From positions 1 to 47,882 of the forward strand of contig NZ_LIPN01000088.1 in assembly GCF_001418325.1 (NCBI RefSeq): a stretch of 47,882 nt of DNA. Direction: 5' to 3'. A program made the translations under genes and the position numbers. This DNA is from Streptomyces atriruber. Lineage in GTDB: Bacteria > Actinomycetota > Actinomycetes > Streptomycetales > Streptomycetaceae. The notes beneath the pieces are model-generated. The model searched no databases. It saw nothing but the letters and a program-made list of their open reading frames with translations, and was not told where the DNA came from. The first letter of the stretch is position 1, and each line of letters opens with the position of its first letter. Below, in pieces: positions 1-47,882 of this stretch.

Positions 1-141
1 GTGAACGGGTGGGTGGGAGTCGGGTGCCGGGGAGTGGTGGGGACCGAGGGATTTCGGCGTGCGGGCACGCGCCGGGTGCGTGGGCGGAGAGTGTGACGTT
101 CGCCTCGCAGAGGCGGGACCCGACGGGCCTTGGCCGCGTAG

Positions 142-155
142 TTACCGGCAAGTAG
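142..155. promoter_or_regulatory. possible operator upstream of fadA
   Basis: An imperfect inverted repeat with half-sites TTAC and GTAG around CGGCAA lies 54 bases upstream of the fadA start. TTAC/GTAA-type inverted repeats occur upstream of fatty-acid degradation genes in actinobacteria. The right half has a mismatch, so this is only a candidate. The rest of bases 1-208 shows no gene I can support. Confidence 0.25.
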
Positions 156-208
156 GGTGGAGTCGGAAGCGCGCCGCCAGGCGCACCGCACCCTGGAGGA
201 GAGCCATC

Positions 209-1435
209 GTGCCTCGTACCGTCAGGGACGTCGTCTTCGTGGACGGCGTCCGCACCCCGTTCGGCAAGGCGGGCCCGAAGGGCATCTACCACGAGACCCG
301 TGCCGATGACCTCGTCGTGAAGGCCATCCGGGAGCTGCTGCGCCGCAACCCGGACCTCGACCCCGCCAAGATCGACGAGGTCGCCATCGCCGCGACCACG
401 CAGATCGGCGACCAGGGTCTGACGATCGGCCGCACCGCAGGCATCCTCGCCGGGCTGCCGCAGTCCGTGCCGGGCTACTCCATCGACCGCATGTGCGCCG
501 GCGCCCTGACCGCCGTGACGTCCGTCGCGGGCAGCGTCGCCTTCGGTGCGTACGACATCGCCATCGCCGGCGGCGTCGAGCACATGGGCCGCCACCCCAT
601 GGGTGAGGGCGTCGACCCCAACCCGCGGTTCGTGAGCGAGAAGCTCGTCGACGAGTCCGCCCTGTTCATGGGCATGACCGCCGAGAACCTGCACGACCGG
701 TACCCCACGATCACCAAGCGGCGCGCCGACGAGTACGCCGTGCGCTCGCAGGAGAAGGCCGCCAAGGCGTACGCCGACGGCAAGATCCAGGCCGACCTCG
801 TGCCGATCTCCGTACGACGGACCAACGAGGAGGCCGGTGAGACCGGCTGGGGTCTCGCCACCGCCGACGAGCCGATGCGCCCGGGGACCACCCTGGAGAG
901 CCTCGCCGGGCTGAAGACGCCGTTCCGTACGCACGGACGCGTCACCGCCGGCAACGCCGCCGGTCTCAACGACGGCGCCACCGCCTCCCTCATCGCCTCC
1001 GAGGAGTTCGCGCGGGAGAACGGCCTGCCGGTCAAGATGCGGCTGGTCTCGTACTCCTTCGCGGGTGTCGAGCCCGAGGTCATGGGCTACGGCCCGATCC
1101 CGGCCACGGAGAAGGCACTCGCCCAGGCGGGCCTGTCCATCTCCGACATCGGTCTCTTCGAGATCAACGAGGCCTTCGCCGTGCAGGTGCTCGCCTTCCT
1201 GGAGCACTACGGCATCGCCGACGACGACGCCCGCGTCAACCAGTACGGCGGCGCCATCGCGTACGGCCACCCGCTCGCCTCCTCCGGCGTACGCCTGATG
1301 ACGCAGCTGGCGCGGCAGTTCGAGGAGCAGCCGGAGGTCCGCTACGGCCTCACGACCATGTGCGTCGGCTTCGGCATGGGCGCGACGGTCATCTGGGAGA
1401 ACCCGAACCACAAGGACGCCGGAGGCGACAAGTGA
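209..1435 (+). CDS. fadA: acetyl-CoA acyltransferase (thiolase), FadA
   Basis: Thiolase of 408 residues that would release acetyl-CoA from 3-ketoacyl-CoA in the last step of beta-oxidation, in the cytoplasm. The nucleophile Cys96 sits in the motif DRMCAGAL. Further along are the thiolase NEAF block, the GHP block (AYGHPLASSG) and the second active-site cysteine in TMCVGFGMG. I chose the GTG at 209 because GGAGGA lies 8 bases upstream and the protein then begins directly at the family N terminus (PRTVRDVVFVDGVRTPFG). An open frame extends further upstream but looks non-coding. The stop overlaps the fadB start, so the two subunits are translationally coupled. It forms the beta subunit partner of FadB. 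Confidence 0.93.
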   Translation: MPRTVRDVVFVDGVRTPFGKAGPKGIYHETRADDLVVKAIRELLRRNPDLDPAKIDEVAIAATTQIGDQGLTIGRTAGILAGLPQSVPGYSIDRMCAGALTAVTSVAGSVAFGAYDIAIAGGVEHMGRHPMGEGVDPNPRFVSEKLVDESALFMGMTAENLHDRYPTITKRRADEYAVRSQEKAAKAYADGKIQADLVPISVRRTNEEAGETGWGLATADEPMRPGTTLESLAGLKTPFRTHGRVTAGNAAGLNDGATASLIASEEFARENGLPVKMRLVSYSFAGVEPEVMGYGPIPATEKALAQAGLSISDIGLFEINEAFAVQVLAFLEHYGIADDDARVNQYGGAIAYGHPLASSGVRLMTQLARQFEEQPEVRYGLTTMCVGFGMGATVIWENPNHKDAGGDK

Positions 1436-3564
1436 GCACCACGACCACTGAGCTTCTGAAGGGTGCGGCCGAGCTGTTCCCGGACGAGGTCGTCACGCAG
1501 GCGCACGTACGCCACCTCGACCTGCCGCAGGGTGCGGGCCGCTTCGCGCTCATCACCCTCGACAACGGCTTCGACCACACCAAGCCGACCACCTTCGGCC
1601 CGGGCTCGCTGGCGAACCTGAACGCCGCGATCGACCAGGTCGAGAAGGAGGCGGCCGAGGGCACGATCGTCGGCGTCGGCATCACCGGCAAGCCGTTCAT
1701 CTTCGCCGTCGGCGCCGACCTCAAGGGCGTCGAGCTGCTGAAGCACCACGAGGACGCGCTCGCCATCGGCAAGGGCGGCCACGAGGTCTTCAAGCGGCTC
1801 TCCGGGCTCGCCGTGCCGACCTTCGCGTACTACAACGGCGCCGCGATGGGCGGTGGCGTCGAGGTCGGTCTGCACTGCTCCTACCGCACCGTCTCCAAGG
1901 CGCTGCCCGCGTTCTCGCTCCCCGAGGTCTTCCTCGGCCTGGTCCCGGGCTGGGGCGGCTGCGCGCTGCTCCCGAACCTGATCGGCGCCGACAAGGCCGT
2001 CTCGGTCATCATCGAGAACTCGCTGAACCAGAACCGCCAGCTCAAGGGCAAGCAGGTCTTCGAGCTCGGCATCGCCGACGCCATCTTCGAGGGCGCTGAC
2101 TTCCTTGAGCAGTCGCTGATCTGGACCGCGTCGGTCCTCAACGGCTCGACCGAGGTCGTCCGTCCCGAGATCGACCGCGGCGAGGGCTGGGACGCCGCCG
2201 TCGCGCGCGGCCGTGCCATCGCCGACTCCAAGGTGCACGGCGCCGCTCCGGCCGCCTACCGCGCCCTGGAGATCATCGCGGCCGCCAAGGACGGCGACCT
2301 GCAGCAGGGCTTCGACGCCGAGGACGTCGCGCTCGCCGACCTGATCATGGGCGGTGAACTGCGCGCGGGCATCTACTCGTTCAACCTCGTGCAGAAGCGC
2401 GGGAAGCGGCCCGCCGGTGCGCCCGACAAGAACCTGGCGCGTCCGGTCACCAAGGTCGGCGTCGTCGGCGCCGGTCTGATGGCCTCGCAGCTCGCGCTGC
2501 TCTTCCTGCGCCGCCTGGAGGTGCCGGTCGTCCTGACCGACATCGACCAGGAGCGCGTGGACAAGGGCGTCGGCTACGTCCACGAGGAGATCGACAAGCT
2601 CCTCCTCAAGGGCCGCGTCAACCAGGACAAGGCGAACCGCCTCAAGGGTCTGGTCTCCGGTGTCCTGGACAAGGCCGAGGGCTTCTCCGACGCCGACTTC
2701 ATCATCGAGGCCGTCTTCGAGGAGATCGGCGTCAAGCAGCAGGTGTTCGCCGAGGTCGAGGCGGTCGCCCCGGCGCACGCGATCCTCGCCACCAACACCT
2801 CCTCGCTGTCGGTGTCCGAGATGGCGTCGAAGCTGAAGCACCCCGAGCGGGTCGTCGGCTTCCACTTCTTCAACCCGGTCGCGATCCTGCCGCTCCTGGA
2901 GATCGTGCGGGGCGAGCGGACCGACGACGCCTCGCTGGCCACGGCCTTCGGTGTCGCCAAGAAGCTGAAGAAGACCGCTGTTCTGGTCAAGGACGCCCCG
3001 GCGTTCGTCGTGAACCGCATCCTCACCCGCTTCATGGGCGAGATCCAGAACGTCATCGACGAGGGCACCCCGGTCGCCGTCGCCGAGAAGGGCGTCGAGC
3101 CGCTCGGCCTGCCGATGTCGCCGCTGGTGCTGCTCGAACTGGTCGGCCCGGCCATCGGTCTGCACGTCTCGGAGACCCTGAGCCGCGCCTTCCCGGAGCG
3201 CTTCACGGTGTCCCCGAACCTCGCGGCCGTCGTCAAGGCGGGCAAGCGCGGCTTCTACGTGTACGACAGCGGGAAGCCGGAGCTCGACCCGGAGGTCGCC
3301 GCCCTCCTCAAGCAGGGCGACTCCGTCCTGACCGAGGAGCAGGTCCGCGACCGCGTCCTGGACGCCGTGGCGCAGGAGATCGGGCTCATGCTCGACGAGG
3401 GCGTCGTCGCCGAGGCCCAGGACATCGACCTCTGCCTGATCACCGGCGCGGGCTGGCCCTTCCACCTGGGCGGCATCACGCCGTACCTGGACCGTGAGGG
3501 CGTCAGCGAGCGGGTGAACGGGAAGCGGTTCCTGGCGCAGGGCGTGGCGAGCGTCCCGGCGTAA
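1432..3564 (+). CDS. fadB: multifunctional beta-oxidation alpha subunit (enoyl-CoA hydratase / 3-hydroxyacyl-CoA dehydrogenase), FadB
   Basis: A 710-residue two-domain enzyme. The N-terminal crotonase domain (about 30-300) has the oxyanion-hole segments around VGADLKG (93-99) and YNGAAMGGGVEVG, and a glutamate at about 165 in PEVFLGLVPGWGG. The C-terminal 3-hydroxyacyl-CoA dehydrogenase part starts with the NAD-binding glycine motif GVVGAGLMAS (343-352) and contains TNTSSLSV and HFFNPV. It hydrates enoyl-CoA and oxidises the 3-hydroxyacyl-CoA for the thiolase encoded just upstream. The GTG start overlaps the fadA stop in a GTGA junction. A strong stem-loop follows the stop. Confidence 0.93.
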   Translation: MSTTTTELLKGAAELFPDEVVTQAHVRHLDLPQGAGRFALITLDNGFDHTKPTTFGPGSLANLNAAIDQVEKEAAEGTIVGVGITGKPFIFAVGADLKGVELLKHHEDALAIGKGGHEVFKRLSGLAVPTFAYYNGAAMGGGVEVGLHCSYRTVSKALPAFSLPEVFLGLVPGWGGCALLPNLIGADKAVSVIIENSLNQNRQLKGKQVFELGIADAIFEGADFLEQSLIWTASVLNGSTEVVRPEIDRGEGWDAAVARGRAIADSKVHGAAPAAYRALEIIAAAKDGDLQQGFDAEDVALADLIMGGELRAGIYSFNLVQKRGKRPAGAPDKNLARPVTKVGVVGAGLMASQLALLFLRRLEVPVVLTDIDQERVDKGVGYVHEEIDKLLLKGRVNQDKANRLKGLVSGVLDKAEGFSDADFIIEAVFEEIGVKQQVFAEVEAVAPAHAILATNTSSLSVSEMASKLKHPERVVGFHFFNPVAILPLLEIVRGERTDDASLATAFGVAKKLKKTAVLVKDAPAFVVNRILTRFMGEIQNVIDEGTPVAVAEKGVEPLGLPMSPLVLLELVGPAIGLHVSETLSRAFPERFTVSPNLAAVVKAGKRGFYVYDSGKPELDPEVAALLKQGDSVLTEEQVRDRVLDAVAQEIGLMLDEGVVAEAQDIDLCLITGAGWPFHLGGITPYLDREGVSERVNGKRFLAQGVASVPA

Positions 3565-3581
3565 CACGCGGAGCAGCGCAG

Positions 3582-3615
3582 GCGGGCCGTACGGGAGTTG
3601 TCCCGTACGGCCCGC
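3582..3615. terminator. bidirectional terminator after fadAB
   Basis: A perfect 15-bp inverted repeat (3582-3596 with 3601-3615) with a GTTG loop, followed by TTTCG on the plus strand. It lies between the convergent ends of fadB and the minus-strand gene that stops at 3638, so it can serve both. Confidence 0.8.
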
Positions 3616-3637
3616 TTTCGTGCTGCTCGGAGCCGGA

Positions 3638-4750
3638 TCAGACCCGGATCCACGCCTCCAGCGCAAGGCCCGCCTCGGCCTTCTGCCGCGCGAGGCGCAA
3701 CGTTCCGTCGAGGCCGACGGCCGCCATGACCACCCGGCCGTTCGCGTCGAGCGCCAACGACGGGGAGCCCAGGCACGGTTCGCCGGTCTCGGCCCACCAC
3801 AGGCCCGCCCCCTCGTCCTCCGTGGGGAACGCGGCGAGCGCGGGTCGGCCCGTGCTCGTGCGGTGCGCGAGGACCGTGCAGTCGTGACCGTCGACTGTCG
3901 TCCGGACGGCCGCCGTGGGTCCGGGGCCGGGACTGCCGCCGAGGGGCAGCGCCGGGCCGCCGCTCGCCGGGTGGTGGGCGAGGACGCCGTCGCCGAGTGC
4001 GTCGGCCGCGTAGTACGTGAGGCGGTCGGGGCCGGTCTCCAGGGCCGTGCCCGAGCCGGGGGCCGGGGCGAGCGGGACGTCGTCGGTGCGCTGCAGTTCG
4101 CCGCCCTGCTTCTCCTGGGCCCAGCGCAGCGTGGCCTTGCCCGCGGGGGCGAGGACCTCGATCCGGCCGGTCGACGTGGCGACCGCGACCGTGCCGTCCA
4201 GGGTGTCGCGGACCTTGAAGTCCTTCCACCCCTCCCACTTGCCGCCCTTGCCCTCGCGGCGCATCCGGACGCTGCCCACCGCGTCCCGCACGAAGACGTG
4301 GACGGTGCCCGCGGCGTCCACCGCGGCGGCGGGCGCCCCGAGGTGCGGGGCGCGCTCGACGAGCTTGGTGTGCGGGTTGCCGAGCGAGCGCCAGTCCATG
4401 AGCGGCCGGCCCGACTGGTACTGGATCGAGTGCACGATGTCGACGACCGGCTTGCCGGGCTCACCCGGCTCCCCCGCGGCGCCCGGGCGCTCCCTGCGGC
4501 CCAGGAAGTGCACGTATCCGTCGGCGCCCTGGGCGAGGGTGAGATAGGTCAGGTCGGGCGCCTCGAAGAATTCGGGGCCCACCCAGTCGGGTCCGCCCGG
4601 CCTGGCCTCCGTCCAGCGCAGGAGGCCTCCCTCGGCGCGGGCGTAGGCGGTGAGCCGACCGTCACGGCCGCGCAGCAGCCAGCGGGCGGTCTCGGGGGCA
4701 CCGGTGCTGGTGGACCTCGACGGCATGACTCGGCGCCAACCCTTCCACAT
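3638..4750 (-). CDS. conserved hypothetical protein, repeat-rich (possible beta-propeller)
   Basis: A 370-residue protein that I do not recognise as a named enzyme. It has recurring short segments ending in hydrophobic-aromatic strands separated by glycine-rich turns (for example LTAYARAEGGLLRWTE, VAVATSTGRIEVLA, LTYYAADALGDGVLA), the look of a beta-propeller or lectin-like repeat protein. There is no clear signal peptide or membrane segment. The start is uncertain: ATG at 4750 lacks a good ribosome binding site, and the second in-frame ATG at 4726 has AAGGG 14 bases upstream. It ends against fadB and is divergent from the gene starting at 4794. Function unknown. Confidence 0.65.
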   Translation of the reverse strand: MWKGWRRVMPSRSTSTGAPETARWLLRGRDGRLTAYARAEGGLLRWTEARPGGPDWVGPEFFEAPDLTYLTLAQGADGYVHFLGRRERPGAAGEPGEPGKPVVDIVHSIQYQSGRPLMDWRSLGNPHTKLVERAPHLGAPAAAVDAAGTVHVFVRDAVGSVRMRREGKGGKWEGWKDFKVRDTLDGTVAVATSTGRIEVLAPAGKATLRWAQEKQGGELQRTDDVPLAPAPGSGTALETGPDRLTYYAADALGDGVLAHHPASGGPALPLGGSPGPGPTAAVRTTVDGHDCTVLAHRTSTGRPALAAFPTEDEGAGLWWAETGEPCLGSPSLALDANGRVVMAAVGLDGTLRLARQKAEAGLALEAWIRV

Positions 4751-4793
4751 TCACGGACGCACAGTGTTCTGCCCATTAGTTTACGTTTGCCGC

Positions 4794-5159
4794 ATGAGAA
4801 CTCTCGTCGTCGATGCCGCGAACGTCGTCGGGTCCGTGCCCGACGGATGGTGGCGCGACCGCCGCGGGGCCGCCGAGCGGCTGCGGGACTCGCTCGTCCC
4901 GTACGCGACGGACGGCCTGCCCGGCCATCCGGGGCCGCTGGAGGTCGTCCTCGTGGTCGAGGGCGCCGCGCGCGGTGTGGAGTCCGTGCCCGGCGTACGC
5001 GTGGAGAGCGCGTCCGGCAGCGGCGACGACCGGATCGTGGAAGTGGCCGCCGGGGCGGCGGGGCGGCCCTGTCTGGTCGTCACGGCCGACCGTGAACTGC
5101 GCCGCCGGGTGGGCGAGACGGGGGCCGAGTGCGCCGGCCCCCGTACCGTGCGCCCCTGA
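4794..5159 (+). CDS. small PIN/NYN-like domain protein
   Basis: A 121-residue protein with the layout of a PIN/NYN nuclease fold: an N-terminal strand with acidic and Asn residues (LVVDAANVVGS, Asp7 and Asn10), a central SGDD motif, and a C-terminal VVTADRELRRRV motif in which the Asp would complete a metal site. Such proteins are often annotated in Streptomyces as NTP pyrophosphohydrolase or hypothetical. RNA or nucleotide cleavage is inference from the fold. The ATG at 4794 fits the fold start. It is divergent from the 4750 gene, only 43 bases away, and nearly abuts the convergent NlpC/P60 gene. Confidence 0.65.
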   Translation: MRTLVVDAANVVGSVPDGWWRDRRGAAERLRDSLVPYATDGLPGHPGPLEVVLVVEGAARGVESVPGVRVESASGSGDDRIVEVAAGAAGRPCLVVTADRELRRRVGETGAECAGPRTVRP

Positions 5160-5178
5160 CCCCCGCCGCGGACGTGCC

Positions 5179-6249
5179 TCAGAGCCGCTTCGCGCTGCGC
5201 AGCGTGGACGCGTAGTAGCCGTTCCCGTCGAGGCGCGACGTGCCGCCCTTGTCGCCGATCGTCGGGCCGTTGACCTCCTCGCGGCTGGAGATGAAGATCT
5301 TGTGGCCGTCGGCGTCGTGGCCGAGGAAGATGCCGACGTGGTCCAGGCGGTCCTTGGTCCGGTTGTCCAGCTTGAAGAAGACCAGGTCGCCCGGCTGGAC
5401 GACGTCGATCGACTTGGGGCGGTCGGCCGCGCTGACGCCCTTGAGCTTGATGACGTCGGTGCCGACCTTGCCGCGCGCCATGCCGTTGGCGGTGCGGGGC
5501 AGGCCGTCACCGGCCTTGTCGGAGGCCATCAGCGGATAGCGGGCACGGTAGCCGAAGACCGTGCGGATGAATCCGGAGCAGTCCATGGAGCGGGCCCGCA
5601 GCGTCTCCGGCTGGATGGTGGTGCCGTCGCGGAACGTGTACGGGATGCCGAGGTAGTCGAAGAAGTCGGACTCCTCCAGGCGCAGGTCGTTGCCCGAGCT
5701 GCCGTTCGGGTTCAGCGGGCCGAAGTTGGCGTCGCCCGCGTACGAGATGCCCTCGTCGTCCTTCTTGACCGGGGCGCCCTCCACGTACTGGAACGCCATC
5801 GCGAAGATGTCGTCCTGCTCGCTGCCGGAGAACTCCTTGTACCAGTCCTTGAACCACTTCTCCTTCTCCGCGCCCTCGCGCCAGGTCTCCGGCATCAGCC
5901 GCACCCAGTCGTTGGTGACGACCCGGGACTTGGTGTGGGTGGGCTCGGTGAAGGTGCGGCCCGGACCGGTCAGCGTCGCGGTGCGGGCGCCGTCCGTGAA
6001 GGTGGCGAGGACCTTGCCGCCCTCGGTGCGCAGGACGGAGCGGTCGGGGTGCTTCAGGCGCTCCCACTTCTGCTTGCCGCCCTCCTGCCCGGTGCTGTTG
6101 TGCAGCCCCGGGACGTCGGTGACGGCCTGCACCTTGGGCGTCCTCGCCTCCTCGTCCTTGCGCAGTTCCACGGTCAGATAGGTGCTGCCCGCGAGCAGGG
6201 CGAGCACGGTCACCGCGTGCAGGGCGGGACGTTTCTTCTTGGGCGGCAT
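5179..6249 (-). CDS. exported NlpC/P60 family hydrolase
   Basis: A 356-residue protein with a basic N terminus (PPKKKRP) and one hydrophobic segment at about 12-27, so membrane-anchored or exported. The C-terminal NlpC/P60 domain has catalytic Cys224 in MDCSGF and His304 in LDHVGIF. About 170 residues between anchor and domain match nothing I know. NlpC/P60 enzymes cut gamma-glutamyl bonds in peptidoglycan peptides, and relatives cut poly-gamma-glutamate. As the last gene of the capB-capC operon it is a good candidate for trimming or releasing the polymer. AGGAG precedes the ATG and the gap to capC is 15 bases. Confidence 0.85.
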   Translation of the reverse strand: MPPKKKRPALHAVTVLALLAGSTYLTVELRKDEEARTPKVQAVTDVPGLHNSTGQEGGKQKWERLKHPDRSVLRTEGGKVLATFTDGARTATLTGPGRTFTEPTHTKSRVVTNDWVRLMPETWREGAEKEKWFKDWYKEFSGSEQDDIFAMAFQYVEGAPVKKDDEGISYAGDANFGPLNPNGSSGNDLRLEESDFFDYLGIPYTFRDGTTIQPETLRARSMDCSGFIRTVFGYRARYPLMASDKAGDGLPRTANGMARGKVGTDVIKLKGVSAADRPKSIDVVQPGDLVFFKLDNRTKDRLDHVGIFLGHDADGHKIFISSREEVNGPTIGDKGGTSRLDGNGYYASTLRSAKRL

Positions 6250-6264
6250 GAGTGGCTCCTGGAA

Positions 6265-6747
6265 TCAGGCGGACGGCATGAAGCCGAGGAGGATCCCGGC
6301 GGTGAGGACGACGTAGGCCATGAGCGTCACCGAGCCCGTGGCGAGCAGGGTGGGGCCCTTGGGCTGGCGCACCAGCTGGTAGGCGATCAGGCCCGGGACG
6401 ATGAAGCCGAGGGTCTGGTTGCTGTACATCAGCGGGAACTCGAGCGAGAGCACGATCATCACGGTGGCCTGGAGCACCACGCCGGTGAGGACGACCGCGG
6501 CGAACAGGCGCTTTCCGTAGAGGATCACGAACCGCTGCATGAGGAGCGTGCAGACGTAGGTGAGGACGGTGACGCCCACGACCATGGCGGCGCGCTGCAG
6601 GTCCTCGACGAGGGTCAGCGCGAGCCAGCCCGGCGTGATCATTCCGCCCGGCGAAAGGTTGGTCGTCAGATAGCAGACCAGGGAGAACAGCAGCCCGAGC
6701 GCGATGCCGACCGCGGCGATCTCGGGGGTGAGGACGGAGGGAATCAA
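6265..6747 (-). CDS. capC: poly-gamma-glutamate biosynthesis membrane protein CapC/PgsC
   Basis: A 160-residue integral membrane protein with about four or five hydrophobic helices and the CapC/PgsC signature around TTNLSPGGMITPGWLAL near the N terminus. In Bacillus, PgsC is the membrane partner of the ligase PgsB. I place the start at the TTG at 6747 (IPSVLTPEI), not the GTG eight codons earlier, because AGGAG lies 7 bases upstream and the TTG overlaps the capB stop as TTGA, giving translational coupling. The length is close to that of Bacillus PgsC (about 150). Confidence 0.88.
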   Translation of the reverse strand: MIPSVLTPEIAAVGIALGLLFSLVCYLTTNLSPGGMITPGWLALTLVEDLQRAAMVVGVTVLTYVCTLLMQRFVILYGKRLFAAVVLTGVVLQATVMIVLSLEFPLMYSNQTLGFIVPGLIAYQLVRQPKGPTLLATGSVTLMAYVVLTAGILLGFMPSA

Positions 6748-8255
6748 CGGGGCTCTCCTGGACTGTGCCACTGCTGGGGGTCGTCTGCGGCGTGCGGTAC
6801 GGGCGGCACCCGCGGCTCGAACAGGCCGCGGGTTCTGGGGGGCTGGGGCTGCGGTTCCTGCGGCGCGTACGGCTCCTGGGCCTGCTGCGGGACGTACGCG
6901 TCGTACATCCCGTGGGTGCCGTAGGCGTCCTGGGGCACCGGGAGCGGCTCCGTGTAGCGCGTCTCGTACGCCTGCGGATAGTGCTGGTAGGGGTCGATGC
7001 GGGGCACGTACAGCTGCATCGTCTCGACCGGGTCGCCCGCGGGCGCCGCGGCCGCCTGCGCGGGCTCCTCGCTCTCGTCGGCGGGCAGTTCGGCGAGGTG
7101 CTCCAGGAGCAGCTCGCCCTGGCCGTGGATGTTGCCGATGGCGACGAGCGAGGAGTCGGGGCCGAGCTGCGCGAGCATCTGGCCCATGAACTCCTCGGGG
7201 TCGCGCCGGTCGCCGCCGAGGTCGACGGCGCGCGAGCGCCAGTCGGCCGGGATGGCGTCGATGGCGGACTTCGCGGGGTGGCCGATGACGAAGACCTTCT
7301 CCGGCTGCAGGTCGGGGATGATCTCGCCCATCTGGCCGTTGCGCTCGACGCGGTCGGGGCGGCAGTTGATGACGACGTTGAGCGGGCGGTGGATGGCGCC
7401 GAGGTCGAGCAGCTGGTTGATGTTCATCAGCGTCGACTCGGGGTCGTTGGCCGCGAAGACGTTGGCGAAGCGGAGCTTCTTGCCGTCCTCGGTGGCGTAC
7501 CGCTCGACGGAGAGGACGCCGGGGTCCGGCGGGGCGTCGTACATGCCCTGCAGGGCGACCTCCCGGCCGACTCCGAGGAGCTCGGCGACCTTCAGCGCGA
7601 TCGACACGTTCTCCTTGAAGGTGAACCAGCTGAAGCCGCGCAGCTCCTCGTCGGTCACCGTCTCGGGGTCGGCGTAGATCAGCTCGCAGTTCCGCGCGTC
7701 GGCCTCCTCCTTGAGGATGTCGAAGCGGTCCTTCTCCGCCGTGACGCAGATGCCGCCCTCCGGCATGGAGCGGGAGAGCGAGCGCGCCACGTCGTCGAGG
7801 GTCGGGCCCATCTCGGCGAGGTGGTCCTCACGGACGTTGCAGAGCACGCCGATCGTGGAGCGGATCAGCTTGGACTGGTTGATCTCCTGGAGTGCGGGCA
7901 TGACCGCCATGCACTCGATGACCAGCGCGTCCGGGTCGTAGGCGGCGGCGCGCCGCACGATGCCGATCTGCTCGACGACGTTGGCGATCCCGAACTTGCG
8001 GTAGACGGGCTCCTCGGTGGCGTCGGGGTGGATGAAGCGGGCCGCGGTGCCGGTGGTCTTGGCGACCGTGTTGAGTCCGCCGCCGCGCAGCGCGCCCGCG
8101 CACAGGCGGGTGATGGAGGACTTGCCGCGGATGCCGTTGACGAGGACGCGGCTGGGGATGTGCTCCAGGTTGGCGAAGTGCCGCCGCTGTTCGACGACTC
8201 CGGCTGCCAGCAGGATGGCGCAGCACACCACGAGAACGGTGTAGAGGAAGAGCAC
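6744..8255 (-). CDS. capB: poly-gamma-glutamate synthase CapB/PgsB with a C-terminal extension
   Basis: A 503-residue amide ligase related to Mur ligases. One N-terminal membrane helix (2-20) is followed by the ATP-binding loop NGIRGKSSITRL and by Mur-ligase-like segments such as CNVREDHLAEMGPT and VINCRPDRVERNGQM. The core matches Bacillus PgsB/CapB (about 390-400 residues). The last ~95 residues, from about 409, are a low-complexity tail rich in Pro, Gln and Tyr that Bacillus PgsB lacks. PgsB polymerises glutamate through the gamma-carboxyl using ATP. The GTG start has AAGGA 11 bases upstream. It is coupled to capC downstream and lies 6 bases after the HAMP gene. Confidence 0.9.
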   Translation of the reverse strand: MLFLYTVLVVCCAILLAAGVVEQRRHFANLEHIPSRVLVNGIRGKSSITRLCAGALRGGGLNTVAKTTGTAARFIHPDATEEPVYRKFGIANVVEQIGIVRRAAAYDPDALVIECMAVMPALQEINQSKLIRSTIGVLCNVREDHLAEMGPTLDDVARSLSRSMPEGGICVTAEKDRFDILKEEADARNCELIYADPETVTDEELRGFSWFTFKENVSIALKVAELLGVGREVALQGMYDAPPDPGVLSVERYATEDGKKLRFANVFAANDPESTLMNINQLLDLGAIHRPLNVVINCRPDRVERNGQMGEIIPDLQPEKVFVIGHPAKSAIDAIPADWRSRAVDLGGDRRDPEEFMGQMLAQLGPDSSLVAIGNIHGQGELLLEHLAELPADESEEPAQAAAAPAGDPVETMQLYVPRIDPYQHYPQAYETRYTEPLPVPQDAYGTHGMYDAYVPQQAQEPYAPQEPQPQPPRTRGLFEPRVPPVPHAADDPQQWHSPGEPR

Positions 8256-8261
8256 GTCGGT

Positions 8262-10556
8262 TCAGTTCCTTCCGGCGAGCCCGGCCGTGGCGCCGTCCCG
8301 CTTGCGCTGCGTGCCCGTCGGCAGCTGTTGCCTGATGAGTTCGAGGCTGCGGGTGACGGCGCCGACCTCGTCGTGGTGGCGCGGGTAGAGGACGGTGCGG
8401 CGGTCGCCGTCGGCGAGCGCCTCCGCCTGGTCCGCGAGGTGCCGCAGCGGTCGTACGACGACGATGTGCAGCCAGCCCAGGCAGGCGGCGGCCGCGGTGA
8501 TGCCGAGCATCCCGGCCAGGACCGTGCGGTTCTGGTAGGTGTACTCGGGGATGGCGAGGCCGGAGACGGGCTGCCAGCTGACGACGGTCCAGCCGAGCGC
8601 ACGGGCCGCGCCGCCGCCGTCGAACGGGGCGGCCGCCGCGATCCTCAGGTCGCCGCTGTCGCGGTAGAGGATCCCCCTGGGCGTCACGCTCTGGTCCGGT
8701 CCCGTCTTCTCGGCGCTCTTCTCGGCGAGCTCTTCGAGACGGCCGCCGGGCAGGTCCTCGAACTCCAGGTAGCCGGTGTTGGCGCCGATCACCCGGTGCT
8801 TGCTGTCGACGACGCGGACCTCGCCGAGGCCGGGGCGCTTGAGCAGCGAGTTGAGGAACTCGATGCGGAACTCGCCCACCACGGCCGCGCCCTGCCGTCC
8901 CTGCATCTCGGCGGTGCCGATGATGACCGGTTCCTTGCTGCCCTCGTCGATGACGTGGATCAGCTGCGAGGAGGGGCCCTTGCCGGACGGGCTGCGGGGG
9001 TCGCCGCCCGCCCTGGCGAGGACCTTTCCGTCGGCGTCGAGGACGTACAGGGACTTGTAGCGGGTGTGCTGGTTGAGGGTGCTTTCGAGGACCTTCGTCA
9101 TGTCCGAGGCCTCGGTGCGGTCGCCGATGAGGGAGGCGACCGAGGTGAGGTCGGCGTGGCCTTCGTTGAGGGCACGGCGGACCCGGTCGGTGAGGGTGTT
9201 GGTGCGCTCGCGCTGGTCGCTGACCATCTGCTGCGGTACGTCGACGGAGTCGCCGGCGCGGTTGAGCAGCAGCAGGAGCGGCGCGGACCAGGCGAGCAGC
9301 AGGACCGCGCAGACGGCGATGAGCGTGCGCGAGCCGAGGCCGCCGCGGCGGGCACGGCGCTCCTGGGGCGCCGCGGGTTCGCCGGTGAGCTGGCGGCGCA
9401 GGCGTTCGAGGGCGGCGCCGATGCGGGCGGCCTCGCCGTGGCGCGGCACGGAGACCGGTCTGCCGAGGTCGCCGCGGGTCAGGCGGCGGCCCTCCAGGAA
9501 GAGCCGGATCAGCGGGCGCTGCACGGTCCGCACGAGCAGGTAGACGGTGAGCCCGCCGATGAGCAGCAGGGCGCCCGCCGCGAACAGGCCGAAGGCGGAG
9601 TCGCTCTTCGCCGTCGGGTCCTCGGTGACCGGGACCATCGCGACGACGCTGAGGCCGAGCCGGGTGGCCGCGGTGGACTCGCCCGGCTCGGATCCCGCGA
9701 GGTTCGCGTATCCGGCGACGGCGCGCTGGCCGAGGTAGCGCTCGCCGGTGAGGCTGCCGCTGACGCCGGCGAAGCCGCCCGAGCCCGGCTCCTTGGCCAT
9801 GATCGGGTGGGTGCGGGACTTCTTGGCTGCGGTGGCGGCGAACGACTTGAGCTGTCCGTCGGCCTGCTTGATCTCGGCGCGCTCGCGGTCGGAGTCGACC
9901 TGTTCGGGTCCGGGGATGCCGTCGGTGCTCAGGACGTCGCCGCCCTCGTCGACGACGGCGATGGCGCGGACCTTGCCGAGGCTGATGCCGGGGAAGCGCA
10001 GGCTGCTGGAGGCGACGAGGAGCTGCTGGGGCTGTCCCTTCCAGGTGAGCAGGGCGAAGGAGAGCAGCCGGGTCTCGCCGTTCTCCATGCGCACCATGCG
10101 CGGGGCGAGGCCGTCCTTCTCCGCGAGCCCGCCGCGGTCGATGGCGGTGAGCGGGAGGTTCTCCCCGCGGGCGGCGAGGAGCTTGCCCGAGGCGATCTCG
10201 ACGACGGCGGTGCCCATCCACTTCTGGTAGACGCTGCCGATCTTGTCGAGGACGGCGTCCGCGGGGACCGGGTCGCCCGCGCTGAAGAGTTCGGCGCTGC
10301 GGGTCAGGTCGGTGACGGATTCGTCGATGGAGGCGCGCAGGGCGATGGCGCCGTCCTCGGCGAAGTGCTGCTGGGACGTCTTGACCGCTTTGGGGACGGC
10401 TTCCTGACCGGCCCTTCCGAGGGTGAGGGCGGTGATGCCCGCGAGTGCGAGGAGCAGGACCGACAGGACGGCGATGGGGGGACGTATGCCGCCCAGCAGA
10501 GACATGTCGGTCCTTCGGCGGACCTTGGGCCGCCGCTTCTGACGCGAAGCGGCCAA
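8262..10556 (-). CDS. membrane protein with two tandem extracytoplasmic-sensor/HAMP modules
   Basis: A 764-residue protein built of two similar halves. Each has a membrane helix, a ~250-residue extracytoplasmic region resembling a double-Cache sensor, a second helix and a HAMP-like segment (about 318-395 and 690-764). The first half contains PLIRLFLEGRRLTRGDLGRP and the second PLRHLADQAEALADGDRRT, both HAMP-like. There is no kinase, cyclase, phosphatase or methyl-accepting domain. It opens the capBC operon and could sense envelope state or scaffold the synthase in place of CapA (inference). I use the TTG at 10556, with GAGGAG 6 bases upstream. An ATG at 10505, with GAAGGA 5 bases upstream, is a real alternative. 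Confidence 0.8.
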   Translation of the reverse strand: MAASRQKRRPKVRRRTDMSLLGGIRPPIAVLSVLLLALAGITALTLGRAGQEAVPKAVKTSQQHFAEDGAIALRASIDESVTDLTRSAELFSAGDPVPADAVLDKIGSVYQKWMGTAVVEIASGKLLAARGENLPLTAIDRGGLAEKDGLAPRMVRMENGETRLLSFALLTWKGQPQQLLVASSSLRFPGISLGKVRAIAVVDEGGDVLSTDGIPGPEQVDSDRERAEIKQADGQLKSFAATAAKKSRTHPIMAKEPGSGGFAGVSGSLTGERYLGQRAVAGYANLAGSEPGESTAATRLGLSVVAMVPVTEDPTAKSDSAFGLFAAGALLLIGGLTVYLLVRTVQRPLIRLFLEGRRLTRGDLGRPVSVPRHGEAARIGAALERLRRQLTGEPAAPQERRARRGGLGSRTLIAVCAVLLLAWSAPLLLLLNRAGDSVDVPQQMVSDQRERTNTLTDRVRRALNEGHADLTSVASLIGDRTEASDMTKVLESTLNQHTRYKSLYVLDADGKVLARAGGDPRSPSGKGPSSQLIHVIDEGSKEPVIIGTAEMQGRQGAAVVGEFRIEFLNSLLKRPGLGEVRVVDSKHRVIGANTGYLEFEDLPGGRLEELAEKSAEKTGPDQSVTPRGILYRDSGDLRIAAAAPFDGGGAARALGWTVVSWQPVSGLAIPEYTYQNRTVLAGMLGITAAAACLGWLHIVVVRPLRHLADQAEALADGDRRTVLYPRHHDEVGAVTRSLELIRQQLPTGTQRKRDGATAGLAGRN

Positions 10557-10694
10557 GGGGGGCTCCTCTCATGGAGTGACGCGGGGGGATAAAACTGGGG
10601 TGGAACGGAAGATCGAGCGGGGGGATCAGAGCGCACAGTGATGCACTCCGGAAAGGTCTGACACACGAGCCTCGGAGAGGGATGTGCGGAGTAA

Positions 10695-11696
10695 GTGAAA
10701 TGTGAGCCAGATCGCGTCTACGGGGCGTTTAATCCTCGGTGCCGCAGACGGGCACCGCGCCCCGGAAGGCGGCGACTCACGACGTTCGCCCTGGTCAGCG
10801 CCGCCGTCCTCGCCCTCGTCCAGTGCGGTGGGGGCTCCTCGGGGGACGATGCCGGTGACGGTCCCGGGTCCCGGGACCACGGGAACCTCACGGAGCTCGT
10901 CGGCGCGTACACCGCCGGTTTCCACGCGGACAGCGGGTACCGCCGCCCCTCGCGCGCCGACCGGCGCACCGTCGCCGAGGGCGTCGGACTGCTCCTCGAC
11001 GGCCGGCGCTCCCGGGCGGAGCGACGGCTGTCCGACGTGGACCTCACGGTGCGCACGGTCACCGACCGGGCCGCGGGGCGCCGGTACGCGGAGATCGCCG
11101 ACCGCTCCGAGGACGGCACGGCCCCGCGCGGCTGGGGCCGCGTCTACATCGACCTCGACGCCCCGGTCCGCTGGTCCGTACAGGTGCCGCACCCGGTGGC
11201 CGACCGGAACACCGAACGGCTCGGCGCGGAGCTGATGCGCCGCTCCCCCGGCGGCGTCCTCGTGCTCGCGGGGGCGCACCGCGACGCGGGGCGCGGGGAC
11301 GCGGCCGATGTCGCGCACCGCAAGGACACCGTGTTCCACGCGGTCTGCGACGAGCTCGTCCGCCGCGGTCTGCCCGGCCTGCAGCTGCACGGCATGACCG
11401 ACGACGCGGCCCCCGAACACGACGTCGTCGCCTCCACGGGCCGGGGCAGGGAGGCCGTCACCGAGGGCCGCGCGCTCGCCGACGCACTGCGGAAACGGGA
11501 CTACGACGTGTGCCGTGCCTGGGCGAGGCCCTGCCCGCTCGAAGGCCGCGACAACACCCAGGGGCGCTCCGCCGCGGCGCACGACGTGCCCTTCCTGCAC
11601 ATCGAGTTCGGACCCCGGCTCCGCGAGCGCCGCGGCGACGTCAAGTCGGTCGTGGGGGCACTGGCGACCGTCACGCGCACGTGGCAGCGGTCCTGA
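10695..11696 (+). CDS. exported putative metal-dependent hydrolase
   Basis: A 333-residue protein with an Arg-rich N terminus, a hydrophobic segment (about 29-43) ending at Cys44 (ALVQC, a poor lipobox), then a soluble domain. Conserved-looking blocks are VPHPVADRNTE (His166), LVLAGAHRDA (His195), VAHRKDTVFHAV (His208, His215), LQLHGM (His232) and PFLHIEFGPRLR (His302, Glu304). The spacing of His and Glu suggests a zinc-type amidohydrolase or peptidase fold, but I cannot name the family. It is transcribed away from the capBC operon across 138 bases, so it may act on the same polymer. The GTG start has only a weak ribosome binding site. Confidence 0.6.
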   Translation: MKCEPDRVYGAFNPRCRRRAPRPGRRRLTTFALVSAAVLALVQCGGGSSGDDAGDGPGSRDHGNLTELVGAYTAGFHADSGYRRPSRADRRTVAEGVGLLLDGRRSRAERRLSDVDLTVRTVTDRAAGRRYAEIADRSEDGTAPRGWGRVYIDLDAPVRWSVQVPHPVADRNTERLGAELMRRSPGGVLVLAGAHRDAGRGDAADVAHRKDTVFHAVCDELVRRGLPGLQLHGMTDDAAPEHDVVASTGRGREAVTEGRALADALRKRDYDVCRAWARPCPLEGRDNTQGRSAAAHDVPFLHIEFGPRLRERRGDVKSVVGALATVTRTWQRS

Positions 11697-11704
11697 GGCA
11701 CCCG

Positions 11705-11721
11705 CCGAGGCCGCCCCTCGG
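11705..11721. terminator. weak stem-loop between convergent genes
   Basis: A 6-bp stem CCGAGG/CCTCGG with a 5-base loop lies between the hydrolase stop at 11696 and the convergent glycosyltransferase stop at 11741. It has no T-tract, so its role is only suggested by position. Confidence 0.35.
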
Positions 11722-11740
11722 GGCACCGCGCGCGGGCCCC

Positions 11741-13252
11741 TCAGGGCACCGCCTGTGGCACCCGTGCGTACACCACCGCCCCTTCCGTCCGCGCCACCGG
11801 CTCGTACCCGACCGCGAGGATCCGCCGCAGTGACGGCACCCGTTCCGGTGCGAACGGCTTGCCCCGGGAGTCGTCGACGACGAGGGCGGGCGGGTGGCGG
11901 CGCAGCTCCTCGCGGAAGACCGGCCAGGCGCCGTCGACCGCGTACTTCTCCCCCACCTGGGGGCCGTTCCTGCCCCCGCTGTAGTTGGTGAGCAGCCCGG
12001 CCGTGAGGAAGCGGCTCGCGGGGGCGCGGTCGGCCAGCCAGTACGCCTCCGGGTGCATCCCCCAGAACAGCACCCGGTCGTCCGGGGCGGTGCGGGCCCT
12101 GACGGTCTCGGCGAGGCGCGCGGCGTGGGCCAGCTCGGGACGCGGCGCGAGCAGTCCCCACGCCAGGAACACTGCGCACGCGCACCCGGAGACGACGACC
12201 GCCCGCACCGTCCGCTCGCGCGGCAGGATCTGCAGGGCCGCCGCGCCCAGCAGGGCGAGCGGCGGCATGAGTTGCAGGTAGTAGTGGCCGAAGAAGTGGA
12301 ATCCGAGCAGCACCGCGGCCACCGAGGAGGCGAGCCAGAGCCACAGCTCCGCGGCCCCGGTGCGGGCGATGCGCAGGACGCGTGAGACCGGCCCGACGAT
12401 GCCCGCGCAGGCCGCGGCGAGGACGGCCGCGTTCATCAACCCCCGCCCGAGGACGTGCAGTTCGGAGCCGGTGAAGGAGGCGTACGCCCCCGATCCCGTC
12501 ACCGTCCAAAACACGAAACCGGCGGGCGTCGTCAGCAGGGCCGCGGCAAGGACGGGCCCGCCGAGACCGGCCGCCAGGCGCCCCGCGTCCCGCCGGGCCG
12601 CCCCGTCCCGCCACAGCAGCCAGGCGACCGGGAGCAGCACCGCTCCCCCGGTCTGCTTGGCGAGGAACGCGCAGGCCACCGCGGTGCCCGCCGCTCCCCA
12701 TCGGCGACGGTCGGCGCACCACATGGCGGCGGCCGTGCACGGCAGCATGAAGACCTCGAAGGCGGCGGCCTGGGCGTCCTCCGGATTGAGGCCGATGGAG
12801 ATCAGGAGGTACAGCACACCGGCCGTGCGGCCCGCCCCGTCCCCCCAGCGGCGCCGGGCCAGCGAGACGAGGAGCACCGCAGTCAGGAGCTGCGCGGCCA
12901 CCGCGAGCACCTTCAGCGGCAGGAGCGAGCCGTCGCCGAAGAGCGCGAAGGTGCCCGCGTACAGCCAGGGGACGAGCGGCGGCTTGCGGTCGACGACCGT
13001 GGTGTAGAGCTCGCCGCCGTGCGCCAGCATCTGCGCCTGGACGGCGAGATACCCCTCGTCGGGGTTCCACAGCGGCCACCGCAGGGAGGGCAGCCGGGTC
13101 ACGCAGGCCAGGGCGGCGAGCAGCGGGAGCAGCCGGACCCAGTAGGGGCCCCGGACGCCCCCGTCGCCGACGTGCTCCCCGCGCGGACCCGGCACCCGGA
13201 GGTTGCGTACGGAGCGTAGTGACGCTGAGGTCGGCGCGAGCATACGGTGCAC
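11741..13252 (-). CDS. GT-C family integral membrane glycosyltransferase
   Basis: A 503-residue protein with roughly ten hydrophobic helices. It carries the GT-C acidic motif in the first extracytoplasmic loop (RWPLWNPDEGYLAVQAQML), followed by the DRKPPLVPW block of ArnT/PMT-like transferases. These enzymes move a sugar from a polyprenyl-phosphate donor to an acceptor outside the membrane. Donor and acceptor cannot be read from sequence. The C-terminal ~130 residues form a soluble domain (DDRVLFWGMHPEAYWLADR). A GTG at 13252 or an ATG three codons later could be the start. Neither has a strong ribosome binding site. Confidence 0.78.
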   Translation of the reverse strand: MHRMLAPTSASLRSVRNLRVPGPRGEHVGDGGVRGPYWVRLLPLLAALACVTRLPSLRWPLWNPDEGYLAVQAQMLAHGGELYTTVVDRKPPLVPWLYAGTFALFGDGSLLPLKVLAVAAQLLTAVLLVSLARRRWGDGAGRTAGVLYLLISIGLNPEDAQAAAFEVFMLPCTAAAMWCADRRRWGAAGTAVACAFLAKQTGGAVLLPVAWLLWRDGAARRDAGRLAAGLGGPVLAAALLTTPAGFVFWTVTGSGAYASFTGSELHVLGRGLMNAAVLAAACAGIVGPVSRVLRIARTGAAELWLWLASSVAAVLLGFHFFGHYYLQLMPPLALLGAAALQILPRERTVRAVVVSGCACAVFLAWGLLAPRPELAHAARLAETVRARTAPDDRVLFWGMHPEAYWLADRAPASRFLTAGLLTNYSGGRNGPQVGEKYAVDGAWPVFREELRRHPPALVVDDSRGKPFAPERVPSLRRILAVGYEPVARTEGAVVYARVPQAVP

Positions 13253-13259
13253 GCTATCC

Positions 13260-13297
13260 GGCCCCGCAGTCCCTACCGGATCGGGACATACGGGGCC
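13260..13297 (-). terminator. terminator after the APC permease gene
   Basis: An interrupted stem-loop with outer arms GGCCCCG (13260-13266) and CGGGGCC (13291-13297) and an inner GTCCC/GGGAC stem, downstream of the minus-strand permease stop at 13328. Confidence 0.5.
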
Positions 13298-13327
13298 GGA
13301 GGAGAAGGCTCGCCGAAGAGCGGGTGA

Positions 13328-14821
13328 CTACCGTGCGTCGTCGGCGTGCGGGTCGCGCTGATGCAGACGGCTGTGCGAGCGTCCGTACACGAAGTAGATG
13401 ACGACGCCGAGCACCATCCAGACGCCGAACCGCACCCAGGTCTCCGCCGGCAGGTTCAGCATCAGCCAGAACGACGCGAGGACCGACAGGATCGGCACGA
13501 GCGGCACCAGCGGGGTGCGGAAGGCGCGCGGCAGGTCGGGGCGCTGCCTGCGGAGCAGGACGACGCCGAGGGCGACCACGACGAAGGCGAACAGCGTGCC
13601 GATGTTGACCAGTTCGGCGAGCTCGTCGATGGAGGTGAAGCCCGCGACGACCGCCACGATCACCCCGAGCAGGATCGTCGAGCGGTACGGGGTGCCGAAC
13701 TGCGGGTGGACCTTGGAGAACGTCTGCGGCAGCAGTCCGTCGCGGCTCATCGCGAAGAACACGCGGGTCTGGCCGAGCAGCAGGATCATGCAGACGGAGG
13801 TGAGTCCGACGGCCGCCCCGAAGCTGATCACGCCCGACCAGAACGGATGCCCGACGGCCTTGAAGGCGTCCGCGAGCGGCGCGTCCGTGGAGAGCTCGGT
13901 GTACTTCTGCATGCCGGTGACGACGACGGAGACCGCGACGTACAGGAGCGTGCAGATGAGCAGCGAGCCCAGGATGCCGCGGGGCACGTCGCGCTGCGGG
14001 TTGCGGGTCTCCTCGGCGGCGGTCGCGACGATGTCGAAGCCGATGAACGCGAAGAAAACGACGGCCGCCGCGGTGAAGATGCCCATCACGCCGAAGTTCG
14101 AGGGCGTGAACCCGAAGAGCAGCTGGACCAGCGGCGCGGTCATGCCGCCTCCGCCCTCGACGTGCTCGGTCGGCGGGATGAACGGGTCGTAGTTGGCGCC
14201 CGTGACGAGGAAGGCGCCGACGATGATGACCAGCAGCACCACGGTGACCTTGACGGCGACGATGACGTTGGTGACCCGCGAGGAGAGCTTCATCCCGGCG
14301 ACCAGGATGCCGGTGAGGACGAGCACGAGGACGCTGGCCAGCAGGTCGAAGCCGAACTGGCCCTCGTGCGTGCCGCTCAGCGCCTGCGGCAGGTGCATCC
14401 CCGCGGTGTCCAGGAGCGAGCGCAGATAGCCCGACCAGCCGACCGCGACCACCGCGCAGCCGAGTGCCAGCTCCAGGATCAGGTCCCAGCCGATGATCCA
14501 GGCCGGGAATTCGCCGAGTGAGGCGTACGAGAAGGTGTACGCGGATCCGGCGACCGGCACCGTCGAGGCGAACTCGGCGTAACAGAGCGCCGCGAGGGCG
14601 CAGACGAGCCCGGCGACGACGAAGGCGAGGGCGACCGAGGGCCCCGCCGTCTCCTTGGCGATCTTTCCGGTCAGCACGAAGATGCCGGTGCCGATGATGA
14701 CGCCGACGCCGAAGACCGTGAGGTCGAGGGCCGACAGCGACTTCTTGAGCGCGTGCTCCGGTTCCTCGGTGTCCTTGATGGACTGCTCGACGCTCTTCGT
14801 CCTGAAGAGGGTGCTGCTCAC
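13328..14821 (-). CDS. APC superfamily amino acid permease
   Basis: A 497-residue protein with about twelve membrane helices and the APC/CAT motif GVGVIIGTGIFVLTG in helix 1, GFDIVATAAEETRNPQRDVPRGI around helix 6 and GQTRVFFAMSRDGLLP before helix 9. It resembles cationic amino acid transporters of Streptomyces. The substrate cannot be fixed from sequence. The frame is open further upstream, but the GTG at 14821 has GGGAGG 7 bases before it and gives the usual N terminus (SSTLFRTKSVEQS). It stands alone between the dxs terminator and its own. Confidence 0.88.
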   Translation of the reverse strand: MSSTLFRTKSVEQSIKDTEEPEHALKKSLSALDLTVFGVGVIIGTGIFVLTGKIAKETAGPSVALAFVVAGLVCALAALCYAEFASTVPVAGSAYTFSYASLGEFPAWIIGWDLILELALGCAVVAVGWSGYLRSLLDTAGMHLPQALSGTHEGQFGFDLLASVLVLVLTGILVAGMKLSSRVTNVIVAVKVTVVLLVIIVGAFLVTGANYDPFIPPTEHVEGGGGMTAPLVQLLFGFTPSNFGVMGIFTAAAVVFFAFIGFDIVATAAEETRNPQRDVPRGILGSLLICTLLYVAVSVVVTGMQKYTELSTDAPLADAFKAVGHPFWSGVISFGAAVGLTSVCMILLLGQTRVFFAMSRDGLLPQTFSKVHPQFGTPYRSTILLGVIVAVVAGFTSIDELAELVNIGTLFAFVVVALGVVLLRRQRPDLPRAFRTPLVPLVPILSVLASFWLMLNLPAETWVRFGVWMVLGVVIYFVYGRSHSRLHQRDPHADDAR

Positions 14822-14907
14822 GGGCGTACCTCCCACGCTTGTCGTCCCCGACATGATCGAGAGGCCGGGTACCCCGTAAGCCCCGGGACGGGCCCATTCA
14901 CGCGAAT

Positions 14908-14949
14908 GGGCCGGTTCCACCACCCGTACAGGGTGTGCGGAACCGGCCC
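14908..14949 (-). terminator. terminator after dxs
   Basis: An 11-bp perfect stem (GGGCCGGTTCC at 14908-14918 with its complement at 14939-14949) encloses an inner CACCC/GGGTG hairpin. It lies 21 bases beyond the dxs stop on the minus strand. Confidence 0.75.
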
Positions 14950-14969
14950 GTCGGCGGTGCGCGTTGACG

Positions 14970-16901
14970 TCAGTCGCGGGCGGGCTCCACCGAGTCCACC
15001 GCGGCGGCGGTGGTCCGCTCGTACCGGCCGTCGAGCTTGGCGACCAGGCCCGTCACCTGCCGGGAGATGTCCGGGGCGGTCAGGCCGATCTCGGCCATGA
15101 TCTCCTTGCGGGAGGCGTGGTCGAGGAAGCGCGGCGGGATGCCGAAGTCGCGCAGCGGCACATCGACGCCCGCGTCGCGCAGGGCCTGCGCGATCGAGGA
15201 GCCGACACCGCCCGAGCGGGAGTTGTCCTCGACGGTGACGACGACGCGGTGCTGCTCGGCGAGCGGCGCCATGGCCTCGTCGACCGGCTTGACCCAGCGC
15301 GGGTCGATCACGGTCGTGGTGATGCCCTGCTTGTTCAGCAGGTCGGCGATCTCCAGGCACATCGGCGCGAGCGCGCCGACGGAGACGAGCAGGACGTCCG
15401 GCTTCTTCGTGCCCGCGTTCCGCAGCACGTCCATGCCGCCGACCTTGCCGACGGCCTTGACCGCAGGGCCGACCGCGCCCTTGGAGTAGCGCACGACGGT
15501 CGGGGCGTCGTCGACCTCGACGGCCTCGCGCAGCTGGAGGCGGACCTGGTCGGCGTCGCGCGGCGCGGCGATCCGCAGCGTCGGCACGCACTGCAGGATC
15601 GACATGTCCCACATGCCGTTGTGCGAGGCGCCGTCCGTGCCGGTGACTCCGGCCCGGTCCAGGACGAAGGTGACGCCGCACTTGTGCAGGGCCACGTCCA
15701 TCAGGAGCTGGTCGAAGGCGCGGTTGAGGAAGGTCGCGTACACCGCGAAGACGGGGTGCAGGCCGCCGGCGGCCAGGCCCGCGGCGGAGACGGCCGCGTG
15801 CTGCTCGGCGATGCCGACGTCGTAGACCCGGTCGGGGAACGCGTCGGCGAACTTCTTCAGGCCGACCGGCTGCAGCATGGCCGCGGTGATCGCGACGATG
15901 TCCTCGCGCTCCCGGCCGAGCTTGACCATCTCCTCGCCGAAGACGGAGGTCCAGTCCATGCCGGAGGCGGCGATGGGCAGGCCCGTGTCCGGGTGGATGG
16001 GGCCGATGCCGTGGAAGTGGTCGGCCTCGTCCTCCTCGGCGGGCTGGTAGCCGCGGCCCTTCTCGGTGAGGCAGTGCACGATGACCGGGCCGCCGAAGCG
16101 CTTGGCGCGCTGCAGGGCGGACTCCAGGGCCTCGATGTCGTGGCCGTCGATCGGGCCGACGTACTTCAGGCCGAGGTCCTCGAACATGCCCTGCGGGGCG
16201 ATGAAGTCCTTCAGGCCCTTCTTGGCGCCGTGCAGGGTCTCGTAGAGCGGCCTGCCCACGACGGGCGTGCGCTCCAGGAAGTCCTTCCCACGGGCCAGGA
16301 AGCGCTCGTAGCCGTCGGTGGTCCGCAGCGTCGCCAGATGGTTGGCCAGGCCACCGATCGTCGGGGCGTACGAACGCTCGTTGTCGTTGACGACGATGAC
16401 CAGCGGGCGGTCCTTGGCGGCCGCGATGTTGTTCAGCGCCTCCCAGGCCATGCCGCCGGTGAGCGCGCCGTCACCGATGACGGCGACCACGTGGTCGTCC
16501 TTGCCGCGGACCTCGTTGGCCTTGGCCAGGCCGTCGGCCCAGCCGAGGACGGTGGAGGCGTGGCTGTTCTCGATCACGTCGTGGTCGGACTCGGCGCGCG
16601 AGGGGTAGCCGGAGAGGCCGCCCTTGCTGCGGAGCCTGGTGAAGTCCTGGCGGCCGGTGAGCAGCTTGTGCACGTAGCTCTGGTGACCGGTGTCGAAGAG
16701 AACCTTGTCCTGCGGGGACTCGAAGACGCGGTGCAGGGCGATGGTGAGCTCGACCACGCCGAGGTTCGGCCCGAGGTGGCCGCCGGTCTTGGCGACAGCG
16801 TCGACGAGGAAGCTGCGGATCTCTCCGGCCAGCTGGTTCAGCTCCTCCGGGCTGAGACGGTCCAGATCGCGCGGTCCCGTGATGCGGGTCAGCAGCGGCA
16901 C
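14970..16901 (-). CDS. dxs: 1-deoxy-D-xylulose-5-phosphate synthase
   Basis: A 643-residue thiamine-diphosphate enzyme that condenses pyruvate and glyceraldehyde 3-phosphate, the first step of the MEP isoprenoid pathway. It has the cofactor motif [16 protein letters not shown] (GDG at 143-145), the N-terminal [15 protein letters not shown] block and, in the transketolase-like central domain, GIAEQHAA and [15 protein letters not shown]. Length and full domain order match the family. The GTG start has AAGGAGG 5 bases upstream. It is monocistronic. Streptomyces often has a second dxs copy elsewhere. Confidence 0.95.
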
Positions 16902-17020
16902 CCGTGCCTCCTTGCAGTAGAGCTGAGATGTGCTGTTCGAGCGTTGCCGGGTCTGTCGAGTCTAATGTTCCACGGCTGAGGCACGCGTCCGGGAGGCGTT
17001 TTCTCCGGCCAAACGAAGAT

Positions 17021-17047
17021 CCCCGCGCCCCTGAAAGGGGCGCGGGG
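17021..17047 (-). terminator. terminator after xylH
   Basis: A perfect 12-bp stem (17021-17032 with 17036-17047) with a GAA loop. On the minus strand it follows the xylH stop by 80 bases and is succeeded by a T-rich stretch. Confidence 0.8.
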
Positions 17048-17127
17048 CTGTGACATGTGCGGCTCCACCGCGCGGACGCGACCAGCCACGACGGACCGGC
17101 AGCCGGTGAACGCGGCTCAGGGGGACG

Positions 17128-18429
17128 CTACGCGCGACCCGCGGACTTCTGCGTGCGGCGCGAGACGGAGTCGATCACCACCGCCGCGAGCAGAACCGCT
17201 CCGGTGATCATGAACTGGATCTCGCTCGCCATGCCGAGCATGTTCAGGCCCTGCTGGATCGACTGGATCACCAGCATGCCAAGCAGCGCGGACCACACCT
17301 TGCCGCGGCCGCCGAAGAGGCTCGTGCCGCCGATGACCGCCGCCGCGATGACCATCATCAGGGTGTTGCCGCCGCCCAGGCTCTTCGTGGCGCCGCCGGA
17401 GAGGCTGGCGATGAAGAGGCCGCCGAAGGCGGCGAGCATGCCGGAGATGCCGAAGACGATGATCCGGACCCGGTCGACGTTGATGCCCGCGCGCCGCGCG
17501 GCTTCCGCGTTGCCGCCGACCGCGAAGACCTGACGGCCGAAGGTGGTGCGCCGGGCCACGAAGTCCGCGATCACCAGGACGGCGAGGAAGAGCACCAGGG
17601 CCAGCGGGAGGCCGCGGGCACCCTGCGGCTCGTTCAGCTCGTACGCCGCGCCGCCCGCCAGGACGGCCACCACGACCGTGCGCAGGACGATCTCGCTGAC
17701 CGGCCGCGACGGGAGGTCGGCGGCCTTGCGGCGCTTGCTGTCGAGCAGCAGGGAGCCCGCGTACGCGATGATCGCGACGGCCGCGAGGCCGTAGGCCGCG
17801 CCCTTCTCCGCGAAGAAGTGCCCGGTCAGGTCCTCGACGACGCTGCCCTCGGGCGTGTTGATGCTGCCCTCGCCGCCCATCAGCCAGATCTGCAGACCGC
17901 TCCAGCCGAGGAAGCCCGCCAGGGTGACCACGAAGGCGGGCACGCCGATCTTGGCGAAAAAGAAGCCGTGGAGGCAGCCGATGACCAGGCCGGACAGGAT
18001 GGCGATGAGGACCGAAAGCCAGTCGTTCAGCTCGTGCGTGACGCTCAGCACGGCCCACACGGCCGCGCCCATGCCCGCCACCGAGCCGACCGAGAGGTCG
18101 ATCTCGCCGAGCAGCAGGACGAAGACGATGCCGACGGCCATGATGCCGAGGCCGGAGGTGAAGACGGCGATGTTCGCGAGGCTGCTCGCGTCCAGGAAGT
18201 GCTCGTTCTTCAGCTGGAAGATGATCGCGATGGCGATCAGGCCGACGACGACGGGCAGCGAGCCGAGCTCACCGCCGCGCATCTTGCGCTTGAACTCGGT
18301 CCAGTAGCCGGCCAGGCCCTCCTCGCGGACGAGCAGGCGGGGGTCGACCGCGGCGACCGGTGCGGCCGAGGGCTGGGCCTCGGGCGGCGCGTCGGACGGG
18401 GCCTTGGGGGTCTTGGCGAGGTCGCTCAC
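17128..18429 (-). CDS. xylH: xylose-type ABC transporter permease XylH
   Basis: A 433-residue permease of the BPD_transp_2 (CUT2) class with about ten helices. A cytoplasmic N-terminal tail of ~65 residues rich in Pro and Ala precedes them. The family segment GEIDLSVGSVAGMGAAVWAV is present, as is the coupling-loop region RRTTFGRQVFAVGGNAEAARRAGINVDRVRI. The GTG start overlaps the xylG stop (GTGA), so the two are translationally coupled. With XylG and XylF it forms a monosaccharide importer. Xylose is inferred from similarity and from the S. coelicolor locus SCO6009-SCO6011. Confidence 0.88.
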   Translation of the reverse strand: MSDLAKTPKAPSDAPPEAQPSAAPVAAVDPRLLVREEGLAGYWTEFKRKMRGGELGSLPVVVGLIAIAIIFQLKNEHFLDASSLANIAVFTSGLGIMAVGIVFVLLLGEIDLSVGSVAGMGAAVWAVLSVTHELNDWLSVLIAILSGLVIGCLHGFFFAKIGVPAFVVTLAGFLGWSGLQIWLMGGEGSINTPEGSVVEDLTGHFFAEKGAAYGLAAVAIIAYAGSLLLDSKRRKAADLPSRPVSEIVLRTVVVAVLAGGAAYELNEPQGARGLPLALVLFLAVLVIADFVARRTTFGRQVFAVGGNAEAARRAGINVDRVRIIVFGISGMLAAFGGLFIASLSGGATKSLGGGNTLMMVIAAAVIGGTSLFGGRGKVWSALLGMLVIQSIQQGLNMLGMASEIQFMITGAVLLAAVVIDSVSRRTQKSAGRA

Positions 18430-19217
18430 TTTGCGTCCTCCTTCGTCGCCGTGGCCGTGCGCGCCTTGCGGCGGGTCACGGCGTTGTCCGTGGCGCCGGT
18501 GATGGCGGCGATGATCTCTTCGTTGGTGGTGTCGGCGACGGTGAAGGTGCCGTTGTTGCGGCCGAGCCGCAGCACCGCGACGCGGTCGGCGACGGCCTTC
18601 ACATCGGCCATGTTGTGGCTGATGAGGATGACTCCGTGACCGCGCTCGCGCAGCCGCTCGACCAGGTCGAGGACCTGGGCGGTCTGCTCGACGCCGAGGG
18701 CCGCGGTCGGCTCGTCGAGGATGACGACCTTGGGGTCGCCGACCAGCGCACGGGCGATGGCGACGACCTGGCGCTGACCGCCGGAGAGCGCCGCGACCGG
18801 GATGCGGACGCTGGGGATGCGGATGGAGAGGGTGTCCAGGAGCTGCTTGGCCCGCTTCTCCATCTTGATCTCGTCGAGGACGGAGGCCGTCTTCAGCTCG
18901 CTGCCGAGGAACAGGTTGGCCACGACGTCGAGGTTGTCGCAGAGCGCGAGGTCCTGGTAGACGGTGGCCACGCCGAGGTTCTGGGCGTCGTGCGGGCGTC
19001 CGATGCGGACCCCCTTGCCCTCCCACTCGATGGTCCCGTCGTCGATCGGGTGAACGCCCGAGATCGTCTTGACGAGAGTGGACTTGCCGGCGCCGTTGTC
19101 GCCGACCAGGGCGACCACCTCACCGGTGTGGATCTCGAGGTCTACGTCCGTGAGCGCCTGGACGGCGCCGAACCGCTTGGAGACCCCGCGCAACGCCAGC
19201 ACGGGCGTAGCGGACAC
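18426..19217 (-). CDS. xylG: xylose-type ABC transporter ATP-binding protein XylG
   Basis: A 263-residue ATPase with Walker A GDNGAGKST, signature ALSGGQRQ, Walker B VVILDEP and the switch His in ILISHN. It has a single nucleotide-binding domain, whereas E. coli XylG and RbsA are ~500-residue tandem proteins, so two copies must pair. The frame extends upstream, but I take the GTG at 19217 (SATPVLALRGVSKRF) because GAAGGAG lies 9 bases before it. The in-frame ATG at 19226 is immediately adjacent to that ribosome binding site. It is coupled to xylH downstream. Confidence 0.88.
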   Translation of the reverse strand: MSATPVLALRGVSKRFGAVQALTDVDLEIHTGEVVALVGDNGAGKSTLVKTISGVHPIDDGTIEWEGKGVRIGRPHDAQNLGVATVYQDLALCDNLDVVANLFLGSELKTASVLDEIKMEKRAKQLLDTLSIRIPSVRIPVAALSGGQRQVVAIARALVGDPKVVILDEPTAALGVEQTAQVLDLVERLRERGHGVILISHNMADVKAVADRVAVLRLGRNNGTFTVADTTNEEIIAAITGATDNAVTRRKARTATATKEDAK

Positions 19218-19275
19218 GTGAATCATCTCCTTCGCCGCCTGACCGGCGGGGAATGGTGGTGCAGCAAGGGCAGGT

Positions 19276-19324
19276 CCGGTGCCCGCCCCCCGTTTGCGGG
19301 GCGGTGTGACGGGGCGGGCACCGG
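19276..19324 (-). terminator. stem-loop between xylF and xylG (partial terminator or mRNA-protecting hairpin)
   Basis: A perfect 14-bp stem (19276-19289 with 19311-19324) with an inner CCCCG/CGGGG hairpin lies between the xylF stop and the xylG start. Such hairpins in importer operons keep the binding protein expressed above the membrane components. The same arrangement is seen between ngcE and ngcF. Confidence 0.7.
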
Positions 19325-19419
19325 GCCGGTACTGGAAGCCGTCCCGCACGGGGGCCGGGGAGCGCTCTCACACGTCCATGGGCCGCGTCCCGTAGAGACG
19401 GATTTACCGCAAGCGGGAG

Positions 19420-20514
19420 CTACTTGATACCCGCGGCGTCGCACGCCTTCTTGTACTGGGCGGTGCAGATCTCGCTGACCTTGTAGACCTTGTCCTTGAC
19501 GATCGTGTCCGCGACCTCGTCCTTGGTGATCGCCTGCGCGTCGTAGAGCTTGGCCGGGATGCCCTTGAAGTCACCGCTCAGCGAGTCGACCTTGCGGTCG
19601 GTGATCGCGTCGATGTCCTTGCCCTGCAGCAGGCGGACGGCGATCTCGGCGGTGGTCTCGGCCTCCGGCTTGATCTGCTTGTAGATCGTGTAGTCCTGGT
19701 CGCCGCTCAGCATGCGCTGGACGCCCGCGAGCTCGGCGTCCTGGCCGCCGACCGGAACCTTGATGCCGCGCTGCTTGAGGGCGGTGATCACGCCGCCCGC
19801 CATGCCGTCGTTGGCGGCGTAGACGCCCTGGATGCCGTCCTTGCCGAGCTTGTCGATCGCGGAGGCCATCTTGCGGTTCGCCTCGTCCGGCGACCAGTCC
19901 GGGATGTCCTGCTCGTACGCGATCTTCTTGACCTTCTTGTCGAGCACCGAGTGGGCGCCCTTCTTGAAGAAGGGGGCGTTCGGGTCGGTCGGAGAGCCGT
20001 TGATCATGACGACATTGGCGTCCTTGGCGTCCGAGCCGAGCGCCTTGACCATCGCGCCGCCCTGAAGGCGACCGATCTTCTCGTTGTCGTAACTGACGTA
20101 GGCGGCGAGCGGGCCCTCGGCGAGGCGGTCGTACGCGACGACCTTCACGCCCTGCTTGTCGGCCTGCTTGACCCAGGACTTGGTCGACTTGTAGTCCACC
20201 GCGTCCAGGATGATGACCTTGACGCCCTGGGTGACGAGGGCGTCGAACTGCTTCTTCTGGGTCTCGATGTCCTGGGCCGCGTTGTTGTACTTGACCTTGC
20301 AGTCCGAGCAGAGCTCTTCGATCTTGTCCTCCATGAAAGGACGGTCGAAGGTCTCGTAACGCGTGGTCTTGTTCTCGGGGAGCAGCAGACCGATGGTCTT
20401 GTTGTCGCCGCTGCCCTTGTCGTCGTCGTCGCCTGCCTTACCGCATGCGGTCATGGCGAGTGCCATCGAAACCGCGGCCGTGCCTATGACGACGCGACGC
20501 GTCATTGCGTTCAT
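19420..20514 (-). CDS. xylF: xylose-type sugar-binding lipoprotein XylF
   Basis: A 364-residue periplasmic-binding-protein-like lipoprotein. The signal sequence ends in MALAMTAC with the lipidated Cys24. The mature part begins TIGLLLPENKTTRYETFDRPFMEDKIEELC and shows the type I sugar-binding fold seen in XylF and RbsB (DAVDYKSTKSWVKQADKQGVKVVAYDRL, VYAANDGMAGGVITALKQRG, VGGQDAELAGVQRML). The ATG at 20514 has GGGAGG 9 bases upstream. It is the first gene of xylFGH and lies 122 bases after the ROK regulator gene. Confidence 0.9.
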   Translation of the reverse strand: MNAMTRRVVIGTAAVSMALAMTACGKAGDDDDKGSGDNKTIGLLLPENKTTRYETFDRPFMEDKIEELCSDCKVKYNNAAQDIETQKKQFDALVTQGVKVIILDAVDYKSTKSWVKQADKQGVKVVAYDRLAEGPLAAYVSYDNEKIGRLQGGAMVKALGSDAKDANVVMINGSPTDPNAPFFKKGAHSVLDKKVKKIAYEQDIPDWSPDEANRKMASAIDKLGKDGIQGVYAANDGMAGGVITALKQRGIKVPVGGQDAELAGVQRMLSGDQDYTIYKQIKPEAETTAEIAVRLLQGKDIDAITDRKVDSLSGDFKGIPAKLYDAQAITKDEVADTIVKDKVYKVSEICTAQYKKACDAAGIK

Positions 20515-20592
20515 GGTGGGGTGCCTCCCTGACGAGGCCGCGTCGTTGCGGCCGAGGTGGCTCGAAGTCAACTCGGCCGCCACACCAGCGTC

Positions 20593-20607
20593 AAGGAGTA
20601 AATCCTT
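20593..20607. promoter_or_regulatory. candidate operator upstream of xylF
   Basis: An inverted repeat AAGGA-GTAAA-TCCTT lies 79 bases upstream of the xylF start, in the short gap after the ROK gene. This AT-richer patch is a plausible site for the neighbouring ROK regulator. I found no second copy in front of the ROK gene itself. Confidence 0.4.
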
Positions 20608-20636
20608 AACGAGATGACAACGGTGCCATGCGTTAT

Positions 20637-21836
20637 CTAAGTGAAGGCAGGTGCGCTCGCAGCCATCGTTCCGTCCAAAAGGGTCGAATCACCCATCTCG
20701 CTCAGTGCGAGGGCCAGCGCGCCGAGCACTTCGGCGCGTCCGCCAAGTGCCCCCGGCAGCACGGACAGTTGACGCGCGGCGCTCGGGATCGCATACCGCC
20801 CGACCGACTCCCTGATCGGCCCGAGCACCAGCTCCCCGGCCTCCGCGAGGTCACCGCCGAGCACGACACGGGAGGGGTTGAGGAGGTTGCAGAGATTCGC
20901 GACGCCGCTGCCGATGTGCCGCCCGACGTCGGCGATCACGCGCCGGCACCCCGGGTCCCCCTCGCGCGCGAGGCCGACCACGCGCTCCATGGTCAGGTCG
21001 GTGCCGTGACTGGAGGTGAGCAGCGGCAGGACGTAACGAGCGGCGGTGAAGGTCTCCAGGCAGCCGCGGTTGCCGCAGCGGCAGACCGGGCCGGACTCGT
21101 CGAGCGTGATGTGCCCGATCTCCCCCGCGGTGCCGCCGGGCCCGCGGTAGATCCGCCCGCTGATCACCAGGCCCGCGCCGACACCGCTGGCCACCTTGAT
21201 GTACGCGAGGTCCTTGACGCCCCGGCCGCTGCCCCAGACCAGCTCGCCGAGCGCGCCGAGGTTGGCGTCGTTGTCGACGTGCACGGGCACCCCGAGGCGG
21301 CCGCCCAGCTCCTCGGCGGGCTTGGTCCCGGTCCAGCCGGGCAGGATCGAGGTGGAGCCGAGCGTGCCGGACTCCACGTCGATGGGGCCCGGCACGCCGA
21401 GCCCGACTCCGGCGATCTTCGTACGGTCCACTCCGGTGGCCTCGATGAGCCTGCTGACGAGCTGCTCGGCCCGGTCGAAGCCCTGCGCGGCGGACGCGTC
21501 GACGTCCAGCGGCTCGGACTCCTCGGCGAGCACCTGGTGGGCGAGGTTGCCGACCGCCACGCGCAGGTGCGTATGGCCGAAGTCGACGCCGATGACGATG
21601 CCCGCGTCACCGCTCAGGGAGACGCTGCGGGCCCGCCTGCCGCCCGCCGAGGTGGGCGTGACCTCGACCGTCCCGCCGTCCTTGAGCTCCCGGACGATGT
21701 TGGAGACCGTCGCGGCCGACAGGCCCGTCGTCCTCGCGATCTCCGCCTGCGTGAGCGACCCGGCGAGGCGCACGGCGCGTACGACCCGCTCGAGATTGGC
21801 CCGGTGCAGAGACGACTGCGACCCCGGAGTCTCCAT
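20637..21836 (-). CDS. rok7B7: ROK-family transcriptional regulator (Rok7B7-like)
   Basis: A 399-residue ROK protein. The N-terminal winged helix-turn-helix (about 12-65, LTQAEIARTTGLSAATVSNIVREL) is followed by a sugar-kinase-like domain with the ATP-site motif GVDFGHTHLRVAVG and the ROK zinc site near the CxCGxxGCxE block (CRCGNRGCLETFTA). The order rok-xylFGH matches S. coelicolor SCO6008 with SCO6009-SCO6011, where Rok7B7 controls xylose transport and influences carbon repression and antibiotic production (established, from memory). The start is ATG at 21836. Here ngcG is not its upstream neighbour, unlike in S. coelicolor. Confidence 0.88.
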   Translation of the reverse strand: METPGSQSSLHRANLERVVRAVRLAGSLTQAEIARTTGLSAATVSNIVRELKDGGTVEVTPTSAGGRRARSVSLSGDAGIVIGVDFGHTHLRVAVGNLAHQVLAEESEPLDVDASAAQGFDRAEQLVSRLIEATGVDRTKIAGVGLGVPGPIDVESGTLGSTSILPGWTGTKPAEELGGRLGVPVHVDNDANLGALGELVWGSGRGVKDLAYIKVASGVGAGLVISGRIYRGPGGTAGEIGHITLDESGPVCRCGNRGCLETFTAARYVLPLLTSSHGTDLTMERVVGLAREGDPGCRRVIADVGRHIGSGVANLCNLLNPSRVVLGGDLAEAGELVLGPIRESVGRYAIPSAARQLSVLPGALGGRAEVLGALALALSEMGDSTLLDGTMAASAPAFT

Positions 21837-21985
21837 TGACTCTCACCCTTTGCCCTCATTCGGGCGGCCCGTGGCCCCCCGTGACACCGGTCTCTGAAAC
21901 GGGTACCGGGCCATGTACAAGTTGTGAACTCCAAACTCCGCTGAAGGAGCTGCCGCAGTCAAGTCGTTGACGGAAACTGGGACCT

Positions 21986-22981
21986 CTACCGAGTGGACTC
22001 CGCGGCCGCCTCGGCCTCCGTGCCGACGGGCCCCGCCACGGGGTCCACAGGCGCCTGCTCCCGCACCTTCCCCCGCATGCGTGACACCGCGACGCCGGAC
22101 AGGCAGAGCAGACCGCCGAGGAGCGCGAGCCAGCCGGGAACCTCACCGAGGAACAGCCACGACATGAGGATGACGATCACCGGCACCGCGTACGTGGTCG
22201 AACCCATCTTCCCGGCGGTGCTGCGGGAGATGGCGTAGGCCCAAGTACTGAACGCGAGGGCCGTCGGAAACACACCGAGGTACACCACCTGTGCCGTCGC
22301 CGACGCCGGGGCCCGGCCCGCCTCCGACACGAACTGTCCGGCGAACGGCGAACACGCCACCGCTCCGGTGAGCGCACCGAACGTCGTCACCTGAAGAGGT
22401 GTGGCGTGCTTGAGCGTCGGCTTCTGCAGCACCACGCCGACCGCGTACACCACGGCGGCGACCAGGCACAGCAGCACGCCGAGGAGCGAGGAGCCGCCCC
22501 CGCCGGAGGTGGCGAACCCGACGACCACGGCGCCGGCGAACGACACCGCCATGCCGGCCATCAGCTTGGGCGGAAAGCCCTCCTTGAGCAGCCAGCCGCC
22601 GAGGAGCGCCATCAGGATCGGCCCGACGTTGACGATCATGGAGGCCGTACCGGCGTCCACTTCCCGCTCGCCCCAGTTCAGCGCGACCATGTACGCGCCG
22701 AACCACAGGGCTCCCGAGGTGACGATGCCGAGCCACGCCTCGCGGGGCGGTATCCCGCCGCGCCTGACCAGCAGGATGACGCCCAGCACGAGGGACGCCA
22801 CCGCCAGTCGGCCGAAGGCGAGCGCGCCCGGCCCGAAGTGCTCGCCCGAGCTGCGGATCGAGATGAACGACGACGCCCAGAGCACCACCGTGACGGAGGC
22901 CGCCGCGAGCACGCGGCCACCGATCTTGTTCGTCTGCCCGGCGTCGCCGTCCACCACTGTTGTTCCCACCTGCCGGCTCAC
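21986..22981 (-). CDS. EamA/DMT-family exporter (RhtA-like)
   Basis: A 331-residue protein with ten predicted helices in two EamA repeats (about 25-150 and 165-295) and a short polar C-terminal tail. The family includes RhtA, the threonine/homoserine exporter of E. coli, and many amino-acid or metabolite exporters. The GTG start has AGGAGG 8 bases upstream. It lies 19 bases after the XRE regulator gene, so the two probably form one transcript divergent from the biosynthetic operon. Export of the cluster's amino-acid product is my inference. Confidence 0.85.
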   Translation of the reverse strand: MSRQVGTTVVDGDAGQTNKIGGRVLAAASVTVVLWASSFISIRSSGEHFGPGALAFGRLAVASLVLGVILLVRRGGIPPREAWLGIVTSGALWFGAYMVALNWGEREVDAGTASMIVNVGPILMALLGGWLLKEGFPPKLMAGMAVSFAGAVVVGFATSGGGGSSLLGVLLCLVAAVVYAVGVVLQKPTLKHATPLQVTTFGALTGAVACSPFAGQFVSEAGRAPASATAQVVYLGVFPTALAFSTWAYAISRSTAGKMGSTTYAVPVIVILMSWLFLGEVPGWLALLGGLLCLSGVAVSRMRGKVREQAPVDPVAGPVGTEAEAAAESTR

Positions 22982-23000
22982 GATCGAATCCTCCTGGACA

Positions 23001-23828
23001 TCACAGGGCTTGGGCCTGAGGTTGGGATTGGGGCTGTATTCGGGTTCCGGCCTGCCGTGCCGACGCGTTCGTCGGCAGCAGCAGTACGTAACGGAGTTCC
23101 TGACGGTACGCGGGAAGCAGTACCTGTGAGGTGACGGTGATCTCTTCCGCCGAGACGTGCGGGAGGCGCAGCCTGAAGCGGTGCCCCTGCCGGTAGGCGA
23201 TGACGTTGAGGTCCTGGCCCCACAGGCTCCGGCACTCGTGGTCGTCGAGCACTTCGTCGAGGAGCGCGGCCAGCGGGCCCTCGCCCCGGCTCGTCACCAG
23301 GGCGAAGCGCAGCTGGGCCAGGTAGACGGCGGCGTGCGCGGGCCAGTCGGTGAGCTGCTCGCGCGCCTCGGCGGAGGTGAGGACCCAGCGCAGGAGATTG
23401 GCGCCGGGTTCGAGGACCCACGGGAACCAGGTGGCCATGGTCCCCGTGTGGTCGAGGATGTCCCAGGACCGGTCGACGAGGTAGGCGGGGAACTGCTCCT
23501 GGGTGGCGAGCAGTTCGGCGAGCGCGCACCGGGGCTCGCCGTCGTCGTGGGGGTCCGGAACGGCCGGGTCGGCGTGCGCGTGCACGTTTCCGTACAGGGC
23601 CAGGCGCTCGTCGGGACCGAGCGCCAGGGCTGCGGAGAGCCGCGTCAGCGCGTCGGGCGTGAGAGGTACACGGGCATCGCTCTCCAGATTGCGGTACCAG
23701 CGCTCGCTCACTTCCATGCGCTCGGCAACTTCTTTCTGGGGCAGCGGCTTGCCGCGCTGCAATTTCTTTCCGGCGGTGGCCCGCCAGGCACGCAACAGGT
23801 CCGGGAGCCTCGCGGTGTGGTGCACCAC
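23001..23828 (-). CDS. XRE-family regulator with MmyB-like ligand-binding domain
   Basis: A 275-residue regulator. The N-terminal helix-turn-helix (about 8-75) contains LPQKEVAERMEVSERWYRNLESDARVPLTPDALTRLS when read in consecutive parts. The C-terminal MmyB-like domain (about 105-250) has the typical LVDRSWDILDHTGTMATWF and RFALVTSRGEG segments. MmyB-like regulators often sit next to and control antibiotic genes. Two matching palindromes lie in the divergent region to its right, which makes it the best candidate to bind them. The start is GTG at 23828, preceded by GAGAGG. The C terminus is rich in Gln and Pro. Confidence 0.86.
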   Translation of the reverse strand: MVHHTARLPDLLRAWRATAGKKLQRGKPLPQKEVAERMEVSERWYRNLESDARVPLTPDALTRLSAALALGPDERLALYGNVHAHADPAVPDPHDDGEPRCALAELLATQEQFPAYLVDRSWDILDHTGTMATWFPWVLEPGANLLRWVLTSAEAREQLTDWPAHAAVYLAQLRFALVTSRGEGPLAALLDEVLDDHECRSLWGQDLNVIAYRQGHRFRLRLPHVSAEEITVTSQVLLPAYRQELRYVLLLPTNASARQAGTRIQPQSQPQAQAL

Positions 23829-24005
23829 CTGGAATTACCTCTCAGTTGCGTCATACATGGGCACGAAAAGGAAACCGGCCCGCCAGCACAAGATCATCGC
23901 GGCTCAGCCCGCATACTACCGTCACCCAAGGAGCACTCAGTGTGATCTCCGGCACCTGTGCCTGGGGGTTCGTCGACGCACGGGTGCGGCAACGGGCCCC
24001 GTCCA

Positions 24006-24031
24006 ACAACCGGCAAATATTTGCCGGTTGT
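24006..24031. promoter_or_regulatory. perfect 26-bp palindrome, operator site 1
   Basis: A perfect palindrome with half-site ACAACCGGCAAAT. It is AT-rich in the centre (AAATATTT) and flanked by CGG/CCG. It lies 130 bases before the A-T gene start. No T-tract or loop suggests termination, so an operator is more likely. Confidence 0.8.
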
Positions 24032-24038
24032 GCCGACG

Positions 24039-24058
24039 AGCGGCAGATATTTGCCGCT
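24039..24058. promoter_or_regulatory. near-perfect 20-bp palindrome, operator site 2
   Basis: Left half AGCGGCAGAT, right half ATTTGCCGCT, with one mismatch. It shares the core CGGCARATATTTGCCG with site 1, and the two centres are 30 bp apart, about three helical turns, so bound dimers would sit on nearly the same face. Confidence 0.78.
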
Positions 24059-24160
24059 TGACGGTGATCGATTTTGACTGGAAGCATCGTCGCCAGATGC
24101 CACGGAGAGCTTTTCCTCTTCCGTTTCGTGCCAAATTCCCACCCCCATGGAGAGTTATCC

Positions 24161-26035
24161 GTGCAGGCGGTCGACACCCTTTTGAAGCGGGCGTGCGAGA
24201 AATTCGCTGACGCGACCGCAATCACTTCTCCCACCGATTCGATGTCGTATTCCGAACTGCTGTCACGCGCACAGGAGGTGGCGGACGACCTGCGGGCGCG
24301 GGGCGTCGGCAGCGGTGACGTCGTCGGCATCCTCGGCAGACGCGGCGCGTCGGCGGTCGTGGCCGTCCTCGGCGTGTGGATGTCCGGGGCGATCGTCATG
24401 CTCGTGGACGACGCGCTGCCGGACGTGCGGCGCGAGACGATGCTGGCCGCCGGTCCGGCCCGGGCCACCGTCGACTGCTCGGACGGTCACCGGATCGCTC
24501 TGCGGCCCGCCGCCCCGGAGAAGGACGGCACCGCGGCGGCGGCCCCCGACAAGCTCAACCGAATCGACAGGCTCGACAACGAGGACTACGCCTATATCGC
24601 CTTCACCTCGGGATCCACCGGGAAGCCCAAGGCGATCGTCGGCAGTCACACCGGCCTGTCCGCGTTCCTGGAGTGGCAGTCGGGCGAATTCGGCATCGGC
24701 CCGCACGACCGATTCGCGCATCTCACCAATCTCTCCTTCGACGTCTGGTTCCGGGACGCCCTGACGCCCCTGATCTCGGGGGCCACGCTCTGCGTCCCCG
24801 ACGAGCGGCACCTCGACGCCGACGGAGTCCTGGAATTCCTGCGGAGCAACGGGATCACGGGCTTCCATCTCGTGCCCTCGCTCGCCAAGGTGTGGCTGTC
24901 CGGCTCCGCGCCGACCGAGCCGATATCCACCGTCCGCCACTCCTTCTTCGCGGGCGAACCGCTGGACGGCGCCCTCGTCGGCGCGTGGCAGGACCTCTTT
25001 CCCGACTGCCAGGTCGTGAACCTCTACGGGCCCACCGAGACGACGCTGGCCCAGCACTTCTACCGCGTCCCCCGGAATCCGGCCGCCGGAATCCAGCCAG
25101 TGGGCCGGAACCTTCCCCATGCGCGGTCCCATGTCCTGGACGAGAACCGGAAGGTGTGCCCGGACGGCACCGCCGGTGAGATCCACATCGCGGCCGACCA
25201 CCCCTCGCACGGATACCTGGTCGACGGCCGGATGGTCTCGCCCTTCGTCGAGGTGGAGATCGGCGCGGAGCGCGTCGTCGCGTATCCGACCGGAGATCTC
25301 GGACGGCGCGGCCCCGACGGCGGCCTGGAGATCCTCGGCCGGGCGGACGACCAGATCAAGATCGCGGGCGTACGGATCGAGCTGCAGGAGGTCCGCTCCG
25401 CGATCCAGTCCCACCCGAGCGTCCGCGACGTCTTCGTCTGCGCCCAGGAGGACCGCTTCACCAAGGTCATCATCGCGGTCGTCGAAGGCGACGCGACGGC
25501 CGAGCGGGAGCTGCGCGACTACGTGGGCGGCCGCCTGATGAGCGTCATGCTCCCGTCGGCCTTCCTCTTCCTGCCCGAGCTGCCGAAGCTCCCCAACGGC
25601 AAGGTCGACCGCAAGGCGCTGTCCGAGGTCGCCCGGGTCCACGTCGAGGAGCGGGCCCGGCGCGCCGAGGCCGAGCGGGCCGCGGCGGCGCCGGAGGCGG
25701 GCCGCCCGGCGCGCCCGGTGGCCGAGCGGCTCGAACGCATCTGGCTCGACGTGGCGGGCGGCGGGGCGGGTTCCCTGACCGACCGCGAGGCCAACTTCTT
25801 CGACGTGGGCGGGACTTCGCTGACCATCGTGGTGCTCCACTCCGAGCTCCAGCGCGAGTTCGGCGTCCGCTTCCCGCTCGTACGCCTCTTCGAGCACGCG
25901 TCGTTCAACGCGCAGCGGCGCTTCCTCACCTCCGTGACGCAGGAGCCCCACGACCGCGCGCCGAGCGCCTCGGCGGCCACCGGCCGCGCCACGCGCAGCC
26001 GCGTGCTCTCCACCCGGCGCGCCCGTCGCCGCTAG
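24161..26035 (+). CDS. stand-alone NRPS adenylation-carrier (A-T) protein
   Basis: A 624-residue protein with one adenylation domain (about 5-490) and one peptidyl-carrier domain (about 520-590), and no condensation or thioesterase domain. Core motifs seen: A3 FTSGSTGKPK (148-157), A5 YGPTETT (289-295), A7 YPTGDL, A8 GRADDQIKIAGVRIEL and A10 LPNGKVDR with Lys481. The carrier serine is Ser553 in DVGGTSL. By hand alignment to GrsA the pocket is Asp194, Val195, Arg198, His236, Phe262, Ala264, Leu288, Leu296, Ala297. Asp194 fits an amino-acid substrate, and Arg and His suggest an acidic one (inference). GTG at 24161 follows GGAGA. It is the first gene of the operon. Confidence 0.88.
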   Translation: MQAVDTLLKRACEKFADATAITSPTDSMSYSELLSRAQEVADDLRARGVGSGDVVGILGRRGASAVVAVLGVWMSGAIVMLVDDALPDVRRETMLAAGPARATVDCSDGHRIALRPAAPEKDGTAAAAPDKLNRIDRLDNEDYAYIAFTSGSTGKPKAIVGSHTGLSAFLEWQSGEFGIGPHDRFAHLTNLSFDVWFRDALTPLISGATLCVPDERHLDADGVLEFLRSNGITGFHLVPSLAKVWLSGSAPTEPISTVRHSFFAGEPLDGALVGAWQDLFPDCQVVNLYGPTETTLAQHFYRVPRNPAAGIQPVGRNLPHARSHVLDENRKVCPDGTAGEIHIAADHPSHGYLVDGRMVSPFVEVEIGAERVVAYPTGDLGRRGPDGGLEILGRADDQIKIAGVRIELQEVRSAIQSHPSVRDVFVCAQEDRFTKVIIAVVEGDATAERELRDYVGGRLMSVMLPSAFLFLPELPKLPNGKVDRKALSEVARVHVEERARRAEAERAAAAPEAGRPARPVAERLERIWLDVAGGGAGSLTDREANFFDVGGTSLTIVVLHSELQREFGVRFPLVRLFEHASFNAQRRFLTSVTQEPHDRAPSASAATGRATRSRVLSTRRARRR

Positions 26036-26067
26036 CAACCCACTCCCGTACCGGACCAAGGATGAAC

Positions 26068-29053
<2,986 letters not shown>

Positions 29054-29061
<8 letters not shown>

Positions 29062-30202
29062 CAGTTCCTTCCTCGAAGCCGGGCAGCTGGCGAGCCTGAA
29101 GGCCAAGCTCAGGTCGGGGACCACCGGCGCCCCCGCACCGGGCCCGGCCCCCTCGTCCCTCCCCGACCTCGGCGTCATCTTCTTCTCGGGCCTGAGCGGC
29201 GACAGCGACCCCTACGAGCTCCTCCTGGAGGTCTCCCGCTACGTCGACGGCGCCGGGTTCGGCGCCATCTGGACCCCGGAGCGGCACTTCACCGACGCGG
29301 GCGGCGCCTATCCCAACCCGGCCGTCCTCGGCGCCGCGCTCGCGATGATCACCGAGAACGTGCGGATCCGGGCGGGCAGCATCAACCTCCCCCTCCACAA
29401 CGTCCTGCGCGCCGCCGAGGAGTGGGCGCTCGTGGACAACCTCTCCGGCGGGCGCGTGGACCTCGCGGTGGCGCCCGGCTGGCACGCGCGGGACTTCGTA
29501 CTCGACCCCGACGCGTTCCAGGACCGGGCACAGGTGCTCAACCGCTCGCGGGAGCAGCTCCAGGACCTGTGGCGCGGCAACACCGTCCAGCGCACCGACG
29601 CGCTGGGCGAGAGCCACGACATCCTGACGTTCCCGCGGCCCGTACAGCCGGAGCTGCCGGTCTGGCTGACCTCGTCCAAGAGCGAGGACGCCTGGCGGTT
29701 CGCGGGCGAGAACGGCTTCAACGTCCTGTCCGCGCTGATCAACTTCGGTCCGCCCGAGCTGAAGAAGCGCATCGACATCTACCGCGAGGCGCGGGCCCGG
29801 GTGGGGCTCGACCCCGACGCCGGTGTCGTGTCGCTGATGCTGCACACCTATGTGGGCGCCGACATGGACGAGGCCGTCGAGACGGTCAGGCCCGCCATGA
29901 TCGAGTATCTGGGCTCCTTCGTCACGCAGCACGCGACCTCCGGCCAGAGCGAGTCGCGCGACAAGTCCGAGACGCTGCGCACCCTCGACCAGGACCGGGC
30001 GGAGTTCCTGGAGATGGTCTTCCAGCGGTACGTCACGTCGAGCTCGCTCATCGGCGACGCGAAGCAGGCCCGCGCGACCCTGGAGGGCTTCCACGACATG
30101 GGCGTGAACGAGGTGGCCTGCCTCGTCGACTTCGGGCTTTCCAAGGATGAGGTCCTGGCGAGCCTCGCCCGCCTCTCGCCGCTTCTGCAGAACGGAGCCT
30201 GA
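29054..30202 (+). CDS. LLM-class flavin-dependent monooxygenase, MupA type
   Basis: A 382-residue luciferase-like monooxygenase of the type found inside natural-product clusters. After a ~35-residue N-terminal extension the barrel begins LGVIFFSGL and shows WTPERHF, RAGSINLPLHN and GRVDLAVAPGWHARDFVL, all typical of this subgroup. In mupirocin biosynthesis MupA hydroxylates the alpha-carbon of a carrier-bound polyketide (established, from memory). The same reaction on the beta-keto thioester made here would fit. It needs reduced flavin, likely from the reductase at 31516. The ATG overlaps the PKS stop by 8 bases. Confidence 0.88.
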
Positions 30203-30205
30203 CCC

Positions 30206-30778
30206 GTGAAGACGTACAGCTTCCAGGGCATCGAGCCACGCATCCACCCCAGCGTCTACGCGTTCGACGACGTCGTGGTGATCGGGGACGTCGAGATCGA
30301 GGAGGGCGTCAGCCTGTGGCCCGGCGTGACGATCCGCGGGGACAAGGGCGGTGTGCGCATCGGCCGCGGCTCGAACGTCCAGGACCACGCGATGCTCCAC
30401 TCGGATCCCGGGCAGCCGCTGGTCATCGGGCGTGATGTGACGGTCGCCCACAGCGCGGTGCTGCACGGCTGCTCGGTCGGCGCGGGATCGGTCGTCGGCA
30501 TCGGCGCGGTGCTGCTCAACGGGGTCTCGGTCGGCGCGAGTTCACGTGTCTCCGCGGGCGTCGTGCTGAGCGCGGGACCCGTCTACCCGGCCCGGAGCCT
30601 CATCGCGGGCAACCCCGCGACCGTCCTGATGACGCTGAGCGACAGCGACGTGGCGGTGCTCGACGAGACGGCCGTCGAGTACCGGGAGCTGGCCGAGCAG
30701 TACCGCACGGGCCTGCGCCCGCTCGGCCCCCGCACCGAGGCGGCCAACGTCCCCGAGGCGGCCGCCGTTGTCGAGTAG
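30206..30778 (+). CDS. gamma-carbonic-anhydrase-like hexapeptide-repeat protein
   Basis: A 190-residue left-handed beta-helix protein with hexapeptide repeats across about 15-135. It keeps the gamma-class signature: RGD (44-46), NVQD (57-60) and the three metal-ligand histidines His65, His82 and His87 in the block VAHSAVLHGC. The usual Gly before the second His is Ala. Family members include carbonic anhydrases, and PaaY, a thioesterase in phenylacetate catabolism (established). With no thioesterase elsewhere in the operon, product release is a possible job (inference). GTG start with GGAG upstream, 3 bases after the monooxygenase stop. Confidence 0.82.
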   Translation: MKTYSFQGIEPRIHPSVYAFDDVVVIGDVEIEEGVSLWPGVTIRGDKGGVRIGRGSNVQDHAMLHSDPGQPLVIGRDVTVAHSAVLHGCSVGAGSVVGIGAVLLNGVSVGASSRVSAGVVLSAGPVYPARSLIAGNPATVLMTLSDSDVAVLDETAVEYRELAEQYRTGLRPLGPRTEAANVPEAAAVVE

Positions 30779-31529
30779 CGCTCTCGCCCGCGGCACCCTC
30801 CGCGTGGGGTTCCAGCGGAGCACTCCCCCGTTCTCCTACGCGCCGGGCCCGGCCTTCGAACCCATCGGCTACTCCGTGGACCTGGCTCGCCTCGTCCTCG
30901 CGAAGGTCTTCGACGGTACGCGGCAGCCCCCGCCCCTCGAAGCCGTCGAGGTCACCTCCACCACGCGGGAGGGCCTCCTCGCCGAGGGCCGCATCGACAT
31001 CGAATGCGGGTCGACGACCATCACCGAAGCACGGCTGCGGCGCTGCGCGTTCAGTCGGCCGATCTTCCGGACCTCGCACCGGATCGCCGTGAAGCCGGGC
31101 GCGACGGCGGGCACGGGCACCCGGCGCGTGGTCGGCATCCAGGGCTCGACGAGTCAGGCCGCCCTCGAAGGCGCGCCGGATCCGGGCTTCGCCTTCGCCT
31201 TCGTCGGTGTGCCGTCCATCGGCGCGGCCTTCGACGCCTTCCTCGACGACCCGCTCGTCGACGCGATGGTCGCGGACGAGGTGATCCTGCGGACCCTGCT
31301 GCGCGGCGACCGCGTGCCGGGCGACGTCTCCTTGCTCGACGTGCGGCTCGGCGAGGAGGGCTACGGATTCATGATGCGCAAGGACGACCCGGAGTTCGTC
31401 CGTGCCGTCGATGCCGCGCTGGCCGACGTGCTCGCGTCCGACGTGCACCCGAAGCTCCTCGACACGTGGTTCGCCGACGAGCCGCCGATGAGCTCCCCGA
31501 ACGGAACAGGCACCCATGAAAACCTCTGA
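30768..31529 (+). CDS. SBP_bac_3-fold protein without signal peptide
   Basis: A 253-residue protein with the type II periplasmic-binding fold of polar amino-acid binding proteins (GTLRVGFQRSTPPFSY at the start, IDIECGSTTITEARLRRCAFSRPI in the middle, YGFMMRKDDPEFVRAVDAAL near the end). It begins directly at the domain, with no signal sequence or lipobox, and no transporter genes accompany it, so it is probably cytoplasmic. Enzymes with this fold exist, such as cyclohexadienyl dehydratase, which also decarboxylates. A catalytic or ligand-sensing role is therefore possible. TTG start, overlapping the upstream gene by 11 bases and the next by 14. Confidence 0.75.
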   Translation: MSSSALARGTLRVGFQRSTPPFSYAPGPAFEPIGYSVDLARLVLAKVFDGTRQPPPLEAVEVTSTTREGLLAEGRIDIECGSTTITEARLRRCAFSRPIFRTSHRIAVKPGATAGTGTRRVVGIQGSTSQAALEGAPDPGFAFAFVGVPSIGAAFDAFLDDPLVDAMVADEVILRTLLRGDRVPGDVSLLDVRLGEEGYGFMMRKDDPEFVRAVDAALADVLASDVHPKLLDTWFADEPPMSSPNGTGTHENL

Positions 31530-32046
31530 GACCACCGCGTCCGCCCTCCAGGACACGTTCAAGGACGTCATGGCCAGCGTGGCCACGCCCGTCTCGATCG
31601 TGACGGGTCTGGCCCACAACGGCGCGCCGTGCGGGGCGACCGTCAGCGCCTTCTCCTCGCTCTCGGTCTCCCCGCCGATGATCCTGGTCAGCCTGGACCG
31701 GCGCTCGCGCACCCTTGAGGTCATCCGCGAGTCCGGTCGCTTCGGGCTCAACGTGCTCGGCGCCGACCAGGACGACCTGGCGATGTCGTTCGCGTCCAAG
31801 GGCGGCGCCGACAAGTTCCGCGGGACGTCCTGGAGCATCGAGCACGGCCTCCCCCGCATCTCGCGGTCGTCGGCGTGGATCGCCTCGACCGTGGCCGACT
31901 TCGCGGACGGCGGCGACCACGTCATCGTCCTCGGCCGCGTCGACGCGGCGGAGGCCGCGGCGAGCCGGGCCCCGCTGGTGTACCACCGGCGCAACTTCGG
32001 CACCCACCAGCCGTACCACCGCAGCGCCCGAGGAGTACCGGCATGA
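31516..32046 (+). CDS. flavin reductase-like domain protein
   Basis: A 176-residue protein of the HpaC/flavin-reductase split-barrel family, with the segments PVSIVTGLAHNGAPCGATVSAFSSLSVSPPM (read in two parts), FGLNVLGADQDDLAMSFA and the C-terminal APLVYHRRNFGTH. It would use NAD(P)H to make free reduced flavin for the LLM monooxygenase in the same operon. The ATG overlaps the upstream gene by 14 bases, and its own stop overlaps the homoserine dehydrogenase start (ATGA). Confidence 0.88.
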   Translation: MKTSETTASALQDTFKDVMASVATPVSIVTGLAHNGAPCGATVSAFSSLSVSPPMILVSLDRRSRTLEVIRESGRFGLNVLGADQDDLAMSFASKGGADKFRGTSWSIEHGLPRISRSSAWIASTVADFADGGDHVIVLGRVDAAEAAASRAPLVYHRRNFGTHQPYHRSARGVPA

Positions 32047-33326
32047 CGCACCGGGTCAGGATCGGGCTGCTCGGCTGCGGCACGGTCGGGGCGGACTTCG
32101 CCGAGCTGCTGGTGGAGCGGCGCGCCGCGATCGAGTCCGTCACGGGCCTCTCCCTCGATCTCGTACGCGTCGCGGTGCGCGACGCCCGCAAGCCGCGGCC
32201 CCCGGCCCTGGACGCGGAGCTGTTCACCGCCGACGCGCACGACGTGGTGAAGGCCGACGACGTCGACCTCGTGGTGGAGCTGATCGGCGGCACGTCGGCG
32301 GCGGGCGAACTGGTCCTCGCGGCGCTGGACGCCGGGAAGCCGGTGGTGACCGCCAACAAGGAGCTCATCGCGAGCGCGGGCCCCGAGCTGTTCGCCGCGG
32401 CCGACCGGGCGGGCGTCGACCTCTTCTTCGAGGCGGCCGCGGTGGCCGCGGTCCCCATCCTGCGCCCCATGCGGGAGTCCTTGCTCGCCGAGGACGTGAC
32501 GCGGGTGGTCGGCATCGTCAACGGCACCACCAACTACGTGCTGACGCGGATGACGGTCGACGGCCTCGGGTTCGACGAGGCGCTGGCGCAGGCGCAGGAG
32601 CTCGGCTACGCGGAGCCCGACGCGAGCGCCGACATCGAGGGCGCCGACGCGGCGTCCAAGGTGGCCATCCTCGCCTCGCTGGCCTTCAACCGGTCGGTGG
32701 TCGCGGACGACGTCAGCAGGGAGGGCATCGTCGGCCTCGACCGGGAGGACTTCGAGCTGGCCGACCGGTTCGGCTTCGACATCAAGCTCCTCGCCGTGGC
32801 CGAACGCTTCGCCGACGGCGGGGCGGTGGGCGCCCAGGTCTTCCCCGCGCTGATCGCGCGCGACCATCCGCTGGCCAGTGTCCGGGACAGCTTCAACGCG
32901 GTGTTCCTCACCACCTCCGCCGCCGGTGAGCTCATGTTCTACGGGCACGGCGCGGGCCCGCGGCCGTCCGCCTCGGCGATCCTCGGTGACGTCACCGGCG
33001 CCGCGGACCAGCTGGTGCGTGGCACGCACCGCCGCGTCCCGGTCGGCCCGCCCGCGGTCATGCGGCCGACGCGGGACCTGGTGCACTCCTACTACGTCCG
33101 CGCCGACGTCGACGAGGCGCCGGGCGTCCTGTCCGAGGTGACGGGGGTGTTCGCCCGGCACGGCGTGTCCATCCGCACGGTGGACCAGCACGGCTCGGAG
33201 TCGCGGGCCCGCATCGTGTTCATCACGTTCCCCGCGCCCGAACACGCGCTGCACGGCGCGCTGGACGAGCTGCGCGGCCTCGGCCGGGTGCGGGGAGTGG
33301 GCCGGGTGCTGCGCATCCACACATAA
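32043..33326 (+). CDS. hom: homoserine dehydrogenase, probable self-resistance isoform
   Basis: A 427-residue enzyme with the complete family layout: NAD(P)-binding GLLGCGTVG (8-16), TANK with Lys106, NGTTNYVL (160-167), catalytic-region Glu191, Asp202 and Lys206 (GADAASK), and a C-terminal ACT domain (PGVLSEVTGVFARHGVSI). It reduces aspartate semialdehyde to homoserine. The usually strict EAxVxGxIP stretch reads EAAAVAAVP (130-138), replacing the conserved Val and Gly by Ala. ATGA overlap with the reductase gene and GAGGAG upstream. As the only primary-metabolic enzyme in the operon it is best read as a resistant duplicate. Confidence 0.9.
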   Translation: MTHRVRIGLLGCGTVGADFAELLVERRAAIESVTGLSLDLVRVAVRDARKPRPPALDAELFTADAHDVVKADDVDLVVELIGGTSAAGELVLAALDAGKPVVTANKELIASAGPELFAAADRAGVDLFFEAAAVAAVPILRPMRESLLAEDVTRVVGIVNGTTNYVLTRMTVDGLGFDEALAQAQELGYAEPDASADIEGADAASKVAILASLAFNRSVVADDVSREGIVGLDREDFELADRFGFDIKLLAVAERFADGGAVGAQVFPALIARDHPLASVRDSFNAVFLTTSAAGELMFYGHGAGPRPSASAILGDVTGAADQLVRGTHRRVPVGPPAVMRPTRDLVHSYYVRADVDEAPGVLSEVTGVFARHGVSIRTVDQHGSESRARIVFITFPAPEHALHGALDELRGLGRVRGVGRVLRIHT

Positions 33327-33381
33327 CGCCTCACCACACCCCACGACAGCGACAGATACCGAACCACACGGAGTGCCACCC

Positions 33382-33684
33382 ATGTCCCAGCCGATTCAGC
33401 TCGTCATCCAGATCACCACGCAGCCGGGCCGCGGCAAGGAGCAGACCGACGCCTACGAGCGCCTCGCGCCGCTCGTGCGCGCCGAGGACGGCTGCCTGCA
33501 GTACGACCTGCACCAGGTGACCGGCGACCCCGACCGCTTCGTCCTCATCGAGCGGTGGGCGTCGCAGGAGGCGCTCGACGCGCACGACGCCACGCCGCAC
33601 ATGGTCGAGGCCGACGCGGCGAGCCCGGCGTTCCGCGCGGGCCCCGCCGTGGTCGTACGCCTCGATGCGGAGCCCCTGGCCTGA
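33382..33684 (+). CDS. ABM-domain (antibiotic biosynthesis monooxygenase-like) protein
   Basis: A 100-residue dimeric alpha-beta barrel protein with the ABM features LVIQITTQPGRGKE, APLVRAEDGCLQYDLHQ and DRFVLIERWASQEALDAH. Members include cofactor-free monooxygenases, haem-degrading enzymes and proteins of unknown role in antibiotic clusters. It is last in the operon, 55 bases after the homoserine dehydrogenase stop. I chose the ATG at 33382 over an in-frame GTG three codons earlier because CGGAG lies 8 bases before it. Its part in the pathway is not evident. Confidence 0.8.
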   Translation: MSQPIQLVIQITTQPGRGKEQTDAYERLAPLVRAEDGCLQYDLHQVTGDPDRFVLIERWASQEALDAHDATPHMVEADAASPAFRAGPAVVVRLDAEPLA

Positions 33685-33698
33685 CGCACGCCCCTGAC

Positions 33699-33748
33699 AC
33701 ATGCGTATGCCCTGCCCCCTCGGACGAGGGGGCAGGGCATACGCATGT
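33699..33748. terminator. strong bidirectional terminator closing the biosynthetic operon
   Basis: A perfect 23-bp inverted repeat (33699-33721 with 33726-33748) with loop GGAC, between the ABM gene stop and the convergent permease stop at 33756. It is the longest perfect stem I found in the window. Confidence 0.85.
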
Positions 33749-33755
33749 CTGCCGA

Positions 33756-34637
33756 CTACTTGACGGAGCCCGCCGTGAGCCCCGACACCACGTGCCGTTC
33801 GATGAACGCGAACAGCACGATGACCGGGACGATCGCGACCACGGACGCGGCGAAGAGGTAGTTCCACTGCACCGTGTAGTTGCCGATGAAGTTGTTGATG
33901 CCGACCGTCAGCGGCTGCTTGTCCGGCTGGGTGGTCAGGGTCAGGCCCATCACGAACTCGTTCCAGGACGTGATGAAGGTGAAGATCACGGCCGTCACGA
34001 CGCCGGGCAGCGCGAGCGGCAGCGTCACCTTGATCATGGCGCCGAAGCGGCTGGTGCCGTCCACCATGGCGGCCTCCTCCAGCTCGGGCGGGATCGAGCT
34101 GATGTAGGCCGTCAGGATCCACACCGCGAAGGCGAGGTTGAACGCCGCGTTGGTGAGGATCAGCGTCCAGACCGAGTTGAGCATGTCCAGCTGGTGGAAC
34201 TCGCGGTACAGGCCGACCAGGAGCGCCGTGGGCTGGAACATCTGGGTGACCAGGACCAGGAGCAGGAAGAGCTTGCGGCCGCGGAAGCGCATGCGGGCCG
34301 TGTAGTACGCGGCGGGCAGCGAGACGAGCAGGACCAGCAGGGTGGCGCCGCCCGCGACGAGCAGCGTCACCTGGAGGTTCTGGCCGAGCTCGGACTCCTT
34401 CCAGACGTCGATGAAGTTCGCCCACTCCAGGTTCTTGGGCAGGTACGTGCGGTCCCGCAGCTCTTCCTTGGGGCGGAGCGCGGTGACGATCATCTCCAGG
34501 TACGGCGCGAGGAAGATCGCGGCCAGGAGCCACGCGCAGGCCGTGATGACCAGGGTGCGGGGCCGGAAGGTGCGGTTGGCCTTCTTGGGGCCGTCGTCCT
34601 TCCGGGGCGCGGGGCGGGTCGCCGTCGCGGTGGCCAT
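33756..34637 (-). CDS. carbohydrate ABC transporter permease (MalG type)
   Basis: A 293-residue permease with six helices and the inner-membrane coupling motif EEAAMVDGTSRFGAMIKVTLPLALPG, read in two parts (the EAA loop). The ATG at 34637 has GAGGAGG 4 bases upstream and overlaps the stop of the preceding permease by one base (TGATG). Six further codons upstream belong to the same frame but lack a ribosome binding site. It is the last gene of a three-gene importer whose ATPase is not encoded here. In Streptomyces the shared ATPase MsiK usually serves such systems (established). Confidence 0.88.
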   Translation of the reverse strand: MATATATRPAPRKDDGPKKANRTFRPRTLVITACAWLLAAIFLAPYLEMIVTALRPKEELRDRTYLPKNLEWANFIDVWKESELGQNLQVTLLVAGGATLLVLLVSLPAAYYTARMRFRGRKLFLLLVLVTQMFQPTALLVGLYREFHQLDMLNSVWTLILTNAAFNLAFAVWILTAYISSIPPELEEAAMVDGTSRFGAMIKVTLPLALPGVVTAVIFTFITSWNEFVMGLTLTTQPDKQPLTVGINNFIGNYTVQWNYLFAASVVAIVPVIVLFAFIERHVVSGLTAGSVK

Positions 34638-35584
34638 CAGTCCTCCTCGTTCCACCGGCTGACCTTCAGGAAGATCAGCACGAGCACCACGACCATCAGG
34701 AAGTTGACGACCGACATGGCCGCGGACTCACCGATGTCGGTCTCCTTCAGCTTGTACATGAACACCATCGACGTGGAGGTGTCGTAGCCCGGACCGCCCT
34801 GGGTCATGGCCCAGATGATCGGGAAGGAGTTGAAGACGTTGATGAGGTTGATGACCACGCCGACGAGGAAGGCGGGCCGCAGCATCGGCAGCGTGATGTG
34901 CCGGTAGGTCTGCCAGGGGCTCGCGCCGTCGATGCGGGAGGCTTCGTAGACGTCCTGCGGGATGGTCTGCAGCCCGGCCAGGAGCGTGTACGTGGTGAAG
35001 GGGAGCGACACGAAGACGGCCACGCCCATCATCCACGGCCAGGCGGTCTCCGCCTTGCCCAGCCAGTCCTTGGAGCTGTCGATGAGCCCCAGGTCCAGCA
35101 TCAGCGTATTGAGGACGCCCGCGGTCTGGTTGAGCATCCATTTGAAGCCGATGGCGGTCATCAGGACGGATGCGGCCCAGGGGGCGATGAGCGCCCAGCG
35201 GACGTAGCGGCGGCCGGGGAACTTCTGGTTGAACAGCTGGGCGAGGGCCAGCGAGAGCAGCATCGTCACGGTGACGACGACGACGGTCCACACCACCGTC
35301 CAGGTCAGGACGGCCCCGAAGTCGCTCTCCTCGAAGAGCTTCTTGAACTTGTCGGTCCCGGCGCTGCCACGCACCTTGCCGGAGATGGAGATGTTGAGGA
35401 ACGAGGTGCGGACCAGCTCGACGACGGGCCAGACGACCACGGCGAGGATCAGCAGGATGACGGGCGCTATCCAGGGCAGCGGGCCGAGCCGGGCCAGACC
35501 GCTGCGGCGGCTCACCGGCCTGGGTGCGCGCCCGCCCCGCCCCCGGCCGGTCTCGGCCGGGGGCGAAGGGGCTTTGAGCGACAC
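34637..35584 (-). CDS. carbohydrate ABC transporter permease (MalF type)
   Basis: A 315-residue permease with six helices after a polar, Arg- and Gly-rich N terminus of about 35 residues. The EAA coupling loop is YEASRIDGASPWQTYRHITLP. It pairs with the MalG-type permease downstream, to which it is coupled by a one-base overlap. The GTG start has AAGGGAG 5 bases upstream and follows the binding-protein stop by 26 bases. Confidence 0.88.
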   Translation of the reverse strand: MSLKAPSPPAETGRGRGGRAPRPVSRRSGLARLGPLPWIAPVILLILAVVVWPVVELVRTSFLNISISGKVRGSAGTDKFKKLFEESDFGAVLTWTVVWTVVVVTVTMLLSLALAQLFNQKFPGRRYVRWALIAPWAASVLMTAIGFKWMLNQTAGVLNTLMLDLGLIDSSKDWLGKAETAWPWMMGVAVFVSLPFTTYTLLAGLQTIPQDVYEASRIDGASPWQTYRHITLPMLRPAFLVGVVINLINVFNSFPIIWAMTQGGPGYDTSTSMVFMYKLKETDIGESAAMSVVNFLMVVVLVLIFLKVSRWNEED

Positions 35585-35610
35585 GAAGACTCCCTTGCTT
35601 GCCTACTCGC

Positions 35611-36873
35611 TTACTTGGCGTCGGCCGCGGCCGACTCCGCCTTCTTCTGGAGGTCGCCGAGGATCTGCTTCGGGTCGTCGGAGACGGCCTTGCCGCCGGT
35701 CTTCTTCATCTCGGCGGAGACGACGTCCCACGAGGTGTCGCCCAGCGGGTAGAACTTGGCGTTCGGCAGCACCTGGAAGAAGGGCTCCAGGTCCTTGTGC
35801 TTGCCGCTGTCGGTCATCTGCTTCAGGGCGTCCTTGGTGACCGGCATGAGGTTGTACATCTCGTCGAACTTCAGCATCTTCTTGGAGTACGTGAAGTCCA
35901 GGAACTTCTTCACGCCCGCCTTCTCCGCGCCGCCGTCCTTGAACGCCATCATCCAGTCGGCGACACCGAGGGTGCTGTCGAGCGGGCCGGTCTTGCCGGG
36001 GATGGGCACGACTCCGTAGTCGACCTTGCCCTCCTTGGCCATCTGGATCAGGCTCGGGTGGCCGTTGAGCATGCCGACCTTGCCCGCCGCGAAGTCCGCG
36101 AAGGCGGTCTTGCGGTCCGTGGAGGCCGGGTTGGGGTAGGTCAGGCCGGGCTTGACCAGGTTGGTCTTGAGCCACTCGAAGGTCTCGACGTTCTTGGCGC
36201 TGTCGAGGGTGTACTTGCCGTCGGCGTCGGTGTAGCCGCCGCCGTTGCCGAGCTCCCACATCATCGACTCGCCCTGGGTCTCCTCGGGGCCGAGCGGCAG
36301 GGCGTAAGGGGTGTCGGCGGCCTTCTTGGCCTTGATCTTCTTCGCGGCGGCGGCGAGTTCGTCCCACGTCTTCGGCGGGTTCTTGACGCCGGCCTTCTTG
36401 AAGACGGCCTTGTTGTAGAACATCACGCGGCTGGAGGAGACCCACGGAATGCCGTACTCGGTGCCGTCGACCTCGCCGGCCTTGGCGAAGGACGGGATGA
36501 GGTTGTCGCGGGTCTCGCGCGAGAGGACCTCGTCCGCCTTGTACAGCAGGTCGTCGGCGACCTTGTCCGCATAGCCGCCGGTCTGCAGCAGATCGGGCTC
36601 GTTGCCCGCCTGGATCATGTTCTTGACGGACTTGTCGATCTCGTTCCAGTTGATGACCTGGACGTCGACCTTGTAGCCCTTGTTGGCCGCCTCGAATTCC
36701 TTCTTGACCTCGTTCCAGTACACCTTGGAGGCGTTGGAGGCCTTGTCGCCGTAGTCGGCGGCGACGAGCTTGATGGTCTTGCTGTCCCCGCTGTCACTGT
36801 CACCGCTGCAGGCGGTAAGTCCCAGAGCCATGGCGAGCGTTGCCGCACCGGTGGCGACTATTCGATTCCTCAT
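35611..36873 (-). CDS. DasA-like sugar-binding lipoprotein
   Basis: A 420-residue family 1 solute-binding lipoprotein. The signal peptide ends MALGLTAC with lipidated Cys22, and a short acidic Ser/Asp linker follows. The mature part (TIKLVAADYGDKASNASKVY, then EPDLLQTGGYADKVADDLLY and LGVADWMMAFKDGGAEKAGV) is of the type that binds chito-oligosaccharides such as DasA, as I recall the family. A dre-like DasR site lies 100 bases upstream, which supports an amino-sugar ligand. The ATG has GAAGGG 10 bases upstream. It is the first gene of the three-gene importer. Confidence 0.82.
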   Translation of the reverse strand: MRNRIVATGAATLAMALGLTACSGDSDSGDSKTIKLVAADYGDKASNASKVYWNEVKKEFEAANKGYKVDVQVINWNEIDKSVKNMIQAGNEPDLLQTGGYADKVADDLLYKADEVLSRETRDNLIPSFAKAGEVDGTEYGIPWVSSSRVMFYNKAVFKKAGVKNPPKTWDELAAAAKKIKAKKAADTPYALPLGPEETQGESMMWELGNGGGYTDADGKYTLDSAKNVETFEWLKTNLVKPGLTYPNPASTDRKTAFADFAAGKVGMLNGHPSLIQMAKEGKVDYGVVPIPGKTGPLDSTLGVADWMMAFKDGGAEKAGVKKFLDFTYSKKMLKFDEMYNLMPVTKDALKQMTDSGKHKDLEPFFQVLPNAKFYPLGDTSWDVVSAEMKKTGGKAVSDDPKQILGDLQKKAESAAADAK

Positions 36874-36972
36874 GCTGATTCAACCCTTCGACATCGGTGT
36901 CGACTTGAGCGCGTCCAGTCCGCACCCCTCGGCTCCGTGGCGCCGACACTACTCACGGCCCGATTCGCCTCG

Positions 36973-36988
36973 ACAGGCCTAGACCACT
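36973..36988. promoter_or_regulatory. DasR-operator-like (dre) site upstream of the DasA-like gene
   Basis: ACAGGCCTAGACCACT matches the dre consensus ACTGGTCTAGACCACT at 14 of 16 positions. It is centred about 107 bases before the ATG at 36873, after the ngcG stop. DasR is the GntR-family repressor of chitin and GlcNAc uptake in Streptomyces (established). Confidence 0.65.
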
Positions 36989-37023
36989 TTCGTAGCCAAC
37001 CTGAAATACCCTGCTCCACCTGG

Positions 37024-37917
37024 TCACTTGATGGCTCCCGCGGTCAGACCGGCCTGTACCTGTCGCTGGAAGACGGCATAGACGACGAGCACCGGAAGCA
37101 TGGCGATCGTCAGGCCCGCGAAGAGTGCTCCCCAGTCGCCCCGGTAGCCCTGCGAGACGGCCAGCGAGGCGAGTCCCTGCGGCAGTACGTAGCTCTGCTC
37201 GTCCTCGTTGTTGAGCAGCAGCGGGAGCAGGTACTGGTTCCACTGGCCGAGGAAGTTGAAGATCCCGATGCTGACGAGGCCGGGCTTGGCCATCGGCAGC
37301 ATGATCTGGAAGAACGTGCGGGTGTGCGAGGCCCCGTCGACCATCGCCGCCTCCTGCACGCCGGTCGGCAGCGTGCGGAAGAAGGAGGTCAGGAAGAAGG
37401 TGGTGAAGGGCAGGGAGTACGCGATGTACGCGATCATCAGGCCGGGCCGGGTGTCGAGGAGCCCGAAGTTCTCCATGACCGCGAACAGCGGCACCAGGGC
37501 GAGGATGACCGGGAACATCATGCCGCCCGCGAACAGCATGAAGATGAAGCGGTTGCCGGGGAAGGTGAAGCGGGCGATGACGTAGGCCGCCATCGAGCCG
37601 AGCAGCATGGTGCCGGTCAGGGAACCCGCGAGGATGATCAGCGAGTTGAGCGTGTACTGACCGATGTTCGCCTTGTTCCACGCGTTGGAGAAGTTCTCCC
37701 AGTGGAAGGAGGCGGGCCAGCCCATCGGGTCGCTGAGGATCTCGGCCGAGGGGCGGAACGCGGTGAGGGCGACCCAGATCAGGGGCCCGGCGGCGAGGAT
37801 CACCCACAGGATGAGGAAGGCGTGCGAGAAGACGTTGAGGGCGCCGCCCGTCTCCTTCTCGCGGCGGGGCGCGGAGGTGGTCTTCGGCTGAGGAGCGGTG
37901 GTGGTGGTCGTGGTCAT
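37024..37917 (-). CDS. ngcG: chitobiose/GlcNAc ABC transporter permease NgcG
   Basis: A 297-residue permease with six helices after a Thr-rich, Pro-containing N terminus. The EAA loop is QEAAMVDGASHTRTFFQIML. It is the third gene of the ngcEFG order and follows ngcF by 21 bases. The assignment rests on synteny with S. coelicolor SCO6005-SCO6007 and on the overall type of the three proteins. It would import N,N'-diacetylchitobiose or GlcNAc together with NgcE, NgcF and a shared ATPase encoded elsewhere. ATG start. Confidence 0.82.
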   Translation of the reverse strand: MTTTTTTAPQPKTTSAPRREKETGGALNVFSHAFLILWVILAAGPLIWVALTAFRPSAEILSDPMGWPASFHWENFSNAWNKANIGQYTLNSLIILAGSLTGTMLLGSMAAYVIARFTFPGNRFIFMLFAGGMMFPVILALVPLFAVMENFGLLDTRPGLMIAYIAYSLPFTTFFLTSFFRTLPTGVQEAAMVDGASHTRTFFQIMLPMAKPGLVSIGIFNFLGQWNQYLLPLLLNNEDEQSYVLPQGLASLAVSQGYRGDWGALFAGLTIAMLPVLVVYAVFQRQVQAGLTAGAIK

Positions 37918-37938
37918 GATGCAGTGACTCCCGCGGTC

Positions 37939-38988
37939 TCAGTATTCGATCCGGTCGCGGTTCCCGACCCGCATGACGATCAGGGAGAACGCCATGCTCA
38001 GGACGAGAAGGACGACGCCGATGGAGGTGGCGTAGCCGTACTGGCCGTCCCGGAAGCGTTCGTAGAGGAAGACCGGGGTCACCTTCAGGACGTGCGGCGG
38101 CACCATGACCAGGCAGATCGCGAAGGTGTCGAGCGCCTGGATGCCCATGTAGATCCAGCCGGTGCGCACCGTGTCCCAGATCAGCGGAAGGGTCACGTTG
38201 AAGAAGGTGCGGGCGCGGCCCGCGCCGTCGAGGAGCGCGGCCTCGTAGATGTCCTTGGGGATGGCGCCCATCGCCGCGGAGAACAACACCACGTAGAAGC
38301 CGATGAAGCTCCAGCTGATCACGGTGATCAAGGAGATGAGGCCGAGGGTCTGGTCGCCGCCGAGCCAGGCGGGTCCGTCGACGCCGACCTTGCCCAGACC
38401 GCCGTTGATCAGGCCGCTGTTGGTGTTGAAGACCCGGCCCCACACCACGGCGATGATGGCGACCGACAGGACCTGCGGGAAGAAGTAGACGACCTTGTAG
38501 ACGGACGATCCCGCGACGCCCGCGATGGCCCGCCCTCTGCGGTGCCGTCCGCCCGAGGTGATCATGTAGGCGAAGAACATGCCGAGGACGAGGGTGATGG
38601 CCGGGGCGATGACCAGCAGCAGCGTGCTGATCTTCAGGGAGTCCCAGAAGCGGTCGTCGTTCCACATCTTCTGGTAGTTGTCGAACCCGACGAAGTTCGC
38701 GACGGGGCCGCCGGACCAGTCGGTGAACGAGTAGTAGATCGCCTGGAGGAAGGGCGAGATCACGAACAGCGCGTAGAACGCGAGCGGCACGGCCAGGAAG
38801 CCCACGATGAAGCGGTACTTGTCGAGCGTGCGGTAGCGCCGGTCGTAGCGGACTCGCTCGGGGGTGAAGCGTGGTGGCAGCAGCACCGCCAGGACGAACA
38901 GCGGCAGGGACGGTGGGCCCGGTGGGGGCTTGCGTTCGGTCTGCTTCTTCGGAGGTGGCGTCTTGTCCACCCGGGTGTCGGTCTTCAC
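37939..38988 (-). CDS. ngcF: chitobiose/GlcNAc ABC transporter permease NgcF
   Basis: A 349-residue permease with about seven hydrophobic segments, longer than the usual MalF-type partner (about 300) because of a polar N-terminal ~60 residues rich in Lys and Pro. The EAA loop is YEAALLDGAGRARTFFNVTL. The GTG start at 38988 lacks a strong ribosome binding site. Expression may depend on the upstream gene and on the stem-loop between them. Confidence 0.82.
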   Translation of the reverse strand: MKTDTRVDKTPPPKKQTERKPPPGPPSLPLFVLAVLLPPRFTPERVRYDRRYRTLDKYRFIVGFLAVPLAFYALFVISPFLQAIYYSFTDWSGGPVANFVGFDNYQKMWNDDRFWDSLKISTLLLVIAPAITLVLGMFFAYMITSGGRHRRGRAIAGVAGSSVYKVVYFFPQVLSVAIIAVVWGRVFNTNSGLINGGLGKVGVDGPAWLGGDQTLGLISLITVISWSFIGFYVVLFSAAMGAIPKDIYEAALLDGAGRARTFFNVTLPLIWDTVRTGWIYMGIQALDTFAICLVMVPPHVLKVTPVFLYERFRDGQYGYATSIGVVLLVLSMAFSLIVMRVGNRDRIEY

Positions 38989-39044
38989 GCTGATCAGCCC
39001 CGCCCGCTCTTTCCCATGCCTACACGTGCTCGGTTACGTGCCGG

Positions 39045-39072
39045 GGTCCGGGACCGGTGACGGCCCCGGACC
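39045..39072 (-). terminator. stem-loop between ngcE and ngcF
   Basis: An 8-bp stem GGTCCGGG/CCCGGACC (39045-39052 with 39065-39072) begins 7 bases after the ngcE stop and lies in the 90-base gap before ngcF. Placement equals that of the hairpin between xylF and xylG. Confidence 0.6.
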
Positions 39073-39078
39073 GACTGG

Positions 39079-40512
39079 TCAGGCCTTCTTGATCTTGGTG
39101 ATGTCCGGGTCCTGCATGATCCGGTCGGAGGCCTTCTGCATGGTGTCCATCGCCTGCTTGGGCCCGATCTGGCCCTGCATGAACTTGTGGATCATGTTGT
39201 TGAAGTCCTCGCGGAACAGCTCGTTGTACCAGTCCATGAACTGGGGGATGACGATGTTCTCGCCGGCCGCCTTGATCGCCGCCTGGGCGCTCGCCGCGCC
39301 CGAGGGCAGCTGCTGGCCGTCGATGGCGCCCTTGACGACGGGCATCGAGCCGATCTCCTTGAAGAGATTGAGCGCGGCTTCCTTGCTGTACATCATCCGC
39401 AGCCACTCCAGGCCGCCCTGCCGGTTCTTGGCCTTCGCCGGGACGATGAAGGGCTCACCGGCCGGGGAGTAGAGCGTGCCGAACGGCATCTTGTCGCCGG
39501 AGTCGAGCGACGGGGTCGCGCCGACCTGCATCGCGAAGTCCTTCGGCGTGGTGTCCTTGGCCTCGTTCTCCACCCAGGAGCCGTTGGGCACGAAGAGGCA
39601 CTTGCCTTCCTTCGTCCACGCGGTCTGCATCTCGGTGTGCGCCTCGGTGCCGTCGAAGCCGGTCAGCACGTACTTCTTGGCGACCAGCTCCTCCCAGGCC
39701 TCGAAGACCTCCTTGACCGCCTCGTGCTTCCAGGCGTTGGGCTCCAGGTAGTCCATCGCCGTGGTGACGTCGCGGCCGCCGCGCTGGGCGAACATCGCGT
39801 ACATGCTGAAGAACATGTAGCGCGGGTGGCCGCCCGGGTAGCTCCAGCCGTGGATGCCCTTGGCCTTGGCCTTCTTGCAGACGGCGAGCATCTCGTCCCA
39901 GGTCTTGGGATAAGCGGAGTCGAGCCCGTCCTCAAGGAGCTTCTTGGAGTACCAGTTGCCGTACACGGTCAGCGCGATGTTGAGCTGGTAGCACTCCTTG
40001 CCGCCGAAGCGGCCCATCTGCTCGACGACCGGTACGAGGGTCTCGCGCACGGTGACGTTCGGGTCGTCCCACGAAGGCGCGTCGAGCACCTCGCTGAGGT
40101 CGGCGACCTGCTTGTTGTGCACCAGCTTGCCGGGGTTCATCTGGTCGGCGCCGGAGTTGTTGACGACGTCGGCGGTGGGCTTGCCGCGGACGATCTTCGG
40201 CTGGACCTGGGTGGCGATCTTCTCGGTGGGCTTCTGCTCGGGATCGGCCTTGGGGTACTTCTTGTCGTACATGTCCGTGACGAACTGGGCGTACTTGTCG
40301 CCGTACCCGCCGTTGAAGATGTAGACGGTGAGTCCGGCATCCTCCGCCACGCCGAGCGGATTCTTCTTGGTCTTGTCGCCCTTTTCGGCCTTGTTCTCCT
40401 CGCCGCCGCCGCTGGCGCACGAGGTGAGTGCCCCCACGGCAGGCACCGCGAGCAGCCCCGCGGCCGCGGCCCTCTTCATGACATCACGACGGTTGACGCT
40501 GGTGGATCCCAT
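39079..40512 (-). CDS. ngcE: chitobiose/GlcNAc-binding lipoprotein NgcE
   Basis: A 477-residue binding protein with a twin-arginine signal (NRRDVMKRAAAAGLLAVP, Arg8-Arg9) ending in the lipobox LTSC (Cys32), so a Tat-exported lipoprotein. The mature part contains YIFNGGYGDKYAQFVTDMYD and WSYPGGHPRYMFFSMYAMF. Length, Tat export and gene order agree with S. coelicolor NgcE (SCO6005), a chitobiose-binding protein (established, from memory). I chose the ATG at 40512, which has GAGGA 7 bases upstream. The longer frame upstream looks non-coding. A dre-like site lies 179 bases before the start. Confidence 0.86.
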   Translation of the reverse strand: MGSTSVNRRDVMKRAAAAGLLAVPAVGALTSCASGGGEENKAEKGDKTKKNPLGVAEDAGLTVYIFNGGYGDKYAQFVTDMYDKKYPKADPEQKPTEKIATQVQPKIVRGKPTADVVNNSGADQMNPGKLVHNKQVADLSEVLDAPSWDDPNVTVRETLVPVVEQMGRFGGKECYQLNIALTVYGNWYSKKLLEDGLDSAYPKTWDEMLAVCKKAKAKGIHGWSYPGGHPRYMFFSMYAMFAQRGGRDVTTAMDYLEPNAWKHEAVKEVFEAWEELVAKKYVLTGFDGTEAHTEMQTAWTKEGKCLFVPNGSWVENEAKDTTPKDFAMQVGATPSLDSGDKMPFGTLYSPAGEPFIVPAKAKNRQGGLEWLRMMYSKEAALNLFKEIGSMPVVKGAIDGQQLPSGAASAQAAIKAAGENIVIPQFMDWYNELFREDFNNMIHKFMQGQIGPKQAMDTMQKASDRIMQDPDITKIKKA

Positions 40513-41063
40513 GCTCAAGTCCTCGCCTTCTCCAGGACTCAGGCGGTGAACCGGACCCTCCCCGGCACCGCGGTGGTGTGAAGCTGGGCTCGTGCGCCGG
40601 GTTCTCTGACGGGAAAAGGCAGTTGACGTTCGACGCCCCCGCCCCAAAACCCCCGGGCCTGCGGCCGGTCGGACGGCCGGGCAGACGCGGACAGGTATAG
40701 TCCACTCGCGGCCGGGTGGGCAAGATCGAATACGACTTTGGACTGCAGCCTTTTCCGAGTTGAGACCTGCGACGATCCCCGGTCGGGGCCGGTGATGATC
40801 CCCGTCCGAACCTCTCGCACATCACCGCCGGAACCCGTGGACTTTCGCGCCGGTTTCCATGGACTTTCCCTCGCGCCACCCATGTGGCCGGACACGGAGC
40901 CGCCCCGCGCCCCGCACCCTCCCGTCCGAAACCGGACCGTCCCCTTCACGCCAACCCGTCGCGATCCCGTGTCCCCCGACAGGAGCGGGCCCGGCGATCA
41001 CCTGACAAAAGCGGTGCGGAGGATGTCGGGTGACCGGGACCGGTGTCGCCGCACGATGGGCGC
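40513..41063. other. intergenic region upstream of ngcE and the PhyH gene
   Basis: A 551-base stretch between divergent genes without a supported reading frame. It holds the dre-like site at 40691-40706 and two short direct-repeat pairs: GATCCCCG at 40774 and 40797, and GGACTTTC at 40839 and 40861. The repeats have 23- and 22-base periods, close to two helical turns. They could be regulator half-sites, but the evidence is slight. Confidence 0.55.
40691..40706. promoter_or_regulatory. DasR-operator-like (dre) site upstream of ngcE
   Basis: ACAGGTATAGTCCACT matches the dre consensus at 13 of 16 positions and keeps the GG-TA-CC geometry. It lies upstream of the ngcE start and resembles the site at 36973, which hints at joint control of both importers. 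Confidence 0.55.
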
Positions 41064-41834
41064 ATGGACGACACGACCTTGGTATCCCGCTTCCTCCGCG
41101 ACGGCTTCGTGAAGCTGACGGGCGCCGTCGCGCCGCGCGTGGCCGCGGACTGCGCGCGGCTGCTGTGGCGGGAGACGGGCTGCGACCCGGACGACCCGTC
41201 GACGTGGACGCGGCCCGTGCACTGGGTGCCCGGCATGGCGCAGGGACCGTTCGCCGCCGCGCCGAACTCCCCGGCGCTGCACCGCGCGTACGACCTGCTC
41301 GTCGGCGCGGGCCGCTGGGAGCCGCGCTACTCGCTGGGCACGTTCCCGTTGCGCTTCCCCCACGAGGAGGAGCCGGACGACGCGGGCTGGCACGTCGAGG
41401 GGAGCTATCTGCCGGAGGGCGAGAGCTGGTACTTCACCGATCTGCGCTCCCGGGGCCGGGCGCTGCTGATGCTGTTCCTGTTCAGCGAGGTCAGCGAGGA
41501 GGACTCCCCGACCCGGATCCGGGTCGGCTCCCACCTCGACGTGCCGAAGGTGCTGGAGAGGTACGGGGAGGACGGAGCGAGCGGACTGACCCTCGCGCCC
41601 GATCTGGTGGCCGCGTCCGACCACCGGCCGCTCGCCCTCGCCACCGGGTCCCCGGGCGATGTCTTCCTGTGCCATCCGTTCCTGGTGCACGCGGCCCAGC
41701 CGCACCACGGGGCGCGCCCGCGCTTCATGGCCCAGCCGCCCCTGCTCCCGGCCGCGCCGTACGAACTGGAGCGGGCCGACGGCGCGTACTCTCCGGTCGA
41801 GATCGCGATCCGCCGGGGCCTGGGGCTCCGCTGA
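41064..41834 (+). CDS. PhyH-family Fe(II)/2-oxoglutarate dioxygenase-like protein
   Basis: A 256-residue protein of the phytanoyl-CoA dioxygenase family, a double-stranded beta-helix fold. The first metal motif reads WHVEGSY (His110, Glu112), that is HxE instead of the common HxD. The distal His is probably His209 in FLVHAAQPHH, followed by Arg218 or Arg220 for 2-oxoglutarate. The substrate is unknown. ATG at 41064 is preferred over a GTG seven codons earlier, though no strong ribosome binding site is visible for either. A terminator follows. Confidence 0.78.
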   Translation: MDDTTLVSRFLRDGFVKLTGAVAPRVAADCARLLWRETGCDPDDPSTWTRPVHWVPGMAQGPFAAAPNSPALHRAYDLLVGAGRWEPRYSLGTFPLRFPHEEEPDDAGWHVEGSYLPEGESWYFTDLRSRGRALLMLFLFSEVSEEDSPTRIRVGSHLDVPKVLERYGEDGASGLTLAPDLVAASDHRPLALATGSPGDVFLCHPFLVHAAQPHHGARPRFMAQPPLLPAAPYELERADGAYSPVEIAIRRGLGLR

Positions 41835-41844
41835 CGGATCTCCA

Positions 41845-41868
41845 CGGGGCCGGGACACCCCGGCCCCG
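41845..41868. terminator. terminator after the PhyH gene
   Basis: A 10-bp perfect stem CGGGGCCGGG/CCCGGCCCCG with an ACAC loop, 10 bases beyond the stop codon. Confidence 0.65.
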
Positions 41869-41966
41869 CACCGGCCCCGCCCCTCCCCTACACCATCCCG
41901 ACCCCCGTCAACAGCCTTGACACCACTCGCCACTTGCCTCCCTACTAGACCTTGCGCAGCGATCGT

Positions 41967-41978
41967 GACAACGTTGTC
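41967..41978. promoter_or_regulatory. palindromic operator upstream of the GH92 gene
   Basis: The perfect 12-bp palindrome GACAACGTTGTC has a central CG and the form of LacI-family operators that control glycoside hydrolase genes in actinobacteria. It lies 24 bases before the GH92 start, where a bound repressor would block transcription. The cognate regulator is not in the window. Confidence 0.6.
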
Positions 41979-42002
41979 CAACCCGCAAGGAGGGGCTCGG
42001 GG

Positions 42003-45000
42003 ATGCCGCACTCGGTACGCCAACCGGCACGTAATACGGCACGCAGACCTCGTTTCAGACACCACCGTCCGCCCGGTCGAGGGCCCCGTTCCGCCGTGGC
42101 CGCGGGGACGTTGGCGATCGCGCTCGTCGTGGCGGCACAGGGGGCCGCCGTCGCCGAGCCCGACCGGCCGCCCCGCACGGACCGGGAGTTCTCCTCGTCC
42201 TTCGAGGACGGCCAGGCCCTGCCGGACTGGCTGAACACCGTCGAGACCGGGGCCGACGGCAAGAAGAAGTCCGCCGGGGTGAACGGCGAGTTCGGCTCCG
42301 GGCTGCCCGGCAGCGTGAACGACCACGTCACCGAGGTCCGGGCCAGCGGTGAGAACGCCGGGTCCGGCGAGGTCGCGGCGAACCTCGTCGACGGCGAGGC
42401 GACCAGCAAATGGCTGACGTTCGCGAAGGACGGCTGGGTCGAGTTCGACCTCGACGAGCCCGCCGAGGTCGTGACGTACGCACTGACCTCGGCCAACGAC
42501 CACGCCGAGCGCGACCCGAAGGACTGGGCCCTCAAGGGCTCGACGGACGGCAAGGACTGGAAGGTCCTCGACGAGCGGAAGGGGGAGACCTTCGACGGGC
42601 GCCACAAGACGAAGACGTACGACTTCGCCAAGCCGGAAGACGCCAAGGCCTACTCCCACTTCCGTCTCGACGTCACCGCCAACAACGGCGCGTCCGACGC
42701 CCTGCAACTCGCCGACGTGCAGCTGTCCGTCGGCGGCACCGAGGCCCCCGCGCCCGAGGACATGCTGAGCCTCGTGGACCGCGGCCCGAGCGGCTCCCCC
42801 ACCGCCAAGTCCGGTGCCGGGTTCACCGGGAAGCGCGCGCTGCGCTACGCGGGCAGCCACAAGGCGGACGGCCGCGGCTACTCGTACAACAAGGTCTTCG
42901 ACGTCAATGTGAAGGTCGGGAAGGACACCGAGCTCGGGTACCGCGTCTTTCCCTCGATGGCCGAGGGCGACCTCGACTACGCCGCCACGAACGTCTCCGT
43001 GGACCTCGCCTTCACCGACGGCACGTACCTGAGTGAGCTGAAGGCCGTCGACCAGCACGGGTTCCCGCTGACCCCGCAGGGGCAGGGCGACTCCAAGGTT
43101 CTGTACGTGAACCAGTGGAACAACGTCGACTCCCGCATCGGGCAGGTCGCGCGCGGCAAGACCGTCGACCGCGTCCTCATCGCGTACGACTCCCCCAAGG
43201 GCCCGGCGAAGTTCCGCGGCTGGCTCGACGACGTGTCACTGAAGGAGAAGGCCCCGGCGAAGCCGAAGGCGCACCTCTCCGACTACGCCGACACGCGGCG
43301 CGGCACCAACTCCAGCGGCGGCTTCTCGCGCGGCAACAACTTCCCCGCCACCGCGGTCCCGCACGGCTTCAACTTCTGGACGCCGGTGACCAACGCGGGC
43401 TCCCTGAGCTGGCTGTACGACTACGCGCGCGGCAACAACGCCGACAACCTGCCGACGATGCAGGCGTTCAGCGCGAGCCACGAGCCGAGCCCGTGGATGG
43501 GCGACCGGCAGACGTTCCAGCTGATGCCGTCCGTCGACAAGGACACCCCGAGCGCGTCCCGCACCAAGCGGGCGCTGCCGTTCCGGCACGAGAAGGAGAC
43601 GGCGCGCCCGCACTACTACGGCGTGACGTTCGAGAACGGCCTCAAGACCGAGATGGCGCCGACCGACCACGCCGCGATGATGAGGTTCACCTATCCCGGT
43701 GACGACGCGAGCGTCATCTTCGACAACGTCTCGGAGAAGGGCGGCCTGACCCTCGACAAGGAGAAGGGCATCGTCTCCGGCTACTCGGACGTCAAGTCCG
43801 GTCTGTCGGCCGGCGCCACGCGCCTCTTCGTCTACGGCACCTTCGACTCCCCCGTCACCGCGGGCGGCAAGCTGGAGGGCGGCGGTGGCGGCGACGTGAC
43901 GGGCTATCTGCGCTTCGAGCCCGGCAAGGACCGTACCGTCAACCTGCGCCTCGCCACGTCCCTCATCAGCCTGGACCAGGCGAAGGCGAACCTCGCCGAC
44001 GAGATACCGGCGGGCACCTCCTTCGACCGCGTCAAGGACCGCGCGCAGAAGCAGTGGGACGACATCCTCGGCAAGGTGGAGGTCGAGGGCGCGAGCGAGG
44101 GTCAGCGCACATCGCTCTACTCCAGCCTCTACCGCCTCTACCTGTACCCCAACTCCGGCTTCGAGAAGGTCGGGGCGAAGGGCGGCAAGGCGACGTACAA
44201 GTACGCCTCCCCGTTCTCGCCGCAGACCGGGCCCGACACCCCGACCCACACCGGCGCGAAGATCGTCGAGGGCAAGCCGTACGTCAACAACGGCTTCTGG
44301 GACACGTATCGCACGACGTGGCCCGCCTACTCCCTCCTCTCCCCGAAGAAGGCGGGTGAGCTGGTCGACGGCTTCGTGCAGCACTACAAGGACGGCGGCT
44401 GGACCTCGCGCTGGTCGTCGCCCGGCGCGGCGGACCTGATGACGGGCACGTCGTCCGACGTGGCGTTCGCCGACGCGTACACCAAGGGCGTGAAGTTCGA
44501 CGCGGAGGCCGCGTACGACGCCGCGCTGAAGAACGCGACCGTGGTCCCGCCCACTTCGGGCGTCGGCCGCAAGGGCATGAAGACGTCGCCGTTCCTCGGC
44601 TACACGCCCAGCGAGACGCACGAGGGCCTGTCGTGGGCCCTGGAGGGCTACCTCAACGACTACGGCATCTCCCGCATGGGAGCGGCCCTCTACAAGAAGA
44701 CGGGCAAGAAGCACTACAAGGAGGAGTCCGAGTACTTCCTCAACCGTGCCCGCGACTACGTGAACCTCTTCGACGGCAAGGCGGCGGGCGCAGGCACCGA
44801 CCCCGGCTTCTTCCAGGGCAAGGACACCAAGGGCGTCTGGCGGGTGCCTTCGGAGAAGTTCGACCCGCGCGTGTGGGGCCACGACTACACCGAGACCAAC
44901 GCCTGGGGTTACGCGTTCACCGCGCCGCAGGACTCGCGCGGTCTGGCGAACCTGTACGGCGGCCGCAAGGGTCTCGGCGACAAGCTCGACACGTACTTCG

Positions 45001-45941
45001 CCACTCCGGAGACCGGCTCCGCCGAGTTCGCGGGCTCCTACGGAGGCGTCATCCACGAGATGACGGAGGCGCGTGACGTACGCATGGGGATGTACGGCCA
45101 CTCCAACCAGGTCGCCCACCACGCCGCGTACATGTACGACGCGGCCGGGCAGCCGTGGAAGACGCAGGAGAAGGTCCGCGAGGTCCTCTCCCGCCTCTAC
45201 ACCGGCAGCGAGATCGGCCAGGGCTACCACGGCGACGAGGACAACGGCGAGCAGTCCGGCTGGTACCTCTTCTCCTCGCTCGGCTTCTACCCCCTGGTCA
45301 TGGGCAGCGGTGAGTACGCCATCGGGTCGCCGCAGTTCACGAAGATGACCCTGCACCTCGACAACGGCCGCGACCTGGTCGTGAAGGCGCCGAAGAACAG
45401 CGCGAAGAACGTGTACGTGCAGGGCCTGAAGGTCAACGGCAAGGCGTGGAGGTCGACCGCGCTCCCGCACGACGTCGTCGCCCGCGGCGGAGTCATCGAC
45501 TTCGACATGGGCCCGAAGCCGTCGGCCTGGGGCAGCGGCAAGAACGCCCAGCCCGCGTCGATCACCAAGGACGACAAGGTCCCGTCGCCGCGGAAGGACG
45601 CCCTGAAGGGCGAGGGCAAGCTCTTCGACGACTCGTCGGCGACCGAGGCCACGTCGGACTCGGCGGTCGAGCTGCCGGTCGGCAAGGAGACGAAGGCGGT
45701 GCAGTACACGCTGACGTCGCCCGCCGACAAGGCGAAGGCGCCGCGCGACTGGGTGCTGCAGGGCTCCTCGGACGGCACCGAGTGGAAGGACCTGGACAAG
45801 CGCTCGGGCGAATCCTTCGCCTGGGACCAGCAGACCCGGGCCTTCACGATCGCCCGCCCGGGGACGTACGGGCACTACCGGCTGGTGCCGAAGGGCGGCG
45901 GCGGTGCGGTGACGCTCGCGGAGGTGGAGCTGCTCGGCTGA
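42003..45941 (+). CDS. secreted GH92-family alpha-mannosidase with flanking F5/8-type C domains
   Basis: A 1312-residue exported enzyme. The Arg-rich signal peptide has a hydrophobic core ending near AVAEP. The first F5/8-type C (discoidin-like) domain covers about 95-235, and a second copy of the same type is at the C terminus (about 1195-1310, ending VTLAEVELLG). The central GH92 region (about 410-1170) has RRGTNSSGGFSRGNNFPATA, VNNGFWDTYRTTWPAYSLL, TPSETHEGLSW and GDEDNGEQSGWYLFSSLGFYPL, read in parts. GH92 enzymes are calcium-dependent exo-mannosidases acting on mannans or N-glycans. ATG at 42003 has AAGGAGG upstream. A palindromic operator precedes it. Confidence 0.87.
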   Translation: MPHSVRQPARNTARRPRFRHHRPPGRGPRSAVAAGTLAIALVVAAQGAAVAEPDRPPRTDREFSSSFEDGQALPDWLNTVETGADGKKKSAGVNGEFGSGLPGSVNDHVTEVRASGENAGSGEVAANLVDGEATSKWLTFAKDGWVEFDLDEPAEVVTYALTSANDHAERDPKDWALKGSTDGKDWKVLDERKGETFDGRHKTKTYDFAKPEDAKAYSHFRLDVTANNGASDALQLADVQLSVGGTEAPAPEDMLSLVDRGPSGSPTAKSGAGFTGKRALRYAGSHKADGRGYSYNKVFDVNVKVGKDTELGYRVFPSMAEGDLDYAATNVSVDLAFTDGTYLSELKAVDQHGFPLTPQGQGDSKVLYVNQWNNVDSRIGQVARGKTVDRVLIAYDSPKGPAKFRGWLDDVSLKEKAPAKPKAHLSDYADTRRGTNSSGGFSRGNNFPATAVPHGFNFWTPVTNAGSLSWLYDYARGNNADNLPTMQAFSASHEPSPWMGDRQTFQLMPSVDKDTPSASRTKRALPFRHEKETARPHYYGVTFENGLKTEMAPTDHAAMMRFTYPGDDASVIFDNVSEKGGLTLDKEKGIVSGYSDVKSGLSAGATRLFVYGTFDSPVTAGGKLEGGGGGDVTGYLRFEPGKDRTVNLRLATSLISLDQAKANLADEIPAGTSFDRVKDRAQKQWDDILGKVEVEGASEGQRTSLYSSLYRLYLYPNSGFEKVGAKGGKATYKYASPFSPQTGPDTPTHTGAKIVEGKPYVNNGFWDTYRTTWPAYSLLSPKKAGELVDGFVQHYKDGGWTSRWSSPGAADLMTGTSSDVAFADAYTKGVKFDAEAAYDAALKNATVVPPTSGVGRKGMKTSPFLGYTPSETHEGLSWALEGYLNDYGISRMGAALYKKTGKKHYKEESEYFLNRARDYVNLFDGKAAGAGTDPGFFQGKDTKGVWRVPSEKFDPRVWGHDYTETNAWGYAFTAPQDSRGLANLYGGRKGLGDKLDTYFATPETGSAEFAGSYGGVIHEMTEARDVRMGMYGHSNQVAHHAAYMYDAAGQPWKTQEKVREVLSRLYTGSEIGQGYHGDEDNGEQSGWYLFSSLGFYPLVMGSGEYAIGSPQFTKMTLHLDNGRDLVVKAPKNSAKNVYVQGLKVNGKAWRSTALPHDVVARGGVIDFDMGPKPSAWGSGKNAQPASITKDDKVPSPRKDALKGEGKLFDDSSATEATSDSAVELPVGKETKAVQYTLTSPADKAKAPRDWVLQGSSDGTEWKDLDKRSGESFAWDQQTRAFTIARPGTYGHYRLVPKGGGGAVTLAEVELLG

Positions 45942-45951
45942 TCGCAGTTGG

Positions 45952-45997
45952 GGCTCGTCCGCCGCGCCTGTCCTCGGGCAGGTGCGGCGGACGAGCC
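45952..45997. terminator. terminator after the GH92 gene
   Basis: A perfect 14-bp stem (45952-45965 with 45984-45997) enclosing a small CCTG/CAGG hairpin, 10 bases after the stop. Confidence 0.75.
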
Positions 45998-46032
45998 GCC
46001 CACCTCGGGAAACACCCCCGTATCCTCATCCC

Positions 46033-47307
46033 ATGCCCGATCACTCCCCCTTGGTCCAGAGCCTGCGCACAGCCGTCGCGGGCGCGCCCGACGACGTGCC
46101 CCTGCGGCTGCACCTGGCGGAACTCCTCGTGGCGGGCGGGCATCACGACGAGGCGGTGGCCGAGGTCGCCGTGGCCCTGCAGCACGCGCCGGGCGACCCG
46201 CAGGCGCGGGAGCTGATGGCTCGGGCGATGGGGGCGCCGCCGCAGGCGCCCGCGGCGCCGGAACAGGCGCCCCAGGCGCCGCCCACCGGCTTCAACTGGC
46301 AGGCCGCCGAGGACCAGGTCGGCGACGTCGTCCCGCCCCGCTTCGTGGAGACCCCACAGGCTCCGCATGCCCCGGAGGCCCCGCAAGCTGCCGACGGCAG
46401 CGGCGACTCCGGCGACGCCGACGCCTGGGAGGTCGAGGCGCCCGACGGCGTGCGGCTCGCCGACGTCGGCGGCATGCAGGACGTCAAGGACCGCCTGGAG
46501 GCCGCGTTCCTCGCACCGCTGCGCAACCCCGAGCTGCGCAAGCTGTACGGGAAAAGCCTGCGCGGCGGCCTCCTGCTCTACGGCCCGCCCGGCTGCGGCA
46601 AGACCTTCATCGCGCGTGCCGTCGCGGGCGAACTCGGCGCCAACTTCCTCTCCATATCCATCAACGACGTGCTCGACATGTGGATGGGCAACTCCGAGCG
46701 CAACATGCACGAGGTCTTCGAGACGGCCCGCCGTCAGGCCCCCTGCGTGCTGTTCCTCGACGAGCTGGACGCGCTGGGCGCCAAACGCAGCCGTACCGCG
46801 CACAGCGGCATGCGCAACACCGTCAACCAGCTCCTCACCGAGCTCGACGGCATCGACGCGGGCGCCAACGAGGGCGTGTTCGTGCTGGCGGCCACCAACG
46901 TCCCCTGGGACGTGGACAACGCGCTGCGCCGCCCCGGCCGCCTCGACCGCACCATCCTGGTCCTGCCGCCCGACGCCCCCGCCCGCGAGGCGATCCTCCG
47001 CTACCACCTCAGGGAGCGCCCCGTCGCGGGCATCGACCTGCGCAAGCTGGCGAAGGCCACCGACGGCCTGTCCGGCGCCGACCTCGCCCACCTCTGCGAG
47101 GCCGCCGCCGAGCGCGCGCTCCTCGACTCCGCCCGCACCGGCACGGTCCGCATGATCGGCATGAAGGACCTGCTGGACGCGGCCGCCACGATCCCGCCCT
47201 CCAGCGACCCGTGGTTCGCCTCCGCCCGCAACGTGGCGATGTTCGCCAACGAAGGCGGCATGTACGACGACCTGGTCACCTACCTCAAGAAGAAGCGGAA
47301 GCTGTGA
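46033..47307 (+). CDS. AAA+ ATPase with N-terminal TPR-like region
   Basis: A 424-residue protein. The first ~65 residues form TPR-like helices (LRLHLAELLVAGGHHDEAVAEVAVALQHAP, read in parts). A Pro/Ala/Gln-rich linker (about 66-125) leads to a classic AAA module like that of Cdc48/FtsH: Walker A GPPGCGKT (184-191), Walker B CVLFLDELDALG, and the second region of homology AATNVPWDVDNALRRPGRLDR. There is no protease domain or membrane helix. It is coupled by a GTGA overlap to a TPR protein gene, which is likely its partner or adaptor. Function in the cell is not evident. Confidence 0.86.
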   Translation: MPDHSPLVQSLRTAVAGAPDDVPLRLHLAELLVAGGHHDEAVAEVAVALQHAPGDPQARELMARAMGAPPQAPAAPEQAPQAPPTGFNWQAAEDQVGDVVPPRFVETPQAPHAPEAPQAADGSGDSGDADAWEVEAPDGVRLADVGGMQDVKDRLEAAFLAPLRNPELRKLYGKSLRGGLLLYGPPGCGKTFIARAVAGELGANFLSISINDVLDMWMGNSERNMHEVFETARRQAPCVLFLDELDALGAKRSRTAHSGMRNTVNQLLTELDGIDAGANEGVFVLAATNVPWDVDNALRRPGRLDRTILVLPPDAPAREAILRYHLRERPVAGIDLRKLAKATDGLSGADLAHLCEAAAERALLDSARTGTVRMIGMKDLLDAAATIPPSSDPWFASARNVAMFANEGGMYDDLVTYLKKKRKL

Positions 47308-47882
47308 GCACTGGCACTGTGCACCCCGCCGTGGAGCGGGCCGACGGGCTCATCGAGCTCAAGCGGTACGACGAGGCCGAGGCCCTGCTGGGGCAGCGGC
47401 TCGCCGAGGACCCCGACGACATCCGCGCCTGGTCGAAGCTGGCGCTCTGCCGCGTACGGGCCGGGCAGCACGAGAAGGCCCTGGAGGCCACGGACCGGGC
47501 CCTCGCGCTCGACCCCGAGGACATCGGCGGCCTCATGATGCGCGCGCACGCCCTGCGCGGCATGGGCGGCACCCGCTGGCACGAGTCCGAGGGCGTGCTC
47601 CGCGAGGCGATCCGCCTCGCCCCCGAGTACTGGTACGCGTACGCGTTCCTCGCCGACGTCGTGTGGCGCATCCGCCTCGTCCGCATCGGGCAGGCGGGCG
47701 GCGGCACGATCACCGCGGAACAGATGGAAGCACCCCTGCGCGAGGCGGGCGACCTCGCGATGGAGGCGTTGCGCCTCGGCCCCGAAGAGGTCTACGCGCA
47801 CGAAGTCGCCTGGCAGATAGCCGACCTGGCGAGCAACAGCACGGTCGCCGACCAGCTCGACCACGCCATCCTCCGGCTCGAC
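47304..47882 (+). CDS. TPR-repeat protein, cut by the window end
   Basis: An open frame of 193 codons running to the window edge with no stop. It begins at a GTG that overlaps the AAA+ ATPase stop (GTGA). The sequence shows TPR helices: ADGLIELKRYDEAEALLGQR, AWSKLALCRVRAGQHEKALE and ATDRALALDPED. Later repeats are less regular, with REAIRLAPEYWYAYAFLADV and a segment EALRLGPEEVYAHEVA. It probably works with the ATPase. In related loci such proteins can carry C-terminal membrane helices, which cannot be checked here. Confidence 0.8.
   Translation, partial: MSTGTVHPAVERADGLIELKRYDEAEALLGQRLAEDPDDIRAWSKLALCRVRAGQHEKALEATDRALALDPEDIGGLMMRAHALRGMGGTRWHESEGVLREAIRLAPEYWYAYAFLADVVWRIRLVRIGQAGGGTITAEQMEAPLREAGDLAMEALRLGPEEVYAHEVAWQIADLASNSTVADQLDHAILRLD

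What the first reader, a model, noticed from the sequence alone, without database searches (positions are those of the whole stretch)
21986..33684. Compact hybrid NRPS-PKS operon that may make 5-hydroxy-4-oxonorvaline (HON) or a close analogue
Seen: exporter, XRE regulator, then A-T, KS-AT(malonyl)-ACP, MupA-type monooxygenase, gamma-CA-like protein, PBP-fold protein, flavin reductase, homoserine dehydrogenase and ABM protein, mostly with overlapping starts. Known, from memory: HON is a Streptomyces antifungal that inhibits homoserine dehydrogenase, and tracer work attributed its carbon to aspartate plus one acetate/malonate-derived carbon. Inferred route: A-T activates aspartate through its side-chain carboxyl, the KS condenses it with malonyl-ACP, the LLM enzyme hydroxylates the alpha-carbon, and hydrolysis plus decarboxylation leaves the hydroxymethyl ketone. 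One enzyme per step and a target duplicate fit well. I cannot tell whether this cluster has been described.
Basis: partly seen in the sequence, partly recalled or inferred. Interest (0 to 1): 0.95.

Follow-up and report, generated by a model that had tools for sequence, protein, structure and literature searches.

The report
Likely gene cluster for antifungal HON
A compact Streptomyces gene cluster, found with the same six core genes in eleven other bacterial genomes of two phyla, is predicted to make the antifungal amino acid HON or a near relative, and it carries an extra homoserine dehydrogenase, the enzyme HON blocks, whose family tree shows three separate origins among these clusters and which likely protects the producer.

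Summary
The genes are as described, with corrected starts. The six-gene core (A-T, KS-AT-ACP, MupA-type monooxygenase, gamma-CA-like, solute-binding-fold protein, homoserine dehydrogenase) recurs in 11 other genomes: Streptomyces, Kitasatospora, Rathayibacter, Pseudomonas, Marinobacterium, betaproteobacterial MAGs. Among 71 other monooxygenase loci none carries a homoserine dehydrogenase. The biosynthetic core forms one lineage, but its homoserine dehydrogenases come from three (AU test against one clade, p about 1e-45), each kin to its own phylum's or genus's enzymes, catalytic residues intact: what a repeatedly captured target copy would look like. One active-site glycine, invariant in 14 of 14 housekeeping copies, is changed in 12 of 12 cluster copies. 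Every cluster has an EamA or LysE exporter; two LysE ones tested score best against homoserine efflux protein. The A domain keeps one ten-residue code in 12 of 12, with an Arg/His pair recalled from enzymes that activate acidic amino acids through the side chain. The AT is malonyl-type, there is no reductive domain, and MupA hydroxylates ketothioesters. HON fits each predicted step. Not shown: A-domain substrate, release, resistance, product. No HON gene cluster appeared in my open-access searches.

The parts
21986..22981 (-). EamA-family exporter (likely product export)
   Evidence: PF00892 6.6e-43; found in 5 of 5 Streptomyces clusters (window, L039, L040, L041, L151); the 7 other clusters have a LysE-type exporter instead
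23001..23828 (-). XRE/MmyB-type regulator
   Evidence: PF17765, PF13560; found in 4 of 12 clusters
24161..26035 (+). A-T didomain (adenylation + carrier), likely start GTG 24161; pocket residues D235 V236 R239 H278 F299 A301 L322 L330 A331 K517 in GrsA numbering
   Evidence: TIGR01733 324.3 bits, PF00550; code identical in the window and all 11 relatives (10, L151)
26062..29061 (+). KS-AT(malonyl-type)-ACP, no reductive domain, no thioesterase domain
   Evidence: Pfam domains; KS C-H-H, AT GHSLGE/HAFH and ACP Ser checked in the window and 10 relatives, 11 of 11
29054..30202 (+). MupA-type FMN-dependent monooxygenase (predicted alpha-hydroxylase)
   Evidence: TIGR04020 387.7 bits vs cut-off 244.45; the 12 cluster LLMs are one clade against 41 others, SH-aLRT 100
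30206..30778 (+). gamma-carbonic-anhydrase/PaaY-like hexapeptide protein with the metal His triad (possible metal-dependent thioester hydrolase)
   Evidence: PF00132; NF050158 and TIGR02287 below cut-off; His triad kept in 11 of 11, read by eye
30768..31529 (+). SBP_bac_3-fold protein without signal peptide; nearest solved relatives are PDB 2ia4/2vha (recalled as an aspartate/glutamate-binding protein)
   Evidence: PF00497; 2ia4 E 1.2e-22; no hydrophobic leader in 11 of 11
31516..32046 (+). flavin reductase (likely supplies reduced FMN to the monooxygenase)
   Evidence: PF01613 1.6e-38; L047 and L048 have an unrelated NAD(P)H-flavin (Fre/LuxG-like) reductase instead
32043..33326 (+). second homoserine dehydrogenase (likely self-resistance target copy)
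   Evidence: PRK06349 457 bits; the other HSD, at G000:C601, is only 47% identical; three origins; K106, E191, D202, K206 kept, the Gly135 position is Ala
33373..33684 (+). ABM-domain protein, role unknown, found in Streptomyces clusters only
   Evidence: PF03992 1.5e-20; found in 5 of 12 clusters

Best explanation
This is an NRPS-PKS cluster with all its reading frames open, predicted to make the antifungal amino acid 5-hydroxy-4-oxo-L-norvaline (HON), and it carries a second homoserine dehydrogenase that is likely the producer's resistant copy of HON's target. Inferred route: (1) the A domain adenylates L-aspartate on its side-chain carboxyl, with Arg239/His278 holding the free alpha-carboxylate, and loads it on the T domain. 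(2) The KS condenses the beta-aspartyl unit with one malonyl unit chosen by the AT, giving a 3-oxo thioester on the ACP, which no domain reduces. (3) The MupA-type monooxygenase, fed by the flavin reductase, hydroxylates the carbon between the two carbonyls. (4) The thioester is hydrolysed, by the thioesterase where present and perhaps by the gamma-CA/PaaY-like protein, and the beta-keto acid loses CO2, leaving HOOC-CH(NH2)-CH2-CO-CH2OH. (5) An exporter (EamA here, LysE/RhtB-like elsewhere) pumps it out, and the extra HSD keeps threonine and methionine synthesis running. The signal-less solute-binding-fold protein may hold the amino-acid head of an intermediate or of the product. Shown by my calls: gene set, core conservation, one origin of the core, three origins of HSD, kept catalytic residues, the changed glycine. 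Predicted or untested: substrates, steps 1-5, resistance, product.
For: (a) The core A-T, KS-AT-ACP, LLM, gCA, SBP and HSD occurs together in 12 of 12 clusters. Of the best 80 LLM loci kept from 329, the 9 with at least 56% identity all have HSD, gCA and SBP; the other 71 have none of the three. L039 and L151 also have them, but were found through SBP and HSD. (b) HSD tree: 11 cluster and 12 other HSDs from the same 11 genomes need three origins, one clade rejected at p-AU 9.7e-46. With the proteobacterial cluster HSDs left out, the Streptomycetaceae and Rathayibacter ones are still not one clade (p-AU 2.5e-5); with the Streptomycetaceae ones left out, the proteobacterial ones still group with proteobacterial HSDs, 100/100. 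LLM tree: one clade, SH-aLRT 100. (c) HSD catalytic positions kept 12 of 12. Gly135 is the only column invariant in 14 of 14 housekeeping copies and changed in 12 of 12 cluster copies; 0.12 expected if independent. Its counterpart in P. horikoshii HSD, Ala145, contacts the substrate C4 hydroxyl through water (PMC4495429, passages). (d) The A-domain code is identical in 12 of 12 clusters, down to 48% identity of the domain; Arg239+His278 in 3 of 103 A domains of the other LLM loci. V236 matches the A236V change fixed in TycA variants selected for a beta-amino acid (PMC11253843, passages). (e) The LysE-type exporter, 2 of 7 tested, scores best against homoserine efflux, 178.4 and 164.2 bits, cut-off 209. 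(f) MupA acts on an ACP-bound beta-ketothioester, not on the beta-hydroxy form, and needs an external reductase (PMC10952193, passages). (g) HON is a suicide inhibitor of HSD from S. akiyoshiensis (PMC9293202, passages).
Against: No product, expression or enzyme data. The pocket code is not exclusive to this cluster: all 120 listed A-domain homologues (of 820 found), including 52 more distant ones, share Arg239/His278, and I do not know what those activate. The published VinN hallmarks of side-chain activation are absent. In the MupA study acetoacetyl-ACP was not turned over, so activity on a short chain is not a given. The window and L042 lack the thioesterase, so release is unexplained there. 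Yeast HSD has Ala at the Gly135 position (Ala148) and is HON-sensitive, so the glycine change alone cannot be the whole resistance story. Of the 120 listed HSD homologues (of 7988 found) 41 have Ala there, and for the more distant of these I could not see the gene neighbours. The Streptomycetaceae cluster HSDs derive from an actinobacterial subfamily, not from the Streptomyces housekeeping enzyme. No role is established for SBP, gCA or ABM. No flavin reductase was recognised in L044 and L045.
Confidence: 0.72

Rival explanations
1. The HSD is a biosynthetic enzyme: it would reduce the C4 ketone of HON or of a precursor, and the product would be 2-amino-4,5-dihydroxypentanoic acid or a relative.
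For: HSD is kept in 12 of 12 clusters and its catalytic residues are intact; its natural substrate, aspartate semialdehyde, resembles HON.
Against: Three separate origins from HSDs of the host's own phylum or genus, while the concatenated other core enzymes and the LLM descend as one lineage, fit a target copy better; in Rathayibacter the cluster HSD lies inside that genome's own HSDs. Published HON chemistry makes HSD its victim.
Confidence: 0.12
2. The hydroxylated beta-keto thioester is released by lactam formation instead of hydrolysis, giving a hydroxylated dioxopiperidine-carboxylic acid that is not HON and keeps all carbons.
For: The free amine of a beta-aspartyl chain could close a six-membered ring; the window has no thioesterase in the cluster.
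Against: 10 of 12 clusters have a thioesterase; a cyclic product would resemble neither aspartate semialdehyde nor homoserine, so HSD capture and homoserine-type exporters would be unexplained.
Confidence: 0.08
3. The A domain loads another acidic amino acid, such as glutamate through its gamma-carboxyl, or aspartate through its alpha-carboxyl, and the product is a homologue or regioisomer of HON.
For: Pocket codes alone cannot separate these; Arg239/His278 occurs in a broad A-domain group.
Against: HSD uses aspartate-derived substrates, so a resistant HSD points to an aspartate-derived inhibitor; the nearest solved relative of the SBP protein is recalled as an aspartate/glutamate binder.
Confidence: 0.08

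Closest known systems
HON / RI-331 of Streptomyces akiyoshiensis
   Same: A Streptomyces amino acid that acts on fungi by inactivating homoserine dehydrogenase (PMC9293202 and PMC8241756, passages); its carbons match aspartate plus one malonate carbon (tracer work recalled, not seen).
   Different: No listing or passage that I saw gives a gene cluster for it; that this cluster makes it is predicted.
MupA alpha-hydroxylation of mupirocin
   Same: Same monooxygenase family and predicted chemistry on an ACP-bound beta-ketothioester.
   Different: Here one stand-alone module with its own flavin reductase; in the mupirocin cluster no reductase was identified and a KS0 takes part.
VinN-type side-chain-activating A domains (VinN, AfcQ, BolO)
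   Same: Aspartate or methylaspartate activated on the side-chain carboxyl is the predicted reaction.
   Different: Arg331 and the one-residue-shorter loop of VinN are absent; the predicted carboxylate partners are Arg239 and His278.
Clusters with a duplicated, resistant target enzyme
   Same: A second copy of the presumed target, catalytic residues kept, sits in the operon, another copy elsewhere.
   Different: The target copy has three origins within one cluster lineage.
RhtB homoserine/homoserine-lactone efflux protein
   Same: Best NCBIfam match of the LysE-type exporter in the two relatives tested.
   Different: Score below the curated cut-off, and the window has an EamA-type exporter instead.

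Membership tests
MupA/Atu3671 FMN-dependent monooxygenases (TIGR04020) | score above curated cut-off | tested here: met
   387.7 bits vs 244.45
HON biosynthetic cluster | strain makes HON and loses it on gene deletion | not testable with these tools
   needs culture and mutants
HON biosynthetic cluster | A domain for an acidic amino acid with free alpha-carboxylate | tested here: inconclusive
   Arg239/His278 conserved; link to side-chain activation is recalled
HON biosynthetic cluster | one malonyl extension, ketone kept | tested here: met
   one KS-AT-ACP, HAFH motif, no KR; sequence evidence only, motif meaning recalled
VinN-type A domains | Arg331 and one-residue-shorter beta13-beta14 loop | tested here: not met
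   position 331 is Ala; the loop aligns without a gap to an ordinary A domain; hallmarks
Target-duplication resistance clusters | second copy of the target in the cluster, another copy elsewhere | tested here: met
   11 of 11 genomes searched
Target-duplication resistance clusters | catalytic residues intact | tested here: met
   12 of 12 at four positions; the positions are recalled
Target-duplication resistance clusters | cluster copy resists the product | not testable with these tools
   needs enzyme assay
RhtB homoserine efflux equivalog (NF007812) | score above curated cut-off | tested here: not met
   178.4 (L047) and 164.2 (L042) bits vs 209

The most novel reading that the evidence does not exclude
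This is the unassigned HON pathway: a minimal NRPS-PKS line, spread across Actinomycetota and Pseudomonadota, that turns aspartate and one malonate into a free antimetabolite amino acid, and whose carriers have at least three times captured a homoserine dehydrogenase of their own phylum as a resistance gene, altering the same active-site loop each time.
Probability: 0.6. Interest if true: 0.86.

Novelty: new variant of a known kind. Interest (0 to 1): 0.8.

Why it matters
HON is a natural antifungal known for about 60 years, but my searches showed no gene cluster for it. This cluster would give it one, testable in named culture-collection strains such as S. massasporeus JCM 4139 and K. phosalacinea NRRL B-16228. 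The three origins of the target copy are a natural experiment on how HSD escapes a suicide inhibitor, relevant to HSD as an antifungal target. The A-T plus single PKS module plus MupA set would be a short, portable route to hydroxymethyl ketone amino acids.

Tried and rejected
VinN-type side-chain activation: rejected as family membership, because Arg331 and the short loop are absent. The A-domain code as proof of aspartate: weakened, because the same code occurs in many more distant A domains. The Gly135 change as proof of resistance: weakened, because yeast has Ala there, 41 of 120 listed HSD homologues have Ala, and the expected number of such columns is 0.12, not zero. At the looser 90% threshold two columns qualify against 0.42 expected; the second, position 267, is also Tyr in a housekeeping HSD of Rathayibacter. 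Long-branch artefact as the cause of the three HSD origins: tested by leaving out either long group; the placement held (one search was the same test and stopped on a labelling error). HSD and ABM read as one protein in P0004; not followed. A thioesterase supplied from elsewhere in the genome: four distant matches at 32-35% identity, none convincing. A survey of 300 genomes of the order of the Comamonadaceae MAG at E <= 1e-125 found only the known genome, 1 of 300; yet the A-T protein search lists Burkholderia and Noviherbaspirillum copies with the same code (P0158, P0159, P0172), so more carriers probably exist. AlphaFold of the SBP protein from a single sequence gave pLDDT 34 and was not used. 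Paper searches for the recalled pocket codes and for HSD residue numbers gave nothing useful. I could not look at the neighbours of HSDs P0018-P0022, which carry the changed loop.


Full report
OBSERVATION. The ten genes are real, open and in the stated order. The A-T reading frame opens at 24074, but the likely start is GTG 24161, six bases after GGAGAG, matching the 624-residue database copy. The HSD starts at 32043, overlapping the flavin reductase stop. The KS, AT and ACP active-site motifs and the AT HAFH motif (malonyl-type, motif meaning recalled) are present in the window and 10 relatives, 11 of 11 aligned. The monooxygenase passes the curated MupA/Atu3671 model.

CONSERVATION. A scan of the species-representative genome collection with the monooxygenase kept the best 80 of 329 relatives. 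Nine of them, at 56-81% identity, carry A-T, KS-AT-ACP, gCA, SBP and HSD; the next best locus drops to 46%. One more carrier, G279 (L039), came from a genus search with the SBP protein, in which G279 and the window were the only two close matches among 295 genomes. Another, G635 (L151), came from an HSD search over 394 genomes of the class, in which 5 passed E 1e-112: the window, G635 and three without the cluster genes in the stretches fetched. With the window this makes 12 of 12 with the six-gene core. L039 and L151 were found through SBP and HSD, so only the nine are an unbiased test for HSD. Of the 71 other monooxygenase loci, 0 carry HSD, gCA or SBP at E 1e-5; several of these are short contigs. 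Carriers include Streptomyces, Kitasatospora, Rathayibacter iranicus, a Comamonadaceae MAG, a beta-proteobacterial MAG, Pseudomonas sp. dw_612 and Marinobacterium ramblicola. A search of 300 genomes of the Comamonadaceae MAG's order found no further carrier at E 1e-125 (1 of 300, the known one), but the protein database lists A-T copies with the same code from Burkholderia and Noviherbaspirillum.

HSD HAS THREE ORIGINS. Each of the 11 genomes searched holds a cluster HSD and at least one other HSD; the window's two are 47% identical. A tree of 11 cluster and 12 other HSDs needs three changes of type: Streptomycetaceae cluster HSDs beside actinobacterial ones, the Rathayibacter one inside that genome's HSDs, and the proteobacterial ones beside proteobacterial HSDs. 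One clade is rejected (log-likelihood 121 lower, p-AU 9.7e-46). The program warns of long branches, so I rebuilt without either long group, now with L151 and three HSDs of genomes without the cluster nearby: the proteobacterial cluster HSDs still join proteobacterial HSDs (100/100), and Streptomycetaceae plus Rathayibacter cluster HSDs are still rejected as one clade (p-AU 2.5e-5). In a wider tree the Streptomycetaceae cluster HSDs sit in an actinobacterial subfamily apart from the Streptomyces housekeeping enzyme. The 12 cluster monooxygenases form one clade against 41 of the 71 others (30 were not put in the tree; SH-aLRT 100), and the concatenated A-T, KS-AT-ACP, LLM, gCA and SBP tree has 8 of 9 inner branches well supported. 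A biosynthetic enzyme would be expected to travel with the core; a copy of the target can be taken anew from the host's kin. This is the main evidence for self-resistance, and it is indirect.

HSD ACTIVE SITE. Four catalytic positions (Lys, Glu, Asp, Lys; roles recalled from yeast HSD) are kept in 12 of 12 cluster HSDs. Among columns invariant in 14 housekeeping HSDs (the shortened second Rathayibacter paralogue left out), only window position 135 is changed in all 12 cluster HSDs: Ala in 7, Thr in 1, Val in 4. With 88 such columns, 0.12 would be expected if the three lineages changed independently. The left-out Rathayibacter paralogue has the same Thr. By the correspondence given in PMC4495429 (passages) the motif is Glu143-Val146-Ala148-Leu150 of yeast and Glu140-Val143-Ala145-Thr147 of P. 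horikoshii, where the backbone of Met144 and Ala145 contacts the substrate C4 hydroxyl through water. HON forms its adduct with NAD through its C5 (PMC9293202, passages), next to that place. Yeast has Ala148 and its enzyme is inactivated (PMC8241756, passages), so in Streptomyces the preceding Ala-to-Val change may matter more. Of the 120 best HSD homologues listed, 41 have Ala at the position and 79 Gly; in a wider tree 35 rows including database entries of unknown neighbourhood share the changed loop.

ASSEMBLY LINE. The A-domain pocket reads D V R H F A L L A K in GrsA numbering (positions listed in PMC11253843, passages; placed by motif, GrsA motifs recalled, and consistent with the alignment) and is identical in the window and all 11 relatives. 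Arg239 with His278 is found in 3 of 103 complete A domains of the other 71 loci (32 incomplete ones dropped). I recall, without a call to confirm it, that A domains of microcystin-type synthetases that load methylaspartate and glutamate by the side chain share this pair. The code is not exclusive: 68 of 68 stand-alone A-T relatives listed have it, and Arg239/His278 is in all of the 52 more distant hits listed. MupA hydroxylates the alpha carbon of an ACP-bound beta-ketothioester, not of the beta-hydroxy form, and needs an external reductase, for which Fre was used; acetoacetyl-ACP was not turned over (PMC10952193, passages). Here the reductase is in the cluster: PF01613 type in the window and Rathayibacter and, by similarity, the other Streptomycetaceae; Fre/LuxG type in Pseudomonas and, by similarity, Marinobacterium; none seen in L044 and L045. 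Two unrelated families fill the same slot.

EXPORT AND RELEASE. All 12 clusters have an exporter near the A-T: EamA in five Streptomyces, LysE in the other seven (LysE confirmed by Pfam in three). The LysE proteins of L047 and L042 score best against homoserine/homoserine lactone efflux protein, below its cut-off. A thioesterase gene (PF00975 in L039) lies between gCA and SBP in 10 of 12; the window and L042 lack it. The gCA-like protein keeps its His triad and resembles PaaY, recalled to be a thioesterase, so it may do the hydrolysis. The SBP protein has no leader in 11 of 11, and its nearest solved relatives are 2ia4/2vha, recalled as an aspartate/glutamate binder. It is likely an intracellular amino-acid binder of unknown purpose.

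CONCLUSION. Aspartate activated at the side chain, one malonyl unit, alpha-hydroxylation, hydrolysis and decarboxylation would give exactly HON, a known suicide inhibitor of the enzyme that these clusters keep acquiring. I put 0.72 on HON or an immediate form of it. Full-text searches found papers that mention HON (passages of two reviews read) and no gene cluster in the listings and passages seen; two further searches found no paper. Most subscription journals are outside that library, so I claim only that these searches did not find one.

Noticed in passing
P0018, P0020, P0021, P0022 and P0026, P0038, P0049, P0055 (protein search): HSDs, some named as from other Streptomyces, Micromonospora and Pseudonocardiaceae, carry the altered active-site loop but are only 54-61% identical; they may sit in other HSD-targeting clusters.
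   Followed up: partly
L142 (Rathayibacter, G298:C1:260010-260939): A shortened third HSD copy close to the cluster HSD, with the same Thr at the key position, looks like a decaying duplicate.
   Followed up: no
L060, L061, L074: The only three other monooxygenase loci in which a complete A domain also has Arg239/His278; their products may contain side-chain-linked acidic residues.
   Followed up: no
P0004 (Streptomyces sp. NL15-2K): HSD and ABM are read as one 571-residue protein; either a real fusion or a lost stop codon.
   Followed up: no
window gCA/SBP junction, 30768-30778, and L042 9380-9451: The thioesterase gene found in 10 of 12 clusters is missing in these two, which look like separate losses.
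   Followed up: partly
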